From Planococcus plakortidis (GTDB lineage: Bacteria; Bacillota; Bacilli; Bacillales_A; Planococcaceae), in the NCBI RefSeq assembly GCF_001687605.2, contig NZ_CP016539.2, forward strand, positions 464,501-528,500: DNA of 64,000 nucleotides, written 5' to 3'. Position 1 is the stretch's first letter; every line of letters begins with the position of its first letter. Positions 1 through 64,000 of the stretch are shown in pieces. The notes under the pieces were generated by a model, which did not search any database, was not told where the DNA came from, and saw nothing but the letters and a program-made list of their open reading frames with translations. The position numbers and the translations under genes were made by a program.

Positions 1-462
1 GACCGCATGTTTGCGAGTTTCAATAACGTCAATGCGGACTTGGTCTGGACATCGTTATTGTTCATTGTCGTCTTGATTGGCTTTGCTTGGCGCAATAATC
101 CGTCGCTCGACGTGTTGTCTTTGGGCCGGGATACGGCAGTGAACCTTGGTGTCGGCTACGACGCGCTCGTCAAAAAGATGCTTGTGCTGTCCGCTGTGTT
201 GATTGCCATTTCCACAGCGCTGGTCGGGCCGATCACGTTCTTCGGCCTGATTGTCGCCAACTTGTCGTACCAGTTCTTCAAATCCTATAAACATTCGATT
301 GTGATTGCCGGCGCGAGCATCATCAGTATCATCGCCCTGGTCGGCGGGCAATGGGTCGTCGAGCATGTCTTTACGTTCAATACGACGCTCAGCGTCATCA
401 TCAATTTCATCGGCGGTGTCTATTTCATCTATCTGCTATTAAAGGAGAGTCGGTCTAAATGA
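1..462 (+). CDS. yclO: Iron-siderophore ABC transporter permease, YclO-like (5' end outside window)
   Basis: This is the C-terminal part of a FecCD-family permease, an inner-membrane channel subunit for ferric-siderophore import. The frame is open from base 1, so the start lies outside the window; about 153 residues remain of a family length near 315-330. Visible features are hydrophobic helices and the coupling segment with GxDA-like residues (LGVGYDALVKK) and the conserved GPITFFGLIV stretch that precedes the ATPase contact region. The stop overlaps the start of the next gene by 4 bp, so the two are translationally coupled. The closest family I recognise is YclO of the Bacillus petrobactin system YclNOPQ; the exact siderophore is inference. 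Confidence 0.85.
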   Translation, partial: DRMFASFNNVNADLVWTSLLFIVVLIGFAWRNNPSLDVLSLGRDTAVNLGVGYDALVKKMLVLSAVLIAISTALVGPITFFGLIVANLSYQFFKSYKHSIVIAGASIISIIALVGGQWVVEHVFTFNTTLSVIINFIGGVYFIYLLLKESRSK

Positions 463-1220
463 TCCAAGTCCGTGAACTGACAAAATTATATGGTAAGAAA
501 CAAGTCGTGGAAAACGTATCGGTCGACATACGGCGGGGGCAGATCACGTCGTTCATCGGCCCGAACGGAGCGGGGAAATCGACCTTGTTGTCGATGGTCA
601 GCCGCCTGTTGGACGCGGATACCGGCGAAGTGTTGATCGACAAGACCAATACAAAGCAGATGAAGTCCAATGAATTCTCGAAACGCGTCTCCATTCTGAA
701 GCAATCGAATTTCATGAATGTGCGCTTGACGATCCGCGAGTTGGTGTCGTTCGGCCGTTTCCCGTATTCGAAAGGCCGCCTGAACGGGGAAGATGAAAAA
801 ATGGTCGACCAGGCGATCGATTATATGGATCTTGAAGACATGCAGCATTCGTATTTGGATGAATTGTCCGGTGGCCAGCGCCAGCGCGCATTCATCGCCA
901 TGGTCATCGCCCAGGATACCGAGTATGTCCTGCTTGACGAACCCCTCAATAACCTGGATATGAAGCATTCGGTGCAAATCATGAAGATCCTGCGCCGCTT
1001 GGTCGATGAGCTCGGCAAGACCGTCATCATCGTCCTTCACGACATCAATTTCGCCTCGGTCTATTCCGACCGCATCGTCGCCTTAAAGAACGGCCGTGTC
1101 GTGAAAGACGGCCCTACGGAAGAGATCATCCAATCAGAGGCATTGAAGGAGATCTACGATATGGATATCCCGATCCAACAAATGAACAATTGCCGGATTT
1201 GCGTGTATTTCAATTCCTGA
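459..1220 (+). CDS. yclP: Iron-siderophore ABC transporter ATP-binding protein, YclP-like
   Basis: This is the cytoplasmic ATPase that powers ferric-siderophore import with the preceding permease. The 253-residue protein has the usual FepC/FhuC length. Walker A (GPNGAGKST) lies at residues 34-42, the ABC signature LSGGQ at 136-140 and Walker B (VLLDEP) at 157-162, followed by the switch histidine in VLHDINFA. The start ATG overlaps the permease stop, which is typical of an yclNOPQ-type operon. No substrate-binding protein follows within this window: the next gene downstream is an unrelated phosphatase, so any yclQ equivalent would have to lie elsewhere. Siderophore specificity (petrobactin) is inferred only from family resemblance. 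Confidence 0.87.
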   Translation: MIQVRELTKLYGKKQVVENVSVDIRRGQITSFIGPNGAGKSTLLSMVSRLLDADTGEVLIDKTNTKQMKSNEFSKRVSILKQSNFMNVRLTIRELVSFGRFPYSKGRLNGEDEKMVDQAIDYMDLEDMQHSYLDELSGGQRQRAFIAMVIAQDTEYVLLDEPLNNLDMKHSVQIMKILRRLVDELGKTVIIVLHDINFASVYSDRIVALKNGRVVKDGPTEEIIQSEALKEIYDMDIPIQQMNNCRICVYFNS

Positions 1221-1350
1221 CCAGGGAAGTTGCCAAATGCAAACAAGGAAATACGGAACCTGTGTGGAAGTGTATTCCATGCAGGTTTTTTATAGTTACG
1301 GGAGAATGCATAACATGCCTTACGGAAGTGGCAGGAAAGAAGGTGCAAGC

Positions 1351-1998
1351 ATGAAGCGGATCTTTTATCCATTGGCGATGGCAACACTGCTTGGGTTTTT
1401 CGGCATTCTGTATTATTACCAACGGGAACCGGTGCGGGAAATCGATGAGCGTGCTGCTTCCATATTCAACGGAATGTGGTGGCTTGAGGCCATGGCGTTC
1501 ATCGGGGAACAGTGGATGATTTTTGCGGCCAGTTTCCTGTTGCTCGTGTTTCTTTGGGCGTTCCGCCACGATTATCGGGGAATGCTCTTCGTCTTCTTGA
1601 CAGTCGGTGCGGGAAATGCGCTGAATCAATTACTACAGCAATGGTTTGCCCGCCCGATGCCCGGATTTCCTGAGAAAATGGCCGCTTATAGCTTTCCGTC
1701 CGATCATGCGATGGTCGGCCTGTTGTACTTGTTCACGCTGGCGTATTTTCTTGGCGAAAGGGCTGGCACAAAAACGATACGCCTGTCGATCTGGTTGGCC
1801 GCTGCTTTGCTGACGATGCTCACGGCCTTGTCGCAAGTGGCGAGCGGTGCGCATTACCTGTCGGATGTCTTGGCGGGGCTATGCCTGGGTTATACTCTAT
1901 TCGTCCTGGTGGCCATCTGGTATGAAATGAGGGAGCGGCATTTCCGCAAGCGCACATCCGTGCGTTCTGCCGAGCGGGAAGATATAGTGGAGCGTTAA
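1351..1998 (+). CDS. PAP2-family membrane phosphatase
   Basis: This is a probable integral-membrane phosphatase of the PAP2 superfamily, acting on lipid phosphates or pyrophosphates such as phosphatidate or undecaprenyl pyrophosphate. I chose the ATG at 1351 (215 residues) because an AGAAGGTG ribosome binding site sits just upstream and the protein then begins with a transmembrane helix; an in-frame start at 1237 would add a polar 38-residue tail. The three PAP2 motifs are visible as the RP of WFARP, the PSDH motif in YSFPSDHA, and SGAHYLSD with the catalytic histidine and aspartate. The lysine usual in motif 1 is not obvious. Five to six hydrophobic helices are seen. Substrate is not determinable from sequence alone. 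Confidence 0.8.
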   Translation: MKRIFYPLAMATLLGFFGILYYYQREPVREIDERAASIFNGMWWLEAMAFIGEQWMIFAASFLLLVFLWAFRHDYRGMLFVFLTVGAGNALNQLLQQWFARPMPGFPEKMAAYSFPSDHAMVGLLYLFTLAYFLGERAGTKTIRLSIWLAAALLTMLTALSQVASGAHYLSDVLAGLCLGYTLFVLVAIWYEMRERHFRKRTSVRSAEREDIVER

Positions 1999-2010
1999 AT
2001 TGGCGCAATA

Positions 2011-2046
2011 AAAAACGAACGGAGGATTTTACTCCGTTCGTTTTTT
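2011..2046 (+). terminator. Rho-independent terminator, left copy flanking element A
   Basis: A hairpin with arms AAAAACGAACGGAG and CTCCGTTCGTTTTTT around a short ATTTTA loop begins 12 bp after the PAP2 stop. It is bidirectional, having A-run and T-run. A near-identical second copy lies at 2352-2386 on the other side of the intervening element. Confidence 0.9.
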
Positions 2047-2351
2047 AGAGTGTTGAAGAACTCTGATAGACAGATATTAAATTGAAAGCTGACGATCTTT
2101 TCGACATTCAAAAATCAATGACTTATTCAAGTATTTGGAGAAGCGTTTGCTCGACTCCTGTGGGACTAGCGGGTTTGAGAGACCCCGCAGGCAATGAATG
2201 AGCGAAGCTGTGCTGAGCACATTCATTTGCGATGCTCGAACGCAGTGAGAGTTGAGCAACGCTTTAGTGACGAGGAGGCTCGATTCCCGCCCCACGGAAA
2301 GCGAGCAATAAGCTTCGGAAAATACAACTACTTTACTTTCTCGACAACCTG
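2047..2351 (+). mobile_element. Element A: ~305-bp non-autonomous repeat inserted between duplicated terminators
   Basis: This stretch carries no credible gene. It shares with the inverted sequence at 60065-60372 a left arm (2051-2152, roughly 90% alike by eye), a core hairpin containing GCGGGTTTGAGAGACCCCGC (2169-2188) and a 54-bp block identical base for base (2272-2325). Its ends are imperfect inverted repeats: the right end read inward is CAGGTTGTCGAGAAAGT and the left end contains TGTTGAAGAAC. Both sides are flanked by the same terminator hairpin, which looks like a long target-site duplication. The interior at 2190-2271 is a variable region of small hairpins that differs from the second copy. 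No transposase is present, so it would have to move in trans. Confidence 0.75.
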
Positions 2352-2386
2352 AAAAACGAACGGAGAATTTTACTCCGTTCGTTTTT
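2352..2386 (+). terminator. Rho-independent terminator, right copy flanking element A
   Basis: This hairpin repeats that at 2011-2046 with a single change in the loop-proximal base (GGAGAA against GGAGGA). It lies 34 bp downstream of the amt stop on the minus strand and serves that gene; the left copy serves the PAP2 gene. Confidence 0.9.
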
Positions 2387-2420
2387 CTATTGAGGCCCCC
2401 AAAGTTTTCTCTCTCTGTCT

Positions 2421-3704
2421 TTATGCTTTGCCAGAAACCGGCCGTTCTTCGCCGAGCTGGTTCAGGCGGTCTGCGAAATTATCCGCTCTGCCGGATGAAC
2501 CGCGCAGCACGTCTTGCATTGAATAGGCTTGCGATCCGTGTTCTGCAAAGTCCAAGCCGGTTTCTTCCTCTTCGGCTGTCACGCGCAGCGGTGTCACAAG
2601 GCTGATCAAGAGAAGGACAGCGCCCGTAGCCAAGGATGCCCAAGCGATGACGGCCAGTACGCCGACAGCCTGGATGCCGAGGATTTCGGCTCCTCCCCCA
2701 TACAGCAATCCGCCGTTCACATCGAAGAAGCCGATCGCGAGCGTTCCCCAAACCCCTGCGATTCCGTGAACCGATACAGCCCCCACCGGATCGTCCACAC
2801 GGATTTTCGTATCCAATAGATGGACAGCTTCTGTCATGATGATTCCGGCGGCAAGGCCGATCAAGATGGCGCCAAGGAATGATACGTTGGCAGCACCGGC
2901 AGTGATGCCGACAAGACCCGCAAGCGCGCCGTTCATCGTCAAGGTGCCGTCAATTTGGCCGTAGCGGAAGCGAGTGTAAAGTGCCGTAGCCAACACACCG
3001 GCAGATGCTGCGAGCAAAGTGTTGGCGATGACAGGCGGCACGAGCGCGGGATCTGCCGCGAGTGTGCTACCCCCGTTAAAGCCGAACCAGCCAAGCCATA
3101 GGATGAATACGCCAAGCGCGCCAAGCGGCAAGCTATGACCTGGAATCGTATTGACGGTTTTACCGGAATACTTGCCGAGACGAGGGCCGATTTTCCAAGC
3201 CGCGATAAAGGCGGCGACAGCTCCTGTCAAGTGGACGACTGTGGAGCCGGCAAAGTCGATAAAGCCGATTTCAGCAAGCCATCCGCCTCCCCATACCCAG
3301 TGGCCGACAATCGGATAGATAATGGCTGTCATGGCAATAGTCAGCAAGATATAAGCGGTCAAGTGCATGCGTTCTGCGACAGCTCCTGAAATGATCGTCG
3401 CGCATGTGGCGGCAAAGACTGCCTGGAAGACGAAAAATCCGATATCCGTGACCCCTGATAATGCGAATCCTTCCGTGCCGATCAAGCCAAACGACGACGG
3501 CCCGAACATCAGCGCATAGCCGACGATGAAATAAAGAATGGAACCAAGTGAAATGGTGATCATGTTTTTCATCAAAATATTAAGGGTATTTTTAGAGCGG
3601 GTGAATCCTGTTTCAACCATGGCGAAGCCGGCGTGCATGAAAAAGACGAGCATGGCACCGAGCATGACCCACAACATATCGACTGAACTTTGTACAGCTT
3701 CCAT
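2421..3704 (-). CDS. amt: Ammonium transporter (Amt family)
   Basis: This is an integral-membrane ammonium channel of the Amt/MEP/Rh family with 427 residues and about eleven predicted transmembrane helices, a normal length. Family hallmarks seen include the start FFMHAGFAMVETGF, the segment DFAGSTVVHLTGA that contributes the first pore histidine, and the VSVHGIAGVWGT stretch with the second pore histidine. It follows glnK on the same strand with only 12 bp between them, so they form one operon in which the PII protein gates the channel when nitrogen is sufficient. Promoter and nitrogen-control boxes lie upstream of glnK. The PII gene comes first, unlike the nrgA-nrgB order in Bacillus subtilis. 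Confidence 0.95.
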   Translation of the reverse strand: MEAVQSSVDMLWVMLGAMLVFFMHAGFAMVETGFTRSKNTLNILMKNMITISLGSILYFIVGYALMFGPSSFGLIGTEGFALSGVTDIGFFVFQAVFAATCATIISGAVAERMHLTAYILLTIAMTAIIYPIVGHWVWGGGWLAEIGFIDFAGSTVVHLTGAVAAFIAAWKIGPRLGKYSGKTVNTIPGHSLPLGALGVFILWLGWFGFNGGSTLAADPALVPPVIANTLLAASAGVLATALYTRFRYGQIDGTLTMNGALAGLVGITAGAANVSFLGAILIGLAAGIIMTEAVHLLDTKIRVDDPVGAVSVHGIAGVWGTLAIGFFDVNGGLLYGGGAEILGIQAVGVLAVIAWASLATGAVLLLISLVTPLRVTAEEEETGLDFAEHGSQAYSMQDVLRGSSGRADNFADRLNQLGEERPVSGKA

Positions 3705-3716
3705 AATGATCTCCCC

Positions 3717-4058
3717 TTATCCTATCGCGACAGTGCCGCGTTCTTTTGTTCTGATTCGAATGGCTTCTTCTACTGGAAGGATGAAGATTTTCCCGTCGCC
3801 GACTTCACCTGTAGAGGCGTAGTCGAGGAGTGCCTGGATAATGTCTTCGACTTTTTCATCTTCCACGACCATTTCCAATTTCAATTTCGGGGAAAATTCC
3901 ATTCGGTAGGCATTCCCGCGGAACAAGCCGACGCGCCCTTCCTGTTTGCCGATTCCGGCGATTTCAGTTACGGTCAACCCATCGATTCCTTCAAGAGCTA
4001 ATGCTTGCCGGACGTCGGCGAAAACAGAAGGGCGAATGATAGTCTCGATTTTTTTCAT
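3717..4058 (-). CDS. glnK: Nitrogen regulatory protein PII (GlnK/NrgB type)
   Basis: This is a 113-residue PII signal-transduction trimer subunit that binds ATP/ADP and 2-oxoglutarate and controls the neighbouring ammonium transporter and nitrogen regulators. The start at 4058 (MKKIETII) has an AGGAGGAAGAAG ribosome binding site; a longer frame to 4091 would run into a TnrA-type box and is rejected. The T-loop segment GLFRGNAYRMEF keeps the tyrosine at the classical position 51 while position 46 is Phe. The C-terminal signature TGEVGDGKIF is present. It is the first gene of glnK-amt. Confidence 0.94.
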   Translation of the reverse strand: MKKIETIIRPSVFADVRQALALEGIDGLTVTEIAGIGKQEGRVGLFRGNAYRMEFSPKLKLEMVVEDEKVEDIIQALLDYASTGEVGDGKIFILPVEEAIRIRTKERGTVAIG

Positions 4059-4073
4059 GCTTCTTCCTCCTCG

Positions 4074-4178
4074 TGTTAGGTTTTCTAACATTTATATTGT
4101 GTTAGGTTTGTTAACATATTAATCAATATTTTCTGACAATGCAAGGGTTATTTTTATTTCATGTTAGGTTTTATTACA
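4074..4178 (-). promoter_or_regulatory. Three TnrA/GlnR-type operator boxes
   Basis: Three 17-bp palindromes each match TGTNAN7TNACA exactly: 4074-4090, 4100-4116 and 4162-4178. All begin TGTTAGGTTT on the plus strand. The distal box lies upstream of the -35 element, as expected for activation; the middle one overlaps the -10 and start site, and the proximal one sits in the leader, as expected for repression. TnrA and GlnR are the MerR-type nitrogen regulators of Bacillales that recognise this pattern; which one acts here is inference. Confidence 0.82.
4116..4144 (-). promoter_or_regulatory. Sigma-A promoter of glnK-amt
   Basis: On the minus strand TTGCAT (4139-4144) and TAATAT (4116-4121) are separated by 17 bp, an excellent sigma-A promoter. 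Transcription would start near 4109, about 50 nt upstream of the glnK ATG. It is embedded among three TnrA/GlnR-type boxes. Confidence 0.75.
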
Positions 4179-4250
4179 TGAAAACGATTGCAAATGGCGG
4201 TATTTAGCGAAAATGTAAATTTTTATTTCCGGAAAGAAAAGGTGATGTGA

Positions 4251-4901
4251 ATGTACAGAATTTCTCAAGAACTGGCTGAATGGGGCAAAAAACGCATTGC
4301 GGAGTTTTCGGTTGAAGGCTTTGTTTGGGGGAGCGGACCGGAATCGCCGGCTTTGATGCTGGTCGGGGAAGCGCCGGGAGAGAACGAAGTGGAAACCGGG
4401 ATTCCGTTTACGGGGCGTGCCGGCAAGGAGCTGATGGCTTCCTTGGAGGGGATCGGGCTTGAGCGGGAAGACGTCTATATCACCAGTGCCGTCAGAAGCC
4501 GCCCGTATAAATGGGGAGAAAAACGTACCCGGAGCGGCGAAGTGGTGAAGCGAAAATACAACCGGGCGCCGAATAAGAAAGAAATCATCGCCCATGCCCC
4601 GATCCTTGATGAAGAAATCCGTGCGGTAAAGCCTCCATTGATTGTGACACTTGGCAATGTCGGCTTGCAACGGCTCGTCGGGCGTGAGGCGAAGATCATG
4701 CAATTGCATGGGACCTTGATGGAGACGCCGATCCTGTATTGGGATGAAGAAAACGGGATCTTCGCGGAAACGGAAGAGAGTTATCACATCTTTCCGACCT
4801 TCCATCCGGCGAGCGTTTTCTACAACCCGGCAGTCCGCGAACATAAAGATGCGGATTGGGAGAAACTCGGGCGTTTATTGCGTAATGAAGTGAACGAATA
4901 A
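4251..4901 (+). CDS. Uracil-DNA glycosylase superfamily protein (family 4-like)
   Basis: This 216-residue protein belongs to the uracil-DNA glycosylase superfamily, which removes uracil from DNA in base excision repair. Motif 1 GEAPGENE is at about residues 38-45 and the second motif, FPTFHPAS, lies near residue 182, matching family 4-type enzymes. Unlike canonical family 4 members, which bind a 4Fe-4S cluster through four cysteines, this sequence contains no cysteine at all, so it must fold without the cluster or belong to a distinct clade. The start at 4251 has an AAAGGTG ribosome binding site. It is divergent from glnK and probably monocistronic. Activity on uracil is inferred from the superfamily. 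Confidence 0.75.
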   Translation: MYRISQELAEWGKKRIAEFSVEGFVWGSGPESPALMLVGEAPGENEVETGIPFTGRAGKELMASLEGIGLEREDVYITSAVRSRPYKWGEKRTRSGEVVKRKYNRAPNKKEIIAHAPILDEEIRAVKPPLIVTLGNVGLQRLVGREAKIMQLHGTLMETPILYWDEENGIFAETEESYHIFPTFHPASVFYNPAVREHKDADWEKLGRLLRNEVNE

Positions 4902-4928
4902 TGGGAAATCTTTCTTAGTTAAAAAAAG

Positions 4929-4957
4929 TTGCACGAAGGAAACTTCTGGAGTAGAAT
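4929..4957 (+). promoter_or_regulatory. Sigma-A promoter of zupT
   Basis: TTGCAC (4929-4934), a 17-bp spacer and TAGAAT (4952-4957) lie just upstream of the ZIP transporter, whose ATG is at 4994. No clear Zur palindrome was noticed. Confidence 0.65.
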
Positions 4958-4993
4958 AGGCTTATTCATTACTACTGGAAGGAAGTTGGCCTT

Positions 4994-5803
4994 ATGGACA
5001 GTACGGTTTTATTCGCGCTTGGCTTGACGCTTTTTGCGGGTCTTGCCACCGGGATCGGCAGTTTGATTGCATTCTTTGCTTCGCGCACCAATACGAAATT
5101 CCTGTCCGTGTCACTCGGTTTCTCGGCTGGCGTCATGATTTATGTCTCGATGATCGAGATTTTCTTCAAGGCGAAAGATTCGCTGACAGCTGCACAAGGA
5201 GAGACGGCAGGATACTGGCTGACGCTCGCCGGCTTCTTTGGCGGCATGGTCTTCATGGCGGTGCTTGACCGGATCCTGCCGCAGATGGGGAATCCCCATG
5301 AAGTGCGAACGGTAGAAGACATGGACGATGAACCGAGCAACGACGAATACGCACGCCTCCGCAAGATGGGGATCTTTACGGCGCTGGCTATCGCGATCCA
5401 CAATTTTCCCGAAGGCATCGCGACGTTCATGTCGGCAATACAGGATCCCGCGCTCGGCATTGCCATTGCCATTGCAGTCGCTATCCACAACATTCCCGAA
5501 GGCATTGCGGTGTCTGTCCCGATTTATTACGCGACCGGCAGCCGCAAGAAAGCATTCCAATACAGCTTTCTCTCAGGGATATCCGAACCGGTCGGGGCCA
5601 TTGCCGCTTGGCTGTTCCTGATGCCTTTTTTGAGCGACACATTGTTCGGCATCATCTTCGCGGGTGTTGCGGGGATCATGGTGTTCATCTCGTTGGATGA
5701 ATTACTGCCAGCAGCGAAGCGCTATGATGAAGCCCATCTGTCGATTTATGGATTGGTTGCGGGAATGGCGGTCATGGCGCTCAGCCTCGTCCTTCTTGCG
5801 TAA
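4994..5803 (+). CDS. zupT: ZIP-family zinc transporter ZupT
   Basis: This is a 269-residue membrane transporter of the ZIP family importing zinc and possibly other divalent metals. Eight hydrophobic helices can be traced. The two metal-binding signatures HNFPEGIATF (about residues 136-145) and HNIPEGIAVS (about 165-174) are the hallmark histidine/glutamate helices 4 and 5. A short acidic loop (EDMDDEPSNDEY) lies before helix 4. The ATG at 4994 follows GGAAGGAAG. The gene has its own promoter and ends at a hairpin whose 3' arm holds the ribosome binding site of the next gene. Confidence 0.92.
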   Translation: MDSTVLFALGLTLFAGLATGIGSLIAFFASRTNTKFLSVSLGFSAGVMIYVSMIEIFFKAKDSLTAAQGETAGYWLTLAGFFGGMVFMAVLDRILPQMGNPHEVRTVEDMDDEPSNDEYARLRKMGIFTALAIAIHNFPEGIATFMSAIQDPALGIAIAIAVAIHNIPEGIAVSVPIYYATGSRKKAFQYSFLSGISEPVGAIAAWLFLMPFLSDTLFGIIFAGVAGIMVFISLDELLPAAKRYDEAHLSIYGLVAGMAVMALSLVLLA

Positions 5804-5814
5804 CCTGAAACCTC

Positions 5815-5850
5815 ACGCCTCCTTGACCGTATAAATGGCCAAGGAGGCGT
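5815..5850 (+). terminator. Terminator hairpin that contains the next gene's Shine-Dalgarno
   Basis: Arms ACGCCTCCTTG and CAAGGAGGCGT (5815-5825 / 5840-5850) are followed by a short T run (TTTTT), so this reads as the zupT terminator. The 3' arm includes AAGGAGG (5841-5847), the only good ribosome binding site for the gene starting at 5857. A transcript reading through would fold the binding site into the stem. Confidence 0.75.
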
Positions 5851-5856
5851 TTTTCA

Positions 5857-6801
5857 ATGGAAACTACAAAAATTGAAGAAACTTACGGCCAAGTCTCAAA
5901 AGCGCTCGGCTGGGCAGTGGACAAGCAAGTGTCGCTTGCCGTCACGATGATTTATTTAAGCCGGGGGCGTGAATTCGATGTGGATGCCCATAATGAAGTC
6001 TCCCGGCTGATCAAAAAGAAAGAAGGGTTCACGTCGCCGTTGCGCGCGCATCTTCACCATATCGTGACGGCATATCTTGTGCTCGGCGATGAAACGGCGG
6101 AAGAGGGGCTGGCCAAGCTCAACGCCAATCAACAAGCGCTGAACGACGTCAAGTTCTGGAAGAGCTCCTATACATATCTTGCAGCCTTGATGATGAAATC
6201 GCCTGGCGAAGCGGAACGTGCAAGGGGATTATATGATGCGATGAAAGCTCATCACCCATTCCTGACATCAAGTGAAGATATTCCCTACGTCGTGTTGCTG
6301 TCAAATCGCGAAGGGGATATTCGGGAACGTGCAGAAACGATGAACCGTTATTATAAAGAATTGCGGACGCAAGGATTTTCAGCGGGCAATCATCTACAAT
6401 GGCTGAGCCAGGCCATGACCTTCGATACGCCTGTCTTTCAACCCGAGGTGGCGGGGCGCATCGTGGCGATACGCGATTTCCTGAAAGCGGAAAAGATAAA
6501 AGTGCGCGGCGAACATTATCCGGTGCTGGGCTTCTTGGCCATCGCAAAAGCGGACGGCGAAGCACTGCGCGCCATCGTGGAAATGGCACGCGAGCTGGAA
6601 GCATCGAAATTATTCCGATGGTACGGCACTTGGATCCTTCCTTCCGCTGTCCAATTGACAATGGCGGAATCGGTGGAACTTCGGGAAAGTGAAGCGGCGG
6701 TATTTGCAGCTTCCGTGGAAATGCTTATGCAAGCGCAGCAGGCAGCGATGATGCTCAGCGTAAGCGCAGTAATCGCTTCTTCGAATAATCCGGGGAGTTA
6801 A
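5857..6801 (+). CDS. DUF4003-family protein
   Basis: This 314-residue soluble protein resembles the DUF4003 family of Bacillales, whose function is unknown to me. It appears almost entirely alpha-helical, with heptad-like runs and alanine-rich helices, no signal peptide and no clear transmembrane segment. The C-terminal 50 residues are alanine- and methionine-rich (MLMQAQQAAMMLSVSAVIA) and could be a hydrophobic helix. Its ribosome binding site lies inside the zupT terminator hairpin, so its expression may depend on read-through or on processing. No catalytic motif was recognised. Confidence 0.7.
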   Translation: METTKIEETYGQVSKALGWAVDKQVSLAVTMIYLSRGREFDVDAHNEVSRLIKKKEGFTSPLRAHLHHIVTAYLVLGDETAEEGLAKLNANQQALNDVKFWKSSYTYLAALMMKSPGEAERARGLYDAMKAHHPFLTSSEDIPYVVLLSNREGDIRERAETMNRYYKELRTQGFSAGNHLQWLSQAMTFDTPVFQPEVAGRIVAIRDFLKAEKIKVRGEHYPVLGFLAIAKADGEALRAIVEMARELEASKLFRWYGTWILPSAVQLTMAESVELRESEAAVFAASVEMLMQAQQAAMMLSVSAVIASSNNPGS

Positions 6802-6874
6802 ACGTGAAGCTGCGGAGGCATCCCTTGTCACTTCGAGCCTGTAGCGGTATAGTTAGGGTGTAAAAAATATCAGA

Positions 6875-6890
6875 CAAGTGTCAAGACAAG
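6875..6890 (+). promoter_or_regulatory. Candidate NiaR-type operator
   Basis: The sequence CAAGTGTCAAGACAAG agrees at about 12 of 16 positions with the NiaR (YrxA) palindrome as I remember it (CAGGTGTCTAGACACC). It lies 10 bp upstream of the start of the NiaP-like transporter. The consensus is from memory. Confidence 0.4.
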
Positions 6891-6900
6891 GGGAAAGAAT

Positions 6901-8118
6901 ATGGCAACTGCGAGAGAAAAAAATACACAAGCTATCTCACAACGAAAACTATTGGGCGTAGCAGGGCTCGGCTGGCTCTTCGATGCGATGGACGTCGGGA
7001 TCCTGGCATTCATCATTGCGGCGCTTCACGAAGATTGGGGCCTCACTTCCCAGGAAATGGGCTGGATCGGAGGAATCAACTCCATCGGGATGGCGGTCGG
7101 GGCATTCGTGTTCGGGATTTATGCCGACCGTGTCGGCCGCAAGAAAATCTTCATCATCACCCTATTGCTGTTCTCTTTGGCCAGCGGCTTTTCGGCCTTC
7201 ACTACGACGCTTGCGGCTTTTCTGGTCTTGCGTTTCTTCGTCGGGATGGGGCTTGGCGGGGAATTGCCGGTCGCCTCGACATTAGTGTCGGAAAGCGTCC
7301 CGGCAAAAGACCGCGGGCGAGTGGTCGTGCTGCTCGAGAGTTTCTGGGCGGCCGGCTGGTTGGTCGCTGCGGTCATTTCGTACTTCATCATCCCTGAGTA
7401 TGGTTGGCGGATTGCGCTATTGCTGACGGCATTGCCAGCATTTTACGCCCTGTACCTGCGCATCAATTTGCCGGACTCGCCTCAATTCACGGCGAAAAAG
7501 GATGTACTGCGCTCCGTTTCGGCCAATATCCGTGACGTGTGGTCGAAAACCTATCGGCGCCCGACGTTGATGCTATGGATCGTCTGGTTTACGGTGGTCT
7601 TCTCGTATTACGGGATGTTCCTATGGTTGCCGAGTGTCATGGTGATGAAAGGATTCCCGCTCATCCAAAGTTTCCAGTATGTGTTGATCATGACGCTCGC
7701 GCAATTGCCGGGGTATTTCTCGGCAGCTTGGCTCATCGAACGCGCTGGGCGGAAGTTCGTGCTGGTGACGTATTTGATCGGGACGGCTGCCTCCGCTTTG
7801 GCATTCGGGAATGCGGACACCGTCACGATGCTGTTGATATCGGGTGCCTTCCTGTCGTTCTTCAATCTCGGTGCCTGGGGAGCGCTCTACGCCTACTCAC
7901 CTGAGCAGTATCCGACCGTCATCCGTGCGACGGGCACCGGGATGGCCGCGTCATTCGGCCGGATCGGCGGCATTCTTGGCCCAATTCTGGTCGGTTCGAT
8001 GCTGACGGCAGGATTCGGCATCAATGTCATATTTGCGATCTTCTGCGGATCGATTTTAATCGGCGCATTGGCGGTCGCTTTCCTTGGGACTGAGACGAAA
8101 CAAATGGAATTGGAATGA
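6901..8118 (+). CDS. niaP: MFS transporter, probable niacin permease NiaP
   Basis: This 405-residue protein of the major facilitator superfamily has twelve hydrophobic helices and the sugar/aromatic-acid porter signatures: DAMDVGILAF in helix 1, the inter-helix loop DRVGRKK at about residues 77-83, GLGGELPVAS in helix 4, and ERAGRK in the mirrored half. It most resembles YceI/NiaP of Bacillus, a nicotinate/nicotinamide importer; related AHS-type transporters are the alternative. An AAGGGGAAAG ribosome binding site precedes the ATG. A possible NiaR box upstream supports the niacin assignment, but this rests on a remembered consensus. A terminator follows at 8121. Confidence 0.68.
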   Translation: MATAREKNTQAISQRKLLGVAGLGWLFDAMDVGILAFIIAALHEDWGLTSQEMGWIGGINSIGMAVGAFVFGIYADRVGRKKIFIITLLLFSLASGFSAFTTTLAAFLVLRFFVGMGLGGELPVASTLVSESVPAKDRGRVVVLLESFWAAGWLVAAVISYFIIPEYGWRIALLLTALPAFYALYLRINLPDSPQFTAKKDVLRSVSANIRDVWSKTYRRPTLMLWIVWFTVVFSYYGMFLWLPSVMVMKGFPLIQSFQYVLIMTLAQLPGYFSAAWLIERAGRKFVLVTYLIGTAASALAFGNADTVTMLLISGAFLSFFNLGAWGALYAYSPEQYPTVIRATGTGMAASFGRIGGILGPILVGSMLTAGFGINVIFAIFCGSILIGALAVAFLGTETKQMELE

Positions 8119-8120
8119 TG

Positions 8121-8150
8121 GAACGCGGGCCGGATAAGGTCCGCGTTTTC
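8121..8150 (+). terminator. Rho-independent terminator
   Basis: Hairpin with arms AACGCGG-CC and GG-CCGCGTT followed by TTTC directly after the NiaP-like gene. Confidence 0.65.
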
Positions 8151-8237
8151 GCTTTCCTTAAAGTGAAAAGAGGGAATGGGCCTCAAACGGCTAATAAGTA
8201 AGGAAGAAACGAATTTAATGGAAATGAGTGTGGGGAT

Positions 8238-9080
8238 ATGGAATGGAAGTGGTATCAGGAGATTGGCGGGTATATGGAAAAAGCGCAGCCGCTGCTTGAA
8301 AAAAGGGAAGACCTATACAGTTTATTCCTTGGTGTACTGGACCAAATCGCGCAAGGGCGTTACGAAACCTTCTTTTTGGGGATTGCGGAAGACGCCCAAG
8401 GAATTGCGGGCTTAGCTTTGATGACGCCTCCGCATCCTTTGCAATTGATCGTCTTGCGGGGATCGCCAGGCGTGGAATCGTTGGCCGCAAAGGAATTCCG
8501 GGATGCAGGGATCACCGTTCCGGGCGTCATCGGGGATAAAGGAACTGCTGAAAAATTCGCGAAAGCGTGGGGAGAACTCTCGGAAATTGCCATGGACCAA
8601 GGCTTATACCGGATTGACGCCGTGCGGAGGAACCTTCCGAAAAGCCCTGGCAGCTGGCGTGTAGCGAACCGGCTGGATACACCGCTGCTTGTCGAATGGT
8701 ATCGGTTGTTTGCTGAAGATACCGGTATCGGCGATCCGTCGCAAGGGGAAGCGGAAGAAAAAATTGCCGACTTCATTTCACGCAAAGAAGTTTTTCTTTG
8801 GGAAGATGGTGGGCGTGCCGTCTCCTGCGTGAAGAAAGCGCGGCCATCCAAGCATGGCATCACGGTGTCATTCGTTTTTACGCCCAAAGAGCTGCGGAAA
8901 AATGGCTATGCACGGACACTTGTGGCAGAAGTTACGGAAGAACTGCTCACTGAATATGATTTCGCCATGCTCTATACGGACCTGGCGAACGGCACTTCCA
9001 ATAAGATTTACCAAGAGATCGGCTATGAGCAAATTTCGAATCCGGTGCACATGCAATTTGGGCGGCTGAAACAGGAGTAA
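8238..9080 (+). CDS. GNAT-family N-acetyltransferase
   Basis: This is a 280-residue protein whose C-terminal third is a GCN5-related acetyltransferase domain; the acetyl-CoA loop appears as FTPKELRKNGYARTLVAEV (about residues 212-230, with the RKNGYA turn), followed by the strand FAMLYTD and the NKIYQEIGY helix typical of the family. The N-terminal half is a divergent GNAT-like fold. The start at 8238 was taken because the upstream GTGTGGGG offers a ribosome binding site. Substrate is unknown. It precedes an osmolyte ABC transporter by about 50 bp but no co-transcription evidence is seen beyond that. Confidence 0.75.
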   Translation: MEWKWYQEIGGYMEKAQPLLEKREDLYSLFLGVLDQIAQGRYETFFLGIAEDAQGIAGLALMTPPHPLQLIVLRGSPGVESLAAKEFRDAGITVPGVIGDKGTAEKFAKAWGELSEIAMDQGLYRIDAVRRNLPKSPGSWRVANRLDTPLLVEWYRLFAEDTGIGDPSQGEAEEKIADFISRKEVFLWEDGGRAVSCVKKARPSKHGITVSFVFTPKELRKNGYARTLVAEVTEELLTEYDFAMLYTDLANGTSNKIYQEIGYEQISNPVHMQFGRLKQE

Positions 9081-9133
9081 AGCCCTGTGTATAAGGGTAT
9101 GGAAAAATGACCAATGGAAAGGGGGCGAAGCGA

Positions 9134-10102
9134 ATGATCCGCTTTGACAAGGTCACTAAACGATTTCCGGACGGGACGGAAGCGTTAAAAGACATTTCGC
9201 TCGATCTGCCCGCACGACAGCTGACCGCTATCATCGGCCCGAGCGGTTGCGGAAAAACGACCTTGATGAAAATGGTGAACAAGCTGGAAAACCCGACAGC
9301 AGGAAATATATACATAGACGATGAGCCGATCACCGGCATGGACGAGGTGAAGTTGAGGCGGTCGATCGGCTATGTAATCCAACGAATCGGCCTGTTTCCG
9401 CACATGACGATCGCCGATAATGTCTCGCTTGTGCCGAAACTGCTGAACTGGCCGGCCGATAAAACAGATGCCCGCTCGAAAGAATTGCTTCAATTGGTTG
9501 GGTTGGACCCGGCTGTCTTCATGGAACGCTATCCGCTGGAATTGAGCGGTGGCCAGCAGCAACGTGTCGGTGTCGTACGGGCGCTCGCGGGTGACCCGAA
9601 TATCGTGCTGATGGATGAGCCGTTTTCCGCGCTCGACCCAATCAGCCGTGAACAATTGCAGGACGAACTGCGCCATTTGCAGCAGGAAATCCACAAGACG
9701 ATCATTTTCGTCACACACGATATGGATGAGGCGCTGAAAATCGCCGATACCATCGTGGTGATGAAGGATGGGAAAGTCGAACAAGTCGGCACGCCGCAAC
9801 AGCTGATCGATGAACCGGCCAATGAATTCGTTCGCAGTTTTATCGGCACTGAACGCATCAACCAAAAACGTTCATTCGGGGATCGGCGGTTAAAGGAATT
9901 CGCGTTTCTCTTCGGCAAAGACTGGGCGGGGGAAGCGGAGCAAGCAGCTGCCGACTTGCCGGTCAGCGAGGCACACCGATTATTGGAGGAAAGCGGCAAG
10001 CCGCGCCTGGCTGTAATGGATGAAGGCCGATTGATCGGCTTTGCAGGAGAGCGTGAATTACTGAGGGCTGCGCTCCATGATGAGAAGGGGGCGACTGCAT
10101 GA
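9134..10102 (+). CDS. Osmoprotectant ABC transporter ATP-binding protein (OpuCA/OpuBA-like)
   Basis: This is the ATPase of a quaternary-amine uptake system (glycine betaine, choline, carnitine or similar). Walker A GPSGCGKTT, signature LSGGQQQRVGV and Walker B IVLMDEPFSALD are all present, with the Q-loop at YVIQRIGLFPHM, a sequence characteristic of the OpuCA/ProV class. I prefer the start at 9134 (322 residues) because GGGGGCGAAG lies immediately upstream; an ATG at 9107 is less well placed. OpuCA proteins are normally about 380 residues with two CBS domains; here only one short CBS-like segment (about residues 275-318) is left. The stop overlaps the permease start by 4 bp. Confidence 0.87.
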   Translation: MIRFDKVTKRFPDGTEALKDISLDLPARQLTAIIGPSGCGKTTLMKMVNKLENPTAGNIYIDDEPITGMDEVKLRRSIGYVIQRIGLFPHMTIADNVSLVPKLLNWPADKTDARSKELLQLVGLDPAVFMERYPLELSGGQQQRVGVVRALAGDPNIVLMDEPFSALDPISREQLQDELRHLQQEIHKTIIFVTHDMDEALKIADTIVVMKDGKVEQVGTPQQLIDEPANEFVRSFIGTERINQKRSFGDRRLKEFAFLFGKDWAGEAEQAAADLPVSEAHRLLEESGKPRLAVMDEGRLIGFAGERELLRAALHDEKGATA

Positions 10103-10737
10103 ACGCATTTTTCGATACGCTAGTGAGCCGCCAGGACATGATCCAAGATGCCTTTATCGAACATATATATTTATCATTTGTCGCTGTGGCGATCGGCATC
10201 GCAATCGCCTTACCTACTGGCGTGATGATCGCACGCTACCGGCGTTTTGCCGAGCCGATCATCGGGGTTACCGCTGTATTCCAAACGATACCAAGTTTAG
10301 CTTTGTTTGGGTTTTTGGTGCCGATACTCGGCATCGGTTCACCGACAGCTTTGATTGCGTTGATTATCTATGCGCTGCTGCCGATTTTGCGCAATACTTA
10401 TGCCGGCATTGTCGGGGTCGATGGATCCACCATTGAAGCAGGGCGCGGGATGGGCATGACAAGAACGCAAATCCTGCGCCAGATTGAACTGCCTTTGGCG
10501 CTGCCCTTCATCATGGCCGGCATCCGCACCGCCACCGTATTGACGGTCGGTATCGCGACGCTCGCGACTTTTGTCGGGGCTGGCGGGCTTGGCGATATCA
10601 TCTACAGGGGCTTACAATCGTATAATAATTCGCTGGTACTCGCAGGTGCATTGCCGGTTGCCTTGTTGGCGATCGGATTTGATTTGATCTTGAAGTGGAT
10701 CGAAAAACGCGCGACGCCGAAAGGCTTGAAAACGTAA
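10099..10737 (+). CDS. Osmoprotectant ABC transporter permease (OpuCB-like)
   Basis: This 212-residue inner-membrane permease belongs to the OpuCB/OpuBB family. Five to six hydrophobic helices are visible with the conserved TAVFQTIPSLALFG stretch and the EAA loop EAGRGMGMTRTQIL (about residues 113-126) that contacts the ATPase. It is coupled to the ATPase gene by a 4-bp overlap. Most OpuC systems have two permeases (OpuCB and OpuCD); only this one is present here, so it probably forms a homodimer, as in some OsmF/OpuB-like systems, or uses a partner encoded elsewhere. Confidence 0.88.
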   Translation: MNAFFDTLVSRQDMIQDAFIEHIYLSFVAVAIGIAIALPTGVMIARYRRFAEPIIGVTAVFQTIPSLALFGFLVPILGIGSPTALIALIIYALLPILRNTYAGIVGVDGSTIEAGRGMGMTRTQILRQIELPLALPFIMAGIRTATVLTVGIATLATFVGAGGLGDIIYRGLQSYNNSLVLAGALPVALLAIGFDLILKWIEKRATPKGLKT

Positions 10738-10814
10738 AGGATCCATGATGGAACGGTGAAGAAAGGCAAGTTCGCGAATAGGCTCGGAAAAGGGCCAAAA
10801 AGGGGGAAACATCC

Positions 10815-11708
10815 ATGAAAAAAACAGCATTCGGAGTATTGTTCGGCGCATCCGCGGTGCTCGCTGCCTGCAGCGGCGGTGCAGAATCGGAACCGATCGT
10901 CATCGGGGGCAAGCCTTGGACAGAGCAGTATATCCTGCCGCATATTCTCGGGCAGTATATCGAGGCGAATTCGGATTATAGCGTGGAATATGAAGAAGGG
11001 CTTGGGGAAGTGTCGATCTTGACGCCGGCACTCGAGCAAGGCGATATCGACCTGTACGTCGAGTATACGGGCACCGGCCTGAAAGATGTGTTGAAGCGGG
11101 AGTCGACGCCAGGGCAATCTTCGGAAGAAGTATTGGAAGAAGTCCGGGCGGGATATGAAGAAGAGCTCGGTGCTACATGGCTTGAGCCGCTTGGATTTGA
11201 AAATGGCTATACCTTGGCTTATGCCAAAGACTATGATGCGGAAACCTATTCCGACCTGGCAGAAATCTCACAATCGGAAGACATGACTTTCGGGGCGCCA
11301 CACCCATTCTATGAGCGCCAAGGAGACGGTTACGATGACATGGTCACCACGTATCCATTTGAGTTTTCAGCGACGGAAAGCTTTGATCCGGCGATTATGT
11401 ACGAAGCGGTCCAGAACGGTGATGTCGATGTCATCCCGGCATTTACCACCGATAGCCGCATCGATTTATTCGACTTGAAGACGACGGAAGACGACAAGTC
11501 GTTCTTCCCAAAATATGACGCTGCCCCGGTCGTCCGGATGGAAACGCTCGAAGAATATCCTGAACTTAAGGATCTATTGAATGAGTTGGCCGGACAGATT
11601 ACCGAAGAAGAGATGCTTGCGATGAACTCGCGTGTCGATGTGGACCAGGAAATCCCGAGTGATGTAGCCCGTGAATTCCTGATAGAAAAAGGCTTGATCG
11701 AAGAATAA
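10815..11708 (+). CDS. Osmoprotectant-binding lipoprotein (OpuCC/OsmF-like)
   Basis: This is the 297-residue extracellular substrate-binding lipoprotein of the transporter. Its signal peptide ends in the lipobox LAAC (cysteine at residue 19), which would be lipidated. The mature protein has the OpuAC type 2 pattern: GGKPWTEQYI near the start, the ALEQGDIDLYVEYTGTG block and a later VDVIPAFTTDSRI block. The ligand-caging aromatic residues cannot be placed without a structure, so the ligand (betaine, choline, carnitine, ergothioneine-like) is open. It follows the permease after 77 bp and is closed by a terminator, making a three-gene operon. Confidence 0.88.
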   Translation: MKKTAFGVLFGASAVLAACSGGAESEPIVIGGKPWTEQYILPHILGQYIEANSDYSVEYEEGLGEVSILTPALEQGDIDLYVEYTGTGLKDVLKRESTPGQSSEEVLEEVRAGYEEELGATWLEPLGFENGYTLAYAKDYDAETYSDLAEISQSEDMTFGAPHPFYERQGDGYDDMVTTYPFEFSATESFDPAIMYEAVQNGDVDVIPAFTTDSRIDLFDLKTTEDDKSFFPKYDAAPVVRMETLEEYPELKDLLNELAGQITEEEMLAMNSRVDVDQEIPSDVAREFLIEKGLIEE

Positions 11709-11718
11709 TGGTGAAACG

Positions 11719-11747
11719 CCCTGCAACTGCATGTTGCGGGGTTTTTT
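11719..11747 (+). terminator. Rho-independent terminator of the osmolyte ABC operon
   Basis: Arms CCCTGCAAC and GTTGCGGGG around TGCAT, followed by six T. Confidence 0.88.
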
Positions 11748-11879
11748 ATTGCCTGAAATGGGTCTGGCCGCTTTTTCATGTAGTAATCAGAAAGGGATTC
11801 TTGTACAATGAAACGAGATGAGTGAATAGTCATTCAATTCAGTTTAATGAAAATGAAGCCAATATAGGGGGAATCAAGA

Positions 11880-13031
11880 ATGAGGGAAGTAGTCATCGTT
11901 GAAGGCGTCCGGTCACCTGTCGGCAGGCGCAAAGGGAAATTCCAGGAGATGCGCCCGGATGAACTCGCAGCTATCGTACTAGAAGAATTAATGGAGCGCG
12001 CGAGTGTCGAAAAAGGCGCTGTGGAAGACGTCATTCTCGGATGTGTATCGCAATCGGGTGAGCAAGGCGGCAATATCGCCAGGACCGCGGCATTGATTGC
12101 CGGGTTCCCAGACTTTGTGCCGGGCGTCACCATCGACCGCCAATGCGGTTCGAGCCAGCAAGCTGTCCACTTCGGCGCGCAGGCGATTCTGTCGGGCGAT
12201 ATGGATATTGTCGTCGCGGGCGGCGTAGAGAGCATGACGCGCGTGCCGATGTTTTCCAATATGCAAGGAGTGAAACCGAGTAAAAAACTGACCGATCGAT
12301 ACGAAATCATCAACCAAGGCCTATCTGCAGAACGCATAGCTGAAAAATGGGGATTTTCCCGCCGGCAATTGGATGCGTATGCGGTGAAGAGCCATGAACG
12401 TGCACTGAACGCAATCGGGTCAGGTGTATACGATAAGGAAATCGTCTCCGTGGATGTACCGGATGAGCGAGGCGATTTGCAGAAAGTCACAAAAGATGAA
12501 GGGCCGAGGCCTGATACGACTGAAGAAGTGCTCGCGGGTTTGAAACCTGCATTTGATGAACAAGGCGTCATCACGGCAGGCAACGCCAGCCAAATGAGCG
12601 ACGGTGCGTCCGCGGTTTTATTGATGTCAAAAGAAAAAGCGCAGGAACTTGGCTTGAAACCGAAAGCGCGCATCGTTGCGCGCGCAGTTGTCGGCTCGGA
12701 TCCCACCTTGATGCTGACGGGGCCGATCGCCGCGACAAAAAAAGTGTTGGAAAAAGCGGGCCTCGCGATCGGTGATATGGACCGCTACGAGGTGAATGAG
12801 GCGTTTGCGCCGGTTCCGCTCGCGTGGCTTAAGGATATCGGGGGAGATCCGGACAAGCTCAATGTCAACGGCGGCGCCATTGCGCTCGGGCATCCATTGG
12901 GTGCGACCGGCACCAAATTATTGGTGTCGCTTGTGCATGAACTGGAACGCTCAGGCAGCCGCTACGGCTTGCTCGCGATTTGCGAAGGCATGGGAATGGC
13001 GAATGCAACAATCATCGAGCGGCTTACTTGA
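11880..13031 (+). CDS. Acetyl-CoA acyltransferase (thiolase)
   Basis: This 383-residue thiolase cleaves 3-ketoacyl-CoA with CoA in beta-oxidation, or condenses acetyl-CoA in reverse. The nucleophilic cysteine is C89 in DRQCGSSQQA; the C-terminal histidine is in NGGAIALGHPLGATG and the second catalytic cysteine in AICEGMGMAN. Length is normal. It heads a cluster with a short-chain dehydrogenase, an acyl-CoA dehydrogenase and a CoA transferase, all on one strand with short gaps, which argues for degradation of a fatty, branched or aromatic acyl chain rather than ketone-body synthesis. AGGGGGAATC precedes the ATG. Confidence 0.92.
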   Translation: MREVVIVEGVRSPVGRRKGKFQEMRPDELAAIVLEELMERASVEKGAVEDVILGCVSQSGEQGGNIARTAALIAGFPDFVPGVTIDRQCGSSQQAVHFGAQAILSGDMDIVVAGGVESMTRVPMFSNMQGVKPSKKLTDRYEIINQGLSAERIAEKWGFSRRQLDAYAVKSHERALNAIGSGVYDKEIVSVDVPDERGDLQKVTKDEGPRPDTTEEVLAGLKPAFDEQGVITAGNASQMSDGASAVLLMSKEKAQELGLKPKARIVARAVVGSDPTLMLTGPIAATKKVLEKAGLAIGDMDRYEVNEAFAPVPLAWLKDIGGDPDKLNVNGGAIALGHPLGATGTKLLVSLVHELERSGSRYGLLAICEGMGMANATIIERLT

Positions 13032-13065
13032 AGAAGTCGGGCTGATAGTCAAAGGGGAGATGGAG

Positions 13066-13836
13066 ATGGATTTTTCAAAAGTGAGAGCTATTGTCACCGG
13101 GGGCGCTTCCGGTTTAGGTGAGGCGACCGTGCGCCATATTGCGCAAAATGGCGGGCGTGCGGTGATTTTTGATTTGAACGAGTCACGTGCACGCAGTGTG
13201 ATGGGCGATTTCGGGGAAAGGCAAGTGGAATATTTCGAAACCGATGTAACAAATGCTTTGCAAGTAGAAGAGAATGTGGAAAAAGCGGTCGAGAAGCTCG
13301 GCGCTATCAACCTGCTGGTCAATTGCGCAGGCATCGGCACACCTGGAAAAGTCGTGTCGAAAGGAAAGCCGCTTGCGCTCGACCGATTTGAAAAAGTCAT
13401 TCAAGTGAATTTGGTCGGCAGTTTCAACGTATTGCGCGCCGTTGCAGCAGCCATGCAAACCAACGAGCCGAATGAGAATGGCGAGCGCGGCGTCATCATT
13501 TCGACCGCATCCGTCGCGGCATTTGAAGGCCAGATTGGGCAAGCGGCCTATAGTGCCTCAAAAGGCGGCATTGTCTCGATGACTTTGCCGATTGCGCGTG
13601 AATTGGCGCGTGACGGCATCCGCGTCATGGCCATTGCGCCGGGCCTCATGAAAACGCCGATGTTTGACGGCTTGCCGGAATCTGCAATCGCATCTCTTTC
13701 TGCGGCAGTGCCGTTTCCGGCGCGCCTTGGCCGCCCTGCGGAATACGCAAAATTGGTCGAAAGCATTTTTGAAAACCCGTTATTGAACGGGGAAGTGATT
13801 CGTTTGGATGGCGCAATCCGCATGCAGCCGAAATAA
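13066..13836 (+). CDS. Short-chain dehydrogenase, 3-hydroxyacyl-CoA dehydrogenase type
   Basis: This 256-residue Rossmann-fold oxidoreductase is most like bacterial 3-hydroxyacyl-CoA (or 3-hydroxy-2-methylbutyryl-CoA) dehydrogenases of the SDR family, NAD-dependent. The cofactor motif TGGASGLG is at residues 11-18, the acidic D in FDLNES after strand 2 favours NAD, NCAG lies near residue 88 and the catalytic tyrosine-lysine pair YSASK at 162-166. I chose ATG 13066 because AGGGG is 8 bp upstream; an ATG six bases earlier is too close to it. The longer open frame into the thiolase is not coding. It supplies the third beta-oxidation step in the cluster. Confidence 0.88.
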
Positions 13837-13856
13837 AGGATAGGGGGATGGGAGCA

Positions 13857-15005
13857 ATGGCAAGGTATCGTTTTGAAGAAGAGGAGCATACGATGTTCCG
13901 CAAATCGTTGCGCAAGTTTTTGGAAAAGGAAGCGGTGCCCCAATATGATCAATGGGAAAAAGACCGCCTGATTCCGAAGTCGTTTTGGCGAAAGCTTGGC
14001 GAGATGGGCTTTTTATGCCCGCAAGTGGAAGAACAGTATGGCGGGCTGGGACTTGATTTCCGCTATGGCGTCATTATCGGGGAGGAAATGGAGCGCGTTG
14101 GGGCGAGCTTGACGGGCGTCGGGCTGCACAATGACATTACCGTGCCATATATTGAAGCATATGGGACAGATCGGCAAAAGCAGGAATGGCTGCCGGGGTG
14201 CATCAGCGGTGAGTATATCACCGCCATTGCGATGACGGAACCAGGCGCTGGGTCGGACCTCGCCAATATTTCCACAACGGCCGTAAAAGACGGCGACCAT
14301 TACATCGTCAATGGGCAGAAAACTTTTATCACCAACGGCATCAATTCGACCCACGTGCTAGTGGTCGTCAAGACCGACCCGAAAGCGGAGCCGAAGCATA
14401 AAGGCATCTCGCTCTTGATGGTCGAAGAAGGGACGCCTGGGTTTACGAAAGGGCGCAAGCTCGACAAAGTCGGGCTCCATGCACAGGATACGTCCGAGCT
14501 GTATTTTGAAGATTGCAAAGTGCCGGCTGCCAACCTGGTCGGCGAAGAAAACAAAGGCTTTACCTACTTGATGGAAAAACTACAGCAAGAGCGGCTCGTC
14601 GTTGCGCTTGCCGCACAAATCGCATCGGAAGACATGCTCGAGATGACGGTCGATTACGTGAAATCCCGTAAAGCGTTCGGCAAGCCGGTCAGCGCTTTCC
14701 AGAACACCCAGTTCAAGCTGGTCGAAATGGCAACCGAAATCGAACTCGGCAAAGCGTTCCTTGAATCTTTGATCGAAGAGCACATGGCCGGAAAAGACGT
14801 CGTCTCGAAAGTGTCGATGGCGAAATACTGGCTGACGGAAACCGCGAAGAAAATCTCGGGAGAATGCATGCAATTGCACGGCGGCTACGGCTATATGGAA
14901 GAATACAAGATCGCCCGGCGCTACCGGGACATTCCGGTGGCGGCAATTTATGCCGGTTCGAATGAAATCATGAAAACCATCATCGCCAAGCGGATGGGGC
15001 TCTAA
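13857..15005 (+). CDS. Acyl-CoA dehydrogenase
   Basis: This is a FAD-dependent acyl-CoA dehydrogenase of about 382 residues. The family signatures are AIAMTEPGAGSDLANIST in the FAD/substrate region and the QLHGGYGYMEEYKIAR segment near the C terminus; the glutamate at GYMEEY could serve as catalytic base. Two starts are possible, 13848 and 13857; the second has better spacing from the GGGGG tract. It ends one base before the next gene and lies 20 bp after the SDR, so the four genes form an operon. Chain-length specificity cannot be read from the sequence. Confidence 0.93.
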   Translation: MARYRFEEEEHTMFRKSLRKFLEKEAVPQYDQWEKDRLIPKSFWRKLGEMGFLCPQVEEQYGGLGLDFRYGVIIGEEMERVGASLTGVGLHNDITVPYIEAYGTDRQKQEWLPGCISGEYITAIAMTEPGAGSDLANISTTAVKDGDHYIVNGQKTFITNGINSTHVLVVVKTDPKAEPKHKGISLLMVEEGTPGFTKGRKLDKVGLHAQDTSELYFEDCKVPAANLVGEENKGFTYLMEKLQQERLVVALAAQIASEDMLEMTVDYVKSRKAFGKPVSAFQNTQFKLVEMATEIELGKAFLESLIEEHMAGKDVVSKVSMAKYWLTETAKKISGECMQLHGGYGYMEEYKIARRYRDIPVAAIYAGSNEIMKTIIAKRMGL

Positions 15006-15989
15006 ATGGAGAAGGCATTGTCTGGCGTCCGTGTGCTGGATGTGACGTATTACGTTCCCGGGCCATTTGCCGGCATGCGGCTTGCCGAAATCGGCGCGGA
15101 AGTCATCAAAATCGAACCGCCCGCCGGCGACCCGTCGCGCAGGATGGGCGGCGGCCTTGTGCACCGTGCGCATAACGCCGGTAAACAAATCGTCCATCTG
15201 GACCTGAAATCCGAAAGCGGCAAACGCGAGATGCTCGAGCTCGTGCGTTCTGCTGACGCCCTCATCGAAACCTTCCGGCCAGGAGTCATGAAGAAGCTGG
15301 GGCTGGATTATGAAAGCGTCAAAGAGCATAAAGGCGATATCGTCTATTGCTCACTATCAGGTTATGGGCAAACAGGTGAGCTTGCGCATCTCGGCAGCCA
15401 TGACCTGAATTACTTGGCGCTTTCGGGTGCCTTGGAGCAACTCCGCGACAACGTCGGCCGGCCGGTGCATCCGACCAATACGCTCGCCGATTATACCGGG
15501 GGCTTGCTTGCATCTGAACAAATCCTCGCGGCGCTGATCCGAAAGTTCCGGACAGGTGCGGGAACTTACTTGGACATTGCGCTTGCAGAAGTGATGGCGG
15601 AGTTTCTGCCGAATCACGATGCTTACGCGGAATCGGGCTTATCGGATCACGGCGTGCCGGAAATTGGCGGCAGCCGCATCAGCTACGCAATTTACGAAAC
15701 GAAAGACGGCCGCTTCGTGACGCTCGGGGCTTTGGAAGAGAAGTTCTGGCACAATTTCTGCGAACTGGCGAAACGTCCCGATTGGCTGTCTTGGGCGGAG
15801 TGTGCACCGGACACGCCGGAGCACGGGCAAGTCGAGGCGTTTTTCAAATCGAAAAGCTGGCAAGAGTGGTATGGGCTGTCGCTCGTCCACGATTGCTGCT
15901 TGGCACCGGTCTTGACGGCGGATGAGCGCCATCGTCATCCTTTTTTCCTTGGGCGGGCGACAGGCGTGAAAACAAGCAGAATGCGTTAA
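15006..15989 (+). CDS. CaiB/BaiF-family CoA transferase or racemase
   Basis: This 327-residue protein belongs to class III CoA transferases (CaiB, BaiF, Frc, alpha-methylacyl-CoA racemase). The N-terminal RVLDVTYYVPGPFAGMRLAEIGAEVIKIEPP block and the middle LADYTGGLL stretch with a candidate catalytic aspartate are typical. It is shorter than the usual 370-420 residues, close to racemase-type members. It starts directly after the acyl-CoA dehydrogenase stop with no separate leader, so it is translated with that operon. It could activate the acid substrate to its CoA ester or isomerise a methyl-branched acyl-CoA for the neighbouring enzymes. Confidence 0.85.
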   Translation: MEKALSGVRVLDVTYYVPGPFAGMRLAEIGAEVIKIEPPAGDPSRRMGGGLVHRAHNAGKQIVHLDLKSESGKREMLELVRSADALIETFRPGVMKKLGLDYESVKEHKGDIVYCSLSGYGQTGELAHLGSHDLNYLALSGALEQLRDNVGRPVHPTNTLADYTGGLLASEQILAALIRKFRTGAGTYLDIALAEVMAEFLPNHDAYAESGLSDHGVPEIGGSRISYAIYETKDGRFVTLGALEEKFWHNFCELAKRPDWLSWAECAPDTPEHGQVEAFFKSKSWQEWYGLSLVHDCCLAPVLTADERHRHPFFLGRATGVKTSRMR

Positions 15990-16035
15990 ACGGAAGCGGT
16001 CGGTCTGTGCATACAGAGAAATTGAAGTTTGTCAC

Positions 16036-16064
16036 TTGACAGAATATACAAAACCTTTTAGTAT
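16036..16064 (+). promoter_or_regulatory. Sigma-A promoter of the trp operon
   Basis: TTGACA (16036-16041), a 17-bp spacer and TAGTAT (16059-16064) lie just upstream of the T-box leader; transcription should begin around 16071. Confidence 0.75.
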
Positions 16065-16070
16065 GAAGGA

Positions 16071-16395
16071 CAACTTGTTGGTAGCGGCAAGTCTATTCGA
16101 GAGCAGAGTGAGCAGAGAAGAGAACAGAAGAGTGTAAATCGAGGAATGAGACGAGTAGGCAGTGGCCTCTATTTAGAGAGTCAGCGGGTGGTGAAAGCTG
16201 ATTAGAAGCGCTGTGCGAATGGACTTATGAGAGCCAGCCGGAAAGCGGAAGCGAGTATGGCGGACGTATCCCTGCGTTAAAGGGGAAGGCTTAAGAAGCC
16301 TGTTTGAGTGAGTGCAAAATGCATTAATGCGTGGTGGTACCGCGGTTAAAACCGTCCCCGCAACCGGAATAGACCCCGGTTGCGGGGATTTTTGC
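16071..16395 (+). promoter_or_regulatory. tRNA-Trp-responsive T-box leader
   Basis: The leader has the T-box core TGGTGGTACCGCGG at 16332-16345, the stem I features AGAGAGTCAGCGGGTGGTG (AG bulge and distal loop) at about 16176-16194, and a specifier loop with TGG at 16220-16222 followed by A, reading as the tryptophan codon. A strong terminator follows the T-box. Uncharged tRNA-Trp pairing at both sites would favour the antiterminator and switch on trpD and the genes beyond. Stem II/III boundaries were not resolved by eye. Confidence 0.9.
16356..16394 (+). terminator. T-box-controlled terminator
   Basis: Arms CCCCGCAACCGG and CCGGTTGCGGGG with a T run (ATTTTTG) form the off-state hairpin; its 5' arm abuts the T-box core that would pair with the tRNA acceptor end. 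Confidence 0.9.
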
Positions 16396-16424
16396 ATTTA
16401 AAAACGAGACGAGGAGAGATTGAG

Positions 16425-17417
16425 ATGAGCAGAGCAGGAAATATGAATGAACATACAATGAAACAGCGAGCGCTGGAATTATTGGAAGGGCGCATGGACC
16501 GGCAGCAGATGAAAAATTTCTTGAATGAATTGCACGAAAAAGGCGAGACGGCCGATGAATTGGTCGGCATGGTCCTGGCGATGCGTGAGAAAGCAGTGAA
16601 GCTTCCTAAAGTGGCAGGCGAACTGGTGGACGTTTGCGGCACCGGCGGCGATAAATCCTTTAGCTTCAACATCAGTACATTGACGGCTTTTGTCTTGGCG
16701 GGATGCGGCATGAGCGTCGCGAAGCACGGCAACCGCAGCGTTTCCAGTAAAACCGGCAGTTCTGATTTATTGGAAGAGATCGGCATATCCACTCAATTGG
16801 CTATAGCGGAAATGCCGGCACTCGTCGAACAGACAGGCATCGCCTTCTTGTTCGCGCCGGCGATCCATCCGGCACTCGGTGGCTTGCGCGAAGTGCGCAA
16901 GGAAATCGGCACGCCGACCATCTTCAATTTGGTCGGGCCGCTAGCCAATCCTTTGCCGATCACCATCCAAATGAGCGGGGTCTACCGTCCGGATATGATG
17001 GAACCGATGGCGGATGCCTTGATGCGCCTCGGCAGAAAGCGTGGGGCGATTGTCCACGGGGCAGGTGGGCTGGATGAATTATCTCTTGCCGGAACCAACC
17101 AGTTGATCGTCTTTGACGAACAAGGCAAGCGCAGCATGACGGTCCATCCTCACGATGTCGGGCTTGAAACCGCACCGATTGAGGCGATTCGCGGAGGCGA
17201 TTCGAAGCGCAATGCCGAGATTTTCATGCAAGTAATCGGCGGGACGCCGAGCGCGTACTTGGACACGGTAGCGCTGAATGCGGGAACGGTGCTTTACGTG
17301 AGCGGCCGTGCTGCAAGCATTGCGGAAGGCGTGCATCAGGCAAGAAAATCAATCATTTCAGGCGAAACGGCGCGTGTGTATGAACTGCACCGCCTGGCAT
17401 CGGGGGTGCTCGTATGA
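16425..17417 (+). CDS. trpD: Anthranilate phosphoribosyltransferase
   Basis: TrpD transfers the phosphoribosyl group of PRPP to anthranilate, the second step of tryptophan synthesis. The 330-residue frame from ATG 16425 has the PRPP loop VCGTGGDKSFSFNIST and the KHGNRSVSSKTGSSD anthranilate/phosphate-binding segment. An ATG at 16380 lies inside the terminator hairpin and is rejected; GAGGAGAGATTGAG is the ribosome binding site. It is the first gene after the T-box. trpE and trpG, which normally precede it in Bacillus, are not in this operon or window, so anthranilate must be made by genes elsewhere. Confidence 0.95.
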   Translation: MSRAGNMNEHTMKQRALELLEGRMDRQQMKNFLNELHEKGETADELVGMVLAMREKAVKLPKVAGELVDVCGTGGDKSFSFNISTLTAFVLAGCGMSVAKHGNRSVSSKTGSSDLLEEIGISTQLAIAEMPALVEQTGIAFLFAPAIHPALGGLREVRKEIGTPTIFNLVGPLANPLPITIQMSGVYRPDMMEPMADALMRLGRKRGAIVHGAGGLDELSLAGTNQLIVFDEQGKRSMTVHPHDVGLETAPIEAIRGGDSKRNAEIFMQVIGGTPSAYLDTVALNAGTVLYVSGRAASIAEGVHQARKSIISGETARVYELHRLASGVLV

Positions 17418-18187
17418 CCATATTGGACAAAATCATGGAAACCAAACGGCAGGAAATCACTGCCTATGAAAAACATTATCCCAAAACCGAGCGATATCCG
17501 GACAAACCGAAGCTCATCGATACCTTGCGGAAAAGCCGCGGAGTCATTTCGGAGATCAAGCGCGCATCACCGTCAAAAGGCGCCATCCGCATGGAAGTGG
17601 ACGTCGTTGAACAGGCCCGCCAATACGAAGGGGCCGGTGCAGCCGCCATTTCCGTATTGACGGATGAGCAATATTTTAAAGGGTCCATCGACGATTTGAA
17701 GAAAGTGGCGCGCGCGGTTTCGGTTCCCGTGTTGTGCAAAGATTTCATGGTCAGCGAAATCCAAATCGAACGGGCGAAAGCGGCCGGGGCAACGATCATT
17801 CTATTGATCGTCGCAGCGCTTTCGAATGAAGAATTAGAACGGTTATTCCGCTATGCAGAGTCGCTCGGTTTGGAAATCCTGGTGGAAGTGCACGATGCAG
17901 CAGAGCTGAAAAAAGCTGTAGCGCTCGGCGCACAATTGATCGGCGTCAATAACCGCAATTTAAAAACCTTTGAAGTGTCATTGGAGCGGACGGCAGAACT
18001 GGCCGAGAAATTTGCGTTTGACAGCGGTTCGGTGCTGATCAGCGAAAGCGGCATGAATGATGCAGCAGATGCGCACCGCGCCTACGAACTCGGCGCACAA
18101 GGCGTACTGGTCGGGGAAGCGTTGATGCGTTCGGAAAATCCGGCAGCCTGGATTCGCCAGGCAACAGGACAGGAGGCAGCACAATGA
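17414..18187 (+). CDS. trpC: Indole-3-glycerol-phosphate synthase
   Basis: TrpC closes the indole ring from carboxyphenylamino-deoxyribulose phosphate. The 257-residue TIM barrel shows the conserved IKRASPSKG strand 1 motif, LCKDFMV with the catalytic lysine, and NNRNLKTF on a later strand, ending with ISESGM and GVLVGEALM at the phosphate site. The start overlaps trpD by 4 bp and the stop overlaps trpF by 4 bp. It is a stand-alone TrpC; the TrpC-TrpF fusion of enteric bacteria is absent, while the following TrpF is joined to TrpB instead. Confidence 0.96.
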
Positions 18188-19992
18188 CGCATGTAAAGAT
18201 CTGTGGGTTGATGGAAGAACAGCACGTTAAAGCCGCATCGCAAGCGGATGCAATCGGCTTCGTCTTCGCCCCTAGCAAACGGCGTGTATCGATCGAACGG
18301 GCGCAGGAATTAGCGCGTCTCGCAACTAATGACATGCAGCGGATTGGCGTATTCGTCAACGCCTCCTACGAAGAAATCGATGAAGCCGTCAAGACGGTGC
18401 CGCTGACGATGGTGCAATTGCACGGCGATGAACCGGACGAGTTGATCCGGCGCATCGAAGTGCCGGTCATCCAAGCGTTCTCGATCCGTACGCCGGACGA
18501 TGTAGAAAAACTGAACAAATCGATTGCGGATTATATATTGGTCGATGCGCCAGGCACCGACTACCGGGGAGGCAGCGGGCATGTATTCGATTGGAGCCTT
18601 CTGGAAAATGTAGACTTGGATCATAGCCGCCTCATTTTAGCGGGTGGATTGAATAGAGACAACGTGCAAGCGGCCATCAGCCAAACCGCTCCGTTCATGG
18701 TCGATGTGTCGAGTGGCGTGGAAACCGATGGCCGAAAAGACGAAGCGAAAATCCAGCAATTCATACTACAGGCAAAGGGTGATTCGATGGAGAGAACGCA
18801 AGAAAAGACAATAGACCCGGTAGGATTTTTTGGTCGCTACGGCGGCCAGTTCGTTCCGGAAACTTTGATGAAAGCAGTCAAAGAACTCGAGGCCGCGTAT
18901 GAAGAAGCGAAGAATGACCCTGGATTCCAAGAGGAATATCAACATTATTTGAGTGAATACGTCGGCCGCGAGCAGCCGCTCACCTTCGCTGCCCGCATGA
19001 CGGAAGCGTGGGGCGGTCCTAAAATTTACTTGAAGCGTGAAGATTTGAATCATACGGGTGCCCATAAAGTGAACAACGCAATCGGCCAGGCGCTGCTCGC
19101 ACAGCGCATGGGCAAACGTAAAATCGTCGCTGAAACCGGAGCCGGCCAGCACGGCGTGGCAACAGCTACCATCTGTGCCTTGTTCGATTTGGACTGTGTC
19201 GTCTTCATGGGCGAAGAAGACATCAAACGCCAGCAGCTTAATGTGTTCCGCATGAAATTATTGGGCGCGCGCGTCGAGAGTGTGACAAAAGGCAGCGGCA
19301 CGCTCAAGGACGCAGTAAACGAAGCGCTGCGCTACTGGGTCACCAATGTCGAAGACACACATTATTTGATCGGATCGGCACTAGGGCCGCACCCGTTCCC
19401 GACGATGGTGCGTGATTTCCAGAGTGTGATCGGGCTCGAGACAAAGCGCCAGATTCTCGATAAGGAAGGGCGCCTGCCGGATGCGATCGTCGCATGTGTC
19501 GGCGGGGGATCCAACGCCATCGGCATGTTCCATCCGTTCGTAGGCGATGAAAAAGTCCGCTTGATCGGAGCTGAAGCAGCGGGCGAAGGGGTCGATACCG
19601 AACGCCATGCTGCCACTTTGACGAAAGGGTCGGAAGGCGTGCTGCACGGGGCGATGATGAAGATCTTGCAAGACGATGCCGGGCAAGTGCAGGAAGCACA
19701 TTCGATTTCGGCAGGCCTTGATTACCCGGGTATCGGGCCGGAACATGCGCACCTGGCGGATAGCGGCCGCGTCACTTATCAGGCCATCACGGATGATGAA
19801 GCGCTCGCATCGGTCATTGAAATGTCGCGCTTAGAGGGCATCATTCCGGCTTTGGAGTCTGCCCATGCGGTAGCGGAAGCGAAAAAACAAGCGCAGTCGA
19901 TGACAGCGGATGAATTGCTCGTCATTTGCGTGTCCGGCAGAGGCGATAAGGATATGGCGACATACGCCGAGAAATTGGAGGGGCTGTCATGA
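18184..19992 (+). CDS. trpFB: TrpF-TrpB in one frame: phosphoribosylanthranilate isomerase plus tryptophan synthase beta
   Basis: One uninterrupted 602-codon frame encodes TrpF (residues 1-201) followed directly by TrpB (about 202-602). TrpF has the catalytic cysteine in KICGL (C7) and aspartate in MVDVSSG. TrpB shows the PLP lysine in HTGAHKVNN (residue 295 of the whole frame), the GGGSNAIG phosphate loop and the C-terminal CVSGRGDKD. No stop separates them. An internal ATG at 18787, preceded by AAAGGGTG seven bases upstream, would start a normal 401-residue TrpB (MERTQEKT). The locus may therefore yield a bifunctional fusion, a free TrpB by internal initiation, or both. It overlaps trpC and trpA by 4 bp each. 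Confidence 0.9.
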
Positions 19993-20759
19993 AACGATTA
20001 GCAGAACTGAAACGAGCAGGGCATAAAGCTTTTGTCGCCTATATCATGGCAGGCGACGGCGGCATTGAAAAACTGGGTGAACAGATCCAATATCTGCAAG
20101 AGCGCGGAGTGACGGCGATTGAAGTCGGGATTCCGTTTTCGGATCCGGTCGCTGACGGGCCGACGATCGAAGCGGCAGGAAACCGGGCGCTTGATGAAGG
20201 CATTACTTTGGAAAAAGTGCTCGATGCGATGCAGCGCTTCGATTTCGAAGTGAAAGTGCCGCTCATCATCATGACCTATTTGAATCCGGTCATCCGTTTC
20301 GGGGCTGAACGTTTTACACAGGAAGCGAAAAAGGCGGGGGCATCCGGCGTCATCATCCCGGATTTGCCGTTCGAGCACCGGCAATTGATCGAGCCGTTCG
20401 CGAAACAACAGGAACTTGCGCTGATCCAGCTCGTCACATTGACGACGATCGACAGCCGCTTGGAAGAGATTTTGAAAGAAGCTCAAGGTTTCGTCTATGC
20501 GGTCACCGTGACCGGCATTACGGGAAGCCGTGACGAATTGGCGGAAGAAGTCGGCGCCTTCACGCGCAAGGTGAGGGAATTGAGCCCGGTGCCAGTCTAT
20601 GCGGGATTTGGGATCTCGAAAGAAAGCCACGTCGATATGTTGCGTGACGATGTCGATGGATTCATTGTCGGCAGCGCGATCGTCCAGGCGTTCCATGAAG
20701 GCCGGATTGAAGGTGTCGAACCCTTGATCGATGCAGTGACCGCCCCTCATTCGGTATAA
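19989..20759 (+). CDS. trpA: Tryptophan synthase alpha chain
   Basis: TrpA cleaves indole-3-glycerol phosphate and channels indole to TrpB. The 256-residue TIM barrel has the catalytic glutamate E45 in [10 protein letters not shown] and aspartate D56 in [10 protein letters not shown], the DLPFEH loop and the C-terminal phosphate-binding GFGIS and GSAIV segments. It overlaps the end of the trpF-trpB frame by 4 bp, so translation is coupled and the alpha and beta chains should be made in balance even if beta is part of a fusion. It is the last biosynthetic gene; a DNA repair gene follows after 20 bp. Confidence 0.96.
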
Positions 20760-20779
20760 TGCCGAAAGGAGGGATCAAC

Positions 20780-21373
20780 ATGTTCGAGCCAATGGATGAT
20801 AAGTTTTTTGAAGCCCCGACGCTTGAGTTGTCGCGGGATTTACTTGGGAAAATACTGGTCCATGAACTCCCGGGCGGCATCGTCGCTGGGAGGATCGTCG
20901 AGACTGAAGCCTATATGGGGGCGGAAGACCGGGCTGCACATAGCTTCGGCAACCGCCGCACGAAACGCACTGAAGTGATGTTTGGCAGATCCGGACTTGT
21001 TTATACGTACCAAATGCATACCCATACGCTGGTGAATGTTGTCAGCGGACCGGAAGAAACGCCGCGCGCCATCTTGATTCGTGCGGTCGAACCGGTCGAA
21101 GGCGTCGAATTTATGGCGGAGCGCAGAGGGCAGCACATGCCGATGAAGCAATGGACGAGCGGGCCCGGCAAGCTGACGAAAGCGATGGGCATCACAATGG
21201 ACTATAATGGCCATCACTTCACTGAGCGGCCGCTTTATATTGCTGAGGGCGACGCAGTGCACGCTGTGTCGACAGGGCCGCGCGTCGGCATCGGGAATTC
21301 ACAGGAAGCGGTCCATTATCCATACCGTTTCTGGGAATCAGACAATCCGTTCGTCTCGAAATTCCGCCCGTAA
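20780..21373 (+). CDS. 3-methyladenine DNA glycosylase (AAG/MPG family)
   Basis: This 197-residue enzyme removes alkylated purines such as 3-methyladenine from DNA. The AAG family pattern is clear: SRDLLGK near residue 19, VETEAYMGAEDRAAHSFGN with the catalytic glutamate, the YTYQMHTHTLVNVV strand, and GPGKLTKAMGI. The start at 20780 has AAAGGAGGG six bases upstream; an earlier ATG overlapping the trpA stop has no ribosome binding site of its own and is rejected. The gene lies 20 bp after trpA on the same strand and may be co-transcribed with it, though it has no functional link to tryptophan. Confidence 0.92.
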   Translation: MFEPMDDKFFEAPTLELSRDLLGKILVHELPGGIVAGRIVETEAYMGAEDRAAHSFGNRRTKRTEVMFGRSGLVYTYQMHTHTLVNVVSGPEETPRAILIRAVEPVEGVEFMAERRGQHMPMKQWTSGPGKLTKAMGITMDYNGHHFTERPLYIAEGDAVHAVSTGPRVGIGNSQEAVHYPYRFWESDNPFVSKFRP

Positions 21374-21443
21374 TCCGGATGTTTAAGCTTTCCAATTCGT
21401 GGAATACTGAGAGGGAGCACATAAACAGAAGGAGTGAAGGAAA

Positions 21444-21962
21444 ATGGCAAAAATTGCAACGTTAATTACAGATATGTTCGAAGACGTGGAGTATACAGAA
21501 CCGGCAAAAGCGTTTAACGAAGCGGGCCATGAACTGATCAATATCGAAAAGGAAGCGGGCAAGAAAGTGACCGGCAAGCAAGGCGAAGCCGTCGTCACGA
21601 TCGATAAAGGCATCGATGACGTAAACCCGGATGACTTCGATGCGCTGCTATTGCCGGGCGGGTTCTCGCCGGACCAATTGCGCGCAGATGATCGTTTCGT
21701 GACATTCACGAAAGCATTCATGGATTCGAAAAAACCGGTTTTCGCAATCTGCCACGGGCCGCAGCTATTGATTACGGCGAAAGCTTTGGAAGGCCGCAAA
21801 GCGACAGGATTCAAATCGATCCAAGTTGATATGGAATACGCTGGCGCAACTGTGGTGGACGAAGAAGTGGCTGTTTGCCAAGATCAATTGGTAACAAGCC
21901 GCCAGCCGGATGATATCCCGGCATTCAACCGCGAGTCACTGAAATTGCTTGAAAACAAATAA
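21444..21962 (+). CDS. PfpI/DJ-1 family protein (protease or deglycase-like)
   Basis: This 172-residue protein belongs to the DJ-1/PfpI superfamily, type 1 glutamine amidotransferase-like fold. The nucleophile elbow AICHGPQLL places the reactive cysteine at residue 103 followed by histidine 104, and a glutamate early in the sequence (E14 in MFEDVEYTEP) could complete the site. Members similar in length, such as YraA and YhbO, are described as stress-induced general stress proteins, with protease or protein deglycase activity debated. It has an AAGGAG ribosome binding site and its own terminator at 21974. Confidence 0.88.
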   Translation: MAKIATLITDMFEDVEYTEPAKAFNEAGHELINIEKEAGKKVTGKQGEAVVTIDKGIDDVNPDDFDALLLPGGFSPDQLRADDRFVTFTKAFMDSKKPVFAICHGPQLLITAKALEGRKATGFKSIQVDMEYAGATVVDEEVAVCQDQLVTSRQPDDIPAFNRESLKLLENK

Positions 21963-21973
21963 GGAACTATCCA

Positions 21974-22003
21974 AACCGCTCCCGTCATTGGGGGCGGTTT
22001 TTT
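21974..22003 (+). terminator. Rho-independent terminator
   Basis: Arms AACCGCTCCC and GGGGGCGGTT around GTCATT followed by a T run, after the PfpI-family gene. Confidence 0.9.
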
Positions 22004-22038
22004 CGTGATGAAAATTATTAGGGAATCGAAATGCCCTC

Positions 22039-22067
22039 TTGCACACATAAGTGATTGCTTATATAAT
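22039..22067 (+). promoter_or_regulatory. arsR-arsB promoter with ArsR-type operator
   Basis: TTGCAC (22039-22044), 17 bp and TATAAT (22062-22067). The spacer holds the palindrome ATAAGTGATTGCTTAT (22047-22062), arms ATAAG and CTTAT, so a bound repressor would cover the promoter. This is the expected autoregulatory arrangement for ArsR. Confidence 0.75.
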
Positions 22068-22096
22068 AAACCCATTGCCAAAAAGAGGTGACTGAA

Positions 22097-22426
22097 ATGG
22101 ACTATAAACAAATGGAACAGAGCTTGAAAGCGCTAAGTGACGAAACACGCATGCTGATCTTGAAATACTTATCAAAAGAAGCGTTGTGCATCTGCGAGTT
22201 CACGGAGCTGCTTGATATGTCGCAGCCGGCCATCAGCCAGCATATGCGCAAACTCAAGCAGGCGGGGTGGATCTGTGAAGAAAAGCGCGGGCGCTGGACG
22301 ATCTGGTCGCTCAATGAACGGCATGGGCTTTTTGGGGTGCTGACAACATTGCTTGCGATATTGCCGGAACCTGAACGCACGGTAGAAACGCTCATAGCGG
22401 AAGGCAAGAAAGTGGATTGCAATTAA
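22097..22426 (+). CDS. arsR: ArsR-family transcriptional repressor
   Basis: This 109-residue winged-helix repressor has the ArsR metalloregulatory helix with cysteines C31 and C33 in ALCICEF, the trivalent arsenic/antimony sensing motif, next to the recognition helix MSQPAISQHMRKLKQAG. I start it at ATG 22097, 5 bases after AGAGGTG; an upstream GTG in frame is part of that binding site. It precedes arsB by 15 bp and should repress the operon from the palindrome within its promoter until arsenite or antimonite binds. Confidence 0.92.
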   Translation: MDYKQMEQSLKALSDETRMLILKYLSKEALCICEFTELLDMSQPAISQHMRKLKQAGWICEEKRGRWTIWSLNERHGLFGVLTTLLAILPEPERTVETLIAEGKKVDCN

Positions 22427-22441
22427 GGAGTTGGAAGTGAA

Positions 22442-23737
22442 ATGGATGTTTGGTTAGCGATAATTATTTTTCTGGTGACATTGCTATTTGTCATCTGGCA
22501 GCCGCGCGGCTTATCGATCGGCTGGTCGGCGATTGCGGGGGCCGTGGTCGCCTTGGTGTTCGGCGTCGTCGATTTCGGCGATGTGTGGGATGTGACGGGG
22601 ATTGTATGGAATGCGACATTGACCTTTGTTGCCTTGATCATCATTTCCTTGATTTTGGACGAAATAGGCTTTTTCGAATGGGCCGCCTTACATATGGCGC
22701 GTTTTGCCAAAGGCAGCGGCTTGCGCATGTTCTTCCTCGTTACGCTTCTTGGGGCGTTTGTCGCGGCACTTTTTGCCAATGACGGCGCGGCGCTAATTCT
22801 GACGCCGATCGTTCTGGCGATGGTGAGGGCGTTGAAATTCCGCGATACGATGATTTTGCCGTTTATCATGGCATCCGGCTTTATTGCCGATACGGCTTCC
22901 CTGCCGTTTGTCATCAGTAACTTGGTCAATATCGTCTCGGCGGATTTCTTCGGCATCGGCTTTACGGAGTACGCCTTGCATATGGTTGTTCCGAACTTGT
23001 TCAGTATCGTGGCGAGCATGCTTGTCCTGTATCTGTTCTTTAAGAAAGATATTCCGGGCCGTTTCGATCCGGGCGTGTTGAAAAAACCGGATACCGCGAT
23101 CAAAGATATCCGTATTTTCCGCCTGTCTTGGGTCGTTCTTGCGATCTTGCTGATCGGCTACTTCATGAGCGAATCGCTGGAGATTCCGGTTTCCTTGATC
23201 GCCGGCTCCATCGCGATCATTTTCCTGGCGATTGCGCGCAACAGCAAGCACGTCGAAACGATGACGGTGCTAAAAGGCGCACCGTGGGCGATCGTTTTCT
23301 TCTCGATCGGCATGTACGTCGTTGTCTACGGTTTGCGCAATGTCGGCTTGACCTCGGTTCTTGCCCAGGCGATCGAATGGACAGCGGGGCATGGCCTCTA
23401 TGCGGCGACGGTCGGCATGGGCTTTATCGCAGCGATCCTATCATCCGGCATGAACAATATGCCGACGGTGATGATCAATGCTTTGGCCATCGCCGAGGCG
23501 AATACGAACGGCGTCATGCGCGACGCCTTGATTTATGCCAATGTCATCGGATCCGACCTCGGCCCGAAAATCACGCCGATCGGTTCGCTTGCGACACTTT
23601 TATGGCTGCATGTCTTGAAGACGAAAGGTGTCGAAATCAGCTGGGGCTATTATTTCAAAGTCGGCATCATCCTTACCGTCCCGACTTTGTTCATCACTTT
23701 GACCGGGCTGTATCTATGGTTAACGGTATTGAATTGA
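22442..23737 (+). CDS. arsB: Arsenical efflux membrane protein ArsB
   Basis: This 431-residue integral-membrane protein exports arsenite and antimonite. It has about 10-12 hydrophobic helices and the ArsB signatures, including [18 protein letters not shown] (about residues 112-129), [24 protein letters not shown] split between helices, and [18 protein letters not shown] in the second half. With arsR it makes a two-gene operon; no arsC reductase, arsA or ACR3 is in the window, so arsenate resistance would need genes elsewhere. A strong terminator follows. Confidence 0.94.
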
Positions 23738-23748
23738 TCCGCACAATG

Positions 23749-23789
23749 AAAAATGCCCGCCATTCACATTTGAATGGCGGGCATTTTTT
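23749..23789. terminator. Bidirectional Rho-independent terminator
   Basis: Arms AAAATGCCCGCCATTCA and TGAATGGCGGGCATTTTTT close arsB and also serve the convergent acetyltransferase gene. Confidence 0.93.
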
Positions 23790-23798
23790 GAAGTTGGC

Positions 23799-24605
23799 TT
23801 AATCCAAAAATTTGGCTAAATAGATTTCGTCGTGCTCTTTGCCGTCGATGATGAGTGACCGGTGGCGGGTGCCTTCGGCTTCGAAGCCGGCTTTTTCATA
23901 CAGTTTGCGGGCACGCTCATTGTCTTCGATGACGGTCAACTCCAGGCGTGTGATGCCTTTTTGCTTGGCCCAGTCTTCCGCTTTTTCAAGAAGGGATTTG
24001 GCGATGCCTTTGCCCTGTGCTTCCTTCAGAAGGCCGAGGACCAATGCAGCCCGGTGTTGTGCCCGTTTGGCTTCATTGCCGATGACCATCAAATAGCCGA
24101 CGTGCTGGCCGTTCAAGATGGCGATGATGATCGCGGAATGGCCGCTTTGCTTCCACTCGATGATCTGTTTGCGGACGCGTTGCGTAGAAAGCGAGCGTTC
24201 GTCCTTGCCGTAAAGCATGAAATTGGATTCCGCTTCCACGGCTTTTTGGAGCAAGGCCAGCGACCGCGCATCCCCGTGTTCGGCGGTGCGGATCAACAAT
24301 ATGTCCTTATCTTCTTCGTCTGTGCCGGCGGCCGTGTTCTTGGCATCCGCTTTTTCAAAGACGACGTAGCGGTCGGGCTCGACTTCTGTCACGCGATAGC
24401 CCGCGTCCATCCAGGCATGGAAATGTTTTGCGGGGGGTTTCGATTTTTTCCACCAGCTTTTGTTCAAATAAGCGGCATTGGGCAAGTTCTGCCCCATGAT
24501 CTGCTCAATTTCCGAAAAAGTCAAACGGATACTGGGATTTGTCGCGGCTTGAAAATAATGGGACAAGGGGATGTATTTCTTTTCCAATAATATAGTCACT
24601 GGCAC
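23799..24605 (-). CDS. DUF7662-like N-terminal domain fused to a GNAT acetyltransferase
   Basis: This 268-residue protein has two parts. Residues 1-85 resemble a small domain (YIPLSHYFQ, then LTFSEIEQIMGQNLP and SWWKKSKPPAKH) that I associate with DUF7662, often found alone or with GNATs. Residues about 100-268 form a GNAT domain with the acetyl-CoA loop GKGIAKSLLEKAEDWAK and the following ELTVIEDNERARKLYEKAGF block. The domain pair suggests a substrate-recruiting module joined to an acetyltransferase, but the target is unknown. It is convergent with arsB. Confidence 0.7.
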   Translation of the reverse strand: MPVTILLEKKYIPLSHYFQAATNPSIRLTFSEIEQIMGQNLPNAAYLNKSWWKKSKPPAKHFHAWMDAGYRVTEVEPDRYVVFEKADAKNTAAGTDEEDKDILLIRTAEHGDARSLALLQKAVEAESNFMLYGKDERSLSTQRVRKQIIEWKQSGHSAIIIAILNGQHVGYLMVIGNEAKRAQHRAALVLGLLKEAQGKGIAKSLLEKAEDWAKQKGITRLELTVIEDNERARKLYEKAGFEAEGTRHRSLIIDGKEHDEIYLAKFLD

Positions 24606-24826
24606 CTCTTCCTTCCAAAATCATAGGATTAGTTAGTAATATAATACCATTCAACTATGCTAAAGTACACACTTAACTTTAAAAATACTGATAATTCTAA
24701 AAACATTTCCGTATTTAGTTGGTCTGAAGCTGGAGAACACTAGGTTTTCTGTCGCAGATTTTTTCTGAAGAGGCGATTTGTGATAGAATAATCTCAGAAA
24801 CTACTCAAGCCAGGAGGCCATTATTC

Positions 24827-25753
24827 ATGTCAAAAGTTTTTGTATTAGGTCATAAAAATCCGGACACCGATTCGATTTGTTCAGCGATCGCTTATACCCA
24901 TTTGAAAAAAGAGCTCGGAATGGATGCTGAAGCCATTCGCCTCGGGGAAGCGAACAATGAGACGCTGTTTGCGCTCGATCATTTCAAATCCCCGACCCCC
25001 CGCTTGGTGACACGCGCTTCAGACGAAGTGAAGCAAGTCATCCTTGTCGACCACAACGAGCGCCAGCAGAGCATCGATGATATCAATGACGTGCAAGTGA
25101 TCGAAGTGATCGACCATCACCGGATCGCTAATTTCGAAACGGCCGATCCGCTTTATTTCCGTGCTGAGCCTGTCGGATGCACAGCGACGATCCTTTTGAA
25201 ACTCTATAAAGAACATGCAGTCGACGTGCCGGCTGATATTGCCGGGTTGATGCTTTCTGCGATCATTTCGGATTCCTTGCTGTTCAAATCCCCGACATGT
25301 ACGGAACAGGACATGCAAGCGGCGAAAGAACTGGCTAGCATCGCCGGCGTCGATCCCAATGTTTATGGCCTTGCCATGTTGAAAGCGGGTGCCGATTTGA
25401 GCAACAAAACGCTGGAAGATTTGATTTCGCTCGATTCCAAGGAATTCGAGGCGGGCGAGCACCGCTTTGAAGTGGCGCAAGTCAATGCCATCGATGTATC
25501 GGAAGTGCTGGCGCGCCAAGCGGAATTGGAAGTGTTGATTGGCAGCACGGTCGCTGCGAAAGGCTTGGACCTGTTTGTGTTCGCTGTTACGGATATCCTG
25601 AATAACAACTCGGAAGCGATTGTCCTCGGCCGCCGTGCAGACATTATCGAATCTGCTTTCCAATCAAGCGTCGTCAACAACCGGGTAATCCTGCCGGGCG
25701 TCGTCTCGAGAAAAAAACAAATCGTTCCGGTCATTACCGAAGCCTTAAGCTGA
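24827..25753 (+). CDS. ppaC: Manganese-dependent inorganic pyrophosphatase
   Basis: This 308-residue family II pyrophosphatase hydrolyses pyrophosphate to phosphate using Mn2+ and drives biosynthetic reactions. The DHH-type metal ligands are seen in [13 protein letters not shown] (residues 7-19) and [13 protein letters not shown], and the C-terminal DHHA2 domain ends with the substrate-binding SRKKQIVP. No CBS or DRTGG insert is present. An AGGAGGCC ribosome binding site precedes the ATG. A TGATAGAAT extended -10 element lies at about 24782-24790. It is probably monocistronic, ending at a hairpin. Confidence 0.96.
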
Positions 25754-25755
25754 TT

Positions 25756-25779
25756 CCCTTATAGGGAGTCAGTTTTTTT
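25756..25779 (+). terminator. Rho-independent terminator of ppaC
   Basis: CTGA-TTCCC and GGGAG-TCAG arms around TTATA followed by seven T. Confidence 0.75.
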
Positions 25780-25808
25780 GTGCTGGAAATTTTCTTCAAG
25801 CAAAAAAA

Positions 25809-25837
25809 TTGTGGCGTATCGAGGTCATTGCTATAGT
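25809..25837 (+). promoter_or_regulatory. Sigma-A promoter of the FrnE-like gene
   Basis: TTGTGG (25809-25814), 17-bp spacer and TATAGT (25832-25837), upstream of the ATG at 25858. Confidence 0.6.
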
Positions 25838-25857
25838 AAGTGGCGAGGTGAATAGAT

Positions 25858-26568
25858 ATGAAAATTGAAGTTTGGTCAGATTACGTTTGCCCATTCTGTT
25901 ATATAGGAAAGCGCACACTAGAACAAGCTCTCACACGCTCAGGCTACGAGAGCCAAGCCGAGATTACATTTAAAGCATATGAACTGGATCCACAAGCGCC
26001 GGTGGGCTCCAGCAGATTAGCCTATGAACATTTGGCAGAAAAGATGGGGCAAAGCCTCGAACGGGCGAAAGAAATGACAGCCCAGGTTGCACAGCAGGCA
26101 AAAGCGTTCGATTTGCATTACGACGTGGAAAACATGCCTCACGCCAATACATTTTCTGCGCACCGGCTCGTCAAATGGGCGGCCACACAAGGCGGGGAAC
26201 ACCGCTTGACCGAGCTATTGATGCACCATTACTTCGAAAAAGCGCACAATATCAGCAACACGGAGACGCTGCTTTCGATTGCTGAAAAAGCAGGCCTTGA
26301 CCGCAAGCAGGCAGCGGACGTTCTCGATTCGGATCAATTCCAGGGCGAAGTCGAACAAGACATCCAAGAAGCCGGCCAGATCGGTGTACAAGGCGTCCCG
26401 TTCTTCGTCGTCAACCGAAAGTATGCCATCTCGGGCGCCCAGCCGCTTGAAGCATTCATTGAAGCGCTGGAACAGATCGGTGAAGAGGAAGGCATGCGCC
26501 CTTCGTTAAAGCCTGTCGGAAAAGCGAAGACCAGCTTTTGTACAGGAGATTCCTGTGAAGGGGAATGA
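25858..26568 (+). CDS. FrnE/DsbA-family thiol-disulfide oxidoreductase
   Basis: This 236-residue thioredoxin-fold protein has the CxxC-type site CPFC at residues 12-15 in DYVCPFCYIGKRTL, with an inserted helical domain and the cis-proline loop QGVPFFVVN near residue 180. These are FrnE/HCCA-isomerase-like DsbA relatives. There is no signal peptide, so it should act in the cytoplasm, consistent with oxidative or solvent stress roles described for FrnE. The C terminus carries an extra cysteine pair (FCTGDSCEGE) six residues apart, similar to the tail cysteines of FrnE that form a second disulfide. The azoreductase gene follows. Confidence 0.88.
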   Translation: MKIEVWSDYVCPFCYIGKRTLEQALTRSGYESQAEITFKAYELDPQAPVGSSRLAYEHLAEKMGQSLERAKEMTAQVAQQAKAFDLHYDVENMPHANTFSAHRLVKWAATQGGEHRLTELLMHHYFEKAHNISNTETLLSIAEKAGLDRKQAADVLDSDQFQGEVEQDIQEAGQIGVQGVPFFVVNRKYAISGAQPLEAFIEALEQIGEEEGMRPSLKPVGKAKTSFCTGDSCEGE

Positions 26569-26582
26569 CGTGAGCAAGCTCT

Positions 26583-26611
26583 TTGACTTTATGCCTTGAA
26601 TTACTTATAAT
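26583..26611 (+). promoter_or_regulatory. Sigma-A promoter of azoR with AT-rich dyad
   Basis: TTGACT (26583-26588), 17 bp and TATAAT (26606-26611). The -10 lies in an imperfect dyad ACTTATAA/TTATAAAGT (26603-26619), a place where a YodB/CatR-type repressor could bind; the operator assignment is weak. Confidence 0.6.
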
Positions 26612-26663
26612 TATAAAGTCTTGAATTGAAGAATAATAATATTAGTATAAAGGAGTTTTATCA

Positions 26664-27302
26664 GTGAAAAACATTTTAGTCGTAAAAGCCAATAACCGTC
26701 CGGCATCTGAAGGGGTTTCAAGTAAAATGCACGAGGTCTTCATGGAGAACTTGAAGACGGACGCAGAAGTCAACACATTCGATGTATTCGCAGAAGATAT
26801 GCCGTATTTCGGCCAGGATTTCTTCGACGCCATGCAAAAATCCGCACAGGCAGAAGAATTGACTGAATTGGAGCAGCGCATCTTGACGGCTGCTAATAAA
26901 GCGATGGATGCATTCATGGATGCAGACGTTGTCGTATTCGCTTTCCCGCTATGGAATAAGACGATTCCTGCGGCATTGCAGACTTTCATCGATTATGTAT
27001 ACCGTGCAGGCATGACGTTCAAATATACGGAAGAAGGCCCGGTTGGCTTGGTTCCGGAGAAAAAAGTCATCATCCTGAACGCTCGAGGCGGGGTCTACTC
27101 GACACCGGAAATGGCGCCTAGCGAAATGAGCGTCAACTACATCCGTGCCATCATGAATTTCTTCGGCATCACGGATATCGAAGAAGTCATCATCGAAGGA
27201 CACAATATGTACCCGGACCGCGCTGAGCAAATCATTGCAGACGGCATGGAGCGCGTGAAAGAATCGGCAGCATTGCTTTCTAAAGTTGAAGTAAACGCAT
27301 AA
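26664..27302 (+). CDS. azoR: FMN-dependent NADH-azoreductase
   Basis: This 212-residue flavodoxin-fold enzyme reduces azo compounds and quinones with NADH, protecting cells from electrophiles. It shows the FMN phosphate loop VKANNRPASEGVSSKM near the start, FPLWNKTIPAALQTFIDYV around residues 94-112, and the NARGGVYS block near 134 typical of AzoR family members. Length matches Bacillus AzoR1/AzoR2. AAAGGAG precedes the start codon at 26664 (GTG), eight bases downstream of it. It stands between its own promoter and a terminator. Confidence 0.92.
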   Translation: MKNILVVKANNRPASEGVSSKMHEVFMENLKTDAEVNTFDVFAEDMPYFGQDFFDAMQKSAQAEELTELEQRILTAANKAMDAFMDADVVVFAFPLWNKTIPAALQTFIDYVYRAGMTFKYTEEGPVGLVPEKKVIILNARGGVYSTPEMAPSEMSVNYIRAIMNFFGITDIEEVIIEGHNMYPDRAEQIIADGMERVKESAALLSKVEVNA

Positions 27303-27310
27303 TGAATGAA

Positions 27311-27346
27311 CAGACGGAAACGCTTCGGCGTTTCCGTCTTTTTTTT
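27311..27346 (+). terminator. Rho-independent terminator of azoR
   Basis: Arms AGACGGAAACGC and GCGTTTCCGTCT around TTCG with a nine-T tract. Confidence 0.93.
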
Positions 27347-27359
27347 TCTTGAAATTGTC

Positions 27360-27545
27360 GGGACTAAGCTTTTCCGATCAAATGGGTTAATTCAGCTTTT
27401 TTATGCATTTATTTGCTCGACTTTCGCTGTGCTCAAGCCTCGCAAACGAATGTCCGAGGCAAGCCTCGTTAGTTTGCTCCCACATCTGCTAAGCAGATGC
27501 GTCGCAAATAAATGAACTCAGCTGCCCTTCGTTCATTTATTGGTT
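27360..27545. repeat. Hairpin-rich intergenic repeat, possibly a decayed relative of elements A/B
   Basis: No gene is convincing here. The stretch contains nested inverted repeats: ATTTATTTGC (27411-27420) with GCAAATAAAT (27503-27512), and GCAAACGAA...CCGAGGC with GCCTCGTTAGTTTGC. Phrases such as TTTGCTCGACT and GCTGTGCTC also occur in the variable part of element A. It could be an eroded copy with its modules retained; the terminator of azoR is not duplicated on the far side. Confidence 0.45.
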
Positions 27546-27606
27546 AGTAATTTCCACATGGGGGTAGACAGTCAATAAGCAGAACATTCAATAAAGGAGG
27601 GGCAGC

Positions 27607-29160
27607 ATGTCTCAAAATGAACAGCACAGACGCATTCCCGAATCGAAGGAGTCTTTTTGGAGAGCCTATAAGGAATTGCCGGATTATCCGGCATTCACCG
27701 GCAATAAGTCTACGGAAGTCGCGGTGATAGGGGCAGGTATTGCCGGCGTCGTAACGGCTTACCTCTTGGCGAAAGAAGGGAAGAAAGTGACGCTTTTGGA
27801 TGCCGGAAAATTGATCGACGGCGTCACGGGCTATACGACTGCCAAGATTTCGGCCCAGCATGGCCTGTATTATGCGCCGTTGATCAAGATCGCTGGTGAA
27901 AAACAAGCGAGGCTTTATTACGAAGCTAATATGGAAGGCTTGAAGTTTATCGAGGAAACGGCAAAAGAGCTGGACATCGATTGCGATTTCTCGCACCGGG
28001 ATGCATTCATCTATTCGACGAAAGATGCCACCGTGAAGTTATTGGAGAAAGAAGCGGAAGCGTACCAGCAGCTGGGCATCGACGGCGGGCTTGCGCGCGA
28101 GGAGTCGGAGTTGCCGTTCCCGGTGACAGAAGCGCTCGTCATGCGCAACCAGGCGCAGTTCCATCCAGTGAAATTCTTGACAGGCCTTGTAAAGGAACTG
28201 GAGAAAATGGGCGTGGACATCCACGAACAAAGTCGCGCCATGAAGATCTTGAGCAAGAAAGACCCGGTCATCCAGATGGAAAACCTGTCTCATTTATCAT
28301 GTGAAAAAGTCGTCGTCGCGACGCATTACCCGTTCAATGATTTCGATGGCATGTATTTCTCCAGGATGTCAGTCAACCGTTCTTATGCCATTGCGGTCCG
28401 GACCGAAGGCAAGATCCCGGAAGGCATGTACATCAGCGTCGATAGCCCATCGCGTTCCATCCGGTTTACGCCAGGTGAAGACGGGGAGAAACTCTTGTTG
28501 CTCGGCGGCGACGGCCACGCTACAGGCCAAAGTTCAGTTGACACGATGGAGCATTACGAGAATTTGGCAAAGTTCGGCGAAGATTATTTTGCCGCACAGG
28601 AAATTCCTTATCGCTGGTCGTCACAGGATTTGACGACTTTGGATAAAATCCCTTATGTAGGCACGATCACCGCCGGTTATGAAAATATCCTCGTCGCAAC
28701 CGGCTTCCATAAATGGGGCATGGCAAACGGAGCCATCGCGGGGCGGATTCTGACCGACCAAATTGTCGGGCGCGACAACCCGTACGCTGCGCTATTCGAC
28801 CCGACGCGGCCGAAAGTGAAAGCGGCCGATGCCGCAAGCTTCTTGAAAGACAATGCATCGGTGGCGAAAGAACTGGTCAGCGGCAAATTGAAAAAAGCAT
28901 CCAAGACCATCGACGACCTGGAAAAAGGACAGGGCGGACTTGTCAAAGTGGATGGCAAAAAAGCGGGCGGCTACCGCGATGAATACGGCCAAGTGCATCT
29001 CGTCAAACCGACCTGTACGCATATGGGGTGTGACGTAGCGTGGAACGATGCCGAAACCTCGTGGGATTGCCCGTGCCACGGCTCGCGCTTCTCGCACACT
29101 GGCGAAGTATTGGAAGGCCCTGCCGTGAAACCGCTGAAGAAATTAGAAGGCGGCATTTAA
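27607..29160 (+). CDS. FAD-dependent oxidoreductase with C-terminal Rieske domain
   Basis: This 517-residue protein couples a DAO-type FAD domain (dinucleotide motif VIGAGIAGVVTAYLLAKEG at about residues 39-57) with a C-terminal Rieske 2Fe-2S domain. The cluster ligands are seen in CTHMGCDVAW and CPCHGSRFSHTG, that is two cysteine-histidine pairs in the last 50 residues. This architecture corresponds to the YhfW family of Bacillus, of unknown substrate. The ATG at 27607 follows AAAGGAGGGGC. It is cytoplasmic. Its own terminator follows at 29165. Confidence 0.9.
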   Translation: MSQNEQHRRIPESKESFWRAYKELPDYPAFTGNKSTEVAVIGAGIAGVVTAYLLAKEGKKVTLLDAGKLIDGVTGYTTAKISAQHGLYYAPLIKIAGEKQARLYYEANMEGLKFIEETAKELDIDCDFSHRDAFIYSTKDATVKLLEKEAEAYQQLGIDGGLAREESELPFPVTEALVMRNQAQFHPVKFLTGLVKELEKMGVDIHEQSRAMKILSKKDPVIQMENLSHLSCEKVVVATHYPFNDFDGMYFSRMSVNRSYAIAVRTEGKIPEGMYISVDSPSRSIRFTPGEDGEKLLLLGGDGHATGQSSVDTMEHYENLAKFGEDYFAAQEIPYRWSSQDLTTLDKIPYVGTITAGYENILVATGFHKWGMANGAIAGRILTDQIVGRDNPYAALFDPTRPKVKAADAASFLKDNASVAKELVSGKLKKASKTIDDLEKGQGGLVKVDGKKAGGYRDEYGQVHLVKPTCTHMGCDVAWNDAETSWDCPCHGSRFSHTGEVLEGPAVKPLKKLEGGI

Positions 29161-29164
29161 AACA

Positions 29165-29199
29165 CAAAAAAGAAGCAGCGAGGGCTGCTTCCTTTTTTT
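29165..29199. terminator. Rho-independent terminator
   Basis: A-rich arm AAAAAAGAAGCAGC and GCTGCTTCCTTTTTTT around GAGG; it serves the oxidoreductase and, read from the other side, the convergent yceI gene. Confidence 0.8.
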
Positions 29200-29203
29200 A
29201 TGC

Positions 29204-29728
29204 TTATGCTGGGTTCGCTTGGATTTCCAAGTTCAATTTGATGTCTTCGCCGACAAGGACGCCGCCTGTTTCAAGCGCCTGGTTCCATGTCAATCCGAAA
29301 TCTTTGCGGTTGATCTTGCCGTTGACGTTGTATGCTACGACTTCTACGCCCCAAGGGTTGGTGGCTTTGCCGCCGTATTCCGCTTCGAATTTCGCCGGGC
29401 GGGTAACGCCTTTGATGGTCAAATCGCCTTCAAGCTCGTATTCGTCATCGTCTTTTTTGCGGATATCGGTTGCGTTGAACGTAATGTAAGGATGCTGTTC
29501 AGCGTCAAAGAAATCAGCTGAGCGCAAGTGGTTGTCGCGGTCTTCGTTATTGGTGTCGATGCTTGTCACATCGATTTTGAAATCGATCAATGCATTTTCC
29601 AGGTTGTTTTCATCTGCTTCCACCTGTGCTTCGTAAGAACCGAAAGAGCCTTTCACTTTCGAGATCATCATGTGTTTTACGGAAAATCCGATTTCTGAAT
29701 GCGCTTGGTCTACTGTCCATTTTTTCAT
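29204..29728 (-). CDS. yceI: YceI-family protein
   Basis: This 174-residue lipocalin-like protein of the YceI family binds isoprenoid-type lipids in characterised homologues. The start MKKWTVDQAHSEIGFSVKH is classical and lies 8 bases after GGAGG; a longer frame to 29791 is not supported. The block DNHLRSADFFDAEQHPYITF and the late LTIKGVTRPAKF are the conserved YceI motifs. There is no signal peptide, so it is cytoplasmic, as for many Firmicute members. Its promoter overlaps a site resembling the MhqR operator, hinting at control by electrophile stress. Confidence 0.92.
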   Translation of the reverse strand: MKKWTVDQAHSEIGFSVKHMMISKVKGSFGSYEAQVEADENNLENALIDFKIDVTSIDTNNEDRDNHLRSADFFDAEQHPYITFNATDIRKKDDDEYELEGDLTIKGVTRPAKFEAEYGGKATNPWGVEVVAYNVNGKINRKDFGLTWNQALETGGVLVGEDIKLNLEIQANPA

Positions 29729-29762
29729 GAGTAATTCCTCCAATTTCGTATGTGTTAGCCTT

Positions 29763-29794
29763 ACTATAAACAATAAATATCTCGAAGTCAATAG
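29763..29794 (-). promoter_or_regulatory. yceI promoter with MhqR-like half-operator
   Basis: On the minus strand TTGACT (29786-29791), 17 bp, TATAGT (29763-29768). The plus-strand sequence ATCTCGAAGTCAATAG (29779-29794) overlaps the -35 and agrees at 12 of 16 positions with the MhqR-type palindrome found at 43728. Only the left half is intact. Confidence 0.5.
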
Positions 29795-29930
29795 GTTTTA
29801 ATTAAAATAGTTTTAATTAGAGATAAAATTTATCCATACTTTAGTCCTTAACAAGGCAATATCGCTTGTCAAAACATGATGAAAAATGGATACTATTAAG
29901 AGCGAAAAGTTTAGAAGGGATTTGCTTGGA

Positions 29931-30848
29931 ATGATGAAAGAAACTTGGTTGGCGGATCTGCGCCGTTTTGTGGCAAAAGATCACGTCAAGATGGACGAGC
30001 CTTTGCATTTGCATACATTGACGAAAATGGGCGGGCCGGCCGATATATTTGTAGCACCGACAACGGAAGATGAAGTAGCTTATACTGTAAAATACGCATA
30101 TGACAATGAGATCCCGCTTTTGATGCTCGGGAATGGCTCCAATATGGTCGTCCGAGACGGCGGCGTGCGCGGCATCGTGCTGACGTTCAAGAAATTGGAC
30201 GGCATCATGATCAACGGCACAACAGTCATCGCACAAGGCGGCGCCGACATTAAGACCGTATCCCGCGCAGCAGCGGACAGCCAGTTGACAGGCTTGGAAT
30301 TCGCCTGCGGCATCCCCGGTTCGATCGGCGGCGCAATGGCGATGAACGCCGGCGCGTACGGCGGCGAGATCAAAGACGTCATCGTCCAGGCGACCGTCTT
30401 GACGAAAGAGGGAGAAAAGCTGGTCTTGACGAAAGAGGAGCTTGAACTTGGCTACCGCAAAAGCATCATCACGAAAAAAGGGTTCTATGTCCTGGCAGCC
30501 GAATTCAGCCTCGAAATCGGCGAACAGCGTGTCATCAACGCAAAAATGGACGAATTGACTTTCCAGCGGGAAAGCAAACAGCCTTTGGAATTCCCTTCTG
30601 CAGGCAGTGTCTTCAAACGGCCGCCGGGCAATTTTGCCGGGAAATTGATCCAGGAAAGCGGATTGCAGGGCAGAGGGTTTGGCGGCGCGGAAGTTTCGAC
30701 AAAGCACGCCGGATTTATCGTCAACAAAAACAACGCGACAGCCAATGACTATATCCAGACCATTGAAATGGTGAAAAAAGCGGTATTCGAGAAATTCGGC
30801 ATCGATTTGGAGCTTGAAGTGAAAATCGTCGGCGAAGATATGGCTTGA
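29931..30848 (+). CDS. murB: UDP-N-acetylenolpyruvoylglucosamine reductase
   Basis: MurB reduces UDP-GlcNAc-enolpyruvate to UDP-MurNAc in peptidoglycan synthesis, FAD- and NADPH-dependent. From 29931 it has 305 residues, matching Bacillus MurB; AAGGGATTTG precedes this start, while the ATG at 29886 has no binding site. FAD-binding segments LMLGNGSNMVVRDGG and GLEFACGIPGSIGGAMAMNAGAYGGE are present, and the catalytic serine lies in LEFPSAGSVFKRP, which marks a type II MurB. It lies between yceI and an antiporter and is transcribed alone. Confidence 0.95.
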   Translation: MMKETWLADLRRFVAKDHVKMDEPLHLHTLTKMGGPADIFVAPTTEDEVAYTVKYAYDNEIPLLMLGNGSNMVVRDGGVRGIVLTFKKLDGIMINGTTVIAQGGADIKTVSRAAADSQLTGLEFACGIPGSIGGAMAMNAGAYGGEIKDVIVQATVLTKEGEKLVLTKEELELGYRKSIITKKGFYVLAAEFSLEIGEQRVINAKMDELTFQRESKQPLEFPSAGSVFKRPPGNFAGKLIQESGLQGRGFGGAEVSTKHAGFIVNKNNATANDYIQTIEMVKKAVFEKFGIDLELEVKIVGEDMA

Positions 30849-30857
30849 TGCAAGTGA

Positions 30858-30889
30858 GCGGCACTCCTTATACGGAGTGTCGCTTTTTT
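30858..30889 (+). terminator. Rho-independent terminator of murB
   Basis: Arms AGCGGCACTCC and GGAGTGTCGCT around TTATAC with a T run. Confidence 0.85.
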
Positions 30890-30940
30890 AATTAGAGCCA
30901 TTATTATGGTATAATGAATTCAAAGTAATTTACGGAGTAG

Positions 30941-32425
30941 GTGGTCAATATACAGAGCTTTAGTGTAGACGGTATAATCCTGATCGGTGGAATTTTCCTC
31001 CTGGCTGGCGTCTTGATGACGAAAGTATCGGCACGCGCCGGCGTTCCCTCGCTCGTTTTGTTTATGTTCCTCGGCATGGTGTTAGGCAGTGATGTTTCAG
31101 GCCTCATCTATTTCTCCAACGCAGAAATTGCCCAGATGGTCGGAATTGTCGCCCTCATTATTATCCTCTTCGAAGGTGGTTTACAAACCCAATGGAAGCA
31201 TATCCGCCCGGTTCTTGGCGGTTCACTCGTCCTGGCGACGCTTGGGGTTTTGATCACGACAGGCATCGTAGCTGTCGCAGCGTACTATGTGTTTGATTTG
31301 ACTTGGCTGCAGGCCTTTTTGCTCGGCTCCATTGTCGGCTCGACGGATGCCGCAGCGGTTTTCTCCGTTCTCGCAGGCCAGAACATCAAATCCAAGATTT
31401 CCTCAACGCTCGAAGCGGAGTCAGGAACGAACGACCCGATGGCGATGTTTTTGACCATTGCATTTGTTCAATTGATCATGATCCCGGAGTCATCGGTCTG
31501 GAACATGCTCGGCAGTTTCCTGCTTCAAATGGGGCTGGGATTGGTTCTTGGCCTGGCGCTTGGATTTTTCGCATCGTGGACCATCAATAGGATCCGGCTG
31601 GATGCCTCGGGGCTTTATGCGGTGCTTGCCGCAGGCTTTGCGATTTTCATCTATAGCTTTACGGCCGTCCTCGGCGGCAGCGGGCTGCTGGCGGTATACT
31701 TGGCGGCTCTTGTAATCGGGACGCGCGATTTGACGCATAGTTATTCGATCGTCTCCTTCCATGAAGGTTTCGCTTGGCTGATGCAGATCGTCATGTTCGT
31801 CATTCTCGGGCTTCTCGTCTTCCCAAGCCAATTGGCTGACTGGGATCTCATCTGGAAAGGGCTCGTGCTCTCATTCGTGTTGATTTTCATCGCGCGCCCG
31901 GTAGCTGTCTTCATCAGTACGGCGTTCTTCGATTATGATCTGAAAGAAAAGCTGTTCATGTCCTGGGCAGGGCTTCGCGGTGCGGTACCGATCGTTCTGG
32001 CGACGTTCCCGATGCTCGCCGGCATGGATAACAGCATCCTGTTTTTCAATATCGTTTCGTTTATCGTGCTGACGTCCGCTTTATTGCAAGGCTCGACCAT
32101 TCCATTCTTCGCGGAGAAGCTCGGTTTGAACGGGCGTCCGGTGCCAAAGCGCATCCATTCGCTGGAATTGGTATCGATGGATCGTGCCAATGCGGAAATG
32201 CTGGAAGTCGAACTGTCCGAGAAATCGCCTTTTGCCGGCCAGTTGGTGCAGACGATCGGCCTTCCGAACCAGACCTTGATCAGCGCCATCATTCGTTCAG
32301 GAAAACTCGTTATGCCGACCGGAACGACGCGTCTCAGAAAAGGCGATGTGCTGTATGTCCTTACCGAAAAGAAACAAGTGCCGAAAGTCAAATTGGTGCT
32401 TGGAGAAGAAGATTTCGTCAACTAA
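30941..32425 (+). CDS. Potassium/proton (cation/proton) antiporter, CPA1 NhaP2 type
   Basis: This 494-residue membrane protein belongs to the monovalent cation:proton antiporter CPA1 group close to NhaP2/CvrA. Twelve or so helices are followed from about residue 400 by a TrkA-C type domain (VELSEKSPFAGQLVQTIG ... LRKGDVLYVLTEKKQ) that usually binds ligands and gates transport. The conserved core GSIVGSTDAAAVFSVL and the ESGTNDPMAMF motif hold the ion-binding aspartates. It begins with GTG at 30941 after GGAG; TGGTATAAT at 30907-30915 is an extended -10. Substrate (K+ versus Na+) is inferred. Confidence 0.88.
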   Translation: MVNIQSFSVDGIILIGGIFLLAGVLMTKVSARAGVPSLVLFMFLGMVLGSDVSGLIYFSNAEIAQMVGIVALIIILFEGGLQTQWKHIRPVLGGSLVLATLGVLITTGIVAVAAYYVFDLTWLQAFLLGSIVGSTDAAAVFSVLAGQNIKSKISSTLEAESGTNDPMAMFLTIAFVQLIMIPESSVWNMLGSFLLQMGLGLVLGLALGFFASWTINRIRLDASGLYAVLAAGFAIFIYSFTAVLGGSGLLAVYLAALVIGTRDLTHSYSIVSFHEGFAWLMQIVMFVILGLLVFPSQLADWDLIWKGLVLSFVLIFIARPVAVFISTAFFDYDLKEKLFMSWAGLRGAVPIVLATFPMLAGMDNSILFFNIVSFIVLTSALLQGSTIPFFAEKLGLNGRPVPKRIHSLELVSMDRANAEMLEVELSEKSPFAGQLVQTIGLPNQTLISAIIRSGKLVMPTGTTRLRKGDVLYVLTEKKQVPKVKLVLGEEDFVN

Positions 32426-32426
32426 G

Positions 32427-32450
32427 CTTGCCCATGCGGCAGGCTTTTTT
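32427..32450 (+). terminator. Rho-independent terminator
   Basis: Arms GCTTGCC and GGCAGGC around CATGC with six T after the antiporter gene. Confidence 0.75.
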
Positions 32451-32511
32451 GATGGCTAGGAAGGAATTTCCACTAAGCCGGTCGAATGAAAATCACAAAG
32501 GGGGATTATCC

Positions 32512-34866
32512 ATGAAAAAGAAAAAATGGGTGAAATGGCTGTTGATTGCATTCGGGTCGTTACTCGCACTGGCAGTCGTTGCAGTGATTATTGCAAGCGC
32601 TTACATATCGAAGTCGAAACCGGTCATTGAAGGGGAAGTGGCTGTGCCCGTTTTAGAACAACAAGTAACGGTCGTACGGGATGATATCGGCGTGCCGCAT
32701 ATCCGGGCAGAAAGCGATGCGGATTTGTACAGGGCGCAAGGGTATGTGCAGGCGCAGGACCGTTTGTTCCAGATGGATCTATCGAGAAGGCAGGCGAGTG
32801 GACGTTTGGCTGAAGTGATCGGCGAAGCCGCTGTCGATACCGATAAATATTTCCGCACTTTCAGCTTGCGCCGTGCTGGGGAAGCGTCTTGGTCTGGCTA
32901 CGGGGAAGAAGCGAAACAAGTGCTTGAGTGGTATGCGCAAGGCGTCAATGCGTATATCGATGAAGCGAAAGAAGAGGGGCGCCTCAGCTATGAATTCGCG
33001 CTGCTCGGCTACGAACCCGAACCGTGGACGCCTGTTGATTCCTTGGCAATCGGCAAGTTCATGGCCTATGATCTCGGCGGCCATTGGAATTCGCTTGCGG
33101 TCCGGCATTGGGCGTTGAATGAATTCCCGGAAGACAAAGCGCGCGAATTGTTCATCCGCTACCCGGAAGATGCGCCTGCGATTTTGGCAGCCAATAAAAA
33201 ACAGCCGGTCACAGTCGCCGGTGCTTTCGATCCGTCAGTCATCCCGCCAGAGTTCAATGGCAGCAATAACTGGGTCGTGTCGGGGGACAAGACGGAAAGC
33301 GGGCTGCCGCTACTAGCAGACGATCCACATCTCGGCCTCAGCACCCCATCGATCTGGTACCAGATGCATCTGGAGTCGCCGGAACAAAATGTCAGCGGCG
33401 TCATTTTCGCGGGCATTCCCGGGATCATTCTCGGGCATAATGAACAGATTGCGTGGGGCGTGACGAATGTCGGGCCGGATGTGCAGGATCTGTACATCGA
33501 AACGCCAAACCCTGACGATCCGACACAGTTCCGCTATGAAGGCCAGTGGGAGCAAGCACAAGTATTGAATGAGCCGATAAAAGTGAAAGACGGGGAAACC
33601 ATTGATTTCGAAGTGCTCGTGACGCGCCACGGCCCGGTCGTGTCACCGGTCATGTTTGACGAGGAAGAGCCTTCCGCCGTCTTTTCCATGCAATGGACCG
33701 CACTTGAGCCGACACTTGAACTGCAGGCCGTGTTGAATTTCAATAAAGCGGAGAACTGGGAACAATTCGAATCGGCGCTGGAAGATTTCCAGGCGCCTGC
33801 ACAGAATTTCGTGTTCGCATCGACGGACGGCACCATTGCGTACAAGGCAAACGGCCGCATCCCGATCCGCAAACAAGGCGACGGGCAATTGCCGGTGCCG
33901 GGCGATTCCGCGGAGTACGGATGGGACGGTTATGTACCGTTCGATGAATTGCCGCGTTCGGTCAATCCGGAATCCGGTTTTATCGCGACTGCCAATAATC
34001 AAGTCATTAATGACAGCTATCCGTACCACATCACGGATTTCTGGGCGCAACCGTATCGCTATGAACGCATCGCGGAAGTATTGGAAAGCAGCGACAAGCT
34101 GACAGCGGAAGACATGATGGCCTTGCAGATGGACCAGAAAAATCTATACGCTGCAGAATTTCTTGAAGGCATGATGGCAGAAGTCGAAAAAGTGACAGAT
34201 GAACACGGCGAGTTATTCGAGATGCTTCGCAATTGGGACCAAGTCGATAGCGCAGGGCAGGCGGCACCTTTCGTGTTCCATACGTGGATGCGCCAATTGC
34301 CGGACACTTTATTCGAGGAACAATTTCCTGAAGATGTTTACGAGATGCTGTCGGGCAAAAACCATATCACGGACGCCTTATTGCGCAGGGCTTTTGAAGG
34401 CGACGAGGGGGCATGGGTGCGTGAATACGGCGGCACCGGCAAGTGGCTGGCGGATTCACTTGATATGGCACTTGCCGATATCGAAAGCGAACAAGGCGAT
34501 AATCCCGAAGCTTGGGAATGGGGCGATTACCATCAATTGACCTTCCCTCACCCTGTCGCCGGGGCATCGCCGATTCTCGAGCGTTTCCTGAATCCGGACA
34601 AAGTGCCGGTGGGCGGCTCGAATATCACTGTACAGGCGGCGGCTTTCAATGATGACGGCGATGTCGACCACGGGGCTTCGTGGCGTTTTGTCGCCGACCT
34701 ATCCGATTTGTCCAAAGCTTATCACATTGTCGGCCCGGGGCTCAGTGGCCACGTGAAATCCGATTTCTTCCATAACCAAGTCGACAAATGGGCGCAAGGA
34801 GAGTTTCATGCAACCCGAATCGAAGGCGATGTGGAAGGAGCGGAATTAACGCTCGTCCCTGAATAA
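32512..34866 (+). CDS. Penicillin-acylase-family N-terminal nucleophile hydrolase, membrane anchored
   Basis: This 784-residue protein belongs to the penicillin amidase family, amide hydrolases that self-cleave to free an N-terminal nucleophile. A basic stretch and one hydrophobic helix (residues 7-30) act as uncleaved anchor or signal. The alpha-chain block TVVRDDIGVPHIRAESDADLYRA fits the family, and the new N-terminal serine is residue 251 in FNGSNNWVVSG. The beta chain continues with GHNEQIAWGVTNVGPD and TANNQVIND motifs. The start at 32512 follows AAAGGGGGATT; an ATG at 32428 lies in the preceding terminator. Substrate could be a penicillin-like amide, acyl-homoserine lactone or acylated peptide. 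Confidence 0.9.
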   Translation: MKKKKWVKWLLIAFGSLLALAVVAVIIASAYISKSKPVIEGEVAVPVLEQQVTVVRDDIGVPHIRAESDADLYRAQGYVQAQDRLFQMDLSRRQASGRLAEVIGEAAVDTDKYFRTFSLRRAGEASWSGYGEEAKQVLEWYAQGVNAYIDEAKEEGRLSYEFALLGYEPEPWTPVDSLAIGKFMAYDLGGHWNSLAVRHWALNEFPEDKARELFIRYPEDAPAILAANKKQPVTVAGAFDPSVIPPEFNGSNNWVVSGDKTESGLPLLADDPHLGLSTPSIWYQMHLESPEQNVSGVIFAGIPGIILGHNEQIAWGVTNVGPDVQDLYIETPNPDDPTQFRYEGQWEQAQVLNEPIKVKDGETIDFEVLVTRHGPVVSPVMFDEEEPSAVFSMQWTALEPTLELQAVLNFNKAENWEQFESALEDFQAPAQNFVFASTDGTIAYKANGRIPIRKQGDGQLPVPGDSAEYGWDGYVPFDELPRSVNPESGFIATANNQVINDSYPYHITDFWAQPYRYERIAEVLESSDKLTAEDMMALQMDQKNLYAAEFLEGMMAEVEKVTDEHGELFEMLRNWDQVDSAGQAAPFVFHTWMRQLPDTLFEEQFPEDVYEMLSGKNHITDALLRRAFEGDEGAWVREYGGTGKWLADSLDMALADIESEQGDNPEAWEWGDYHQLTFPHPVAGASPILERFLNPDKVPVGGSNITVQAAAFNDDGDVDHGASWRFVADLSDLSKAYHIVGPGLSGHVKSDFFHNQVDKWAQGEFHATRIEGDVEGAELTLVPE

Positions 34867-34898
34867 GGTATACTAGAGAAAACATTTCGGGGGATTTT

Positions 34899-35255
34899 AT
34901 GAAAAACATCTTGGCTGTAGGATTTGGCGGCATGGCCGGATCGCTTCTCCGCATGGCCGTGTTTCAATTCGCTGGAGCGGGACTGGGCTTGTGGCTGGTG
35001 AACATTGTCGGAAGTTTCGCCATCGGCATCGCAGCGGCCCGATTGGCAAAACGGTCGGCGGAGACGCGGCTATTCGTCTCGACCGGGCTGATCGGTTCGT
35101 TCACGAGTTTTTCGGCTTTTTCGGCGGATTGGTTCCGTTTGCTTGAAACGTCCTTAATAACAGGGATCATTTATGCTTTTGGCATGACGGCCGCATCGAT
35201 TGCGGCGGCAGCTTTAGGGCTGTTGGCAGGGCGCAAGGGGCGGTGGAATGATTAG
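34899..35255 (+). CDS. crcB: CrcB/Fluc fluoride channel subunit 1
   Basis: This 118-residue, four-helix membrane protein belongs to the CrcB/Fluc family of fluoride-exporting channels. GGMAGSLLRM near the start, NIVGSFAIG, and the pore segment TGLIGSFTSFSAFSAD are characteristic. It overlaps the second crcB by 8 bp, the usual Bacillales arrangement in which the two subunits form a heterodimer of opposite topology. No fluoride riboswitch was recognised in the short upstream gap. Confidence 0.93.
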   Translation: MKNILAVGFGGMAGSLLRMAVFQFAGAGLGLWLVNIVGSFAIGIAAARLAKRSAETRLFVSTGLIGSFTSFSAFSADWFRLLETSLITGIIYAFGMTAASIAAAALGLLAGRKGRWND

Positions 35256-35583
35256 CGTCGCTGTCTTCGGCTTTTTTGGTGCAGTTGCCCGTTATCTCTG
35301 TTATATGGCGGTGGAAAATCGTGCGCGCCAGCCAAAACTTGCGACTTGGTTCGTCAACAGTCTCGGATCGCTCATTATCGGCGCATGCATCGGGGCGGAA
35401 TTGCCGGCAGCTTCAGGGGTTTTCGGGTTTCTTGGTGCCTTCACGACGTTTTCGACGATGGCGCTCGATTGTGTGAAGGATGTTGAAGATGGCCGCTGGA
35501 AACAAGGCATCTTATACATTTCCGCAACGCTTGTTTGCGGCTTGCTGCTGTTTGCTGTCGGTTATTCCATCGCTTCTATGTAA
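35248..35583 (+). CDS. crcB: CrcB/Fluc fluoride channel subunit 2
   Basis: This is the 111-residue partner of the preceding Fluc protein, again with four helices, the FFGAVARYL start, FVNSLGSLIIG and the LGAFTTFSTMALD pore segment with the Phe/Thr residues. The 8-bp overlap couples their translation. Together they should export fluoride passively across the membrane. A strong terminator follows immediately. Confidence 0.92.
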   Translation: MISVAVFGFFGAVARYLCYMAVENRARQPKLATWFVNSLGSLIIGACIGAELPAASGVFGFLGAFTTFSTMALDCVKDVEDGRWKQGILYISATLVCGLLLFAVGYSIASM

Positions 35584-35617
35584 AAAACCGTTCCGCTGAA
35601 GAAGCGGAACGGTTTTT
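35584..35617. terminator. Bidirectional Rho-independent terminator
   Basis: Arms AAAACCGTTCCGCT and AGCGGAACGGTTTTT around GAAGA between crcB and the convergent P1 peptidase gene. Confidence 0.92.
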
Positions 35618-35628
35618 GTGTTTTGTTT

Positions 35629-36627
35629 TTATTCGAACAAGCCTTTTTCGACGACGCGCCCCATGCGCCCAAAAGTGGTCTCGGCATGGAACAGCGATTG
35701 ATAGACCGCTTCTTCCGTTGATTCGATGACGCCTTGGAAAAGCGCAGCCATCACCTCATGGTCATCGCGCAGCAGCTGTAAATCGGTAAAAGGGGAATGC
35801 TGCCGATGGGGAATCGTATAGGCGGTGGAAAAGGCGATGATGATGTCCCCTGAGCCGTTATATACATGGGTACCCGTGCGGCCAAGCCCGATTGCCGCCC
35901 GTTTGGCAAGCCGTTTCAGCTGGCGGCTGTCGAGCGGCGCATCGGTGGCGATGACGATGATGACGGATCCATCGGGGCGCTTTTCCGGGGCGTTTTCAGG
36001 CAGCCAGTCGGCGATGGCGATTTCTTCTTTGCGCCCGAAATTGGTCAGAGCAAGTGCACCGGCCGTGAACTGTTCTGCCCCGTCTCCTGCAATGCGTGAA
36101 GAAGAGCCGATGCCGCCTTTGACGCCGTAGCAGATCATTCCTTTACCGGCACCGACAGCCCCTTGCGCAAAGTCAGCGGAAGCTGTGCGAATCGCCTCGG
36201 CGGCATGAGTCGGTTCGACCGCCATCCGCCGCATCGAATTCAAGTAGCTGTCGTTGCATTCACCGACAACCAAATTCAGCGAGCTGGTCGAATCGCCGAT
36301 GGCCGGATTCCCAGCGAGCATATAGTCCATCGTCCCTTGCAGCACTGCGGCCACGCTGAACGTGTTGGTCAGCATGATCGGGGATTCAAGCACGCCCAGT
36401 TCATCGACCTGGACAAGCCCTGCAGTTTTCCCGAACCCATTCAACACAAAAGATGCGGCGGGCACTTTATGTTCAAACCAATTGCCGGCATGCGGCAAGA
36501 TCGCCGTGACGCCGGTGCAGACAGATTCCTCTTCATTGATCTTTTCATCGAGCGTGACATGGCCGACGGTGACTCCAGGTACGTCGGCGATGGAATTGCG
36601 TATCCCTTTATGCATCATGATCCCCAT
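35629..36627 (-). CDS. P1/S58-family aminopeptidase (DmpA type)
   Basis: This 332-residue protein belongs to peptidase family S58 (DmpA, L-aminopeptidase/D-esterase), Ntn-like hydrolases that self-cleave. The N-terminal DVPGVTVGHVTLDE is a family hallmark, and the candidate self-cleavage site lies at VGECNDSYLNS (about residues 125-135). Two starts a few codons apart (36627 and 36615) are possible; neither has a strong binding site. No signal peptide is seen, so it should act in the cytoplasm on peptides with small N-terminal residues. Its neighbours are convergent crcB and an independent uspA. Confidence 0.85.
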   Translation of the reverse strand: MGIMMHKGIRNSIADVPGVTVGHVTLDEKINEEESVCTGVTAILPHAGNWFEHKVPAASFVLNGFGKTAGLVQVDELGVLESPIMLTNTFSVAAVLQGTMDYMLAGNPAIGDSTSSLNLVVGECNDSYLNSMRRMAVEPTHAAEAIRTASADFAQGAVGAGKGMICYGVKGGIGSSSRIAGDGAEQFTAGALALTNFGRKEEIAIADWLPENAPEKRPDGSVIIVIATDAPLDSRQLKRLAKRAAIGLGRTGTHVYNGSGDIIIAFSTAYTIPHRQHSPFTDLQLLRDDHEVMAALFQGVIESTEEAVYQSLFHAETTFGRMGRVVEKGLFE

Positions 36628-36693
36628 TTCCGTTTTCCTGCATTATAACAAGAAGCCGCGCGGCGGAAAACCGGGCGGCTGATGGAAATGCAT

Positions 36694-37113
36694 TTATTTG
36701 ACGATTAGGACGGGTGCTTTGACGCGTTTCGCCACTTTATGGCTGACGCTGCCGAGCACGAATTGCTGGACGGGATTCAAGCCACGGCTGCCGATGACGA
36801 CTGCATCATAGCCTTGTTCATTGGCATGCTCCACAATGGCGGGGCCGGGTGAGCCGTGGAGAACGACTGTCTTGGAAGTGACGCCGGCTTCCTTGAAAAG
36901 CATTTCGAGCGGCGCCAGGAACTCTTTTCTCGCTGCCGCTACTTGTTCGTTCGTTTGCCCCTTGCTGATTTCTTTTTCCGCCTTATCGTAATCGATGGCA
37001 TAGGCGATGGTCACTTCGGCGTCCGGAGTATCTTTCACAAGCCGGATCGCTTCCTTGGCCGCCCGTTTGGAATGCTCAGAGCCATCCATTGCCACTAATA
37101 GATTTCGATACAT
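36694..37113 (-). CDS. Universal stress protein UspA family
   Basis: This 139-residue universal stress protein has the fold LLVAMDGSEHSKRAAKEAIRL at its N terminus and the ATP-binding signature GSRGLNPVQQFVLGSVSHKV (G-2X-G-9X-G-S) near residues 107-126, so it is of the ATP-binding type. The start at 37113 follows GGGGAAATG; the ATG two codons earlier is closer to the binding site. It is transcribed alone, divergent from cadC, and no sigma-B type promoter was recognised upstream. Confidence 0.92.
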   Translation of the reverse strand: MYRNLLVAMDGSEHSKRAAKEAIRLVKDTPDAEVTIAYAIDYDKAEKEISKGQTNEQVAAARKEFLAPLEMLFKEAGVTSKTVVLHGSPGPAIVEHANEQGYDAVVIGSRGLNPVQQFVLGSVSHKVAKRVKAPVLIVK

Positions 37114-37211
37114 GATCATTTCCCCCTATCCGGCGATGTAATCGCTTTCATTAAATAGAGTATATCATATACGGGATGGGGTATATAGCGTGGAGTACTG
37201 GAGTTTTTCAT

Positions 37212-37276
37212 TCAAACGATGGTTTGACTGTTGGGCCTCATGGACGTATACTGAAGTCAATCAAATGAAGATTTGA
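37212..37276 (+). promoter_or_regulatory. cadC-cadA promoter with two CadC-type operators
   Basis: TTGACT (37224-37229), 17 bp, TATACT (37247-37252) form the promoter. Two 16-bp dyads with the same layout flank it: TCAAACGATGGTTTGA (37212-37227) overlaps the -35 and TCAAATGAAGATTTGA (37261-37276) sits at the start site. Their centres are 49 bp apart. They resemble the S. aureus and Bacillus CadC/ArsR-family operators. Confidence 0.75.
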
Positions 37277-37294
37277 ATGAAGGGCGTGAATTAG

Positions 37295-37666
37295 ATGGAA
37301 GAAGTATGCGAAATAACAAAGATCCATCCCGAAGCGGTTGACCGGGTACAGCAGCATATGGCGGAGCTCGATGGCGTTGCCGCTCTATTCAAAGCACTGG
37401 CGGATGAAACGCGTTTGAAGATCGCTTATGCACTGACCATCGAGCCGGAAATGTGTGTTTGCGATATCGCTGCCGTGATCGGCTCATCAACGGCGACCGC
37501 TTCCCACCACCTGCGGTATTTGCGCGAGCGGGATTTGGCGAAATCCGAACGCAAAGGCAAGCAGATTTATTACTCGCTATCAGACGACCATGTACGGCAA
37601 TTAGTAACCATCGCCAATGAACATGTGAAAGAAGGTGTTCCGGTTGAGCAAAACCTATCGTCTTGA
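37295..37666 (+). CDS. cadC: CadC-type ArsR-family metal-sensing repressor
   Basis: This 123-residue winged-helix repressor is of the CadC class, sensing Cd(II), Pb(II) or Zn(II). It has the N-terminal cysteine C5 and the C54/C56 pair in EMCVCD, which together form the CadC cadmium site, followed by the recognition helix SSTATASHHLRYLRE. Histidine and glutamate residues near the C terminus (VRQLVTIANEHVKEG) suit the alpha-5 zinc site. It overlaps the 5' part of cadA, and two dyad operators around its promoter suggest autorepression of the cadC-cadA operon. Confidence 0.93.
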   Translation: MEEVCEITKIHPEAVDRVQQHMAELDGVAALFKALADETRLKIAYALTIEPEMCVCDIAAVIGSSTATASHHLRYLRERDLAKSERKGKQIYYSLSDDHVRQLVTIANEHVKEGVPVEQNLSS

Positions 37667-39713
37667 AAATCTATCTTGCACGAGCTGCGCGGCGAAGTTC
37701 GAACAGAACATCCGCGATTTGCCTGAGACAAAATATGTCGAACTGAACTTCGGCGCATCCAAACTGCGGGTTGACGGAAACGTGTCGATCGAAGAGTTGG
37801 AAAAAGCGGGCGCGTTCGACCATATCCGGGTTTATCCGGAAAAGCAGCGCGTGCCGCATGTGCCGTTCTATAAGCGGCGGCAGACAGTCGAAACGGCCAT
37901 TTCGTTGGTCTTCCTGATTGCCGGCATCATCGCTTCATTCCAGCTTGGCGAGACGCATCCCGGAGCGGTCGGCCTGTTCGGTGCCTCGATGCTGATCGGC
38001 GGTTATGGAATGTTTTCCACCGGGGTGAAAAACCTCAGCCGGCTGGAATTCGATATGAAAACCTTGATGACCATTGCCATCATCGGCGCGGTCATCATCG
38101 GCGAGTGGCGGGAAGGCGCGGTCGTCGTCTTCCTGTTCGCCATCAGCGAAGCCTTGGAATCGTTCTCGATGAACAAAGCCCGCCAATCGATCCGTTCGCT
38201 CATGGATCTGGCTCCTTCACGGGCATTGATCCAGCGCGACGGCGAATTGATTGAACTGGAGACCGAAGACATCCGCATCGGCGACATATTGATCGTCAAG
38301 CCGGGACAAAAAATTGCCATGGATGGCACCGTGCTGCGCGGCGAGTCTGCCGTCAACCAAGCAGCGATCACCGGTGAATCGATTCCTGCCACTAAGCAGC
38401 CGGGCGATGAAGTGTTTGCCGGCACGATGAACGAAGAAGGCGCACTCGAAGTGACCGTGACGAAGCGTGTGGAAGATACGACCATCGCGAAAATCATCCA
38501 TCTGGTGGAAGAGGCGCAGGCGGAAAAAGCGCCTTCCCAGCAATTCGTCGACCGTTTCGCCAAATACTATACTCCAGCGATTATCGCCATCGCTTTCTTG
38601 GTGGCGCTCGTCCCTGGATTTATGACCGGCAACTGGGAATTGTGGGTGTATCAAGGCTTGGCCGTGCTTGTCGTAGGCTGTCCGTGTGCACTTGTCGTCT
38701 CGACGCCTGTCGCGATTGTCACGGCAATCGGCAATGCGGCAAGGCAGGGCGTGCTCATCAAGGGGGGCATCCATCTGGAGGAAACCGGGCGCCTACAGGC
38801 TGTCGCATTCGACAAAACCGGAACCTTGACGAAAGGTTATCCGGAAATGACCGATGTCCTGCCGCAAGAAGGCTACACGCAGGAAGAGGTGGTCAAGCTC
38901 GCGGCGTCGGTCGAAGCCTTGTCGCAGCATCCGCTCGCCCGTGCGATCACCAAACAAGCGCCTGAACTATACCCATCCGAGCGTTTCCAATCCTTGACCG
39001 GGAAAGGCGTGCACGCAGAAATCGGCGGCACGCGCATCCGTGTCGGCAGCTTGAAATGGGCAGAAGAACACGGATTCCATGTGCCGGCAGCGGCGTATCG
39101 CTTACAGGAAAACGGGAAATCGGCGATGGCGGTATTTTCAAGCAAGCATCTGTTTGGGGTGATCGGCGTGGCAGACGCGATCCGGGAAGAAAGCCCGGCG
39201 ATCATCGAGCAGTTGAAGGAGATCGGCATCGGCCACACGATCATGCTGACAGGCGACCATCCCGCAACGGCAACAGCGATTGCAGGGGAAATCGGCGTAA
39301 CGGATATCCGCGCCGGCTTGATGCCTGAAGATAAGTTAGCGGCCGTTAAAGAGCTGCAGGGAAAATATGGCCGCGTGGCGATGGTCGGCGATGGCATCAA
39401 CGACGCGCCGGCACTTGCGGCGTCCGACATCGGCATTGCAATGGGCGGTGCCGGTACGGATGCGGCGCTGGAGACAGCCGATATCGCCTTGATGGCGGAT
39501 GATTTGGAGAAACTTCCATATACGATTCGACTAAGCCGAAAAACTTTGCGTATAATAAAGGAAAATATCATCTTTGCACTGGCACTGAAAATCTTGGCTT
39601 TGCTCTTGATCATTCCTGGCTGGCTCACATTATGGATCGCAATCTTTGCGGACATGGGGGCTACGCTATTGGTCATCTTGAATGCATTGCGTTTGGTGAA
39701 AGTCCAGAAGTAA
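37635..39713 (+). CDS. cadA: Cd/Zn/Pb-exporting P1B-type ATPase CadA
   Basis: This 692-residue heavy-metal ATPase pumps Cd2+, Zn2+ or Pb2+ out of the cell. It has one N-terminal metal-binding domain with C15/C18 in LSCTSC, transmembrane helices, the CPC motif at 349-351, the phosphorylation loop DKTGTLTKG starting at D393, and GDGINDAPAL near 586. The C-terminal helices include DMGATLLVILNALRL, typical of Zn/Cd pumps. The frame begins at GTG 37635, but TTG 37644 has better spacing from AAGGTG; both overlap the end of cadC. The pump is the effector of the operon. Confidence 0.93.
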   Translation: MFRLSKTYRLENLSCTSCAAKFEQNIRDLPETKYVELNFGASKLRVDGNVSIEELEKAGAFDHIRVYPEKQRVPHVPFYKRRQTVETAISLVFLIAGIIASFQLGETHPGAVGLFGASMLIGGYGMFSTGVKNLSRLEFDMKTLMTIAIIGAVIIGEWREGAVVVFLFAISEALESFSMNKARQSIRSLMDLAPSRALIQRDGELIELETEDIRIGDILIVKPGQKIAMDGTVLRGESAVNQAAITGESIPATKQPGDEVFAGTMNEEGALEVTVTKRVEDTTIAKIIHLVEEAQAEKAPSQQFVDRFAKYYTPAIIAIAFLVALVPGFMTGNWELWVYQGLAVLVVGCPCALVVSTPVAIVTAIGNAARQGVLIKGGIHLEETGRLQAVAFDKTGTLTKGYPEMTDVLPQEGYTQEEVVKLAASVEALSQHPLARAITKQAPELYPSERFQSLTGKGVHAEIGGTRIRVGSLKWAEEHGFHVPAAAYRLQENGKSAMAVFSSKHLFGVIGVADAIREESPAIIEQLKEIGIGHTIMLTGDHPATATAIAGEIGVTDIRAGLMPEDKLAAVKELQGKYGRVAMVGDGINDAPALAASDIGIAMGGAGTDAALETADIALMADDLEKLPYTIRLSRKTLRIIKENIIFALALKILALLLIIPGWLTLWIAIFADMGATLLVILNALRLVKVQK

Positions 39714-39734
39714 GAGGCGTTTGGGGGTTGCGAT

Positions 39735-40853
39735 TTGAAGTTAACAGAATGGACCATGGAAGAGCACGAGAAATTGATCGAGTTTATGACGACCAACTCA
39801 TGGCCTTATCATGGCCACGAACATCCGGTGCGCGCCTTGATCGAGAAAACGATCGTAGAAGGCGGCTATAAATCGGACCAAGTCAAGACCTTTTGGATCG
39901 AAAACGACGAAAGCGAACAGGTGGGATTGGTGAAAATCTTCGACTTGCAGGATGAGATCCCGTTATTCGACTTGCGGATCGCCGATTCCTACCGGGGACA
40001 GGGCTATGGGCCGAAAGCGTTGCGGATGATTGCCGATTTCGTCTTTTCTCTGCCGGAGAAGAAAATCCGGCTTGAAGGGCATACGCGCCATGATAATTTT
40101 GCGATGCGTAAAGCTTTTGAGCGGACCGGTTTCGTCAAGGAAGCGCATTTGCGCCAAGCATGGTTTTCGCCGAAGGAGAACCGCTATTACGATGCAGTGA
40201 CGTATGGCATGACGCGTGAAGACTGGCAAGCGGGCATCACCACGCCGGTGATGTGGGACGATACTGTCAAAGAGCCTGCCGAACTGCCGTTCAATCCGGT
40301 ATTGCTGGAGTTTCCGGATGCTTTCGAATCGGAGCGGCTATTGATCCGTGCACCGAAGAAGGAAGACGCCATGCTCAGCTATGAGGCGGTGCGCCATTCG
40401 CTGGAAGCGTTGCGGCCCTGGATGCCATTTGCGCAGAGCGAGCCCGATCTCTCGTTGATGACGGCCAACCTTATCGAAGCGGCGGCTGATTTCGAGCTGC
40501 GCAAAGATTTGCGGTTGCATTTCTTCGATAAAGACAGCGGGCAATTCATCGGTTCAAGCGGCTTGCACCGCATCGACTGGGAAGTGCGCAAATTTGAAAT
40601 CGGCTATTGGGTGGACAGCCGTTTTGAAGGGAAAGGCTATGTGACGGAAGCGGTGGAACGCATTACGCGCTTCGCGTTTGAGGAGTTGAAAGCGAACCGC
40701 GTCGAAATCCGCTGCGATCCGGACAATGTCCGGAGCCGCGCAGTTGCGGAACGTCTTGGATTTGAACTGGAAGGCATATTGCGCAAGGATAGCCTTTCAA
40801 GGCATGACGGGCAAATCCGCGACACCTGCGTCTATTCGAAAGTGAGAGCATGA
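39735..40853 (+). CDS. Tandem two-domain GNAT acetyltransferase
   Basis: This 372-residue protein carries two GCN5-related acetyltransferase domains in one chain. The first (about residues 1-160) has RIADSYRGQGYGPKALRMI at the acetyl-CoA loop; the second (about 190-372) resembles RimJ/RimL-type enzymes with ERLLIRAPKKEDAM at its start and GYWVDSRFEGKGYVTEAVERI, then RCDPDNVRSRAVAERLGF. It starts at TTG 39735 with GGGGG upstream, 21 bp after cadA. A metal-resistance link is not apparent and the substrates are unknown. Possibly it arose from fusion of adjacent genes. Confidence 0.85.
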   Translation: MKLTEWTMEEHEKLIEFMTTNSWPYHGHEHPVRALIEKTIVEGGYKSDQVKTFWIENDESEQVGLVKIFDLQDEIPLFDLRIADSYRGQGYGPKALRMIADFVFSLPEKKIRLEGHTRHDNFAMRKAFERTGFVKEAHLRQAWFSPKENRYYDAVTYGMTREDWQAGITTPVMWDDTVKEPAELPFNPVLLEFPDAFESERLLIRAPKKEDAMLSYEAVRHSLEALRPWMPFAQSEPDLSLMTANLIEAAADFELRKDLRLHFFDKDSGQFIGSSGLHRIDWEVRKFEIGYWVDSRFEGKGYVTEAVERITRFAFEELKANRVEIRCDPDNVRSRAVAERLGFELEGILRKDSLSRHDGQIRDTCVYSKVRA

Positions 40854-40898
40854 AAAAACCCCGGGAAGGCAGATCATTCTGCCTTCCCGGGGTTTTTG
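40854..40898 (+). terminator. Rho-independent terminator
   Basis: Arms AAAACCCCGGGAAGGCAGA and TCTGCCTTCCCGGGGTTTTT around TCAT; strong bidirectional hairpin. Confidence 0.93.
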
Positions 40899-40912
40899 GG
40901 TCAGGTGCTTAG

Positions 40913-41068
40913 CTAAACACCTTTCCTGCCTGTCACTAAGTTAATGATCAAGACGATTGCTGCGATAACCAATAGAATGTGAATAAGACCGCCTGCTACG
41001 TCCATTAAGAATCCGATTATCCATACAGCAAGGATGACTACCAAAATAATCCAAAGAATGCGTCCCAT
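40913..41068 (-). CDS. lmo0937/YtgB-like small membrane protein
   Basis: This 51-residue protein starts MGRILWIILVVILAVWIIGF after a GGTGGAG binding site; the longer upstream frame lacks one. It is almost entirely two hydrophobic helices with a DVAGG turn between and a NLVTGRKGV basic tail, the pattern of the lmo0937-family small membrane proteins found in general stress regulons. A near-perfect sigma-B promoter lies upstream. Molecular role is unknown. Confidence 0.85.
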   Translation of the reverse strand: MGRILWIILVVILAVWIIGFLMDVAGGLIHILLVIAAIVLIINLVTGRKGV

Positions 41069-41118
41069 GTTCTCCACCTGCCTTTCAATTTCATGTATCT
41101 TTTGTGTTATAACTATCA

Positions 41119-41144
41119 TTACCCTGAGCGAAAAGCTGTTAAAC
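41119..41144 (-). promoter_or_regulatory. Sigma-B promoter of the lmo0937-like gene
   Basis: On the minus strand GTTTAA (41139-41144), 14 bp and GGGTAA (41119-41124) match the Bacillus sigma-B consensus GTTTaa-N12-15-GGGTAt. It lies about 50 bp upstream of the start codon. Confidence 0.78.
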
Positions 41145-41296
41145 CTCTCCACATCCCTGCGATGCCGTATATATGGAAGTTGGAAAATTGCCTTTATTCG
41201 GCGCTTTGCAAAGTAAGCGGCAAGCGCCTATGCTCAGTTGTCCACAGGGCAGCAGTATAGTAAACTGAACATAGCGACGCGAGGGAGGAACGGAAC

Positions 41297-41728
41297 TTGC
41301 CTACTCCAAGTATGGAAGATCATATCGAAATCATATATTCATTGATAGAGCAAAAAGGGTACGCACGCGTCTCGGATATCGCCGAGGCGCTATCGGTGCT
41401 GCCATCGTCAGTCACAAAAATGGTGCAGAAGCTCGACAAGGACGGCTATTTGATCTACGAACGCTACCGGGGATTGATGCTGACGCCCAAGGGGCAAAAG
41501 CTCGGTAAGCGATTGCTCCAGCGCCATGACCTGCTCGAGCAATTTTTGCGGCTGATTGGCGTGGATGAAGATAAAATCTATGGCGACGTGGAAGGGATCG
41601 AGCATCATCTGAGCTGGAATTCCATCGACCGTATCGCTGACCTTGTCCAATTGCTTGAAGAAGACCAAAGCGTGGCAGAAAAGCTGAAGCAATTCAGCAA
41701 TGAACAAAAAAACGACGAATATAAATAA
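41297..41728 (+). CDS. mntR: Manganese-responsive regulator MntR (DtxR family)
   Basis: This 143-residue DtxR/MntR-type repressor controls manganese uptake. The N-terminal winged helix has [25 protein letters not shown] (D8 and E11 being metal ligands in B. subtilis MntR) and the recognition helix [13 protein letters not shown]; the dimerisation part keeps the EGIEHHLSW ligand block. It begins with TTG 41297 after GGGAGGAA. There is no C-terminal SH3 domain, typical for MntR. The CvfB gene follows 14 bp downstream. Confidence 0.93.
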
Positions 41729-41742
41729 AGGAGGTATGCAGC

Positions 41743-42603
41743 ATGGCTTTGCATCCAGGATTGAAAGCATCATTGCGCATTAAAGACCGTTCCACATCCC
41801 AGTGGATCTTGACGGATGGTTCCGGGGATGAAGTAACGATGAACGCATCGGAAATTGAAGAAGGGCAGGAAATCGGTGAGGAGATTGAGGTCTTCTTGTA
41901 CCGCAACCGGCAGGGGGGCATCTCCGCGACGCCGATGATCCCGCATATTTTGCCGAGCCAGTATGGATGGGCGAAAGTATTGAAGGTTTCACCGCGTGAA
42001 GGGGCTGTCGTCGACATCGGAACGACGCGTGAAGTATATGTGCTGCCGGCTGATTTGCCACAAGTGCAGGACCTATGGCCAAAACAAGGCGACCATATTT
42101 TCATGACGCTTCGCACGGACCGCTACGGCGATCTCTACGGACGTCTTGCGACGGAAGAAAAGGTGCTGGAACTTTACGAACGGGCGCCGGCTGAGGCCTA
42201 TAATAAAGATTTGAAAGCACGGGCTTACCGCCTGCTGCCGGTTGGCTCGTTTATGCTATCGGTGCCGGAAAACTACCGTGTCTTCGTCCATGAATCGGAA
42301 CGTGAAGCAGAACCGCGCCTCGGTGAGGAAAAAACGGTGCGCGTCATCGACGTCAAAGACGACGGTACGCTCAACGGCTCTCTATTGCCGCGCAAGCAGG
42401 AGCGCCTGTCGGATGATGCGGAAGAAATCCTGCGTTATCTGGAAAATGCCGGCGGGCAAATGCCGTTTACGGATAAATCATCGCCCGATGAGATCATGGA
42501 AATGTTCGGCATGAGCAAAGCGGCATTCAAGCGTGCGCTCGGCCGGCTCTATAAAGAACGCCGAATCGTCCAGGAAGACGGCTGGACAAAATTGACCGGT
42601 TAA
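41743..42603 (+). CDS. cvfB: CvfB/YitL-family S1 RNA-binding protein
   Basis: This 286-residue protein is a conserved virulence factor B homologue with tandem S1-like OB folds and a C-terminal winged-helix (RRIVQEDGW, RALGRLYKERRI). Segments EVFLYRNRQGGISATPMIP and KVSPREGAVVDIGTTREVYV mark the first S1 units and IDVKDDGTLNGSLLPRKQERL the third. Such proteins bind RNA and influence virulence or envelope gene expression in staphylococci. The start has an AAGGAGG binding site 6-8 bases upstream. It may be co-transcribed with mntR. Confidence 0.9.
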   Translation: MALHPGLKASLRIKDRSTSQWILTDGSGDEVTMNASEIEEGQEIGEEIEVFLYRNRQGGISATPMIPHILPSQYGWAKVLKVSPREGAVVDIGTTREVYVLPADLPQVQDLWPKQGDHIFMTLRTDRYGDLYGRLATEEKVLELYERAPAEAYNKDLKARAYRLLPVGSFMLSVPENYRVFVHESEREAEPRLGEEKTVRVIDVKDDGTLNGSLLPRKQERLSDDAEEILRYLENAGGQMPFTDKSSPDEIMEMFGMSKAAFKRALGRLYKERRIVQEDGWTKLTG

Positions 42604-42654
42604 GGAACCTTTCTGCCTCAAATGCGTACTAATATTTGTAGAAAGGGGCAAAAA

Positions 42655-43545
42655 ATGATGAAAAAAACAATGACTCTTGCCGCATTGGCGCTTGCCTTCG
42701 TGCTGGCTTTTGCCGGTGCAGCATCCGCGAATGTCGGGATAAATGAAAAATTCGGCTTGCCGATCGTCGTCTACGGAGGGGATCTGTCCGCAGATGAAAA
42801 AGCGCAAGTCGCCGAAAGCCTGGAAGTTTCAGGCGAAGCGGAAGTGGAAGAAATCGAAGTGACCGGACAGGACTTGGTCAAATACATTACGGATGGGGAC
42901 GCGCGTGCGCGCATGTATTCCTCTGCCAAAATCACGCGCACTGAAGAAGGCGAAGGATTGGTCATTGAAATCGCCACGCCGGATAATATCACCCAAGTGA
43001 CAACGGAAATGTATGCCAATGCCATGCTGACGGCCGGCATCGAAAACGCGACCGTGGAAGTGGCCGCACCGAAAGCCGTGACCGGGCACTCGGCGCTTGT
43101 CGGCATCTACAAAGCCTATGAAGTGAACGGGGAAGAGCTCGACCCTGAACGGACAGATGTCGCGAATGATGAATTGTCTGTCGCAACCGAGTTGTCCGAA
43201 GGCGGCGTCGACCAGGAGAAAGTCAGTGAATTGCTGACAGAAATCAAAAAGCAGATCGCCGAGCAAAATCCCGCGACGCGCGAAGACGTGGAGCAGATCG
43301 TTGAAGAGCAATTGAGCCGTCTCCAGATTGAATTGAGCCCGGAAGACCGCCAATTGCTGGTCGATTTGATGGACCGCATCCGCCAGCTCGATATCGACTT
43401 CTCGAAATGGTCGACTGAACTGGAAGACTTAAGCAAGACGATCGAAGATAAAATCGGCACAATCGTCAACGACGAAGGGTTCTGGGAAAACGTCAAGCAG
43501 TTTTTCCGCGATTTGGCCAATGCCGTCCGTGGCTTATTCAATTGA
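42655..43545 (+). CDS. Exported DUF1002 protein
   Basis: This 296-residue protein has a typical signal peptide (MMKKTMTLAALALAFVLAF, then GAASA) and is therefore exported; cleavage is likely after AASA. The remainder matches DUF1002 of Bacillales, whose function is unknown to me, with SADEKAQVAESLEV near the start, a VTGHSALVGIYKAYEVNGEEL middle stretch and a helical, acidic C-terminal half. AGAAAGGGG is the binding site; start is one of two adjacent ATGs (42655 or 42658). It is not obviously linked to neighbours. Confidence 0.8.
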   Translation: MMKKTMTLAALALAFVLAFAGAASANVGINEKFGLPIVVYGGDLSADEKAQVAESLEVSGEAEVEEIEVTGQDLVKYITDGDARARMYSSAKITRTEEGEGLVIEIATPDNITQVTTEMYANAMLTAGIENATVEVAAPKAVTGHSALVGIYKAYEVNGEELDPERTDVANDELSVATELSEGGVDQEKVSELLTEIKKQIAEQNPATREDVEQIVEEQLSRLQIELSPEDRQLLVDLMDRIRQLDIDFSKWSTELEDLSKTIEDKIGTIVNDEGFWENVKQFFRDLANAVRGLFN

Positions 43546-43599
43546 TCCATTACTCTGGGTATAAATTGAGTGCCTTTGAATTTCATGGAGAATAAACAA

Positions 43600-43648
43600 A
43601 AAAACTGTCCCGGGACATCATGGAAATGATATCCGGGACAGTTTTTTT
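43600..43648 (+). terminator. Rho-independent terminator
   Basis: Arms AAAAACTGTCCCGG and CCGGGACAGTTTTTTT with an inner ATCA/TGAT stem. Confidence 0.9.
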
Positions 43649-43687
43649 GCCTGTTATTAGCTTGTTCATGAAACAGAAACAGCTATC

Positions 43688-43717
43688 TTGCAGAAGAACA
43701 CGGATGAATGCTAAACT
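43688..43717 (+). promoter_or_regulatory. Sigma-A promoter of the ring-cleaving dioxygenase gene
   Basis: TTGCAG (43688-43693), 18 bp, TAAACT (43712-43717). The start site would be near 43724, just before the MhqR operator. Confidence 0.55.
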
Positions 43718-43727
43718 GGATGTAACA

Positions 43728-43743
43728 ATCTCGAATTCGAGAT
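43728..43743 (+). promoter_or_regulatory. MhqR-type operator
   Basis: The perfect palindrome ATCTCGAATTCGAGAT matches the inverted repeat I know for B. subtilis MhqR (tATCTcgAAtTCgAGATa). It sits at the start of transcription, where a bound repressor would block the gene. MhqR is released by quinones. Confidence 0.85.
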
Positions 43744-43761
43744 AAAGAAAGGGTGCTTTTC

Positions 43762-44730
43762 ATGCAGGTAGCAGGGATTCATCATGTTTCAGCGATTACG
43801 GCAAATGCAGATAAAAACCATGATTTCTTCACGCGCATTCTTGGGATGCGCCTCGTCAAAAAAAGCGTCAACCAGGACAACCCATCTTCCTATCATCTAT
43901 TTTATGCGGACGCAGTAGGGACACCGGGCACCGACATGACTTATTTTGATATTCCGATGGCGGGCAGAACCTATCCGGGCGTCACTTCCATCAGCAACAC
44001 GGGCTTCCGGGTGCCATCTAGTGAAGCGCTCGATTACTGGCTGGAGCGTTTCGGGGAATACGGGGTCCCACATGGCAAAAAAACACAACGTTTCGGCCGT
44101 GAAACTGTGGAATTCCAGGACTTTGAAGGGTCGCGCCTGATGCTTGTCGTGGACAATGGCGAGGGCATCCCATTCGGTGTGCCTTGGACACAGCAGAGTG
44201 TTCCGGAAGAGTTTGCGATCCGCGGGCTCGGGCCGGTCAGGCTGACAGTACGGAAATCGGAGCGTACCGCCAAGGTATTGACGGATATTCTCGGGTTTAC
44301 GAAAATTGGCGCCTATACCCCGGAAGTGGAAGGGCAGCCTGAAATTATCGTCTTCTCGACAGGAGATGGAGGTCCTGGCGGAGAAATACATTTAGAGGAA
44401 CGTTCAGACCTTCCGCCGGAACGCCCGGGCCGGGGAAGTGTCCATCATGTAGCGTTCCGGGTAAAAACTTATGAAGAGTATCATAAATGGAACGATTATT
44501 TGCGTGCCAATGGCTTCCAGACATCCGGGGAAGTGGATCGCTATTATTTCAAGGCGATCTATTTCAGGGAGCCGAACGGGATCTTGTTTGAACTGTCGAC
44601 AGATGAGCCCGGGTTTGCGACAGATGAAAAAGCGGAAGAACTCGGCAGGGCTTTGGCATTGCCGCCGTTCCTTGAGCCGAGGCGCAAAGAAATCGAAGGC
44701 TCTCTCCGCCCGTTGGAAATCAACCGCTAA
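43762..44730 (+). CDS. mhqO: Ring-cleaving dioxygenase of the MhqA/MhqO type
   Basis: This 322-residue protein has tandem glyoxalase/VOC domains and belongs to the Bacillus hydroquinone-type ring-cleaving dioxygenases MhqA/MhqO, expected to open hydroquinone or catechol rings with Fe2+ and O2. The first VOC unit starts AGIHHVSAITANADKNHDFFTRIL with the metal histidine; RGSVHHVAFRVKTYEEYHKWN and the EPNGILFELSTDEPGF segment supply the second histidine and glutamate. I choose the ATG at 43762 after AAAGGGTG. A MhqR-type operator lies upstream, so it is likely induced by quinone or electrophile stress. Confidence 0.85.
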   Translation: MQVAGIHHVSAITANADKNHDFFTRILGMRLVKKSVNQDNPSSYHLFYADAVGTPGTDMTYFDIPMAGRTYPGVTSISNTGFRVPSSEALDYWLERFGEYGVPHGKKTQRFGRETVEFQDFEGSRLMLVVDNGEGIPFGVPWTQQSVPEEFAIRGLGPVRLTVRKSERTAKVLTDILGFTKIGAYTPEVEGQPEIIVFSTGDGGPGGEIHLEERSDLPPERPGRGSVHHVAFRVKTYEEYHKWNDYLRANGFQTSGEVDRYYFKAIYFREPNGILFELSTDEPGFATDEKAEELGRALALPPFLEPRRKEIEGSLRPLEINR

Positions 44731-44808
44731 TCGGCGTTTATAGCCCAGGCGGCGGAAAGTCTCGATTCACCCGCACAGATAAAGTGGACATAAGGAGGAA
44801 TTGGACCG

Positions 44809-45090
44809 ATGGATTTGAAATTTACAGAACTTGGACAGGATGAATTCGCTTTTCGCGAGACAGACGGCGAGACAGTAAAAGCGGAAATCACATGGACGCA
44901 GCTGGCAGATTTGATGGTCATGGAGTATACCTTTGTCGAAGAAAAGCTGCGCAATCAAGGGCTTGCCAAAGAACTGGTCGACCGTGCGGTTGCTTATGCG
45001 CGTGAAAACCAGTTCAAGATGCAGCCGGTTTGCTCGTATGTAGCGGAAACATTCGAACGTTCCGATGAATACAACGACGTCAAAGCCTGA
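44809..45090 (+). CDS. Small GNAT-like (YidJ/COG2388-type) acetyltransferase
   Basis: This 93-residue protein is a miniature GNAT of the COG2388 type, with the VMEYTFVEEKLRNQGLAKELVDRAVAYARE core that forms the acetyl-CoA loop, and a QPVCSYVAETFER segment at the C terminus with one cysteine. Such short GNAT-like proteins lack the N-terminal strands of full acetyltransferases. The ATG at 44809 follows AGGAGGAATTGG. Substrate is unknown. A terminator closes it at 45116. Confidence 0.85.
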   Translation: MDLKFTELGQDEFAFRETDGETVKAEITWTQLADLMVMEYTFVEEKLRNQGLAKELVDRAVAYARENQFKMQPVCSYVAETFERSDEYNDVKA

Positions 45091-45115
45091 TCTGCCAAAC
45101 CGTATAGCAAGACGC

Positions 45116-45155
45116 AAAAAAAGCAATCCGTCTCCTTTTGGGATGGATTGCTTTT
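45116..45155. terminator. Rho-independent terminator
   Basis: Arms AAAAGCAATCC and GGATTGCTTTT with a TC/GA inner pair; A and T runs on both sides. Confidence 0.78.
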
Positions 45156-45196
45156 CTATGTATTGATGAATGGTTGACCCATAGGCTCACTCCTTC

Positions 45197-45295
45197 TTAC
45201 AGGCTTGTCATGAAGAACACGATGGCTGTAAGGATAGATGCGCCGCCTACTCCGTACATGAAATCCGCTTGGTTAAAAATTAGTTTATTTTCCAT
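45197..45295 (-). CDS. 32-residue single-span membrane protein, sigma-B type control
   Basis: A 33-codon frame on the minus strand starts with ATG at 45295 and stops with TAA at 45197-45199. It is preceded by AAAGGAGTT at correct spacing and by a strong sigma-B promoter. The product reads MENKLIFNQADFMYGVGG then a hydrophobic helix ASILTAIVFFMTSL. It is short but the ribosome binding site, promoter and membrane helix make it a plausible real gene. No homologue is recognised, and a role in envelope stress is inferred only from the promoter. Confidence 0.65.
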   Translation of the reverse strand: MENKLIFNQADFMYGVGGASILTAIVFFMTSL

Positions 45296-45345
45296 TTTTT
45301 AGAACTCCTTTTATATTTTGTATTTGTCTTGCTGATAGTAATAAA

Positions 45346-45370
45346 ATACCCAGCTTGACAAAACTTAAAC
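45346..45370 (-). promoter_or_regulatory. Sigma-B promoter of the 32-residue protein
   Basis: On the minus strand GTTTAA (45365-45370), 13 bp, GGGTAT (45346-45351), a perfect match to the sigma-B consensus, 50 bp upstream of the start codon. Confidence 0.85.
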
Positions 45371-45533
45371 AAGTTTTAATAACTTTTTAGCGGGAATTGA
45401 AGTAATGCGAAACCAAAACAGCGTAAAAACGTATGAATGAGGGAAGAGAAAGCAATAGAAGCCAAGGGGCGGCACCCGGGATGGAACCCTCATTGCGGCG
45501 GAAAGCCCCGAATTAGAAAGAGGAGGTTTTTTT

Positions 45534-46082
45534 ATGAATCAGGCACCAGGGAATTACGGCACCATCAAAAGGACAGGGGAGAAAGTTCTCGGCATCATCG
45601 GCAGCGTTTTCAATGTAATCGGCATTATTTTGTCCATCATTTTCATCACCAGTTTGTCGGGGTTTGAAAACAGCGATATGCACCGCCAGATGGAACAAGA
45701 TTTGCGCAATGATCCGATGATGACGAGTCCGGAAGAAGCACAAATGGCAGTCGATACATTCAATGCGTTCATTGCAGGATTCGATGTCGTCGGTTGGGTA
45801 TTGGTCATCTTACTGGCAATCAGCACCGTCTTTGCCATTTTGGCCATCACGAAGTTGAAATCATTCGATAAGGCGAGCACGGCGGGTATTTTCTTTATCC
45901 TTGCCGGCATTTTCGCCGGGATCCTATCCCTGACATCCATTCTCTTCTATATCGCAGCAATCATGTGCTTCGTGCGCAAGCCGCCGCTCCGTGAAGACGA
46001 ATTGATGGGCCATAGCAACGAACCAACCCCAAGAAACGATACAGTGACGCGTGAAGACGACACGCCATACCGCCCGTTATAA
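45534..46082 (+). CDS. DUF4064-family membrane protein
   Basis: This 182-residue protein has an N-terminal helix (KVLGIIGSVFNVIGIILSI), a polar loop with MEQDLRNDPMMTS, then three more hydrophobic helices (GFDVVGWVLVILLAISTVFAIL and FFILAGIFAGILSL), and a hydrophilic tail rich in R, D and T. This matches the DUF4064 family of Firmicute membrane proteins, function unknown to me. The ATG at 45534 follows AGAGGAGG. A long untranslated stretch (45420-45533) contains a hairpin-like GCCAAGGGGCGGCACCCGGG sequence but no clear riboswitch. Confidence 0.75.
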   Translation: MNQAPGNYGTIKRTGEKVLGIIGSVFNVIGIILSIIFITSLSGFENSDMHRQMEQDLRNDPMMTSPEEAQMAVDTFNAFIAGFDVVGWVLVILLAISTVFAILAITKLKSFDKASTAGIFFILAGIFAGILSLTSILFYIAAIMCFVRKPPLREDELMGHSNEPTPRNDTVTREDDTPYRPL

Positions 46083-46092
46083 GAAATAATAA

Positions 46093-46126
46093 TAAAACCC
46101 CCTCGAAATGGATTCGAGGGGGTTTT
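46093..46126. terminator. Bidirectional Rho-independent terminator
   Basis: Arms AAAACCCCCTCGAA and TTCGAGGGGGTTTT around ATGGA between convergent genes. Confidence 0.93.
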
Positions 46127-46137
46127 ATGTGGCTGAT

Positions 46138-46629
46138 TTATTGCGCTTGTCCTGAAAGGTCATAAACGTATTTAGCTGTTTGAAGGGGATGCCCTTCAAA
46201 CAATTCCTCGAATTCCTCGAGCAACAGGAAGCCGTTCGCTTCGTAGAACTGGCGGCCTTTGTGGTTTTCGCTTTCAACGTAAACGAATAATTGCTGGCCG
46301 CCTTTTAGGCGCGACAAGCCATCTGACAGCAATTGCTTGCCGAAGCCTGAACGCTGGTGTTCAGGTTTCATGTACATGGCGATCAATTCGGCATCGCCGT
46401 CTTCATCGACTTTCGTGAAGTTCGCGAAGCCTACAGCCTGCCCGTCTTGTTCGGCAAGCAGCAGGATCGTCCGTTCCATGCGCATTTCAAGCATCGGGGT
46501 CGAGTAGGACTGCTCCAAAAACTTCTGTTGTATGGGAGATGGAATGATCCCTTCGTACGTATCATTCCAGCTGATGTGAGCGATTTCCCGTACAGATTCG
46601 ATATCTGCCGGTGTACCTGTGCGAATCAT
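46138..46629 (-). CDS. GNAT-family N-acetyltransferase
   Basis: This 163-residue enzyme is a standard single-domain GNAT. The acetyl-CoA-binding loop YMKPEHQRSGFGKQLLSDGL lies near residues 91-110, followed by the strand QLFVYVESENHKGRQFYEANGF. Its N terminus MIRTGTPADIESVREI matches the family. The start follows AGGTGATCTCATG on the minus strand. Substrate cannot be predicted. It is convergent with the DUF4064 gene and divergent from the ElaA-type gene. Confidence 0.87.
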   Translation of the reverse strand: MIRTGTPADIESVREIAHISWNDTYEGIIPSPIQQKFLEQSYSTPMLEMRMERTILLLAEQDGQAVGFANFTKVDEDGDAELIAMYMKPEHQRSGFGKQLLSDGLSRLKGGQQLFVYVESENHKGRQFYEANGFLLLEEFEELFEGHPLQTAKYVYDLSGQAQ

Positions 46630-46723
46630 GAGATCACCTCTGGAATTATTTTTGCTATCATATCAAACTCTAGCCTGGATAGCCATTGTTGTGGAATAAT
46701 GAAATCACAGGAGGCGATTGATT

Positions 46724-47182
46724 ATGGCGTGGAAAAGTTATCAATTTGACGACTTCACAGCACAAGCATTATACAATATCTTAAAGCTGCGTGTCGAAGT
46801 ATTTGTTGTAGAACAGAATTGCCCGTATCCCGAATTGGACGGGCTCGACGAAGTTTCAACCCACATCGTTTATGAGGAAAATGGCGAAGTGCTTGCCTAT
46901 GCCCGGCTGGTGCCTGCAGGGAAGAAATACGATGCGCCATCGATCGGCCGCGTCATCGTCCGGAAAGAGGCGCGTGGCCGTGGGCTGGCGAAAGAACTCC
47001 TTGAACGCTCCATCCGCTATATCGCCGAGCAATGGGAAGAACCCGAAATCCAATTGCAGGGGCAAGTGTATTTGAAAGATTTCTATGGTTCATTCGGCTT
47101 TGAAGCGATTTCAGATGTTTATGACGAGGATGGCATCCCGCATGTCGACATGAAACGTTCGGCTGCCAAAACAGCTGGCTGA
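46724..47182 (+). CDS. elaA: ElaA-family GNAT acetyltransferase
   Basis: This 152-residue protein is the ElaA type of GNAT. The N-terminal LYNILKLRVEVFVVEQNCPYPELDG is the ElaA signature, and IGRVIVRKEARGRGLAKELLE contains the acetyl-CoA loop. ATG 46724 is taken because AGGAGG is nine bases upstream; the preceding TTG is too close. The target of ElaA is not established. It lies next to another GNAT on the opposite strand and ends a few bases before the YtxH-like gene. Confidence 0.88.
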   Translation: MAWKSYQFDDFTAQALYNILKLRVEVFVVEQNCPYPELDGLDEVSTHIVYEENGEVLAYARLVPAGKKYDAPSIGRVIVRKEARGRGLAKELLERSIRYIAEQWEEPEIQLQGQVYLKDFYGSFGFEAISDVYDEDGIPHVDMKRSAAKTAG

Positions 47183-47249
47183 TCGATGATTAGCTTTAGC
47201 CGATTGGGGTAAACAGGAACTAATAAGAAAAGTAAAAGGAGTGCTGCAA

Positions 47250-47654
47250 ATGGCTAGGAAAAAAGGTGGCGGCAGAGGCTTGCTTTTGGCGGGTCTCGCA
47301 GCCGGTGCATATGCATATTTCAAGAAACCGGAAAACCGTGAGAAAGCGACGGTCGCATTTAATGACGTGAAAGCGAAGGTGAATGAGTATATGGAATCCC
47401 AAAACTTGGACCACAATAAGAACCAGCAAGACCAAAAGAGCGAAGGCTTGGACAAGACCGACCTGCAGGAAAACAAGATGACGGCAGAAGGCGGCACACA
47501 AGCAACCGTCCAATACTACAATGAAAAAGAACAGAAGGAAAAGAAAGAAGACAATGACGACGTCAAACTTTCTTCAAACGATGACAGCGAGGAAAAATCG
47601 GAAAATACCGAGTCCGTATCATCCGAGCCGCGTTTGAATACCGATAAGCTGTAA
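47250..47654 (+). CDS. YtxH-like protein with acidic tail
   Basis: This 134-residue protein begins with MARKKGGGRGLLLAGLAAGAYAYF, a glycine-rich hydrophobic segment typical of the YtxH family, after which comes a coiled-coil-like helix (REKATVAFNDVKAKVNEYM) and a long acidic, glutamate- and serine-rich, low-complexity tail that looks disordered. The ATG at 47250 follows AAAGGAG; an upstream GTG is ignored. YtxH family members are general stress proteins in Bacillus; no sigma-B promoter was identified here. Confidence 0.75.
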   Translation: MARKKGGGRGLLLAGLAAGAYAYFKKPENREKATVAFNDVKAKVNEYMESQNLDHNKNQQDQKSEGLDKTDLQENKMTAEGGTQATVQYYNEKEQKEKKEDNDDVKLSSNDDSEEKSENTESVSSEPRLNTDKL

Positions 47655-47661
47655 ATTTTAT

Positions 47662-47698
47662 AAAGACCGCCTCGGCACGTATGCTGAGGCGGTCTTTT
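47662..47698. terminator. Bidirectional Rho-independent terminator
   Basis: Arms AAGACCGCCTC and GAGGCGGTCTTTT with an inner GC pair around ACGTAT; it serves the YtxH-like gene and the convergent MFS gene. Confidence 0.92.
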
Positions 47699-47713
47699 GC
47701 GTTGCCAAAAAAA

Positions 47714-48889
47714 TCAGTGTTTGAGCGTCAGCCAATTGGCCAAAGCGACGGACAGCAATAGCGAACCGCTGAACAGGAAACCTCCGTCTGCAGTGAGTGC
47801 CAGAGCTCCAGTGATGCCCGATCCTGCGACGACGCCGATAGAGAAGAAGGCATAAAAGTATCCATAAGCCCGTCCTCTTGAGGCGGGTTCTGTCGCATCG
47901 ATCAATAAGGAATTGATTGAAGGGAATAAGAGGGCGAATCCGAAACCGTATGCGCACATTGCCGCATACAACAGCGGCTCTGATGAGATATTGGCCAGTG
48001 CGAATAGCGAAGTCCCCATCACGCTGAAGCCGATGATCAATGTGATGATCGGGCGGACAGCATCGAATAGCCGATTGATCGGCAACAGGAAGACCAGGAT
48101 GGCCGACAAGCCGAATGTGCTCAGCAAAAGCCCGCTGAGTTGGGCCGGGTAGCCAAGCGCCTCTACTTTCAGCGGCAGCATATACGCGAGCACGCCTTGG
48201 GAAAACATCAGGAAGAACGCGCCTGAAAAAGATCGCCAAAGCCCTGCATTCCATTGGAAAGATTCGTGTTTGGCCGGGCGGTCCTGTTGCTTTTTCACCT
48301 GATGCTTACGCAATAGGAAGAATGCTGCGACGGCGAGCCCCCCGATCAATGTGCCGGTCACGGCCATCGTCTCGGGAACACTGCCCCTGCCCGTATAGAT
48401 CGCTCCGTAAGCAGGGCCGATAATTGCAGCAAGACCGACAAAGGCACCGGAAATCGCTGCATTTTTACCGCGGCGGCTATGGTCGGTACGATTGGCCAAA
48501 TAAGTGAACGCGGCCGGAACCGTCAAGCCGGCAGCCAAGCCGTGCAGGAAACGGATGGCGAGGAGGCTCTGAGGCCCTTCCGCCAAGCCATAGGCGAACA
48601 ACGCCACAGTTGTCGAAACTAGCCCCGCGAGCAAGATGGCATAAGGGCCTTTGCGGTCGGAAAAGATCCCTGAGATTACATTGCCGAATGTATTCGACAA
48701 GGAGTACATCCCGACGGCCAAGCCCGCCAGAAATGGGCCAGCCCCGAGTGATACAGCAAACGGGCTGATGATCGGCAGTTGGGCAAATAAATCGAAAAAT
48801 GCGAAGAAGATGATAAGGTAAATGAAAAAGCGCAAGGGGGTCCCCAACTTCCTTTTAGATGTAATGAAAAGTGAAATACCGCTTTCCAT
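47714..48889 (-). CDS. MFS transporter
   Basis: This 391-residue major facilitator has twelve hydrophobic helices. The inter-helix loop SDRKGPYAILLAGL (about residues 77-90) and the later RFLHGLAAGLTVPAAFTYLANRTDHSRRG correspond to helix 2-4 motifs of drug/proton antiporters of the DHA1 type. A basic, hydrophilic middle loop (RKHQVKKQQDRPAKHE) separates the halves. Substrate is unknown; multidrug or metabolite efflux is most likely. It is divergent from the lipid kinase gene at 49025, and its promoter was not resolved. Confidence 0.8.
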   Translation of the reverse strand: MESGISLFITSKRKLGTPLRFFIYLIIFFAFFDLFAQLPIISPFAVSLGAGPFLAGLAVGMYSLSNTFGNVISGIFSDRKGPYAILLAGLVSTTVALFAYGLAEGPQSLLAIRFLHGLAAGLTVPAAFTYLANRTDHSRRGKNAAISGAFVGLAAIIGPAYGAIYTGRGSVPETMAVTGTLIGGLAVAAFFLLRKHQVKKQQDRPAKHESFQWNAGLWRSFSGAFFLMFSQGVLAYMLPLKVEALGYPAQLSGLLLSTFGLSAILVFLLPINRLFDAVRPIITLIIGFSVMGTSLFALANISSEPLLYAAMCAYGFGFALLFPSINSLLIDATEPASRGRAYGYFYAFFSIGVVAGSGITGALALTADGGFLFSGSLLLSVALANWLTLKH

Positions 48890-49024
48890 ACCGCGCTTTC
48901 CGAATTGCCGGCGCAGTCGAAAGAGGCTATGTTGGAAAGAAATAAATACGGCTAGATGGATTATATTCTACATTATTTAGGGTATTGAAACATATGACCT
49001 TATTATAGCACCGGAGGGGAAAAG

Positions 49025-49918
49025 ATGAAAAAAGCGATGTTCATATGGAATCCTTCTTCAGGGAAGGAAAAAGCGGCGGATTACAAAGATTTTGCGGAAA
49101 AAACATTAATCGAAATGGGGTATGAGGCCGATACGCGTGAAACGACAGGGCCGGGGGATGCCACGCAATTTGCGGAAGAAGCCTGCGAAAAACACTATGA
49201 TCTTGTCGTTGCGATGGGCGGCGATGGGACGATCAACGAAGCGGTGTCGGGTTTGGCAGAAAAACAACATGAACCGCTATTTGGGTTGGTCCCGCTTGGC
49301 ACCGTTAACGATTTTGCCCGTGCGCTCGGCATTTCCCTCAATCCCGAAGAAGCGATTGAGGGCTTGAAAACGGGACGCGAAAAGCGTGTGGATATCGGAA
49401 AAGTCGGGGATCGGTACTTCATGAACATTTTGGCGATTGGCGAGATTGCCGAATCGACCTACGAAGTGGAACCTGAACAGAAGACCAAGCTTGGGGCTTT
49501 CGCGTATTTTCTCGAAGGCGTCAAAGCTGTCGCTTCCGATGAAACCACGACATTTTTGATCGAACATGACCACGGTTCGTGGGAAGGGGAAGCCAAGCTC
49601 GTCCTTGTAGCATTGACCAATTCCGTAGGCGGCTTCGAAAAACTCGCACCGGAAGCGTTGGCGGATGATGGCCTGCTTCATCTGTATATTGTCGAAAACG
49701 CCGCCCTTCCGGCGTTCGTCCGCATGGCGTCCGCTTTGGTGCGCGGGAAATTCGAAGAAGACCCGGCAGTGGAAGCCATCCACACGACAAGGGTCTCGAT
49801 CCGCACAAGCGAACCGCTATCATGCAATATCGATGGCGACGAAGGGAACACGACGCCTTTCGATATTGAAATCATGCCGCGCCACATCCGGGCGGTCGTT
49901 CCTGGAGAAACCGATTGA
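49025..49918 (+). CDS. Diacylglycerol/lipid kinase family protein
   Basis: This 297-residue enzyme belongs to the diacylglycerol kinase catalytic-domain family (DgkB, YegS, BmrU, YtlR-like). The nucleotide loop VAMGGDGTINEAVSGL at residues 61-76 has the GGDGT signature, followed by LGTVNDFARALGI. The C-terminal domain has LRHIRAV-like strands and the SIRTSEPLSCNIDGDEG stretch. Substrate may be diacylglycerol or another lipid; Bacillus DgkB recycles lipoteichoic-acid-derived diacylglycerol. The ATG is preceded by GGAGGGGAAAAG. Confidence 0.88.
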   Translation: MKKAMFIWNPSSGKEKAADYKDFAEKTLIEMGYEADTRETTGPGDATQFAEEACEKHYDLVVAMGGDGTINEAVSGLAEKQHEPLFGLVPLGTVNDFARALGISLNPEEAIEGLKTGREKRVDIGKVGDRYFMNILAIGEIAESTYEVEPEQKTKLGAFAYFLEGVKAVASDETTTFLIEHDHGSWEGEAKLVLVALTNSVGGFEKLAPEALADDGLLHLYIVENAALPAFVRMASALVRGKFEEDPAVEAIHTTRVSIRTSEPLSCNIDGDEGNTTPFDIEIMPRHIRAVVPGETD

Positions 49919-49971
49919 TGGCTGCTACGCCCGGGCTCTTGGCATTCGATTGGAGTTAAAGGCAATGCAGA

Positions 49972-50002
49972 ACAGGCCGTATATCGTCGACGGCCTGTTT
50001 TT
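49972..50002 (+). terminator. Rho-independent terminator
   Basis: Arms ACAGGCCGT and ACGGCCTGT around ATATCGTCG with a T run. The rest of the gap to 50233 is AT-rich and holds a TATAAT flanked by a dyad (50054-50083). Confidence 0.87.
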
Positions 50003-50053
50003 GAATTTTTTGTAAAAACGCTGGAAAACGGAACTTTTTCGTCGCTGAAACGT

Positions 50054-50083
50054 ACAGTTAAGTGTATAATTGGGTTTAACTGT
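50054..50083 (+). promoter_or_regulatory. Dyad flanking a TATAAT -10 element
   Basis: ACAGTTAA (50054-50061) and TTAACTGT (50076-50083) are inverted repeats around TATAAT (50065-50070). A dimeric repressor bound here would cover the -10. It is 150 bp upstream of the AraC gene. Confidence 0.45.
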
Positions 50084-50233
50084 TACCGATGTCATATGTT
50101 TGTAAAATAAATTAGCTCATTTTACTTAAAAACTTGTAAATTTATCTGTAAAACGCTATTATTATTATTTATTCAAGCAGTTCATTAAATGAATAAGTTC
50201 GTTAAATTTTTTACATAGAAAGCCGGGGAGAAG

Positions 50234-51019
50234 ATGAATATACTCGAAACGCCATCCATTCAGGAAACCATTTCCAGAATCTTCATGAATGAAACTGAAA
50301 ACGTCGCACAGCTCGAGGGGCTGGAACGTTTTTTTGAAGTGGAGACTCAATTAATGCACGAAATCCACAACCTGGAGAAAGACCGTGCCAAAGAAACATT
50401 GCGTGAATTGATCGATATGCTTGCCCTTCATGCTGGGAAAGACATCATCCGTACCGTCCGCAATTATTACATCATCTTATCGTCTGTCATGGCGCGTAAA
50501 TTGTATGAAATGCGCGTGCCGCCGAAAAAAGCGTTCGCGTTCAATGCAGCGTGCGTCGAATTGGTCGATAAGCATATGAACGATTCGGAATTCATGTACG
50601 TCGCCGATGAACTGATCGAATTTTTCACATCGATCATCTCGGAACGCAAGCAGCCGTCATTCGGGCACCAAACCGTCAACAAAGTCGTCATTTTCATCAA
50701 TGACGAAGTCGAGCGCGATTTGTCGGTGGAGGAAATCGCCAAGCACTTCAATATTTCGACAAGCCACTTGTCGCGCATTTTCCGTGAACACGCAGGGATT
50801 ACATTGGTGGAATACTTGAACGTGCGCCGCGTAGAGGAATCGCAATATTATTTGCGCCATTCCAATAAAGGGATCTCCGAAATCTCCAAGCAATTCCATT
50901 TCTGTAACCAGAGCTATTTCACGCGGATCTTCAAGAAATATACCACGGTGACGCCGAAGCAATTCCGCGACAGCCAGCATATTCCTTATTTCCGCTATAC
51001 CTTGCCGAATGCCAAATAA
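50234..51019 (+). CDS. AraC-family transcriptional regulator
   Basis: This 261-residue protein has the AraC/XylS DNA-binding domain in its last 100 residues: first helix-turn-helix LSVEEIAKHFNISTSHLSRIFREH, then ISEISKQFHFCNQSYFTRIFKKY and the final TPKQFR. The N-terminal 155 residues are alpha-helical with no recognised sugar-binding cupin; it may be a helical sensor domain. The ATG at 50234 is preceded by GGGGAGAAG. The gene stands alone, between the lipid kinase and yidC, with a terminator right after it. Its effector and targets are unknown. Confidence 0.87.
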   Translation: MNILETPSIQETISRIFMNETENVAQLEGLERFFEVETQLMHEIHNLEKDRAKETLRELIDMLALHAGKDIIRTVRNYYIILSSVMARKLYEMRVPPKKAFAFNAACVELVDKHMNDSEFMYVADELIEFFTSIISERKQPSFGHQTVNKVVIFINDEVERDLSVEEIAKHFNISTSHLSRIFREHAGITLVEYLNVRRVEESQYYLRHSNKGISEISKQFHFCNQSYFTRIFKKYTTVTPKQFRDSQHIPYFRYTLPNAK

Positions 51020-51043
51020 AGGAGAAGCAATTCTCCTTTTTCT
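51020..51043 (+). terminator. Rho-independent terminator
   Basis: AAGGAGAA and TTCTCCTT around GCAA with a T run, overlapping the AraC stop region. Confidence 0.75.
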
Positions 51044-51099
51044 TATGCCTAATTTTTGTCACAAGAAATGAAAAAAGCAGACAGTCCCGGGACGGTGCA

Positions 51100-51128
51100 T
51101 TGAATTTTTGCTCCCATATCGTTATACT
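51100..51128 (+). promoter_or_regulatory. Sigma-A promoter of yidC
   Basis: TTGAAT (51100-51105), 17-bp spacer, TATACT (51123-51128). The start site near 51135 leaves only about 27 nt of leader, so there is no room for a MifM-like sensor ORF. Confidence 0.7.
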
Positions 51129-51161
51129 TCTTAGTAGTCCAAAAAGGTGAAGGTGACAAAT

Positions 51162-51959
51162 GTGAAAAAGAAAATTACATTACTGCTCATGCTTGCGGCC
51201 ACGATCGCTTTCTTGAGCGGCTGTTCAGCAGTTGAAAACAAAGAAGGATTTTTCTACACGGTTTTTGTAGCGCCGTTTGATTTTTCGCTCGATTATTTGG
51301 GGAACCTTTTCGGGGGAAGCTACGGCATGGCGATTGTGGTCATCACGATCATCATCCGCCTTGTCTTGATGCCGTTCATGCTGCGTACCTATAAACGTCA
51401 GCAAGGCATGAAAGTGAAGATGGATAAGATGCGCCCGGAAATGGAAGATATCCAGAAGCGCTTGAAGGCAACGAAGGACAAAGAAGAGCAAATGAAGCTC
51501 CAGCAGGAAATGATGGGGCTCTACAAGAAGCACGACGTCAACCCGCTCAATATGGGATGCTTGCCCGTCGTCATCCAGATGCCGATCATCATGGGCTTGT
51601 ATTTTGCCATCCTCTATTCGCCGGATGTGCGTTCGCATGAATTCCTGTGGTTCAACCTCGGTTCGCCGGACATTGCCATGACCCTGATTGCGGGTGCGGT
51701 GTACTTCTTCCAGGCTAAAGTGTCGCTATGGACCATGCCGGAACAGCAGCAGAAACAGATGAAATTCTTCATCTACCTGTCCCCGATCATGATCATGTTC
51801 ATCTCGTTCACATCGATGGCTGCATTGCCTGTTTACTGGGCAGTCGGCGGGATCTTGTTGATTATCCAGACGTTCATCGGCCGGAAATTCTACTCGGAAC
51901 ACCCGGAAAAAGCGTTGGAAGCGGTGGAAGAGACGGAAACAACCGACAAGAAAAATTAA
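51162..51959 (+). CDS. yidC: YidC/SpoIIIJ/OxaA membrane protein insertase (lipoprotein)
   Basis: This 265-residue insertase helps membrane proteins fold and leave the Sec translocon. The signal region ends with the lipobox LSGC (cysteine at about residue 23), as in Bacillus SpoIIIJ and YqjG. Conserved pieces are YGMAIVVITIIIRLVLMPFMLR with the hydrophilic-groove arginine, the cytoplasmic coiled hairpin, and NMGCLPVVIQMPIIMGLY. The start at GTG 51162 follows AGGTGA; the earlier GTG at 51147 is less well placed. It is not next to rnpA or rpmH, so this is probably the second paralogue (YqjG type). Confidence 0.92.
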   Translation: MKKKITLLLMLAATIAFLSGCSAVENKEGFFYTVFVAPFDFSLDYLGNLFGGSYGMAIVVITIIIRLVLMPFMLRTYKRQQGMKVKMDKMRPEMEDIQKRLKATKDKEEQMKLQQEMMGLYKKHDVNPLNMGCLPVVIQMPIIMGLYFAILYSPDVRSHEFLWFNLGSPDIAMTLIAGAVYFFQAKVSLWTMPEQQQKQMKFFIYLSPIMIMFISFTSMAALPVYWAVGGILLIIQTFIGRKFYSEHPEKALEAVEETETTDKKN

Positions 51960-51965
51960 TCAAAG

Positions 51966-51993
51966 AAGCCGGCGCAACTGCCGGCTTTTTTTT
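51966..51993 (+). terminator. Rho-independent terminator of yidC
   Basis: AAGCCGGC and GCCGGCTT around GCAACT with eight T. Confidence 0.92.
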
Positions 51994-52007
51994 CAGGAGA
52001 GATTATT

Positions 52008-52253
52008 ATGAACCCGAAAATCTTACAAGGCGTCTTGATTTTATTACTCAGCATATTGGCGATCGTCTTCCTGTTCATGGGCAGCATGGAAATCGCCGTA
52101 TTGTTCATGACGCTATTATTCGTCTTGACGAACACGTTCCGTTACAAGCAAATGAAAGAGCGCGGCATGGACCGTGAAGCGAAATGGATGAAAGGCATGG
52201 CGATCATGTTCGGCATTCTGTTCTTTGTCGTTCTTGGCACGATCTTCATCTAA
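52008..52253 (+). CDS. Small hydrophobic membrane protein
   Basis: This 81-residue protein has three hydrophobic stretches: GVLILLLSILAIVFLFMG (about residues 8-25), MEIAVLFMTLLFVLTNTF, and MAIMFGILFFVVLGTIFI at the C terminus, separated by a basic loop KQMKERGMDREAKWMK. It has an AGGAG binding site and its own terminators on both sides. No homologue or function is recognised; the downstream of yidC position may be incidental. Confidence 0.65.
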   Translation: MNPKILQGVLILLLSILAIVFLFMGSMEIAVLFMTLLFVLTNTFRYKQMKERGMDREAKWMKGMAIMFGILFFVVLGTIFI

Positions 52254-52257
52254 TGAA

Positions 52258-52289
52258 AAACAGCACAGGCTAATTTGCCTGTGCTGTTT
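52258..52289 (+). terminator. Rho-independent terminator
   Basis: Arms AAACAGCACAGGC and GCCTGTGCTGTTT around TAATTT with A and T runs; it overlaps the end of a possible small gene on the minus strand. Confidence 0.88.
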
Positions 52290-52383
52290 CTGTATGGTGG
52301 TGTTTATCTTTTTTGCGTTCTTCAAGAAGAAAGTCCAACTGACTCATGAGGGTCAGCAGGTCATGCTTTGATATCTCTTTCAA
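52270..52383 (-). CDS. Possible 37-residue small protein (TTG start)
   Basis: A minus-strand frame starts with TTG at 52383 after GGGAG, and stops at 52270-52272. The product MKEISKHDLLTLMSQLDFL then LEERKKDKHHHTETAQAN reads as a charged amphipathic helix with a basic, histidine-rich tail. Its stop lies inside the hairpin at 52258-52289. The TTG start and lack of recognised homology keep confidence low, but a GC-rich palindrome upstream supports a regulated unit. Confidence 0.4.
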   Translation of the reverse strand: MKEISKHDLLTLMSQLDFLLEERKKDKHHHTETAQAN

Positions 52384-52395
52384 AATTCCCAGCTC

Positions 52396-52441
52396 CCTTA
52401 ACAGTTATGCCATATTATTCGCGGCCGCGAATTCCGTTAAG
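52396..52441. promoter_or_regulatory. Nested GC-rich palindrome
   Basis: The perfect 16-bp palindrome ATTCGCGGCCGCGAAT (52417-52432) sits inside a larger dyad CCTTAAC (52396-52402) / GTTAAGG (52435-52441). It could be an operator upstream of the small minus-strand frame or a structure downstream of the MFS gene. Confidence 0.5.
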
Positions 52442-52471
52442 GGGGTCGGAACATTATTTTTCAATATTTTT

Positions 52472-53623
52472 TTAATACGCGAATCGTTTGCGCGTCAACA
52501 GCACGAGCACGACGGCTGGGAACGAAGACGCTGCCATCCCGAGGAATGAATAGCCCGGAGCGATTTCGTATAGATAGCCACCGATAAATGTCAGCAATGC
52601 GACACTCAAGCTCATGCCGAGTGCAGCGTACATGCCTTGTGCCGCCGGAATATTGAGTGGATCGAGCTTTTTGAAGATATAGCGGATAAAGGCAAAATGC
52701 GCGACGCCGAAAGACAAAGCGTGAAGCGTCTGCGCCAAGATGAACACCCACACCGACGGGAACAGGAAAATCAGAATCCAGCGAACGGTCGAACCGATGC
52801 CTGCGAGCAGGAACATCGAGGACACCGACCATTTCTCGAACAATGTATCGGCTTTGACGAAAAAGACGATTTCAAAGATCACGGCGACATTCAAGATCAA
52901 GCCGATATAGAAGCTGTTGACGCCGATATCCTGCAAGTAGATGAAGCCGTAATTATAATACGCCGCATGCGCTCCCTGAAGCAGGATGGACACGACGAGA
53001 ACGGTTATAAACCCTTTCGATTTCAGCAGTTCTGCCGTGGCGCTCGGCCCTTTCTTTGTTCTCGGTGCCGGCCTCGATTGCAGCGGCACTGGGGACGCAA
53101 GCGATTGGGTGATGGCCATGAACAGCAAGCCGAGAAGCATGATCCACAAAATCGCATTTTCCTGCCAGATGGCGGTCGCTGCCCCGACAATCAATAAAGC
53201 GATTGTATAGCCGAGCGACCCGTAAGAACGGCTTTTGCCGTAATGGATGCGATCGGTCTGCATCAAGACGGTCGCCCCGCTCTCCATCGCCGGCAACAGG
53301 TTCGGGTAGATAAAGCTGAAGGCGAATGTGATGATGAACAGTAAGGTATAGGAATTGGCTGGAATGTAGAGTGCCATGGCCGCAAACGAAGCGATGGCCA
53401 AAATCTGCATCAAGCGCCCAAGCGAGAACAGCCGCGTCAGCAACGGGAAGAAAAACAAAGTCGACAGCGAGCGAGCGACCATGCCAGCCCCCATGATGAC
53501 ACTGGCTGCCGATACGCTCAATCCTTTTTCATTGGTCAGCCAGCCGGTCCAGTAAGGCAAAAAGACGCCCCAGGTAAAGAAAAACGCAAAAAAGTTCAAG
53601 GAAAGCCATTTTTGATTGTTCAT
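52472..53623 (-). CDS. MFS transporter, HcaT/PPP-like nucleoside-sugar family
   Basis: This 383-residue major facilitator starts MNNQKWLSLNFFAFFFTWGVFLPYW, the pattern of the phenylpropionate/lactose-like MFS group (HcaT, YwbF). Twelve helices are visible with a cytoplasmic loop of RPAPRTKKGPSA between halves. A longer reading frame to 53782 adds residues without a binding site; GTGGAGATTTATTC precedes the ATG at 53623. The substrate is unknown. Gene order does not reveal it: neighbours are a small hydrophobic protein and a carboxypeptidase. Confidence 0.8.
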   Translation of the reverse strand: MNNQKWLSLNFFAFFFTWGVFLPYWTGWLTNEKGLSVSAASVIMGAGMVARSLSTLFFFPLLTRLFSLGRLMQILAIASFAAMALYIPANSYTLLFIITFAFSFIYPNLLPAMESGATVLMQTDRIHYGKSRSYGSLGYTIALLIVGAATAIWQENAILWIMLLGLLFMAITQSLASPVPLQSRPAPRTKKGPSATAELLKSKGFITVLVVSILLQGAHAAYYNYGFIYLQDIGVNSFYIGLILNVAVIFEIVFFVKADTLFEKWSVSSMFLLAGIGSTVRWILIFLFPSVWVFILAQTLHALSFGVAHFAFIRYIFKKLDPLNIPAAQGMYAALGMSLSVALLTFIGGYLYEIAPGYSFLGMAASSFPAVVLVLLTRKRFAY

Positions 53624-53747
53624 GAATAAATCTCCACTCTTTTCCAAAAGTCTGATTAAAGTATACCGAAATATTTTCACGCCGGGGGAATTTCCCGAAA
53701 GAAAATGATAGAATGGAAAAGGAATTGACAGGAAAGTTGGCCAGCCC

Positions 53748-54614
53748 GTGAAAACGACAAAAAAGAAACGTGAATTCGACAAGAAATTTTATATAAAATG
53801 GATGGTGATCGCAATGACAGCAATCTGGGCAGCTATTGCCGCAGTCTGGCTCTCGATGCATAATTGGGATACTGAAGAAAGCATGAAAGCATTGGCGAGA
53901 GCCTTTACCGAACAATCGGCAGAAAGCGGGCAACAACCCCCTGCGGAGGAGGAACCGGCAGTGAAAGAAGAACAAGCAGCGGCAGAAAAAAACGACCAGC
54001 CTGAAAAGCAAGCGGAAGAACAGCCGAAAGAAGAAACGCCTGCACCGGCACCGAAAGACGCCACCGTCTATCCGGAGATCGATCAATTACCGGCAGAACC
54101 GACTATCGTGAACGGCATCCTGCTGGCGAATAAGCAGCACCCGCTGCCTGCAAGCTACGCACCAGGCGAGAACGCGAAAGCCCGTGCCGCATTCGATTCG
54201 ATGGCACAAGCAGCTGCCAAAGACGGCCTGCAATTGGTCGCCTTCAGCACATACCGCGGATTCGACCGCCAAAAGCAATTATACGAAGGCTATGTCGCCA
54301 AAGATGGCCAGGCAGCAGCCGACCGTTACAGCGCACGCCCTGGTTTCTCTGAACACCAGACCGGTCTCGCGTTTGACATCGGCGAAGCCGGCCAGGAGCA
54401 GCATTGGGCATCCTCTTCCTTCGGCGATACGGCAGGGGGGAAATGGGTGAAGGAAAACGCGCATAATTACGGCTTCATCCTGCGCTACCCGCAAGGAAAA
54501 GAACAAATCACAGGGTATATGCATGAATCCTGGCATTTCCGCTACGTTGGAAAAGAAGTGGCCACTGCGATCTACAACCAGAACATCACCTTGGAAGAAT
54601 ATTTGGGAATTTAA
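53748..54614 (+). CDS. D-alanyl-D-alanine carboxypeptidase, VanY/M15B type
   Basis: This 288-residue zinc peptidase trims D-Ala from peptidoglycan stem peptides on the outside of the membrane. A basic N terminus and one hydrophobic helix (residues 18-38) anchor it, then an alanine/glutamate/lysine-rich linker (about 45-105) that is disordered, then the catalytic domain. The M15B metal motif is SEHQTGLAFDIG with H and D, and ESWHFRYVG near the C terminus supplies the second Zn histidine. It starts with GTG 53748. Such linker-bearing members are common in Bacillales spore and cell wall maintenance. Confidence 0.88.
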   Translation: MKTTKKKREFDKKFYIKWMVIAMTAIWAAIAAVWLSMHNWDTEESMKALARAFTEQSAESGQQPPAEEEPAVKEEQAAAEKNDQPEKQAEEQPKEETPAPAPKDATVYPEIDQLPAEPTIVNGILLANKQHPLPASYAPGENAKARAAFDSMAQAAAKDGLQLVAFSTYRGFDRQKQLYEGYVAKDGQAAADRYSARPGFSEHQTGLAFDIGEAGQEQHWASSSFGDTAGGKWVKENAHNYGFILRYPQGKEQITGYMHESWHFRYVGKEVATAIYNQNITLEEYLGI

Positions 54615-54633
54615 ATGACAAGCGAATAAATGG

Positions 54634-54674
54634 AACCGGCTGTTTTCCTGAAAAGGGGAAGCGGCCGGTTTTTT
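54634..54674 (+). terminator. Rho-independent terminator
   Basis: Arms AACCGGC and GCCGGTT with an inner TTCC/GGGGAA stem and a T run. Confidence 0.78.
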
Positions 54675-54697
54675 GTTGGATATTATTTATGAGGAAA

Positions 54698-54950
54698 TGT
54701 CACTGTTAGATGTCTTCATCCGCTGGTATCGTCGCTTAGCTGGACTCGATAGTGAGATGAATCAGCCAATGATTGTTTCATCGCGATATAGTCGCCTCCC
54801 GCCATAAGCCAAGAAGGGCACTTGTCTTATGGCTTCGGCTCGACCGTGTCCGCGGTTCGGCTTTTAGATTTCATCGGATGTTGCGTGCGAAGGCGTATCA
54901 CTGTTGATTGACTTCATCCGCTAGTGGGGACGCTTAGCTAGACTTGATAA
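54698..54950. repeat. Direct repeat pair of 55 bp flanking hairpins
   Basis: A 55-bp sequence at 54698-54752 recurs at 54896-54950, about three quarters identical by eye; both contain CTTCATCCGCT and GCTTAGCT. Between them lie short dyads such as GCCATAAG / CTTATGGC and CTCGACCG / CGCGGTTCGG. No gene is credible in this stretch. Confidence 0.6.
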
Positions 54951-55059
54951 TTGCAGAGAAATTCCACGCGTTGTTCAATTTGAATTTACGAAGATGGTTA
55001 AAGTTTTTCATGCTTACTTCAGTGTATGATGAATTTCATTTCCTCTCTAAAACTAGAGA

Positions 55060-55256
55060 TGAAGCGGAAGGGAGGCGACGCCTGGGGGACTGCGCGGGCT
55101 GGCGAGACAAATGTGCTGCGCCCTTTGCAGCACATTGGCGGGTCACCCGCCCATCTCTCGGGCAGCTGAAAGCGCGACGTCCTGTCGCATCAGCTGCATG
55201 ACTCGCATCCTGCGAGCCCCAAGCGGCCTCCCTGGAGCGTAATCTCCACCTCCATA
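55060..55256. repeat. Element C: GC-rich hairpin repeat
   Basis: GCGGAAGGGAGGC on the left is mirrored by GCGGCCTCCC on the right, enclosing several short dyads (CGGGTCACCCGCCC, GTGCTGC/GCAGCAC). The internal CCTGGGGGACTGCGCGGG resembles the CCTGTGGGACTAGCGGG core of elements A and B. This is a recurrent class of intergenic repeat in Bacillales. Short frames here translate to arginine-rich junk. Confidence 0.6.
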
Positions 55257-55312
55257 CATTTTCTCTATTATTTTCCGATGAAAAGAATCCACCATATAAG
55301 CAATTCACCAAA

Positions 55313-55347
55313 CAAAAAAAAAACGCCCTTCCAAATGGAAAAGGCGT
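55313..55347 (-). terminator. Rho-independent terminator of cls
   Basis: On the minus strand AACGCC-TTTTCC and GGAA-GGGCGTT around ATT followed by ten T. Confidence 0.88.
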
Positions 55348-55359
55348 TCACTGGTTTGA

Positions 55360-56823
55360 TTACAGAATCGGTGCCAACAGGCGGGCGATGGATTCTTTTG
55401 TCTTGATCATGCGGGTTCTTGCCATGTACATCTCATACGTCAGTTCCGACGATAATTCCGTATCCTGCCTGAACATATCCGCAAGCTCCATCGACACCTT
55501 GTCATCGTAAATGAAGGCATTCACTTCGAAGTTCAGCTTGAAGCTGCGGACATCGATATTCGCTGTCCCGACAGTCGATGCTTCATCATCGATGACGATC
55601 ATTTTCGTATGGAGGAAGCCATTGTCGTAAATGAACACACGAGCCCCTGCCCGCAGCATCTGCCCGGCATATGAATACGTCGCCCAGTAGACAAACGGGT
55701 GGTCCGGCTTGTTCGGGATCATGATGCGCACGTCGATTCCGGACAAAGCCGCAATTCGCAAGGCGTCATAGAAACTGGCATCCGGAATGAAATACGGGGT
55801 CTGGATGTAAATATATTCACGCGCCAAATGGATCAGCTTCAAATAGCCGTCCTTGATCTGTTCCCATTCCTCGTCAGGGCCGCTCGAGACAATCTGCATC
55901 GAAGTCGAGCCGTCTTCAGGTTGTGGTGGGAAATACGCTTCGTCGTATTCAATGTCATGGCGCGCGGACGCCTGGTTCCAGTCGAGGATGAAACGGGTCT
56001 GGAGCGGATACAGGGCATTGCCTTCCATCCGGAGATGGGTATCGCGCCAATAGCCGAAGCGGCGGTTGAGCCCGAGGTATTCCTCCCCGACATTGAAGCC
56101 GCCAATATAGCCGACCTTGCCGTCGATGACGACGATTTTGCGGTGATTCCGGTAGTTCAACCGGGGATTGATGATCGGCATGATGGAAGGGAAGAAGGTT
56201 TCCACTTCGCCGCCGGCTGCCGAGAATTCCTTGAAATGGCGTTTGCTCAAGCTGCGGGAGCCCATATCGTCATAAAGCAACCGTACTTTCACGCCTTCTT
56301 TCGCTTTGGCGAGCAAAGCTTCCATAATGCGATTGCCGAGCTGGTCCAAGCGGAAAATATAATATTGGATATGGATATGGTCTTTTGCCTGTTCGATATC
56401 GCGGATCAAGGCATCGAACTTTTCACGGCCGTCATTGAAGATCTTTACATGGTTATTCTGTGTCAGTAAGGCGCCATTATTGCGTAAATGCAAGTAAATC
56501 AAGTTGCTGTAATCTTTCGTGCTGACATCCTGGAAAGGGAAGGTGCCGTCATGGATTTCATTCATTTGATGGGCGATCAAGCTTTCGATCCCGATCCGTT
56601 TGCGGCCTTCCTCCCATTTGAAGAGTTTTTTCTGGCGCAGCTTACGGCCGAGCAAGAGGTAGATGAAGAATCCGGCGATGGGAACGAAGAACAACACCAA
56701 TAGCCATGCCCAGGTGGAGGAAGCATCCCGGCGTTCCAGAAACACCAGCGCCGCTGCCAGGAAAATATTCAGGATGAAGGTTGCAGCAGTCAACACAGAG
56801 ATGATGGTGACGGTCATGGCCAT
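55360..56823 (-). CDS. cls: Cardiolipin synthase
   Basis: This 487-residue membrane enzyme condenses two phosphatidylglycerols into cardiolipin. Two N-terminal hydrophobic helices (about residues 5-60) are followed by two phospholipase D domains with HKD motifs: HRKIVVIDGKVGYIGG (near 232) and HTKMIVIDDEASTVG (near 408). The length fits Bacillus ClsA/YwiE/YwjE types. Its start codon has AAAGGAGCATGGCC. It stands alone, closed by a strong terminator, divergent from nothing immediate, and separated from the neighbours by 150 bp on the 5' side. Confidence 0.95.
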   Translation of the reverse strand: MAMTVTIISVLTAATFILNIFLAAALVFLERRDASSTWAWLLVLFFVPIAGFFIYLLLGRKLRQKKLFKWEEGRKRIGIESLIAHQMNEIHDGTFPFQDVSTKDYSNLIYLHLRNNGALLTQNNHVKIFNDGREKFDALIRDIEQAKDHIHIQYYIFRLDQLGNRIMEALLAKAKEGVKVRLLYDDMGSRSLSKRHFKEFSAAGGEVETFFPSIMPIINPRLNYRNHRKIVVIDGKVGYIGGFNVGEEYLGLNRRFGYWRDTHLRMEGNALYPLQTRFILDWNQASARHDIEYDEAYFPPQPEDGSTSMQIVSSGPDEEWEQIKDGYLKLIHLAREYIYIQTPYFIPDASFYDALRIAALSGIDVRIMIPNKPDHPFVYWATYSYAGQMLRAGARVFIYDNGFLHTKMIVIDDEASTVGTANIDVRSFKLNFEVNAFIYDDKVSMELADMFRQDTELSSELTYEMYMARTRMIKTKESIARLLAPIL

Positions 56824-56963
56824 GCTCCTTTTAAGGTAATTAGTATAGTTGCTTCTAGTATAGACCAGTTGTGTAATCGAAAGAAAGGAAGAGCTGGATG
56901 GAGATTATATCCTTTTGACATGTTTTATTGTAATTAACTGTCTCTTAACTTTATGGGCGACTA

Positions 56964-56999
56964 AAAAAACTGCACTCTGCAAAGGAGAGTGCAGTTTTA
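56964..56999 (-). terminator. Rho-independent terminator
   Basis: AAAACTGCACTCT and AGAGTGCAGTTTT around GCAAAGG; it ends the phytoene/squalene-synthase-type gene. Confidence 0.88.
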
Positions 57000-57000
57000 T

Positions 57001-57831
57001 TTAGCTGAGGCGTTCTTCTTCTTTTAATTGTTCGACAATGCCTTCAACTTCCTGGCGGCTCATTTTTTCCTTGCCGGACTTGAGCGCCTTTAAGGTGCTA
57101 TGGGCTAATGCAAGCGGCACTTTGCAGAACATGAGAATGCGCTTGTTCTTAATGGATTTTACGTATTGGTCGGCTTCCGCCAGGTTTTCACGCGCATAGC
57201 TGAACATATCGTCGCGCGTCCAGCCATCCGGCACGAATGTGACACCGCGTTCATAATCTTCGTCGTAATTGCGCAGCATGTTGACGGCTTGCAAACCACG
57301 GCCGAACCCGATGGCGAGCTTTGTATCGGTTTCGGTGCCATCATGCCATCTCCAAAGGTCGGAAAGCATGACACCGACAAGCCCGGCAACATAATAGGTG
57401 TAATCGTCCAAGTCTTCGCGCGTGTGGATGACCCAATCCTTTTCGACCCATTTGGCCATTCCGCCAGCCATGATGGCCGTTGATTCGAGCACTTTTCCGC
57501 GGATTTCAGGCGGGCACACTTCAACCCAATCCGGGAGCCTCATCGTCACGGATGGCAAATAATCCGCATAAGGGGCGACAAGAGCTGCGTATTCGGTTTC
57601 GTCCATATTCGTTTCGAGCATATGTTGGATGGAGCGCAGAAGAGACGCTTTCACTTCAGCTGGAAGCTCGGGATGATCCTCGATTTCATCGATTGCGCGC
57701 ATGCACAAATAGGCGGAGCCGACGGTTTTTTTCAGGATGGGATCCAAAAAGCTGATCGGAATGAAAAAGGTCCGGCTCGTTTGTTTCAGCATCGCGAGTG
57801 ATTCTTTTTGCAGATTGGCGACTTTGCTCAT
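57001..57831 (-). CDS. Squalene/phytoene synthase family protein
   Basis: This 276-residue prenyl transferase joins two isoprenyl diphosphates head to head, giving a C30 squalene- or dehydrosqualene-type product. The first aspartate-rich motif is present as RAIDEIEDHPEL and the second as VNMLRNYDEDYERG, though both are less canonical than in CrtM or HpnD. The segment TSRTFFIPISFLDPILKK is the entry helix. No other carotenoid or hopanoid genes are nearby, so it may feed membrane isoprenoids from an FPP pool made elsewhere. AAGGAGGACTGAAG precedes the ATG at 57831. Confidence 0.8.
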   Translation of the reverse strand: MSKVANLQKESLAMLKQTSRTFFIPISFLDPILKKTVGSAYLCMRAIDEIEDHPELPAEVKASLLRSIQHMLETNMDETEYAALVAPYADYLPSVTMRLPDWVEVCPPEIRGKVLESTAIMAGGMAKWVEKDWVIHTREDLDDYTYYVAGLVGVMLSDLWRWHDGTETDTKLAIGFGRGLQAVNMLRNYDEDYERGVTFVPDGWTRDDMFSYARENLAEADQYVKSIKNKRILMFCKVPLALAHSTLKALKSGKEKMSRQEVEGIVEQLKEEERLS

Positions 57832-57951
57832 CTTCAGTCCTCCTTTTTATAGGTTTTGAGCGTGCTTATGTACAAGGGATTCGTAAATGTCTTCCTTCTA
57901 AATATAAACGAAATGGCTGAAAAAACAAATGATTACCTATAAAGCCAAAAG

Positions 57952-57986
57952 AAAACCCTTTGGGAGAAACGAGTTCTCCAAAGGGT
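57952..57986 (-). terminator. Rho-independent terminator of the SPP-like gene
   Basis: On the minus strand ACCCTTTGG and CCAAAGGGT arms around GAGAAC...CTCC with a TTTTC tail; the hairpin touches the stop codon. Confidence 0.7.
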
Positions 57987-58706
57987 TCAGTCTACATGGA
58001 AATGGTTCCACGCCTCATAAATTCCGCCAGCACAATGGCGATTCGCCCGGAAAATGAGCGGGTGTTCTTCATGGGTCTTGAGTTCGGGCTGGGCGTTTCC
58101 AACGATGACGGAAGGAAAACCGAGCGTCAGCATTTCCAGGTCATTTCCGGAATCACCCGCCACCAAAAGTTTAGCATCGGACAGGCCGTGCCGTTCCAAC
58201 AGATAACGGAGCGCCTGGCCTTTCCCGCTTGCGGGAGGCAGGATATCCAAATCCTTGCCTCCGCTGAAGATCAGCTTATGGGGCACATTTTCTGCTTCGA
58301 GCAGATTGCGGAACTGCTCGACCGCCTGTGTATCCGTGACATGGTAGGAGCGTCGGCTTATCACAGGCAAGTCCTGTGGTGTCAAGCCGCTGATTTCTCT
58401 TGCGAGCGCTTCGACTTGCCCAGGCGCCCACTCGTCCATCAAATGGGCTTCCCATTGTGCATCTTTCCGAAAATCGGGGCCTGTATAGATTTCAGTCCCG
58501 ACATCGGTGACAAGCGCTTCCGGGACCGGGAGCGCTTCATCTGCAATCAGCTGCCGTGCGGATGCGAGATGACGGCCGGTAATATAGATCAAGCCGACTT
58601 CATAAGGCTGCCGCTCATAAAAATCCAGCAGTTCCTGCAGCCCTGCTCTATCACCGACTAAGGTTCCGTCCAGGTCGGTCGCTAACAAGTGTGTTGCTCC
58701 GTTCAC
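57987..58706 (-). CDS. Sucrose-6-phosphate phosphatase-like HAD hydrolase
   Basis: This 239-residue HAD-superfamily protein is closest to plant/cyanobacterial sucrose-phosphate phosphatases. The nucleophile motif LLATDLDGTLVGD is at residues 7-19 and the metal loop LLVAGDSGNDLEML near 190 contains the GDSGND signature of that subgroup. It begins at GTG 58706 after GAGGTG and its first 56 bp overlap the end of the synthase-like gene in another frame, so the two are translationally coupled. It would release sucrose from sucrose-6-phosphate. Confidence 0.78.
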   Translation of the reverse strand: MNGATHLLATDLDGTLVGDRAGLQELLDFYERQPYEVGLIYITGRHLASARQLIADEALPVPEALVTDVGTEIYTGPDFRKDAQWEAHLMDEWAPGQVEALAREISGLTPQDLPVISRRSYHVTDTQAVEQFRNLLEAENVPHKLIFSGGKDLDILPPASGKGQALRYLLERHGLSDAKLLVAGDSGNDLEMLTLGFPSVIVGNAQPELKTHEEHPLIFRANRHCAGGIYEAWNHFHVD

Positions 58707-59913
58707 GGATGATCACCTCATACAAAGTATTTATTTTTTTTGAAATGCTGTCCCAATTGAAATCTTTCCGTGCAATGCGCACCGCTTGGCGGCTAAGGCG
58801 TTCCACCAGAAGCGAGTTAACGGACAGCACTTCCATGGCAATCGCCAAATCGATCTCATTCTGTGCTTCGACAAGTAAACCACTGACGCCGTCCTCGACG
58901 ACGTTTTTCAAGCCGCCTACTTTCGAAGCGATGACCGGGCTGCCGCATGCCTGGGCTTCAGCGGCCACCATGCCGAAGGATTCGTAGAAGCTCGGGACGA
59001 TGGTGGCGGTAGCTGAATTGAACAGCAACGCCAATTGTTCCTGGTTTTTCGGGCCGACGAAACGGACATAATGTTCGATGCCGCTTACCGCTTTGCGCAA
59101 TTCCGGATCTTTCGGCAAGCCTGTTTCTGTATCGATGGCATCCGGTTCACCGCCGGCAATCACCAATTCAGGCGTGTAGCGGCTGCCGCTTTTTTCTGTC
59201 AGGAGCTTGAAGGCTTTCAATAAAGTGAAGATGCCTTTCGTTGCCTCCAGGCGGCCAGCAAAAACGAAGAGGGGATCCTGGTAGCCGAATTTCTTCCGGA
59301 TATGGTGCCGGCTACCGCGGACACGGAACGCCTCGTCAACGCCGATAGGGATCACCGAGATGGGAGAAGCCGCGGAAACGTTCTCTTTGATCACTTGCTT
59401 TTCCGTATTGGTCGTCGCCAGGATATGGTCGCTATGGGCGAGGATGGTTTCTTCCGCTTTTTCGCGGCGGGCATCATGCGTGCCGGTCGCTTCTTCCTTT
59501 GCCCATCCGAGCGAATGGGACGTATGGATATAAGGGAGGCCGAACTCCTCTTTGAGTTTCTTGCCGATCAATCCTGAAAGCCAGTAATGGGTATGGACAA
59601 TATCGTAATTCGATAGCGGCAATAAGCGCTTCATTTCTTCATAAAATGCCGGGAGCATGGAATACATTTCGTTTTTTGAAACGAATCCTTTATAGCCGGC
59701 TTCTACACGGATCACACGGCAGTGTTCGCCGAAATGTTCGATTTGGGGCGCGTTTTCATCGCACCAGTGGGTCACGACATCCACCTGCCACCCTCTGTCT
59801 TCAAGAGCGAGTGCCAGTTGCTTGACGTAATTGTTTTGGCCGCCTGCTTGTTTTCCGCCGAGCTTTGCCAAAGGATCGCCATGGTCTGATACAAAAAGCA
59901 CTTGTTTGGTCAT
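58651..59913 (-). CDS. Sucrose-phosphate-synthase-like glycosyltransferase (GT4)
   Basis: This 420-residue GT-B enzyme has the N-terminal SDHGDPLAKLGGKQAGGQNNY motif split around residues 9-29 that marks sucrose-phosphate synthase and related GT4 enzymes, then HTHYWLSG and HTSHSLGWAKEE. The C-terminal domain shows FAGRLEATKGIFTLLKAF and the nucleotide site FYESFGMVAAEAQACGSPVIA with the ExxxxxxxE pair. With the following phosphatase it forms a minimal sucrose (or mannosylfructose-type) pathway. Its start codon is preceded by CGGAGATGAACGACA. Sucrose as osmolyte is inferred. Confidence 0.78.
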   Translation of the reverse strand: MTKQVLFVSDHGDPLAKLGGKQAGGQNNYVKQLALALEDRGWQVDVVTHWCDENAPQIEHFGEHCRVIRVEAGYKGFVSKNEMYSMLPAFYEEMKRLLPLSNYDIVHTHYWLSGLIGKKLKEEFGLPYIHTSHSLGWAKEEATGTHDARREKAEETILAHSDHILATTNTEKQVIKENVSAASPISVIPIGVDEAFRVRGSRHHIRKKFGYQDPLFVFAGRLEATKGIFTLLKAFKLLTEKSGSRYTPELVIAGGEPDAIDTETGLPKDPELRKAVSGIEHYVRFVGPKNQEQLALLFNSATATIVPSFYESFGMVAAEAQACGSPVIASKVGGLKNVVEDGVSGLLVEAQNEIDLAIAMEVLSVNSLLVERLSRQAVRIARKDFNWDSISKKINTLYEVIIRERSNTLVSDRPGRNLSR

Positions 59914-60034
59914 TGTCGTTCATCTCCGTTCGTTATTCCCTCCCTCATAGAGCCGGGAGTGCATATTATATATACCCAAATTCAGGGAATGCTAAACAGG
60001 ATTTCTGAAAAGTTCCAAAATTTTTGGCGGTATT

Positions 60035-60064
60035 AAAAAAGAGCGCTTATAGAAGCGCTCTTTC
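60035..60064 (-). terminator. Rho-independent terminator, copy 1 flanking element B
   Basis: GAGCGCTT and AAGCGCTC around ATAG with A and T runs. It is repeated on the far side of element B at 60373-60400. Confidence 0.9.
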
Positions 60065-60372
60065 CAGGCTGTCGAGAAAGTTAAAAAGCCGTATTTTCCG
60101 AAGCTTATTGCTCGCTTTCCGTGGGGCGGGAATCGAGCCTCCTCATTCTCTGCGCTCACTGCGGGGTCTCTCAAACCCGCTGGTCCCACAGGAAAGATAA
60201 GGCCGAACTACGTGAGACCTTATCTTTGCGAAGTAATGCGCAGCATTATTGAGCAGAAGGGTTTACGAGCAAACGCTTCTCCAAATACTTAAATAGGTCA
60301 TTGATTTTTGAATGTCGAAAAGATGGTCAGCTTTTAATTTAATAACCGTCTAACAGACTTCTTCAACAAGCT
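60065..60372 (-). mobile_element. Element B: inverted relative of element A between duplicated terminators
   Basis: Read on the minus strand, this ~308-bp stretch has the same plan as element A (2047-2351): a left arm (60266-60372), a core hairpin GCGGGTTTGAGAGACCCCGC and a 54-bp block (60091-60144) identical to 2272-2325. Its ends are CAGGCTGTCGAGAAAGT and CAGCTTGTTGAAGAAGT, imperfect inverted repeats. It differs from A in two internal stretches. Both flanks carry the same terminator of the neighbouring MBL gene, an unrelated hairpin from that at element A. No coding sequence is present. Confidence 0.77.
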
Positions 60373-60400
60373 GAAAAGAGCGCTTATAGAAGCGCTCTTT
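60373..60400 (-). terminator. Rho-independent terminator, copy 2 flanking element B
   Basis: Same hairpin as 60035-60064 over at least 26 bases, 7 bp after the stop of the MBL-fold gene. This is likely the original terminator of that gene. Confidence 0.9.
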
Positions 60401-60407
60401 CAATCTT

Positions 60408-61259
60408 TCATTTCGTGTGGACAAACTTTCCGTGAGATGGAACGGCGACATCCGGGAAATGATTCGCCAGCTCAACCAGCCCTTTTGCCAATTGAGAACC
60501 TTTCATCGGCTTGCCGTGCCCTGTGGCAGCGAAAGAAGGCTTCAAGTCGGCAAGTTTCGAAACGGACTCCCAGGCAGCGCGCCAATCCGTCGTTAAATAC
60601 ACAGGCGGCCCGTGCACTTCTTTTTTCTGGCGCATCACTTTATAAAGTGAATCCTGCTTGACGGTGACAAAGGCATCTCCCGCAATCAATACGCGGCCGA
60701 CGTCCTTGAAGAACGAGACATGGCCTTTCGTATGGCCAGGTGTATGGAGCCAGCGCCAATTCGGCAGGTCAGGGATGCTGCCGTCTGGCGGCAATTCCAC
60801 TAAATGCTCGGAAATGTCGATGGCCTTGACAGGGAAGGTCTTGGACATTTTCGTGACCATCCCGCCTTCGACGCTGGAATCCGGTTCCGGGTAATCTTCC
60901 TTGCCGGTCAGGTACGGAAATTCTTCCGGATGGGCATAAACCGGGACTGGATGCTTTTCGAGGATGTCGATAAGCCCGCCGACATGGTCAAAATGGCCGT
61001 GGGTCAATAAAATCGATTGCAATTGCTGATCCGGGCCGAAGCGTTTTTCCGCTTCTTTCAGAATCTTGTCGGCGGAATGTGGCATCCCCGCGTCCACCAA
61101 TACCCAGCGCGGGCTGATGGATGGGTTGCCGATCAGGAAGACATTGGAGATTTTCGTCGTATAGCAATACGTATCGGGGGCGATTTCGATGCCCGAGCCG
61201 CTGCGGATTGACGTCATCGGCATGATTGCCTCGGTTTCAGTGCTGCGTTCCATATACAT
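60408..61259 (-). CDS. MBL-fold metallo-hydrolase
   Basis: This 283-residue protein is a metallo-beta-lactamase fold hydrolase. The metal-binding HGHFDHVGG motif lies near residues 86-94, with later HTPGHTKGHVSF (second histidine) and GDAFVT loop carrying the bridging aspartate. Both zinc sites appear complete. The group includes glyoxalase II-like, lactonase and RNase-like enzymes; with no special domain attached the substrate is open. The start at 61259 has AAGGAGGAATC just upstream. Its terminator has been duplicated by element B. Confidence 0.85.
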   Translation of the reverse strand: MYMERSTETEAIMPMTSIRSGSGIEIAPDTYCYTTKISNVFLIGNPSISPRWVLVDAGMPHSADKILKEAEKRFGPDQQLQSILLTHGHFDHVGGLIDILEKHPVPVYAHPEEFPYLTGKEDYPEPDSSVEGGMVTKMSKTFPVKAIDISEHLVELPPDGSIPDLPNWRWLHTPGHTKGHVSFFKDVGRVLIAGDAFVTVKQDSLYKVMRQKKEVHGPPVYLTTDWRAAWESVSKLADLKPSFAATGHGKPMKGSQLAKGLVELANHFPDVAVPSHGKFVHTK

Positions 61260-61407
61260 TGATTCCTCCTTAGCGATTGACTATTGAATTTTCTTCATAT
61301 GGATGGTTTACCCGCTATGCAGAATTCAAATCCTGGCGGTGTTTGAGTCTGCTGGCGTGATTCGGTAGAATGGAAGGAAGATTGCCAAGGAAGCAAGGTG
61401 CATAAAA

Positions 61408-62529
61408 ATGAAATCAATGATTATCATCGGCTCGGGAATCGTCGGGGCAAGCGCGGCGTATTATGCGGCGAAAGCGGGGAATCACGTCACGTTGATCGAC
61501 CGCGCGGACCGCGGGCAGGCGACAGGGGCGGCAGCGGGGATCGTCTGCCCATGGATTTCCCAAAGGCGCAACCAGGCCTGGTACCGTCTCGCCTCGAACG
61601 GTGCCGCATACTATCCGGTACTCATCAAAGAACTTGAAGCGCTCGGCGAGAAGGAGACCGGCTATAAACAAGTGGGCATCGTCAGTATCCACGAAGAATC
61701 GAAGCTCGATAAAATGGAGCAAAAGGCGCGCGAACGCCAAGCGGGATCTCCCGAGATGGGCGAACTTGAACGATTGACGCCTGAACAAACGAAAGCCAGG
61801 TTCCCTTATGCCGGAGACCGTTACGGTTCTTTATATGTCAGCGGCGCCGCGCGCGTCGATGGCAGCGCCATCCGTGATGCGCTGATCCGTTCTGCGAGAA
61901 GTTTAGGCGCAAGGTTCATCCAGGGTGACGCCATGCTGCTGATGGAAGAAGGGCAGGCGACCGGCGTGGAAGTGAATGGGGAGAGCTTGTCGGCAGACCA
62001 GATCATTTCTGCCGGCGGCGCATGGGCGGCTGAACTGTTTCGACCGCTCGGGCTTCACTTAAAAGTCGTCCCGCAAAAAGCGCAGATTTTGCATTTACAA
62101 TCAGGCGACACGGGAACAGGCGACTGGCCGGTTGCGATGGTGCCGTTCGGGCAATACATCGTGCCGTTTGAGGGCGGGCGCATCGTCGCCGGTGCGACGC
62201 ACGAGAACAATACCGGCTTTGATGACAAACTGACCGCCGGCGGCATTCTTCATATTTTGGAGAAAACCTTGGACGTTGCACCGGGTCTTGCCACGGCCGA
62301 ATTCACCGGGGCGGCCACGGGGTTCCGTCCGGCGACACTCAGCGCCTTGCCGTTCATCGGCCAAGTGCCGGGGCAGAAGAAGCTATTCGCCGCCAATGCG
62401 CTGGGTGCCTCGGGGCTCACGGCCGGGCCATATCTCGGCATGCAACTAGCGAAGCTGGCCGTTGGCGAAACGACGGACCTCGACATCAGTTTGTATCCAA
62501 TTGAAGAAGCTTTCGAAGAAAACGAATAA
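61408..62529 (+). CDS. FAD-dependent D-amino acid oxidase/dehydrogenase-like (DadA family)
   Basis: This 373-residue flavoprotein of the DAO family has the ADP-binding GSGIVGASAAYYAAKAGNHVTLIDR at its N terminus and the GAAAGIVCPWIS stretch typical of DadA/glycine-oxidase-like enzymes. A GATHENNTGFDDKLT block and GPYLGMQLAKLA near the C terminus close the FAD domain. Natural substrates could be D-amino acids, glycine or sarcosine; no partner subunits are next to it. The ATG at 61408 is preceded by GGAAGCAAGGTGCA. A strong terminator follows. Confidence 0.87.
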   Translation: MKSMIIIGSGIVGASAAYYAAKAGNHVTLIDRADRGQATGAAAGIVCPWISQRRNQAWYRLASNGAAYYPVLIKELEALGEKETGYKQVGIVSIHEESKLDKMEQKARERQAGSPEMGELERLTPEQTKARFPYAGDRYGSLYVSGAARVDGSAIRDALIRSARSLGARFIQGDAMLLMEEGQATGVEVNGESLSADQIISAGGAWAAELFRPLGLHLKVVPQKAQILHLQSGDTGTGDWPVAMVPFGQYIVPFEGGRIVAGATHENNTGFDDKLTAGGILHILEKTLDVAPGLATAEFTGAATGFRPATLSALPFIGQVPGQKKLFAANALGASGLTAGPYLGMQLAKLAVGETTDLDISLYPIEEAFEENE

Positions 62530-62530
62530 G

Positions 62531-62567
62531 AAAAGGCAGGAGGCCCGGGTCTCCTGCCTTTTTTATA
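62531..62567 (+). terminator. Rho-independent terminator
   Basis: AAAAGGCAGGAG and CTCCTGCCTTTTTT around GCCCGGGT. Confidence 0.93.
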
Positions 62568-62577
62568 TTGAAGAAGT

Positions 62578-62646
62578 CTATATTCTGCTGCGCATTACTT
62601 CGCGAAGCTGGGTTCTCACGGAGTTCGGGCTGCATTCATTTCGCCG
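62578..62646. repeat. Orphan hairpin module related to element B interior
   Basis: The phrases TGCGCATTACTTCGC and TTCTCACGGAGTTCGG repeat, with small changes, the interior of element B (rc of 60200-60255). The module lies between convergent genes with no conserved arms of the element. Confidence 0.45.
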
Positions 62647-62651
62647 GCAAG

Positions 62652-63887
62652 TTAATATCCATCAGCTTGCGCGAAAATTTTCCGGTAAGTTTCCAGGATG
62701 AACCGTTTATGGGGGAGCTCGGGCATCGGTTCGATCAACTCTTTCGCTTTTTGGGCATACGTTTTCGCCTGTTCGTGGTCGCCCAGCTGTTCGTAGATCA
62801 AGGCCATATACGCTTCTTTTTCATAATGCATCGCCAAGTCGTAAGGGTGATGGATGAACCGGTTCATGCGGTGCTGTTTGAAGCATTCGAGTGCTTCTTC
62901 GATCCGTCCCATCCCGAAGAGCGCCTTGCCTTTTTCCAGGAAATAAAAATCCTCTTCATCCAATAGTTGGCGCGTTTCTTCGAGCAGCCGGTCCGCTTTT
63001 TCGTACTCATGGGTGAAGGAATTCCAATAATGGATCTCGACGGCATGGGCATAAGCGGCGATTTCGGGATCATCGGAAAACTCCGCAAACAGTTTGAGCT
63101 TGCCGACATAATAATCCTTGCGTTCCAAATCTCCCGCGAGCATCGCTTCAAAGCCCGCAAGCCGGTACAGCGCATTGATCTGGTAAAAGATTTGATGCTC
63201 TTTGGAATAAGCGATCGCCTCTTCCATCAAGCGGCGGGCATTTTTCTTATCGCCAGTCGCGGAACACAGGATCGATTCGTAATAATCGAAGTCCAGTTTC
63301 TTCAGCGGGTCGAGGCTGCCCGATTGTTCTTCGATCAATTTGCGCGATTCCTGCAGCGACGCCAAAGCTTCCGCATATCGATGTTCCGTGAATTTCATGA
63401 GCGCACGGAACATATGGAGGTCGGCGACGGAATTGATCAAATGCAATTGTTCATAGATTTCTTCTGCCCGGTCAAACGCCGGCTTCCAATCATAGCGCTT
63501 CGAATGGTAGCAGCAGCGGCTGTAAATCTCGAGCAGGCGCGCCGATTCGTATCGAAACGGCAATTTCTCCACATACGGATGGATGTGTTCTGCGATTTCC
63601 GTATAAGCCCTTAGCATCTGTTCATCCGTTCCGGAGACTTTCCGGCGCTTTTCTTCGATTTCATCAAGCAAAGCGCGAAGTTCCGCGGTCGGCATCTCCT
63701 GTAGCAATTCCGTGCGGTCGATGCCAAGCCGTTCTGCGATATAGGAAAGGCTCTCCATCGAAGGGTTCGCTTTATTGTTCTCGATCAAGCTGAGCATGCC
63801 TTTCGTCAATCCATCCCCTGCAAGCGCCTGTAGGGTCAGGCCCTGCTCTTTACGTAAGCGTTTGATCCGCTCCCCTAAAGTTGCCAT
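62652..63887 (-). CDS. XRE-type HTH regulator with TPR domain
   Basis: This 411-residue protein begins with a lambda-repressor-like helix-turn-helix (LGERIKRLRKEQGLTLQALAG, then GMLSLIENNKANPSMESLSYIAERL, about residues 4-55), followed by a long all-helical region of tetratricopeptide-like repeats to the C terminus, the architecture of Rgg/PlcR/NprR-type or Bacillus aspartate-phosphatase-related regulators that bind small peptides. No peptide gene was recognised in the remaining 110 bases. Its start has CAGGTGAATTT on the minus strand. Peptide ligand and targets are inference. Confidence 0.83.
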   Translation of the reverse strand: MATLGERIKRLRKEQGLTLQALAGDGLTKGMLSLIENNKANPSMESLSYIAERLGIDRTELLQEMPTAELRALLDEIEEKRRKVSGTDEQMLRAYTEIAEHIHPYVEKLPFRYESARLLEIYSRCCYHSKRYDWKPAFDRAEEIYEQLHLINSVADLHMFRALMKFTEHRYAEALASLQESRKLIEEQSGSLDPLKKLDFDYYESILCSATGDKKNARRLMEEAIAYSKEHQIFYQINALYRLAGFEAMLAGDLERKDYYVGKLKLFAEFSDDPEIAAYAHAVEIHYWNSFTHEYEKADRLLEETRQLLDEEDFYFLEKGKALFGMGRIEEALECFKQHRMNRFIHHPYDLAMHYEKEAYMALIYEQLGDHEQAKTYAQKAKELIEPMPELPHKRFILETYRKIFAQADGY

Positions 63888-63928
63888 AAATTCACCTGCT
63901 TTTTTCTTATTTAGCTAAAATCACTGGC

Positions 63929-63951
63929 ATGGCAGCGGCTGCCGTGCCGTT
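63929..63951. other. Hairpin upstream of the XRE/TPR gene
   Basis: GGCATGGCAGC and GCTGCCGTGCC pair around one base. It lies in the leader of the regulator gene and has no T run, so it is not a normal terminator; it may be an operator or an mRNA structure. Confidence 0.4.
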
Positions 63952-64000
63952 CTTGCTTTCATTGTAAACGAAGGAAAGGCGTTTTACCTGCCCGAAACAC

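What the first reader, a model, noticed from the sequence alone, without database searches (positions are those of the whole stretch)
2011..2386. Small element inserted between two copies of the same terminator (locus A)
Terminator hairpins at 2011-2046 and 2352-2386 are near-identical (one base differs in the loop region) and flank a ~305-bp element with imperfect inverted ends. The simplest reading is that a mobile element duplicated the whole ~35-bp terminator as its target site. This would make insertion harmless, because both the PAP2 and amt genes keep a terminator. Some transposase families (I recall IS1182-type as one) favour palindromic targets, but I know of no description of this element.
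Basis: partly seen in the sequence, partly recalled or inferred. Interest (0 to 1): 0.85.

Follow-up and report, generated by a model that had tools for sequence, protein, structure and literature searches.

The report
Hairpin-duplicating mobile element at terminators
A small mobile DNA element, and the larger insertion sequence that shares its ends, usually land on gene-end stop signals (terminator hairpins) and copy the whole hairpin, so both neighbouring genes keep a terminator; the duplicated length seems to be set by the hairpin and not by the enzyme.

Summary
A 306-bp element (2046-2351) lies between two copies of a 35-bp terminator (2011-2045, 2352-2386). It has at least 40 copies in this genome; 25 of 40 have the same, locus-specific hairpin on both sides, scoring above all 1,560 mismatched flank pairs. 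At this locus 11 of the 14 genomes read have one terminator and no element; two others carry different insertions, one reversed, each with the hairpin on both sides. The element is a MITE. An IS1182-family insertion sequence with the same two ends sits in relatives and also duplicates terminators. Among named relatives of that family, 72 of 75 two-ended loci abut duplications of 19-42 nt that are whole palindromes, odd and even lengths equally common. Best explanation: a DDE transposase that joins its ends at the 5' feet of a hairpin or cruciform, so fill-in copies the stem-loop. Palindrome targeting by IS1182 relatives is known (IS1272 deletes the stem-loop) and whole-hairpin duplication was drawn as a possible pathway in 2017; my searches listed no paper demonstrating it. 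A sister subgroup duplicates 8-9 bp of the loop.

The parts
1237..1998 (+). PAP2-family phosphatase gene, upstream convergent neighbour
   Evidence: ORF; Pfam PF01569 E 1.2e-15
2011..2045 (.). target-site duplication copy 1: whole bidirectional terminator hairpin
   Evidence: single in 11 of 14 orthologous gaps read
2046..2351 (+). MITE, 306 bp, no transposase (longest ORF listed inside it 72 aa)
   Evidence: 40 places in own genome
2046..2060 (+). left terminal inverted repeat TAGAGTGTTGAAGAA (common form in other copies CAGAGTGTTGAAGAA)
   Evidence: partner IS end CAGAGTGTTGAGAAA in G001
2337..2351 (-). right terminal inverted repeat TTTCTCGACAACCTG (reverse complement CAGGTTGTCGAGAAA)
   Evidence: partner IS end CAGGCTGTCGAGAAA
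2352..2386 (.). target-site duplication copy 2: whole terminator hairpin
2421..3704 (-). ammonium transporter gene (amt), downstream convergent neighbour
   Evidence: ORF; Pfam PF00909 E 3.3e-113
60037..60064 (.). second window copy: target-site duplication copy 1, 28 nt
   Evidence: locus L013
60065..60373 (-). second window copy of the MITE, 309 bp
60374..60401 (.). second window copy: target-site duplication copy 2, identical 28 nt

Best explanation
The element is a miniature inverted-repeat element (MITE) moved by an IS1182-family DDE transposase whose target is a DNA hairpin, in practice a rho-independent terminator. Shown: it inserts into a pre-existing single terminator, the whole palindrome is duplicated, the duplication is centred on the hairpin, and its length differs with the hairpin (19-42 nt in the named IS set, up to 52 nt in another locus). 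Inferred: the palindrome is extruded as a cruciform or single-strand hairpin; the two 3' ends of the element are joined to the two 5' feet of the stem, usually a few pairs outside the first G:C pair; the single-stranded hairpins are filled in, so each flank receives a full terminator. At a four-way junction the two feet are close together whatever the stem length, which would explain how one enzyme makes duplications of such different, odd or even, lengths. Inferred benefit: insertion is nearly neutral, since both flanking genes keep a terminator, and the site can be hit again. Also inferred: that the partner transposase moves the MITE in trans.
For: Own genome: 25 of 40 copies with a duplicated hairpin above the maximum of 1,560 control pairs. 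Orthologous sites: 11 of 14 read have a single terminator; G015 has a duplication of 31 nt, one end mismatch, nested symmetrically in the hairpin that is duplicated over 35 nt here; G016 is filled in opposite orientation (read by eye). Six further loci against 13 relatives: at least 38 of 78 locus-genome pairs give one uninterrupted match through the terminator (capped list); 5 of 15 regions read are filled with a hairpin on both sides, one of them reversed relative to this genome. Named IS1182 set: 72 of 75 two-ended loci have a duplication touching both element ends, 69 of them exact and 3 with mismatches; outer eight positions 0.95 self-complementary in register and 0.30-0.49 at each shift of 1-10; 36 odd and 36 even lengths; 69 of 72 begin within four pairs of the first G:C pair; A/T tract at the edge in 65 of 72, and in 6 of 72 at 40 nt away. 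Partner IS with both MITE ends in G001, G036, G021; perfect duplications of 36 and 32 nt in G001 and G021.
Against: No experiment; cruciform versus other hairpin states is not resolved. Four of 28 two-ended own copies lack a duplication above the null (L018, L019, L033, and L046 at the limit), as do 3 of 75 named IS (L226, L252, L254). One of the 25 own matches (L038) does not reach the element end (13 nt short). The register is less sharp for the MITE copies: 0.76, with 0.60 at one shift. The partner IS in G036 contig 1 has a different hairpin on each side. In the own genome I found no partner, only a remnant of another IS1182 type. Hairpin length measured from pairing correlates only moderately with duplication length (Spearman 0.39, n=44). 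The named loci are not all independent: many come from a few genomes, and at least four share their duplicated sequence with loci of the unnamed set.
Confidence: 0.88

Rival explanations
1. The transposase reads the terminator as ordinary double-stranded DNA: two subunits bind the two half-sites of the dyad and cut on either side at whatever distance they lie.
For: Duplications are symmetric about the dyad, which a dyad-binding dimer would also give.
Against: The duplicated sequences listed share little beyond A- and T-rich edges (by eye; edge counts); spacing runs 19-42 nt with odd and even lengths equally common, so cut sites lie on every face of the helix, hard for one rigid complex.
Confidence: 0.15
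2. The hairpin is read as single-stranded DNA at the replication fork or in a transcription bubble, not as a cruciform.
For: Terminators are transcribed, and 18 of 25 duplicated sites lie between convergent genes.
Against: No orientation bias with respect to assumed replication direction, 18 to 22 of 40 copies (origin assumed at base 1, not tested). Insertions occur in both orientations at one site.
Confidence: 0.25
3. Two terminators were there before, or the element carries its own terminators as ends.
For: None beyond the two-copy layout itself.
Against: Empty sites have one terminator; the hairpin differs from locus to locus but agrees within a locus.
Confidence: 0.01

Closest known systems
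IS1272 / TnSha1 (IS1182 family, staphylococci)
   Same: IS1182-family transposase; targets are mostly hairpins, several confirmed as terminators, without shared sequence (PMC4923244 passages; PMC5678879 abstract, passages, one results section and part 1 of 2 of the discussion)
   Different: IS1272 and TnSha1 delete all or part of the stem-loop and make no duplication; here the whole stem-loop is duplicated
Pathway b of the structure-dependent transposition model (Wan 2017, PMC5678879, Fig 13 legend)
   Same: Predicts whole stem-loop duplication if element ends join at the 5' feet
   Different: Given there as a possibility; no example in the parts I read
IS1182-family members said to target palindromes (Siguier reviews, seen only as cited in the two papers above)
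   Same: Same transposase family and same kind of target
   Different: The reviews were not held, so whether they record palindromic duplications could not be checked; I recall, from no call, a range of 0-60 for direct repeats in their table
Prokaryotic MITEs (review PMC10969869, passages only)
   Same: Short, no transposase, inverted ends, intergenic, many copies
   Different: The passages seen describe no MITE whose duplication is an entire terminator

Membership tests
IS1182 family (CAG-ended group) | Transposase matching NF033551 (transpos_IS1182) over its cut-off | tested here: met
   L113 485 bits and L132 469.3 bits against cut-off 270
IS1182 family (partner IS in G001, G036, G021) | Transposase matching NF033551 over its cut-off | tested here: inconclusive
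   matched in two pieces per copy, 203.7-249.6 bits each, each below the cut-off of 270; the gene is in two frames
IS1182 family (CAG-ended group) | DDE transposase domains | tested here: met
   PF13751, PF05598, PF01609 on L113 and L132
IS1182 family (CAG-ended group and partner IS) | Terminal inverted repeats | tested here: met
   CAG..TGT.GA motif at both ends; both ends found in 75 of 80 named loci
MITE derived from an IS1182-family IS | Short, multi-copy, no transposase | tested here: met
   306 bp, longest ORF 72 aa, 40 places
MITE derived from an IS1182-family IS | Ends shared with an autonomous element | tested here: met
   MITE and partner IS share both distinct ends; the inner region aligns only weakly; whether a partner copy is active was not tested
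MITE derived from an IS1182-family IS | Mobilised in trans by that transposase | not testable with these tools
   needs a transposition assay
IS1272-type stem-loop replacement | Target stem-loop lost, no duplication | tested here: not met
   whole hairpin present twice

The most novel reading that the evidence does not exclude
IS1182 transposases are a family of DNA-structure readers: they target hairpins, and subgroups differ only in where on the hairpin they join, which yields whole-hairpin duplication (this case), loop duplication of 8-9 bp, or hairpin replacement, all seen in one bacterial genus. The length of the target-site duplication is then a property of the target and not of the enzyme.
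Probability: 0.7. Interest if true: 0.82.

Novelty: new variant of a known kind. Interest (0 to 1): 0.74.

Why it matters
DDE transposons are normally typed by a fixed duplication length. Here one transposase group makes palindromic duplications of 19-42 nt whose length goes with the target, which points to recognition of DNA shape and makes a so far hypothetical branch of a published model directly testable. It also suggests a low-damage insertion strategy: the terminator is kept for both neighbours and stays available as a target, as in G001 where one terminator was hit by both the MITE and the IS. It would explain paired terminators at such sites, and the insertions may mark hairpin-forming sites in living cells.

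Tried and rejected
Looked for an Rfam family in the element: none at gathering score; 13 weak matches below gathering, each overlapping one of the two hairpins. Looked for the autonomous partner in the own genome: only a remnant of the GGGGCTGTCCC-ended IS1182 type, with different ends. Looked for MITE homology in the first 30 IS1182 loci (L052-L081): none; the partner was found later through contig-edge copies in G025. Rejected pre-existing double terminators and element-borne terminators. In one search, 44 sites were measured: L038 (MITE), L124 and L129 (IS) were dropped because the automatic register was off or partial; 36 of the 44 have centres within 0.5 nt (17 of 24 MITE, 19 of 20 IS). 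G040 at the L011 site shows a tandem terminator repeat; I took it for a possible excision scar until the letters showed that it includes neighbouring bases. Structure prediction of the transposase was not available and was left out. One listed paper that holds the words 'duplication of the terminator' (PMC8880864) was not opened. The library holds only open-licence papers, so ISfinder, TnPedia and the Siguier reviews were not checked.

Full report
The observation. The hairpins are at 2011-2045 and 2352-2386, 35 nt each, one difference, with stems of 16 and 15 pairs and folds that none of 200 shuffles equals. Between them lies a 306-bp element, 2046-2351, whose ends are imperfect inverted repeats. 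The neighbours are a PAP2 gene and an ammonium transporter gene in convergent orientation. The simple terminator scan lists neither hairpin.

A repeat family in this genome. The element gave 73 matches in its own genome (40 of 68 first-look candidates were scored, so there may be more), which I merged into 40 places. At most of them the left and right flanks carry the same hairpin, different from place to place. Measured without gaps, 25 of 40 places have a flank match above the maximum (12) of 1,560 control pairs made from flanks of different copies. Of 28 copies with both ends recognisable, 24 have the duplication; L018, L019, L033 do not, and L046 is at the control limit; the 25th place (L026) has one recognisable end, and in L038 the match stops 13 nt short of the left end. 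A second copy in this window, 60065-60373, is flanked by identical 28-nt hairpins. Eighteen of 25 duplicated sites lie between convergent genes, 6 between tandem and 1 between divergent genes, judged by the longest ORF within 900 bp.

Empty sites. A search of 46 genomes of the genus, own included, with the PAP2-amt region gave 30 loci; I read the gap between the genes in 14 of them. Eleven have one terminator and no element. This genome has the element with a 35-nt duplication. G015 has a related but different element; its duplication, 31 nt with a mismatch at one end, sits symmetrically inside the same hairpin. G016 has an element of this family in the opposite orientation, again with the hairpin on both sides. 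Orientation and duplication length differ, so I count three separate insertions at one terminator. The other 32 genomes were not read at this gap.

Six more loci. Joined flanks of six other own copies were searched in 13 close relatives (capped list). One uninterrupted match through the terminator, meaning one terminator and no insert, was listed for 12 of 13 relatives at the L036 site, 9 at L031, 7 at L011, 5 at L009, 3 at L012 and 2 at L049: at least 38 of 78 locus-genome pairs. The others were filled, partly deleted, matched on one side only, or not listed. I read 15 regions: five are filled with a hairpin on both sides (G041 and G043 at L031, G019 and G028 at L049, G043 at L011, the last reversed relative to this genome); five have lost one end of the element together with one terminator copy; three are empty; one holds a tandem repeat of the terminator with neighbouring bases; in one the terminator is replaced by another element.

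The autonomous partner. A search with the end of a contig-edge IS copy from G025 led to insertion sequences in G001, G036 and G021. The three read whole are 1,532-1,660 bp, with ends CAGGCTGTCGAGAAACC and, at the other end, CAGAGTGTTGAG or CAGCTTGTTGAG. These correspond to the two distinct ends of the MITE. In G021 the IS has the same 32-nt hairpin on both sides; in G001 the same 36-nt hairpin. In G001 the order is terminator, IS, terminator, MITE, terminator; the IS duplication includes two bases that also belong to the MITE end, from which I infer that the IS came second. In G036 one copy has a different hairpin on each side, perhaps recombination between copies or an assembly join. The transposase matches the IS1182 model in two pieces, each under the model's cut-off. 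The MITE interior aligns only weakly with the IS leader.

The rule in named genomes. Both ends were found in 75; 72 have a direct duplication that touches both element ends, 69 exact and 3 with mismatches, against a control maximum of 13; L226, L252 and L254 have none. Lengths run 19-42 nt, 36 odd and 36 even. The outer eight positions are 95% self-complementary in register and 30-49% at each shift from 1 to 10; for the 24 own MITE sites the figures are 76% and 26-60%. The duplication begins within four pairs of the first G:C pair in 69 of 72. An A or T tract lies at the edge in 65 of 72 and, 40 nt away, in 6 of 72. Many loci come from a few genomes, so they are not 72 independent lineages.

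Mechanism. What is shown is the product: whole palindrome duplicated, centred on the dyad (36 of 44 measured sites within 0.5 nt), length differing with the target. [quoted passage not shown] A cruciform brings the feet together at a four-way junction whatever the stem length, which would account for variable, odd or even lengths. Wan and co-workers (PMC5678879; abstract, passages, one results section and part 1 of 2 of the discussion read) drew this as pathway b beside the stem-loop replacement they inferred for IS1272, and loop duplication as pathway c. Furi and co-workers (PMC4923244; passages read) found deletion within terminator hairpins by TnSha1. Both cite Siguier for palindrome targeting in the IS1182 family; Wan notes that no detailed data were given.

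Other registers in the same family. A sister IS1182 subgroup with ends GAGG.C.CTGAAAAA has relatives at E 1e-100 or better in 43 of 261 genomes. Of 30 loci read, 26 have both ends; 23 of these have a duplication of 6-9 bp (22 of them 8-9), and at 14 of the 23 at least 6 of the 8 positions just outside can pair, so it lies in a hairpin loop (no shuffled control was made for the pairing). Three of these loci belong to the window's genus (L319-L321). At the L011 site of G015 the terminator is replaced by an element with ends GGGGCTGTCCC and GAGACAGCCCC, with the A and T edges kept. So duplication of the whole hairpin, duplication of the loop, and replacement are all seen in this genus; the last rests on one orthologous comparison.

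Limits. No experiment was done. The literature search covered open-licence papers only. Hairpin length measured from pairing alone correlates only moderately with duplication length (Spearman 0.39, n=44). No orientation bias with replication was seen (18 against 22 of 40, origin position assumed). The genus of the window was not determined by a call.

Noticed in passing
L319-L348 (for example L324, L327, L330, L331); L054, L056: A second IS1182 subgroup (ends GAGG.C.CTGAAAAA) often sits in the loops of terminator-like hairpins and duplicates only 8-9 bp.
   Followed up: partly
L213 (G015 at the L011 site); L080: A third IS1182 type with ends near GGGGCTGTCCC/GGGACAGCCCC appears to replace the hairpin and keep its A/T edges, as reported for IS1272.
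   Followed up: partly
L311, L312, L313 (inside the partner IS; L311 element nt 781): The partner transposase is split in two ORFs in all three copies, with A AAA AAG near the end of the first and the second in the -1 frame, at 69-91% nucleotide identity; a programmed -1 frameshift is likely.
   Followed up: partly
L311 1090-3022: One terminator hit twice: terminator-IS-terminator-MITE-terminator.
   Followed up: yes
L314/L315 (G036 C15 and C11) and L005: What looks like the same terminator carries the MITE in this genome and the partner IS in G036; orthology of the whole site was not tested.
   Followed up: partly
window 55161-55216: Rfam Bacillaceae-1 RNA match inside a separate G+C-rich repeat-like stretch at about 55060-55240.
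   Followed up: no
G000:C1:2384876-2385425 (L051, L064): Decayed IS1182 transposase with stops, of the GGGGCTGTCCC-ended type.
   Followed up: partly
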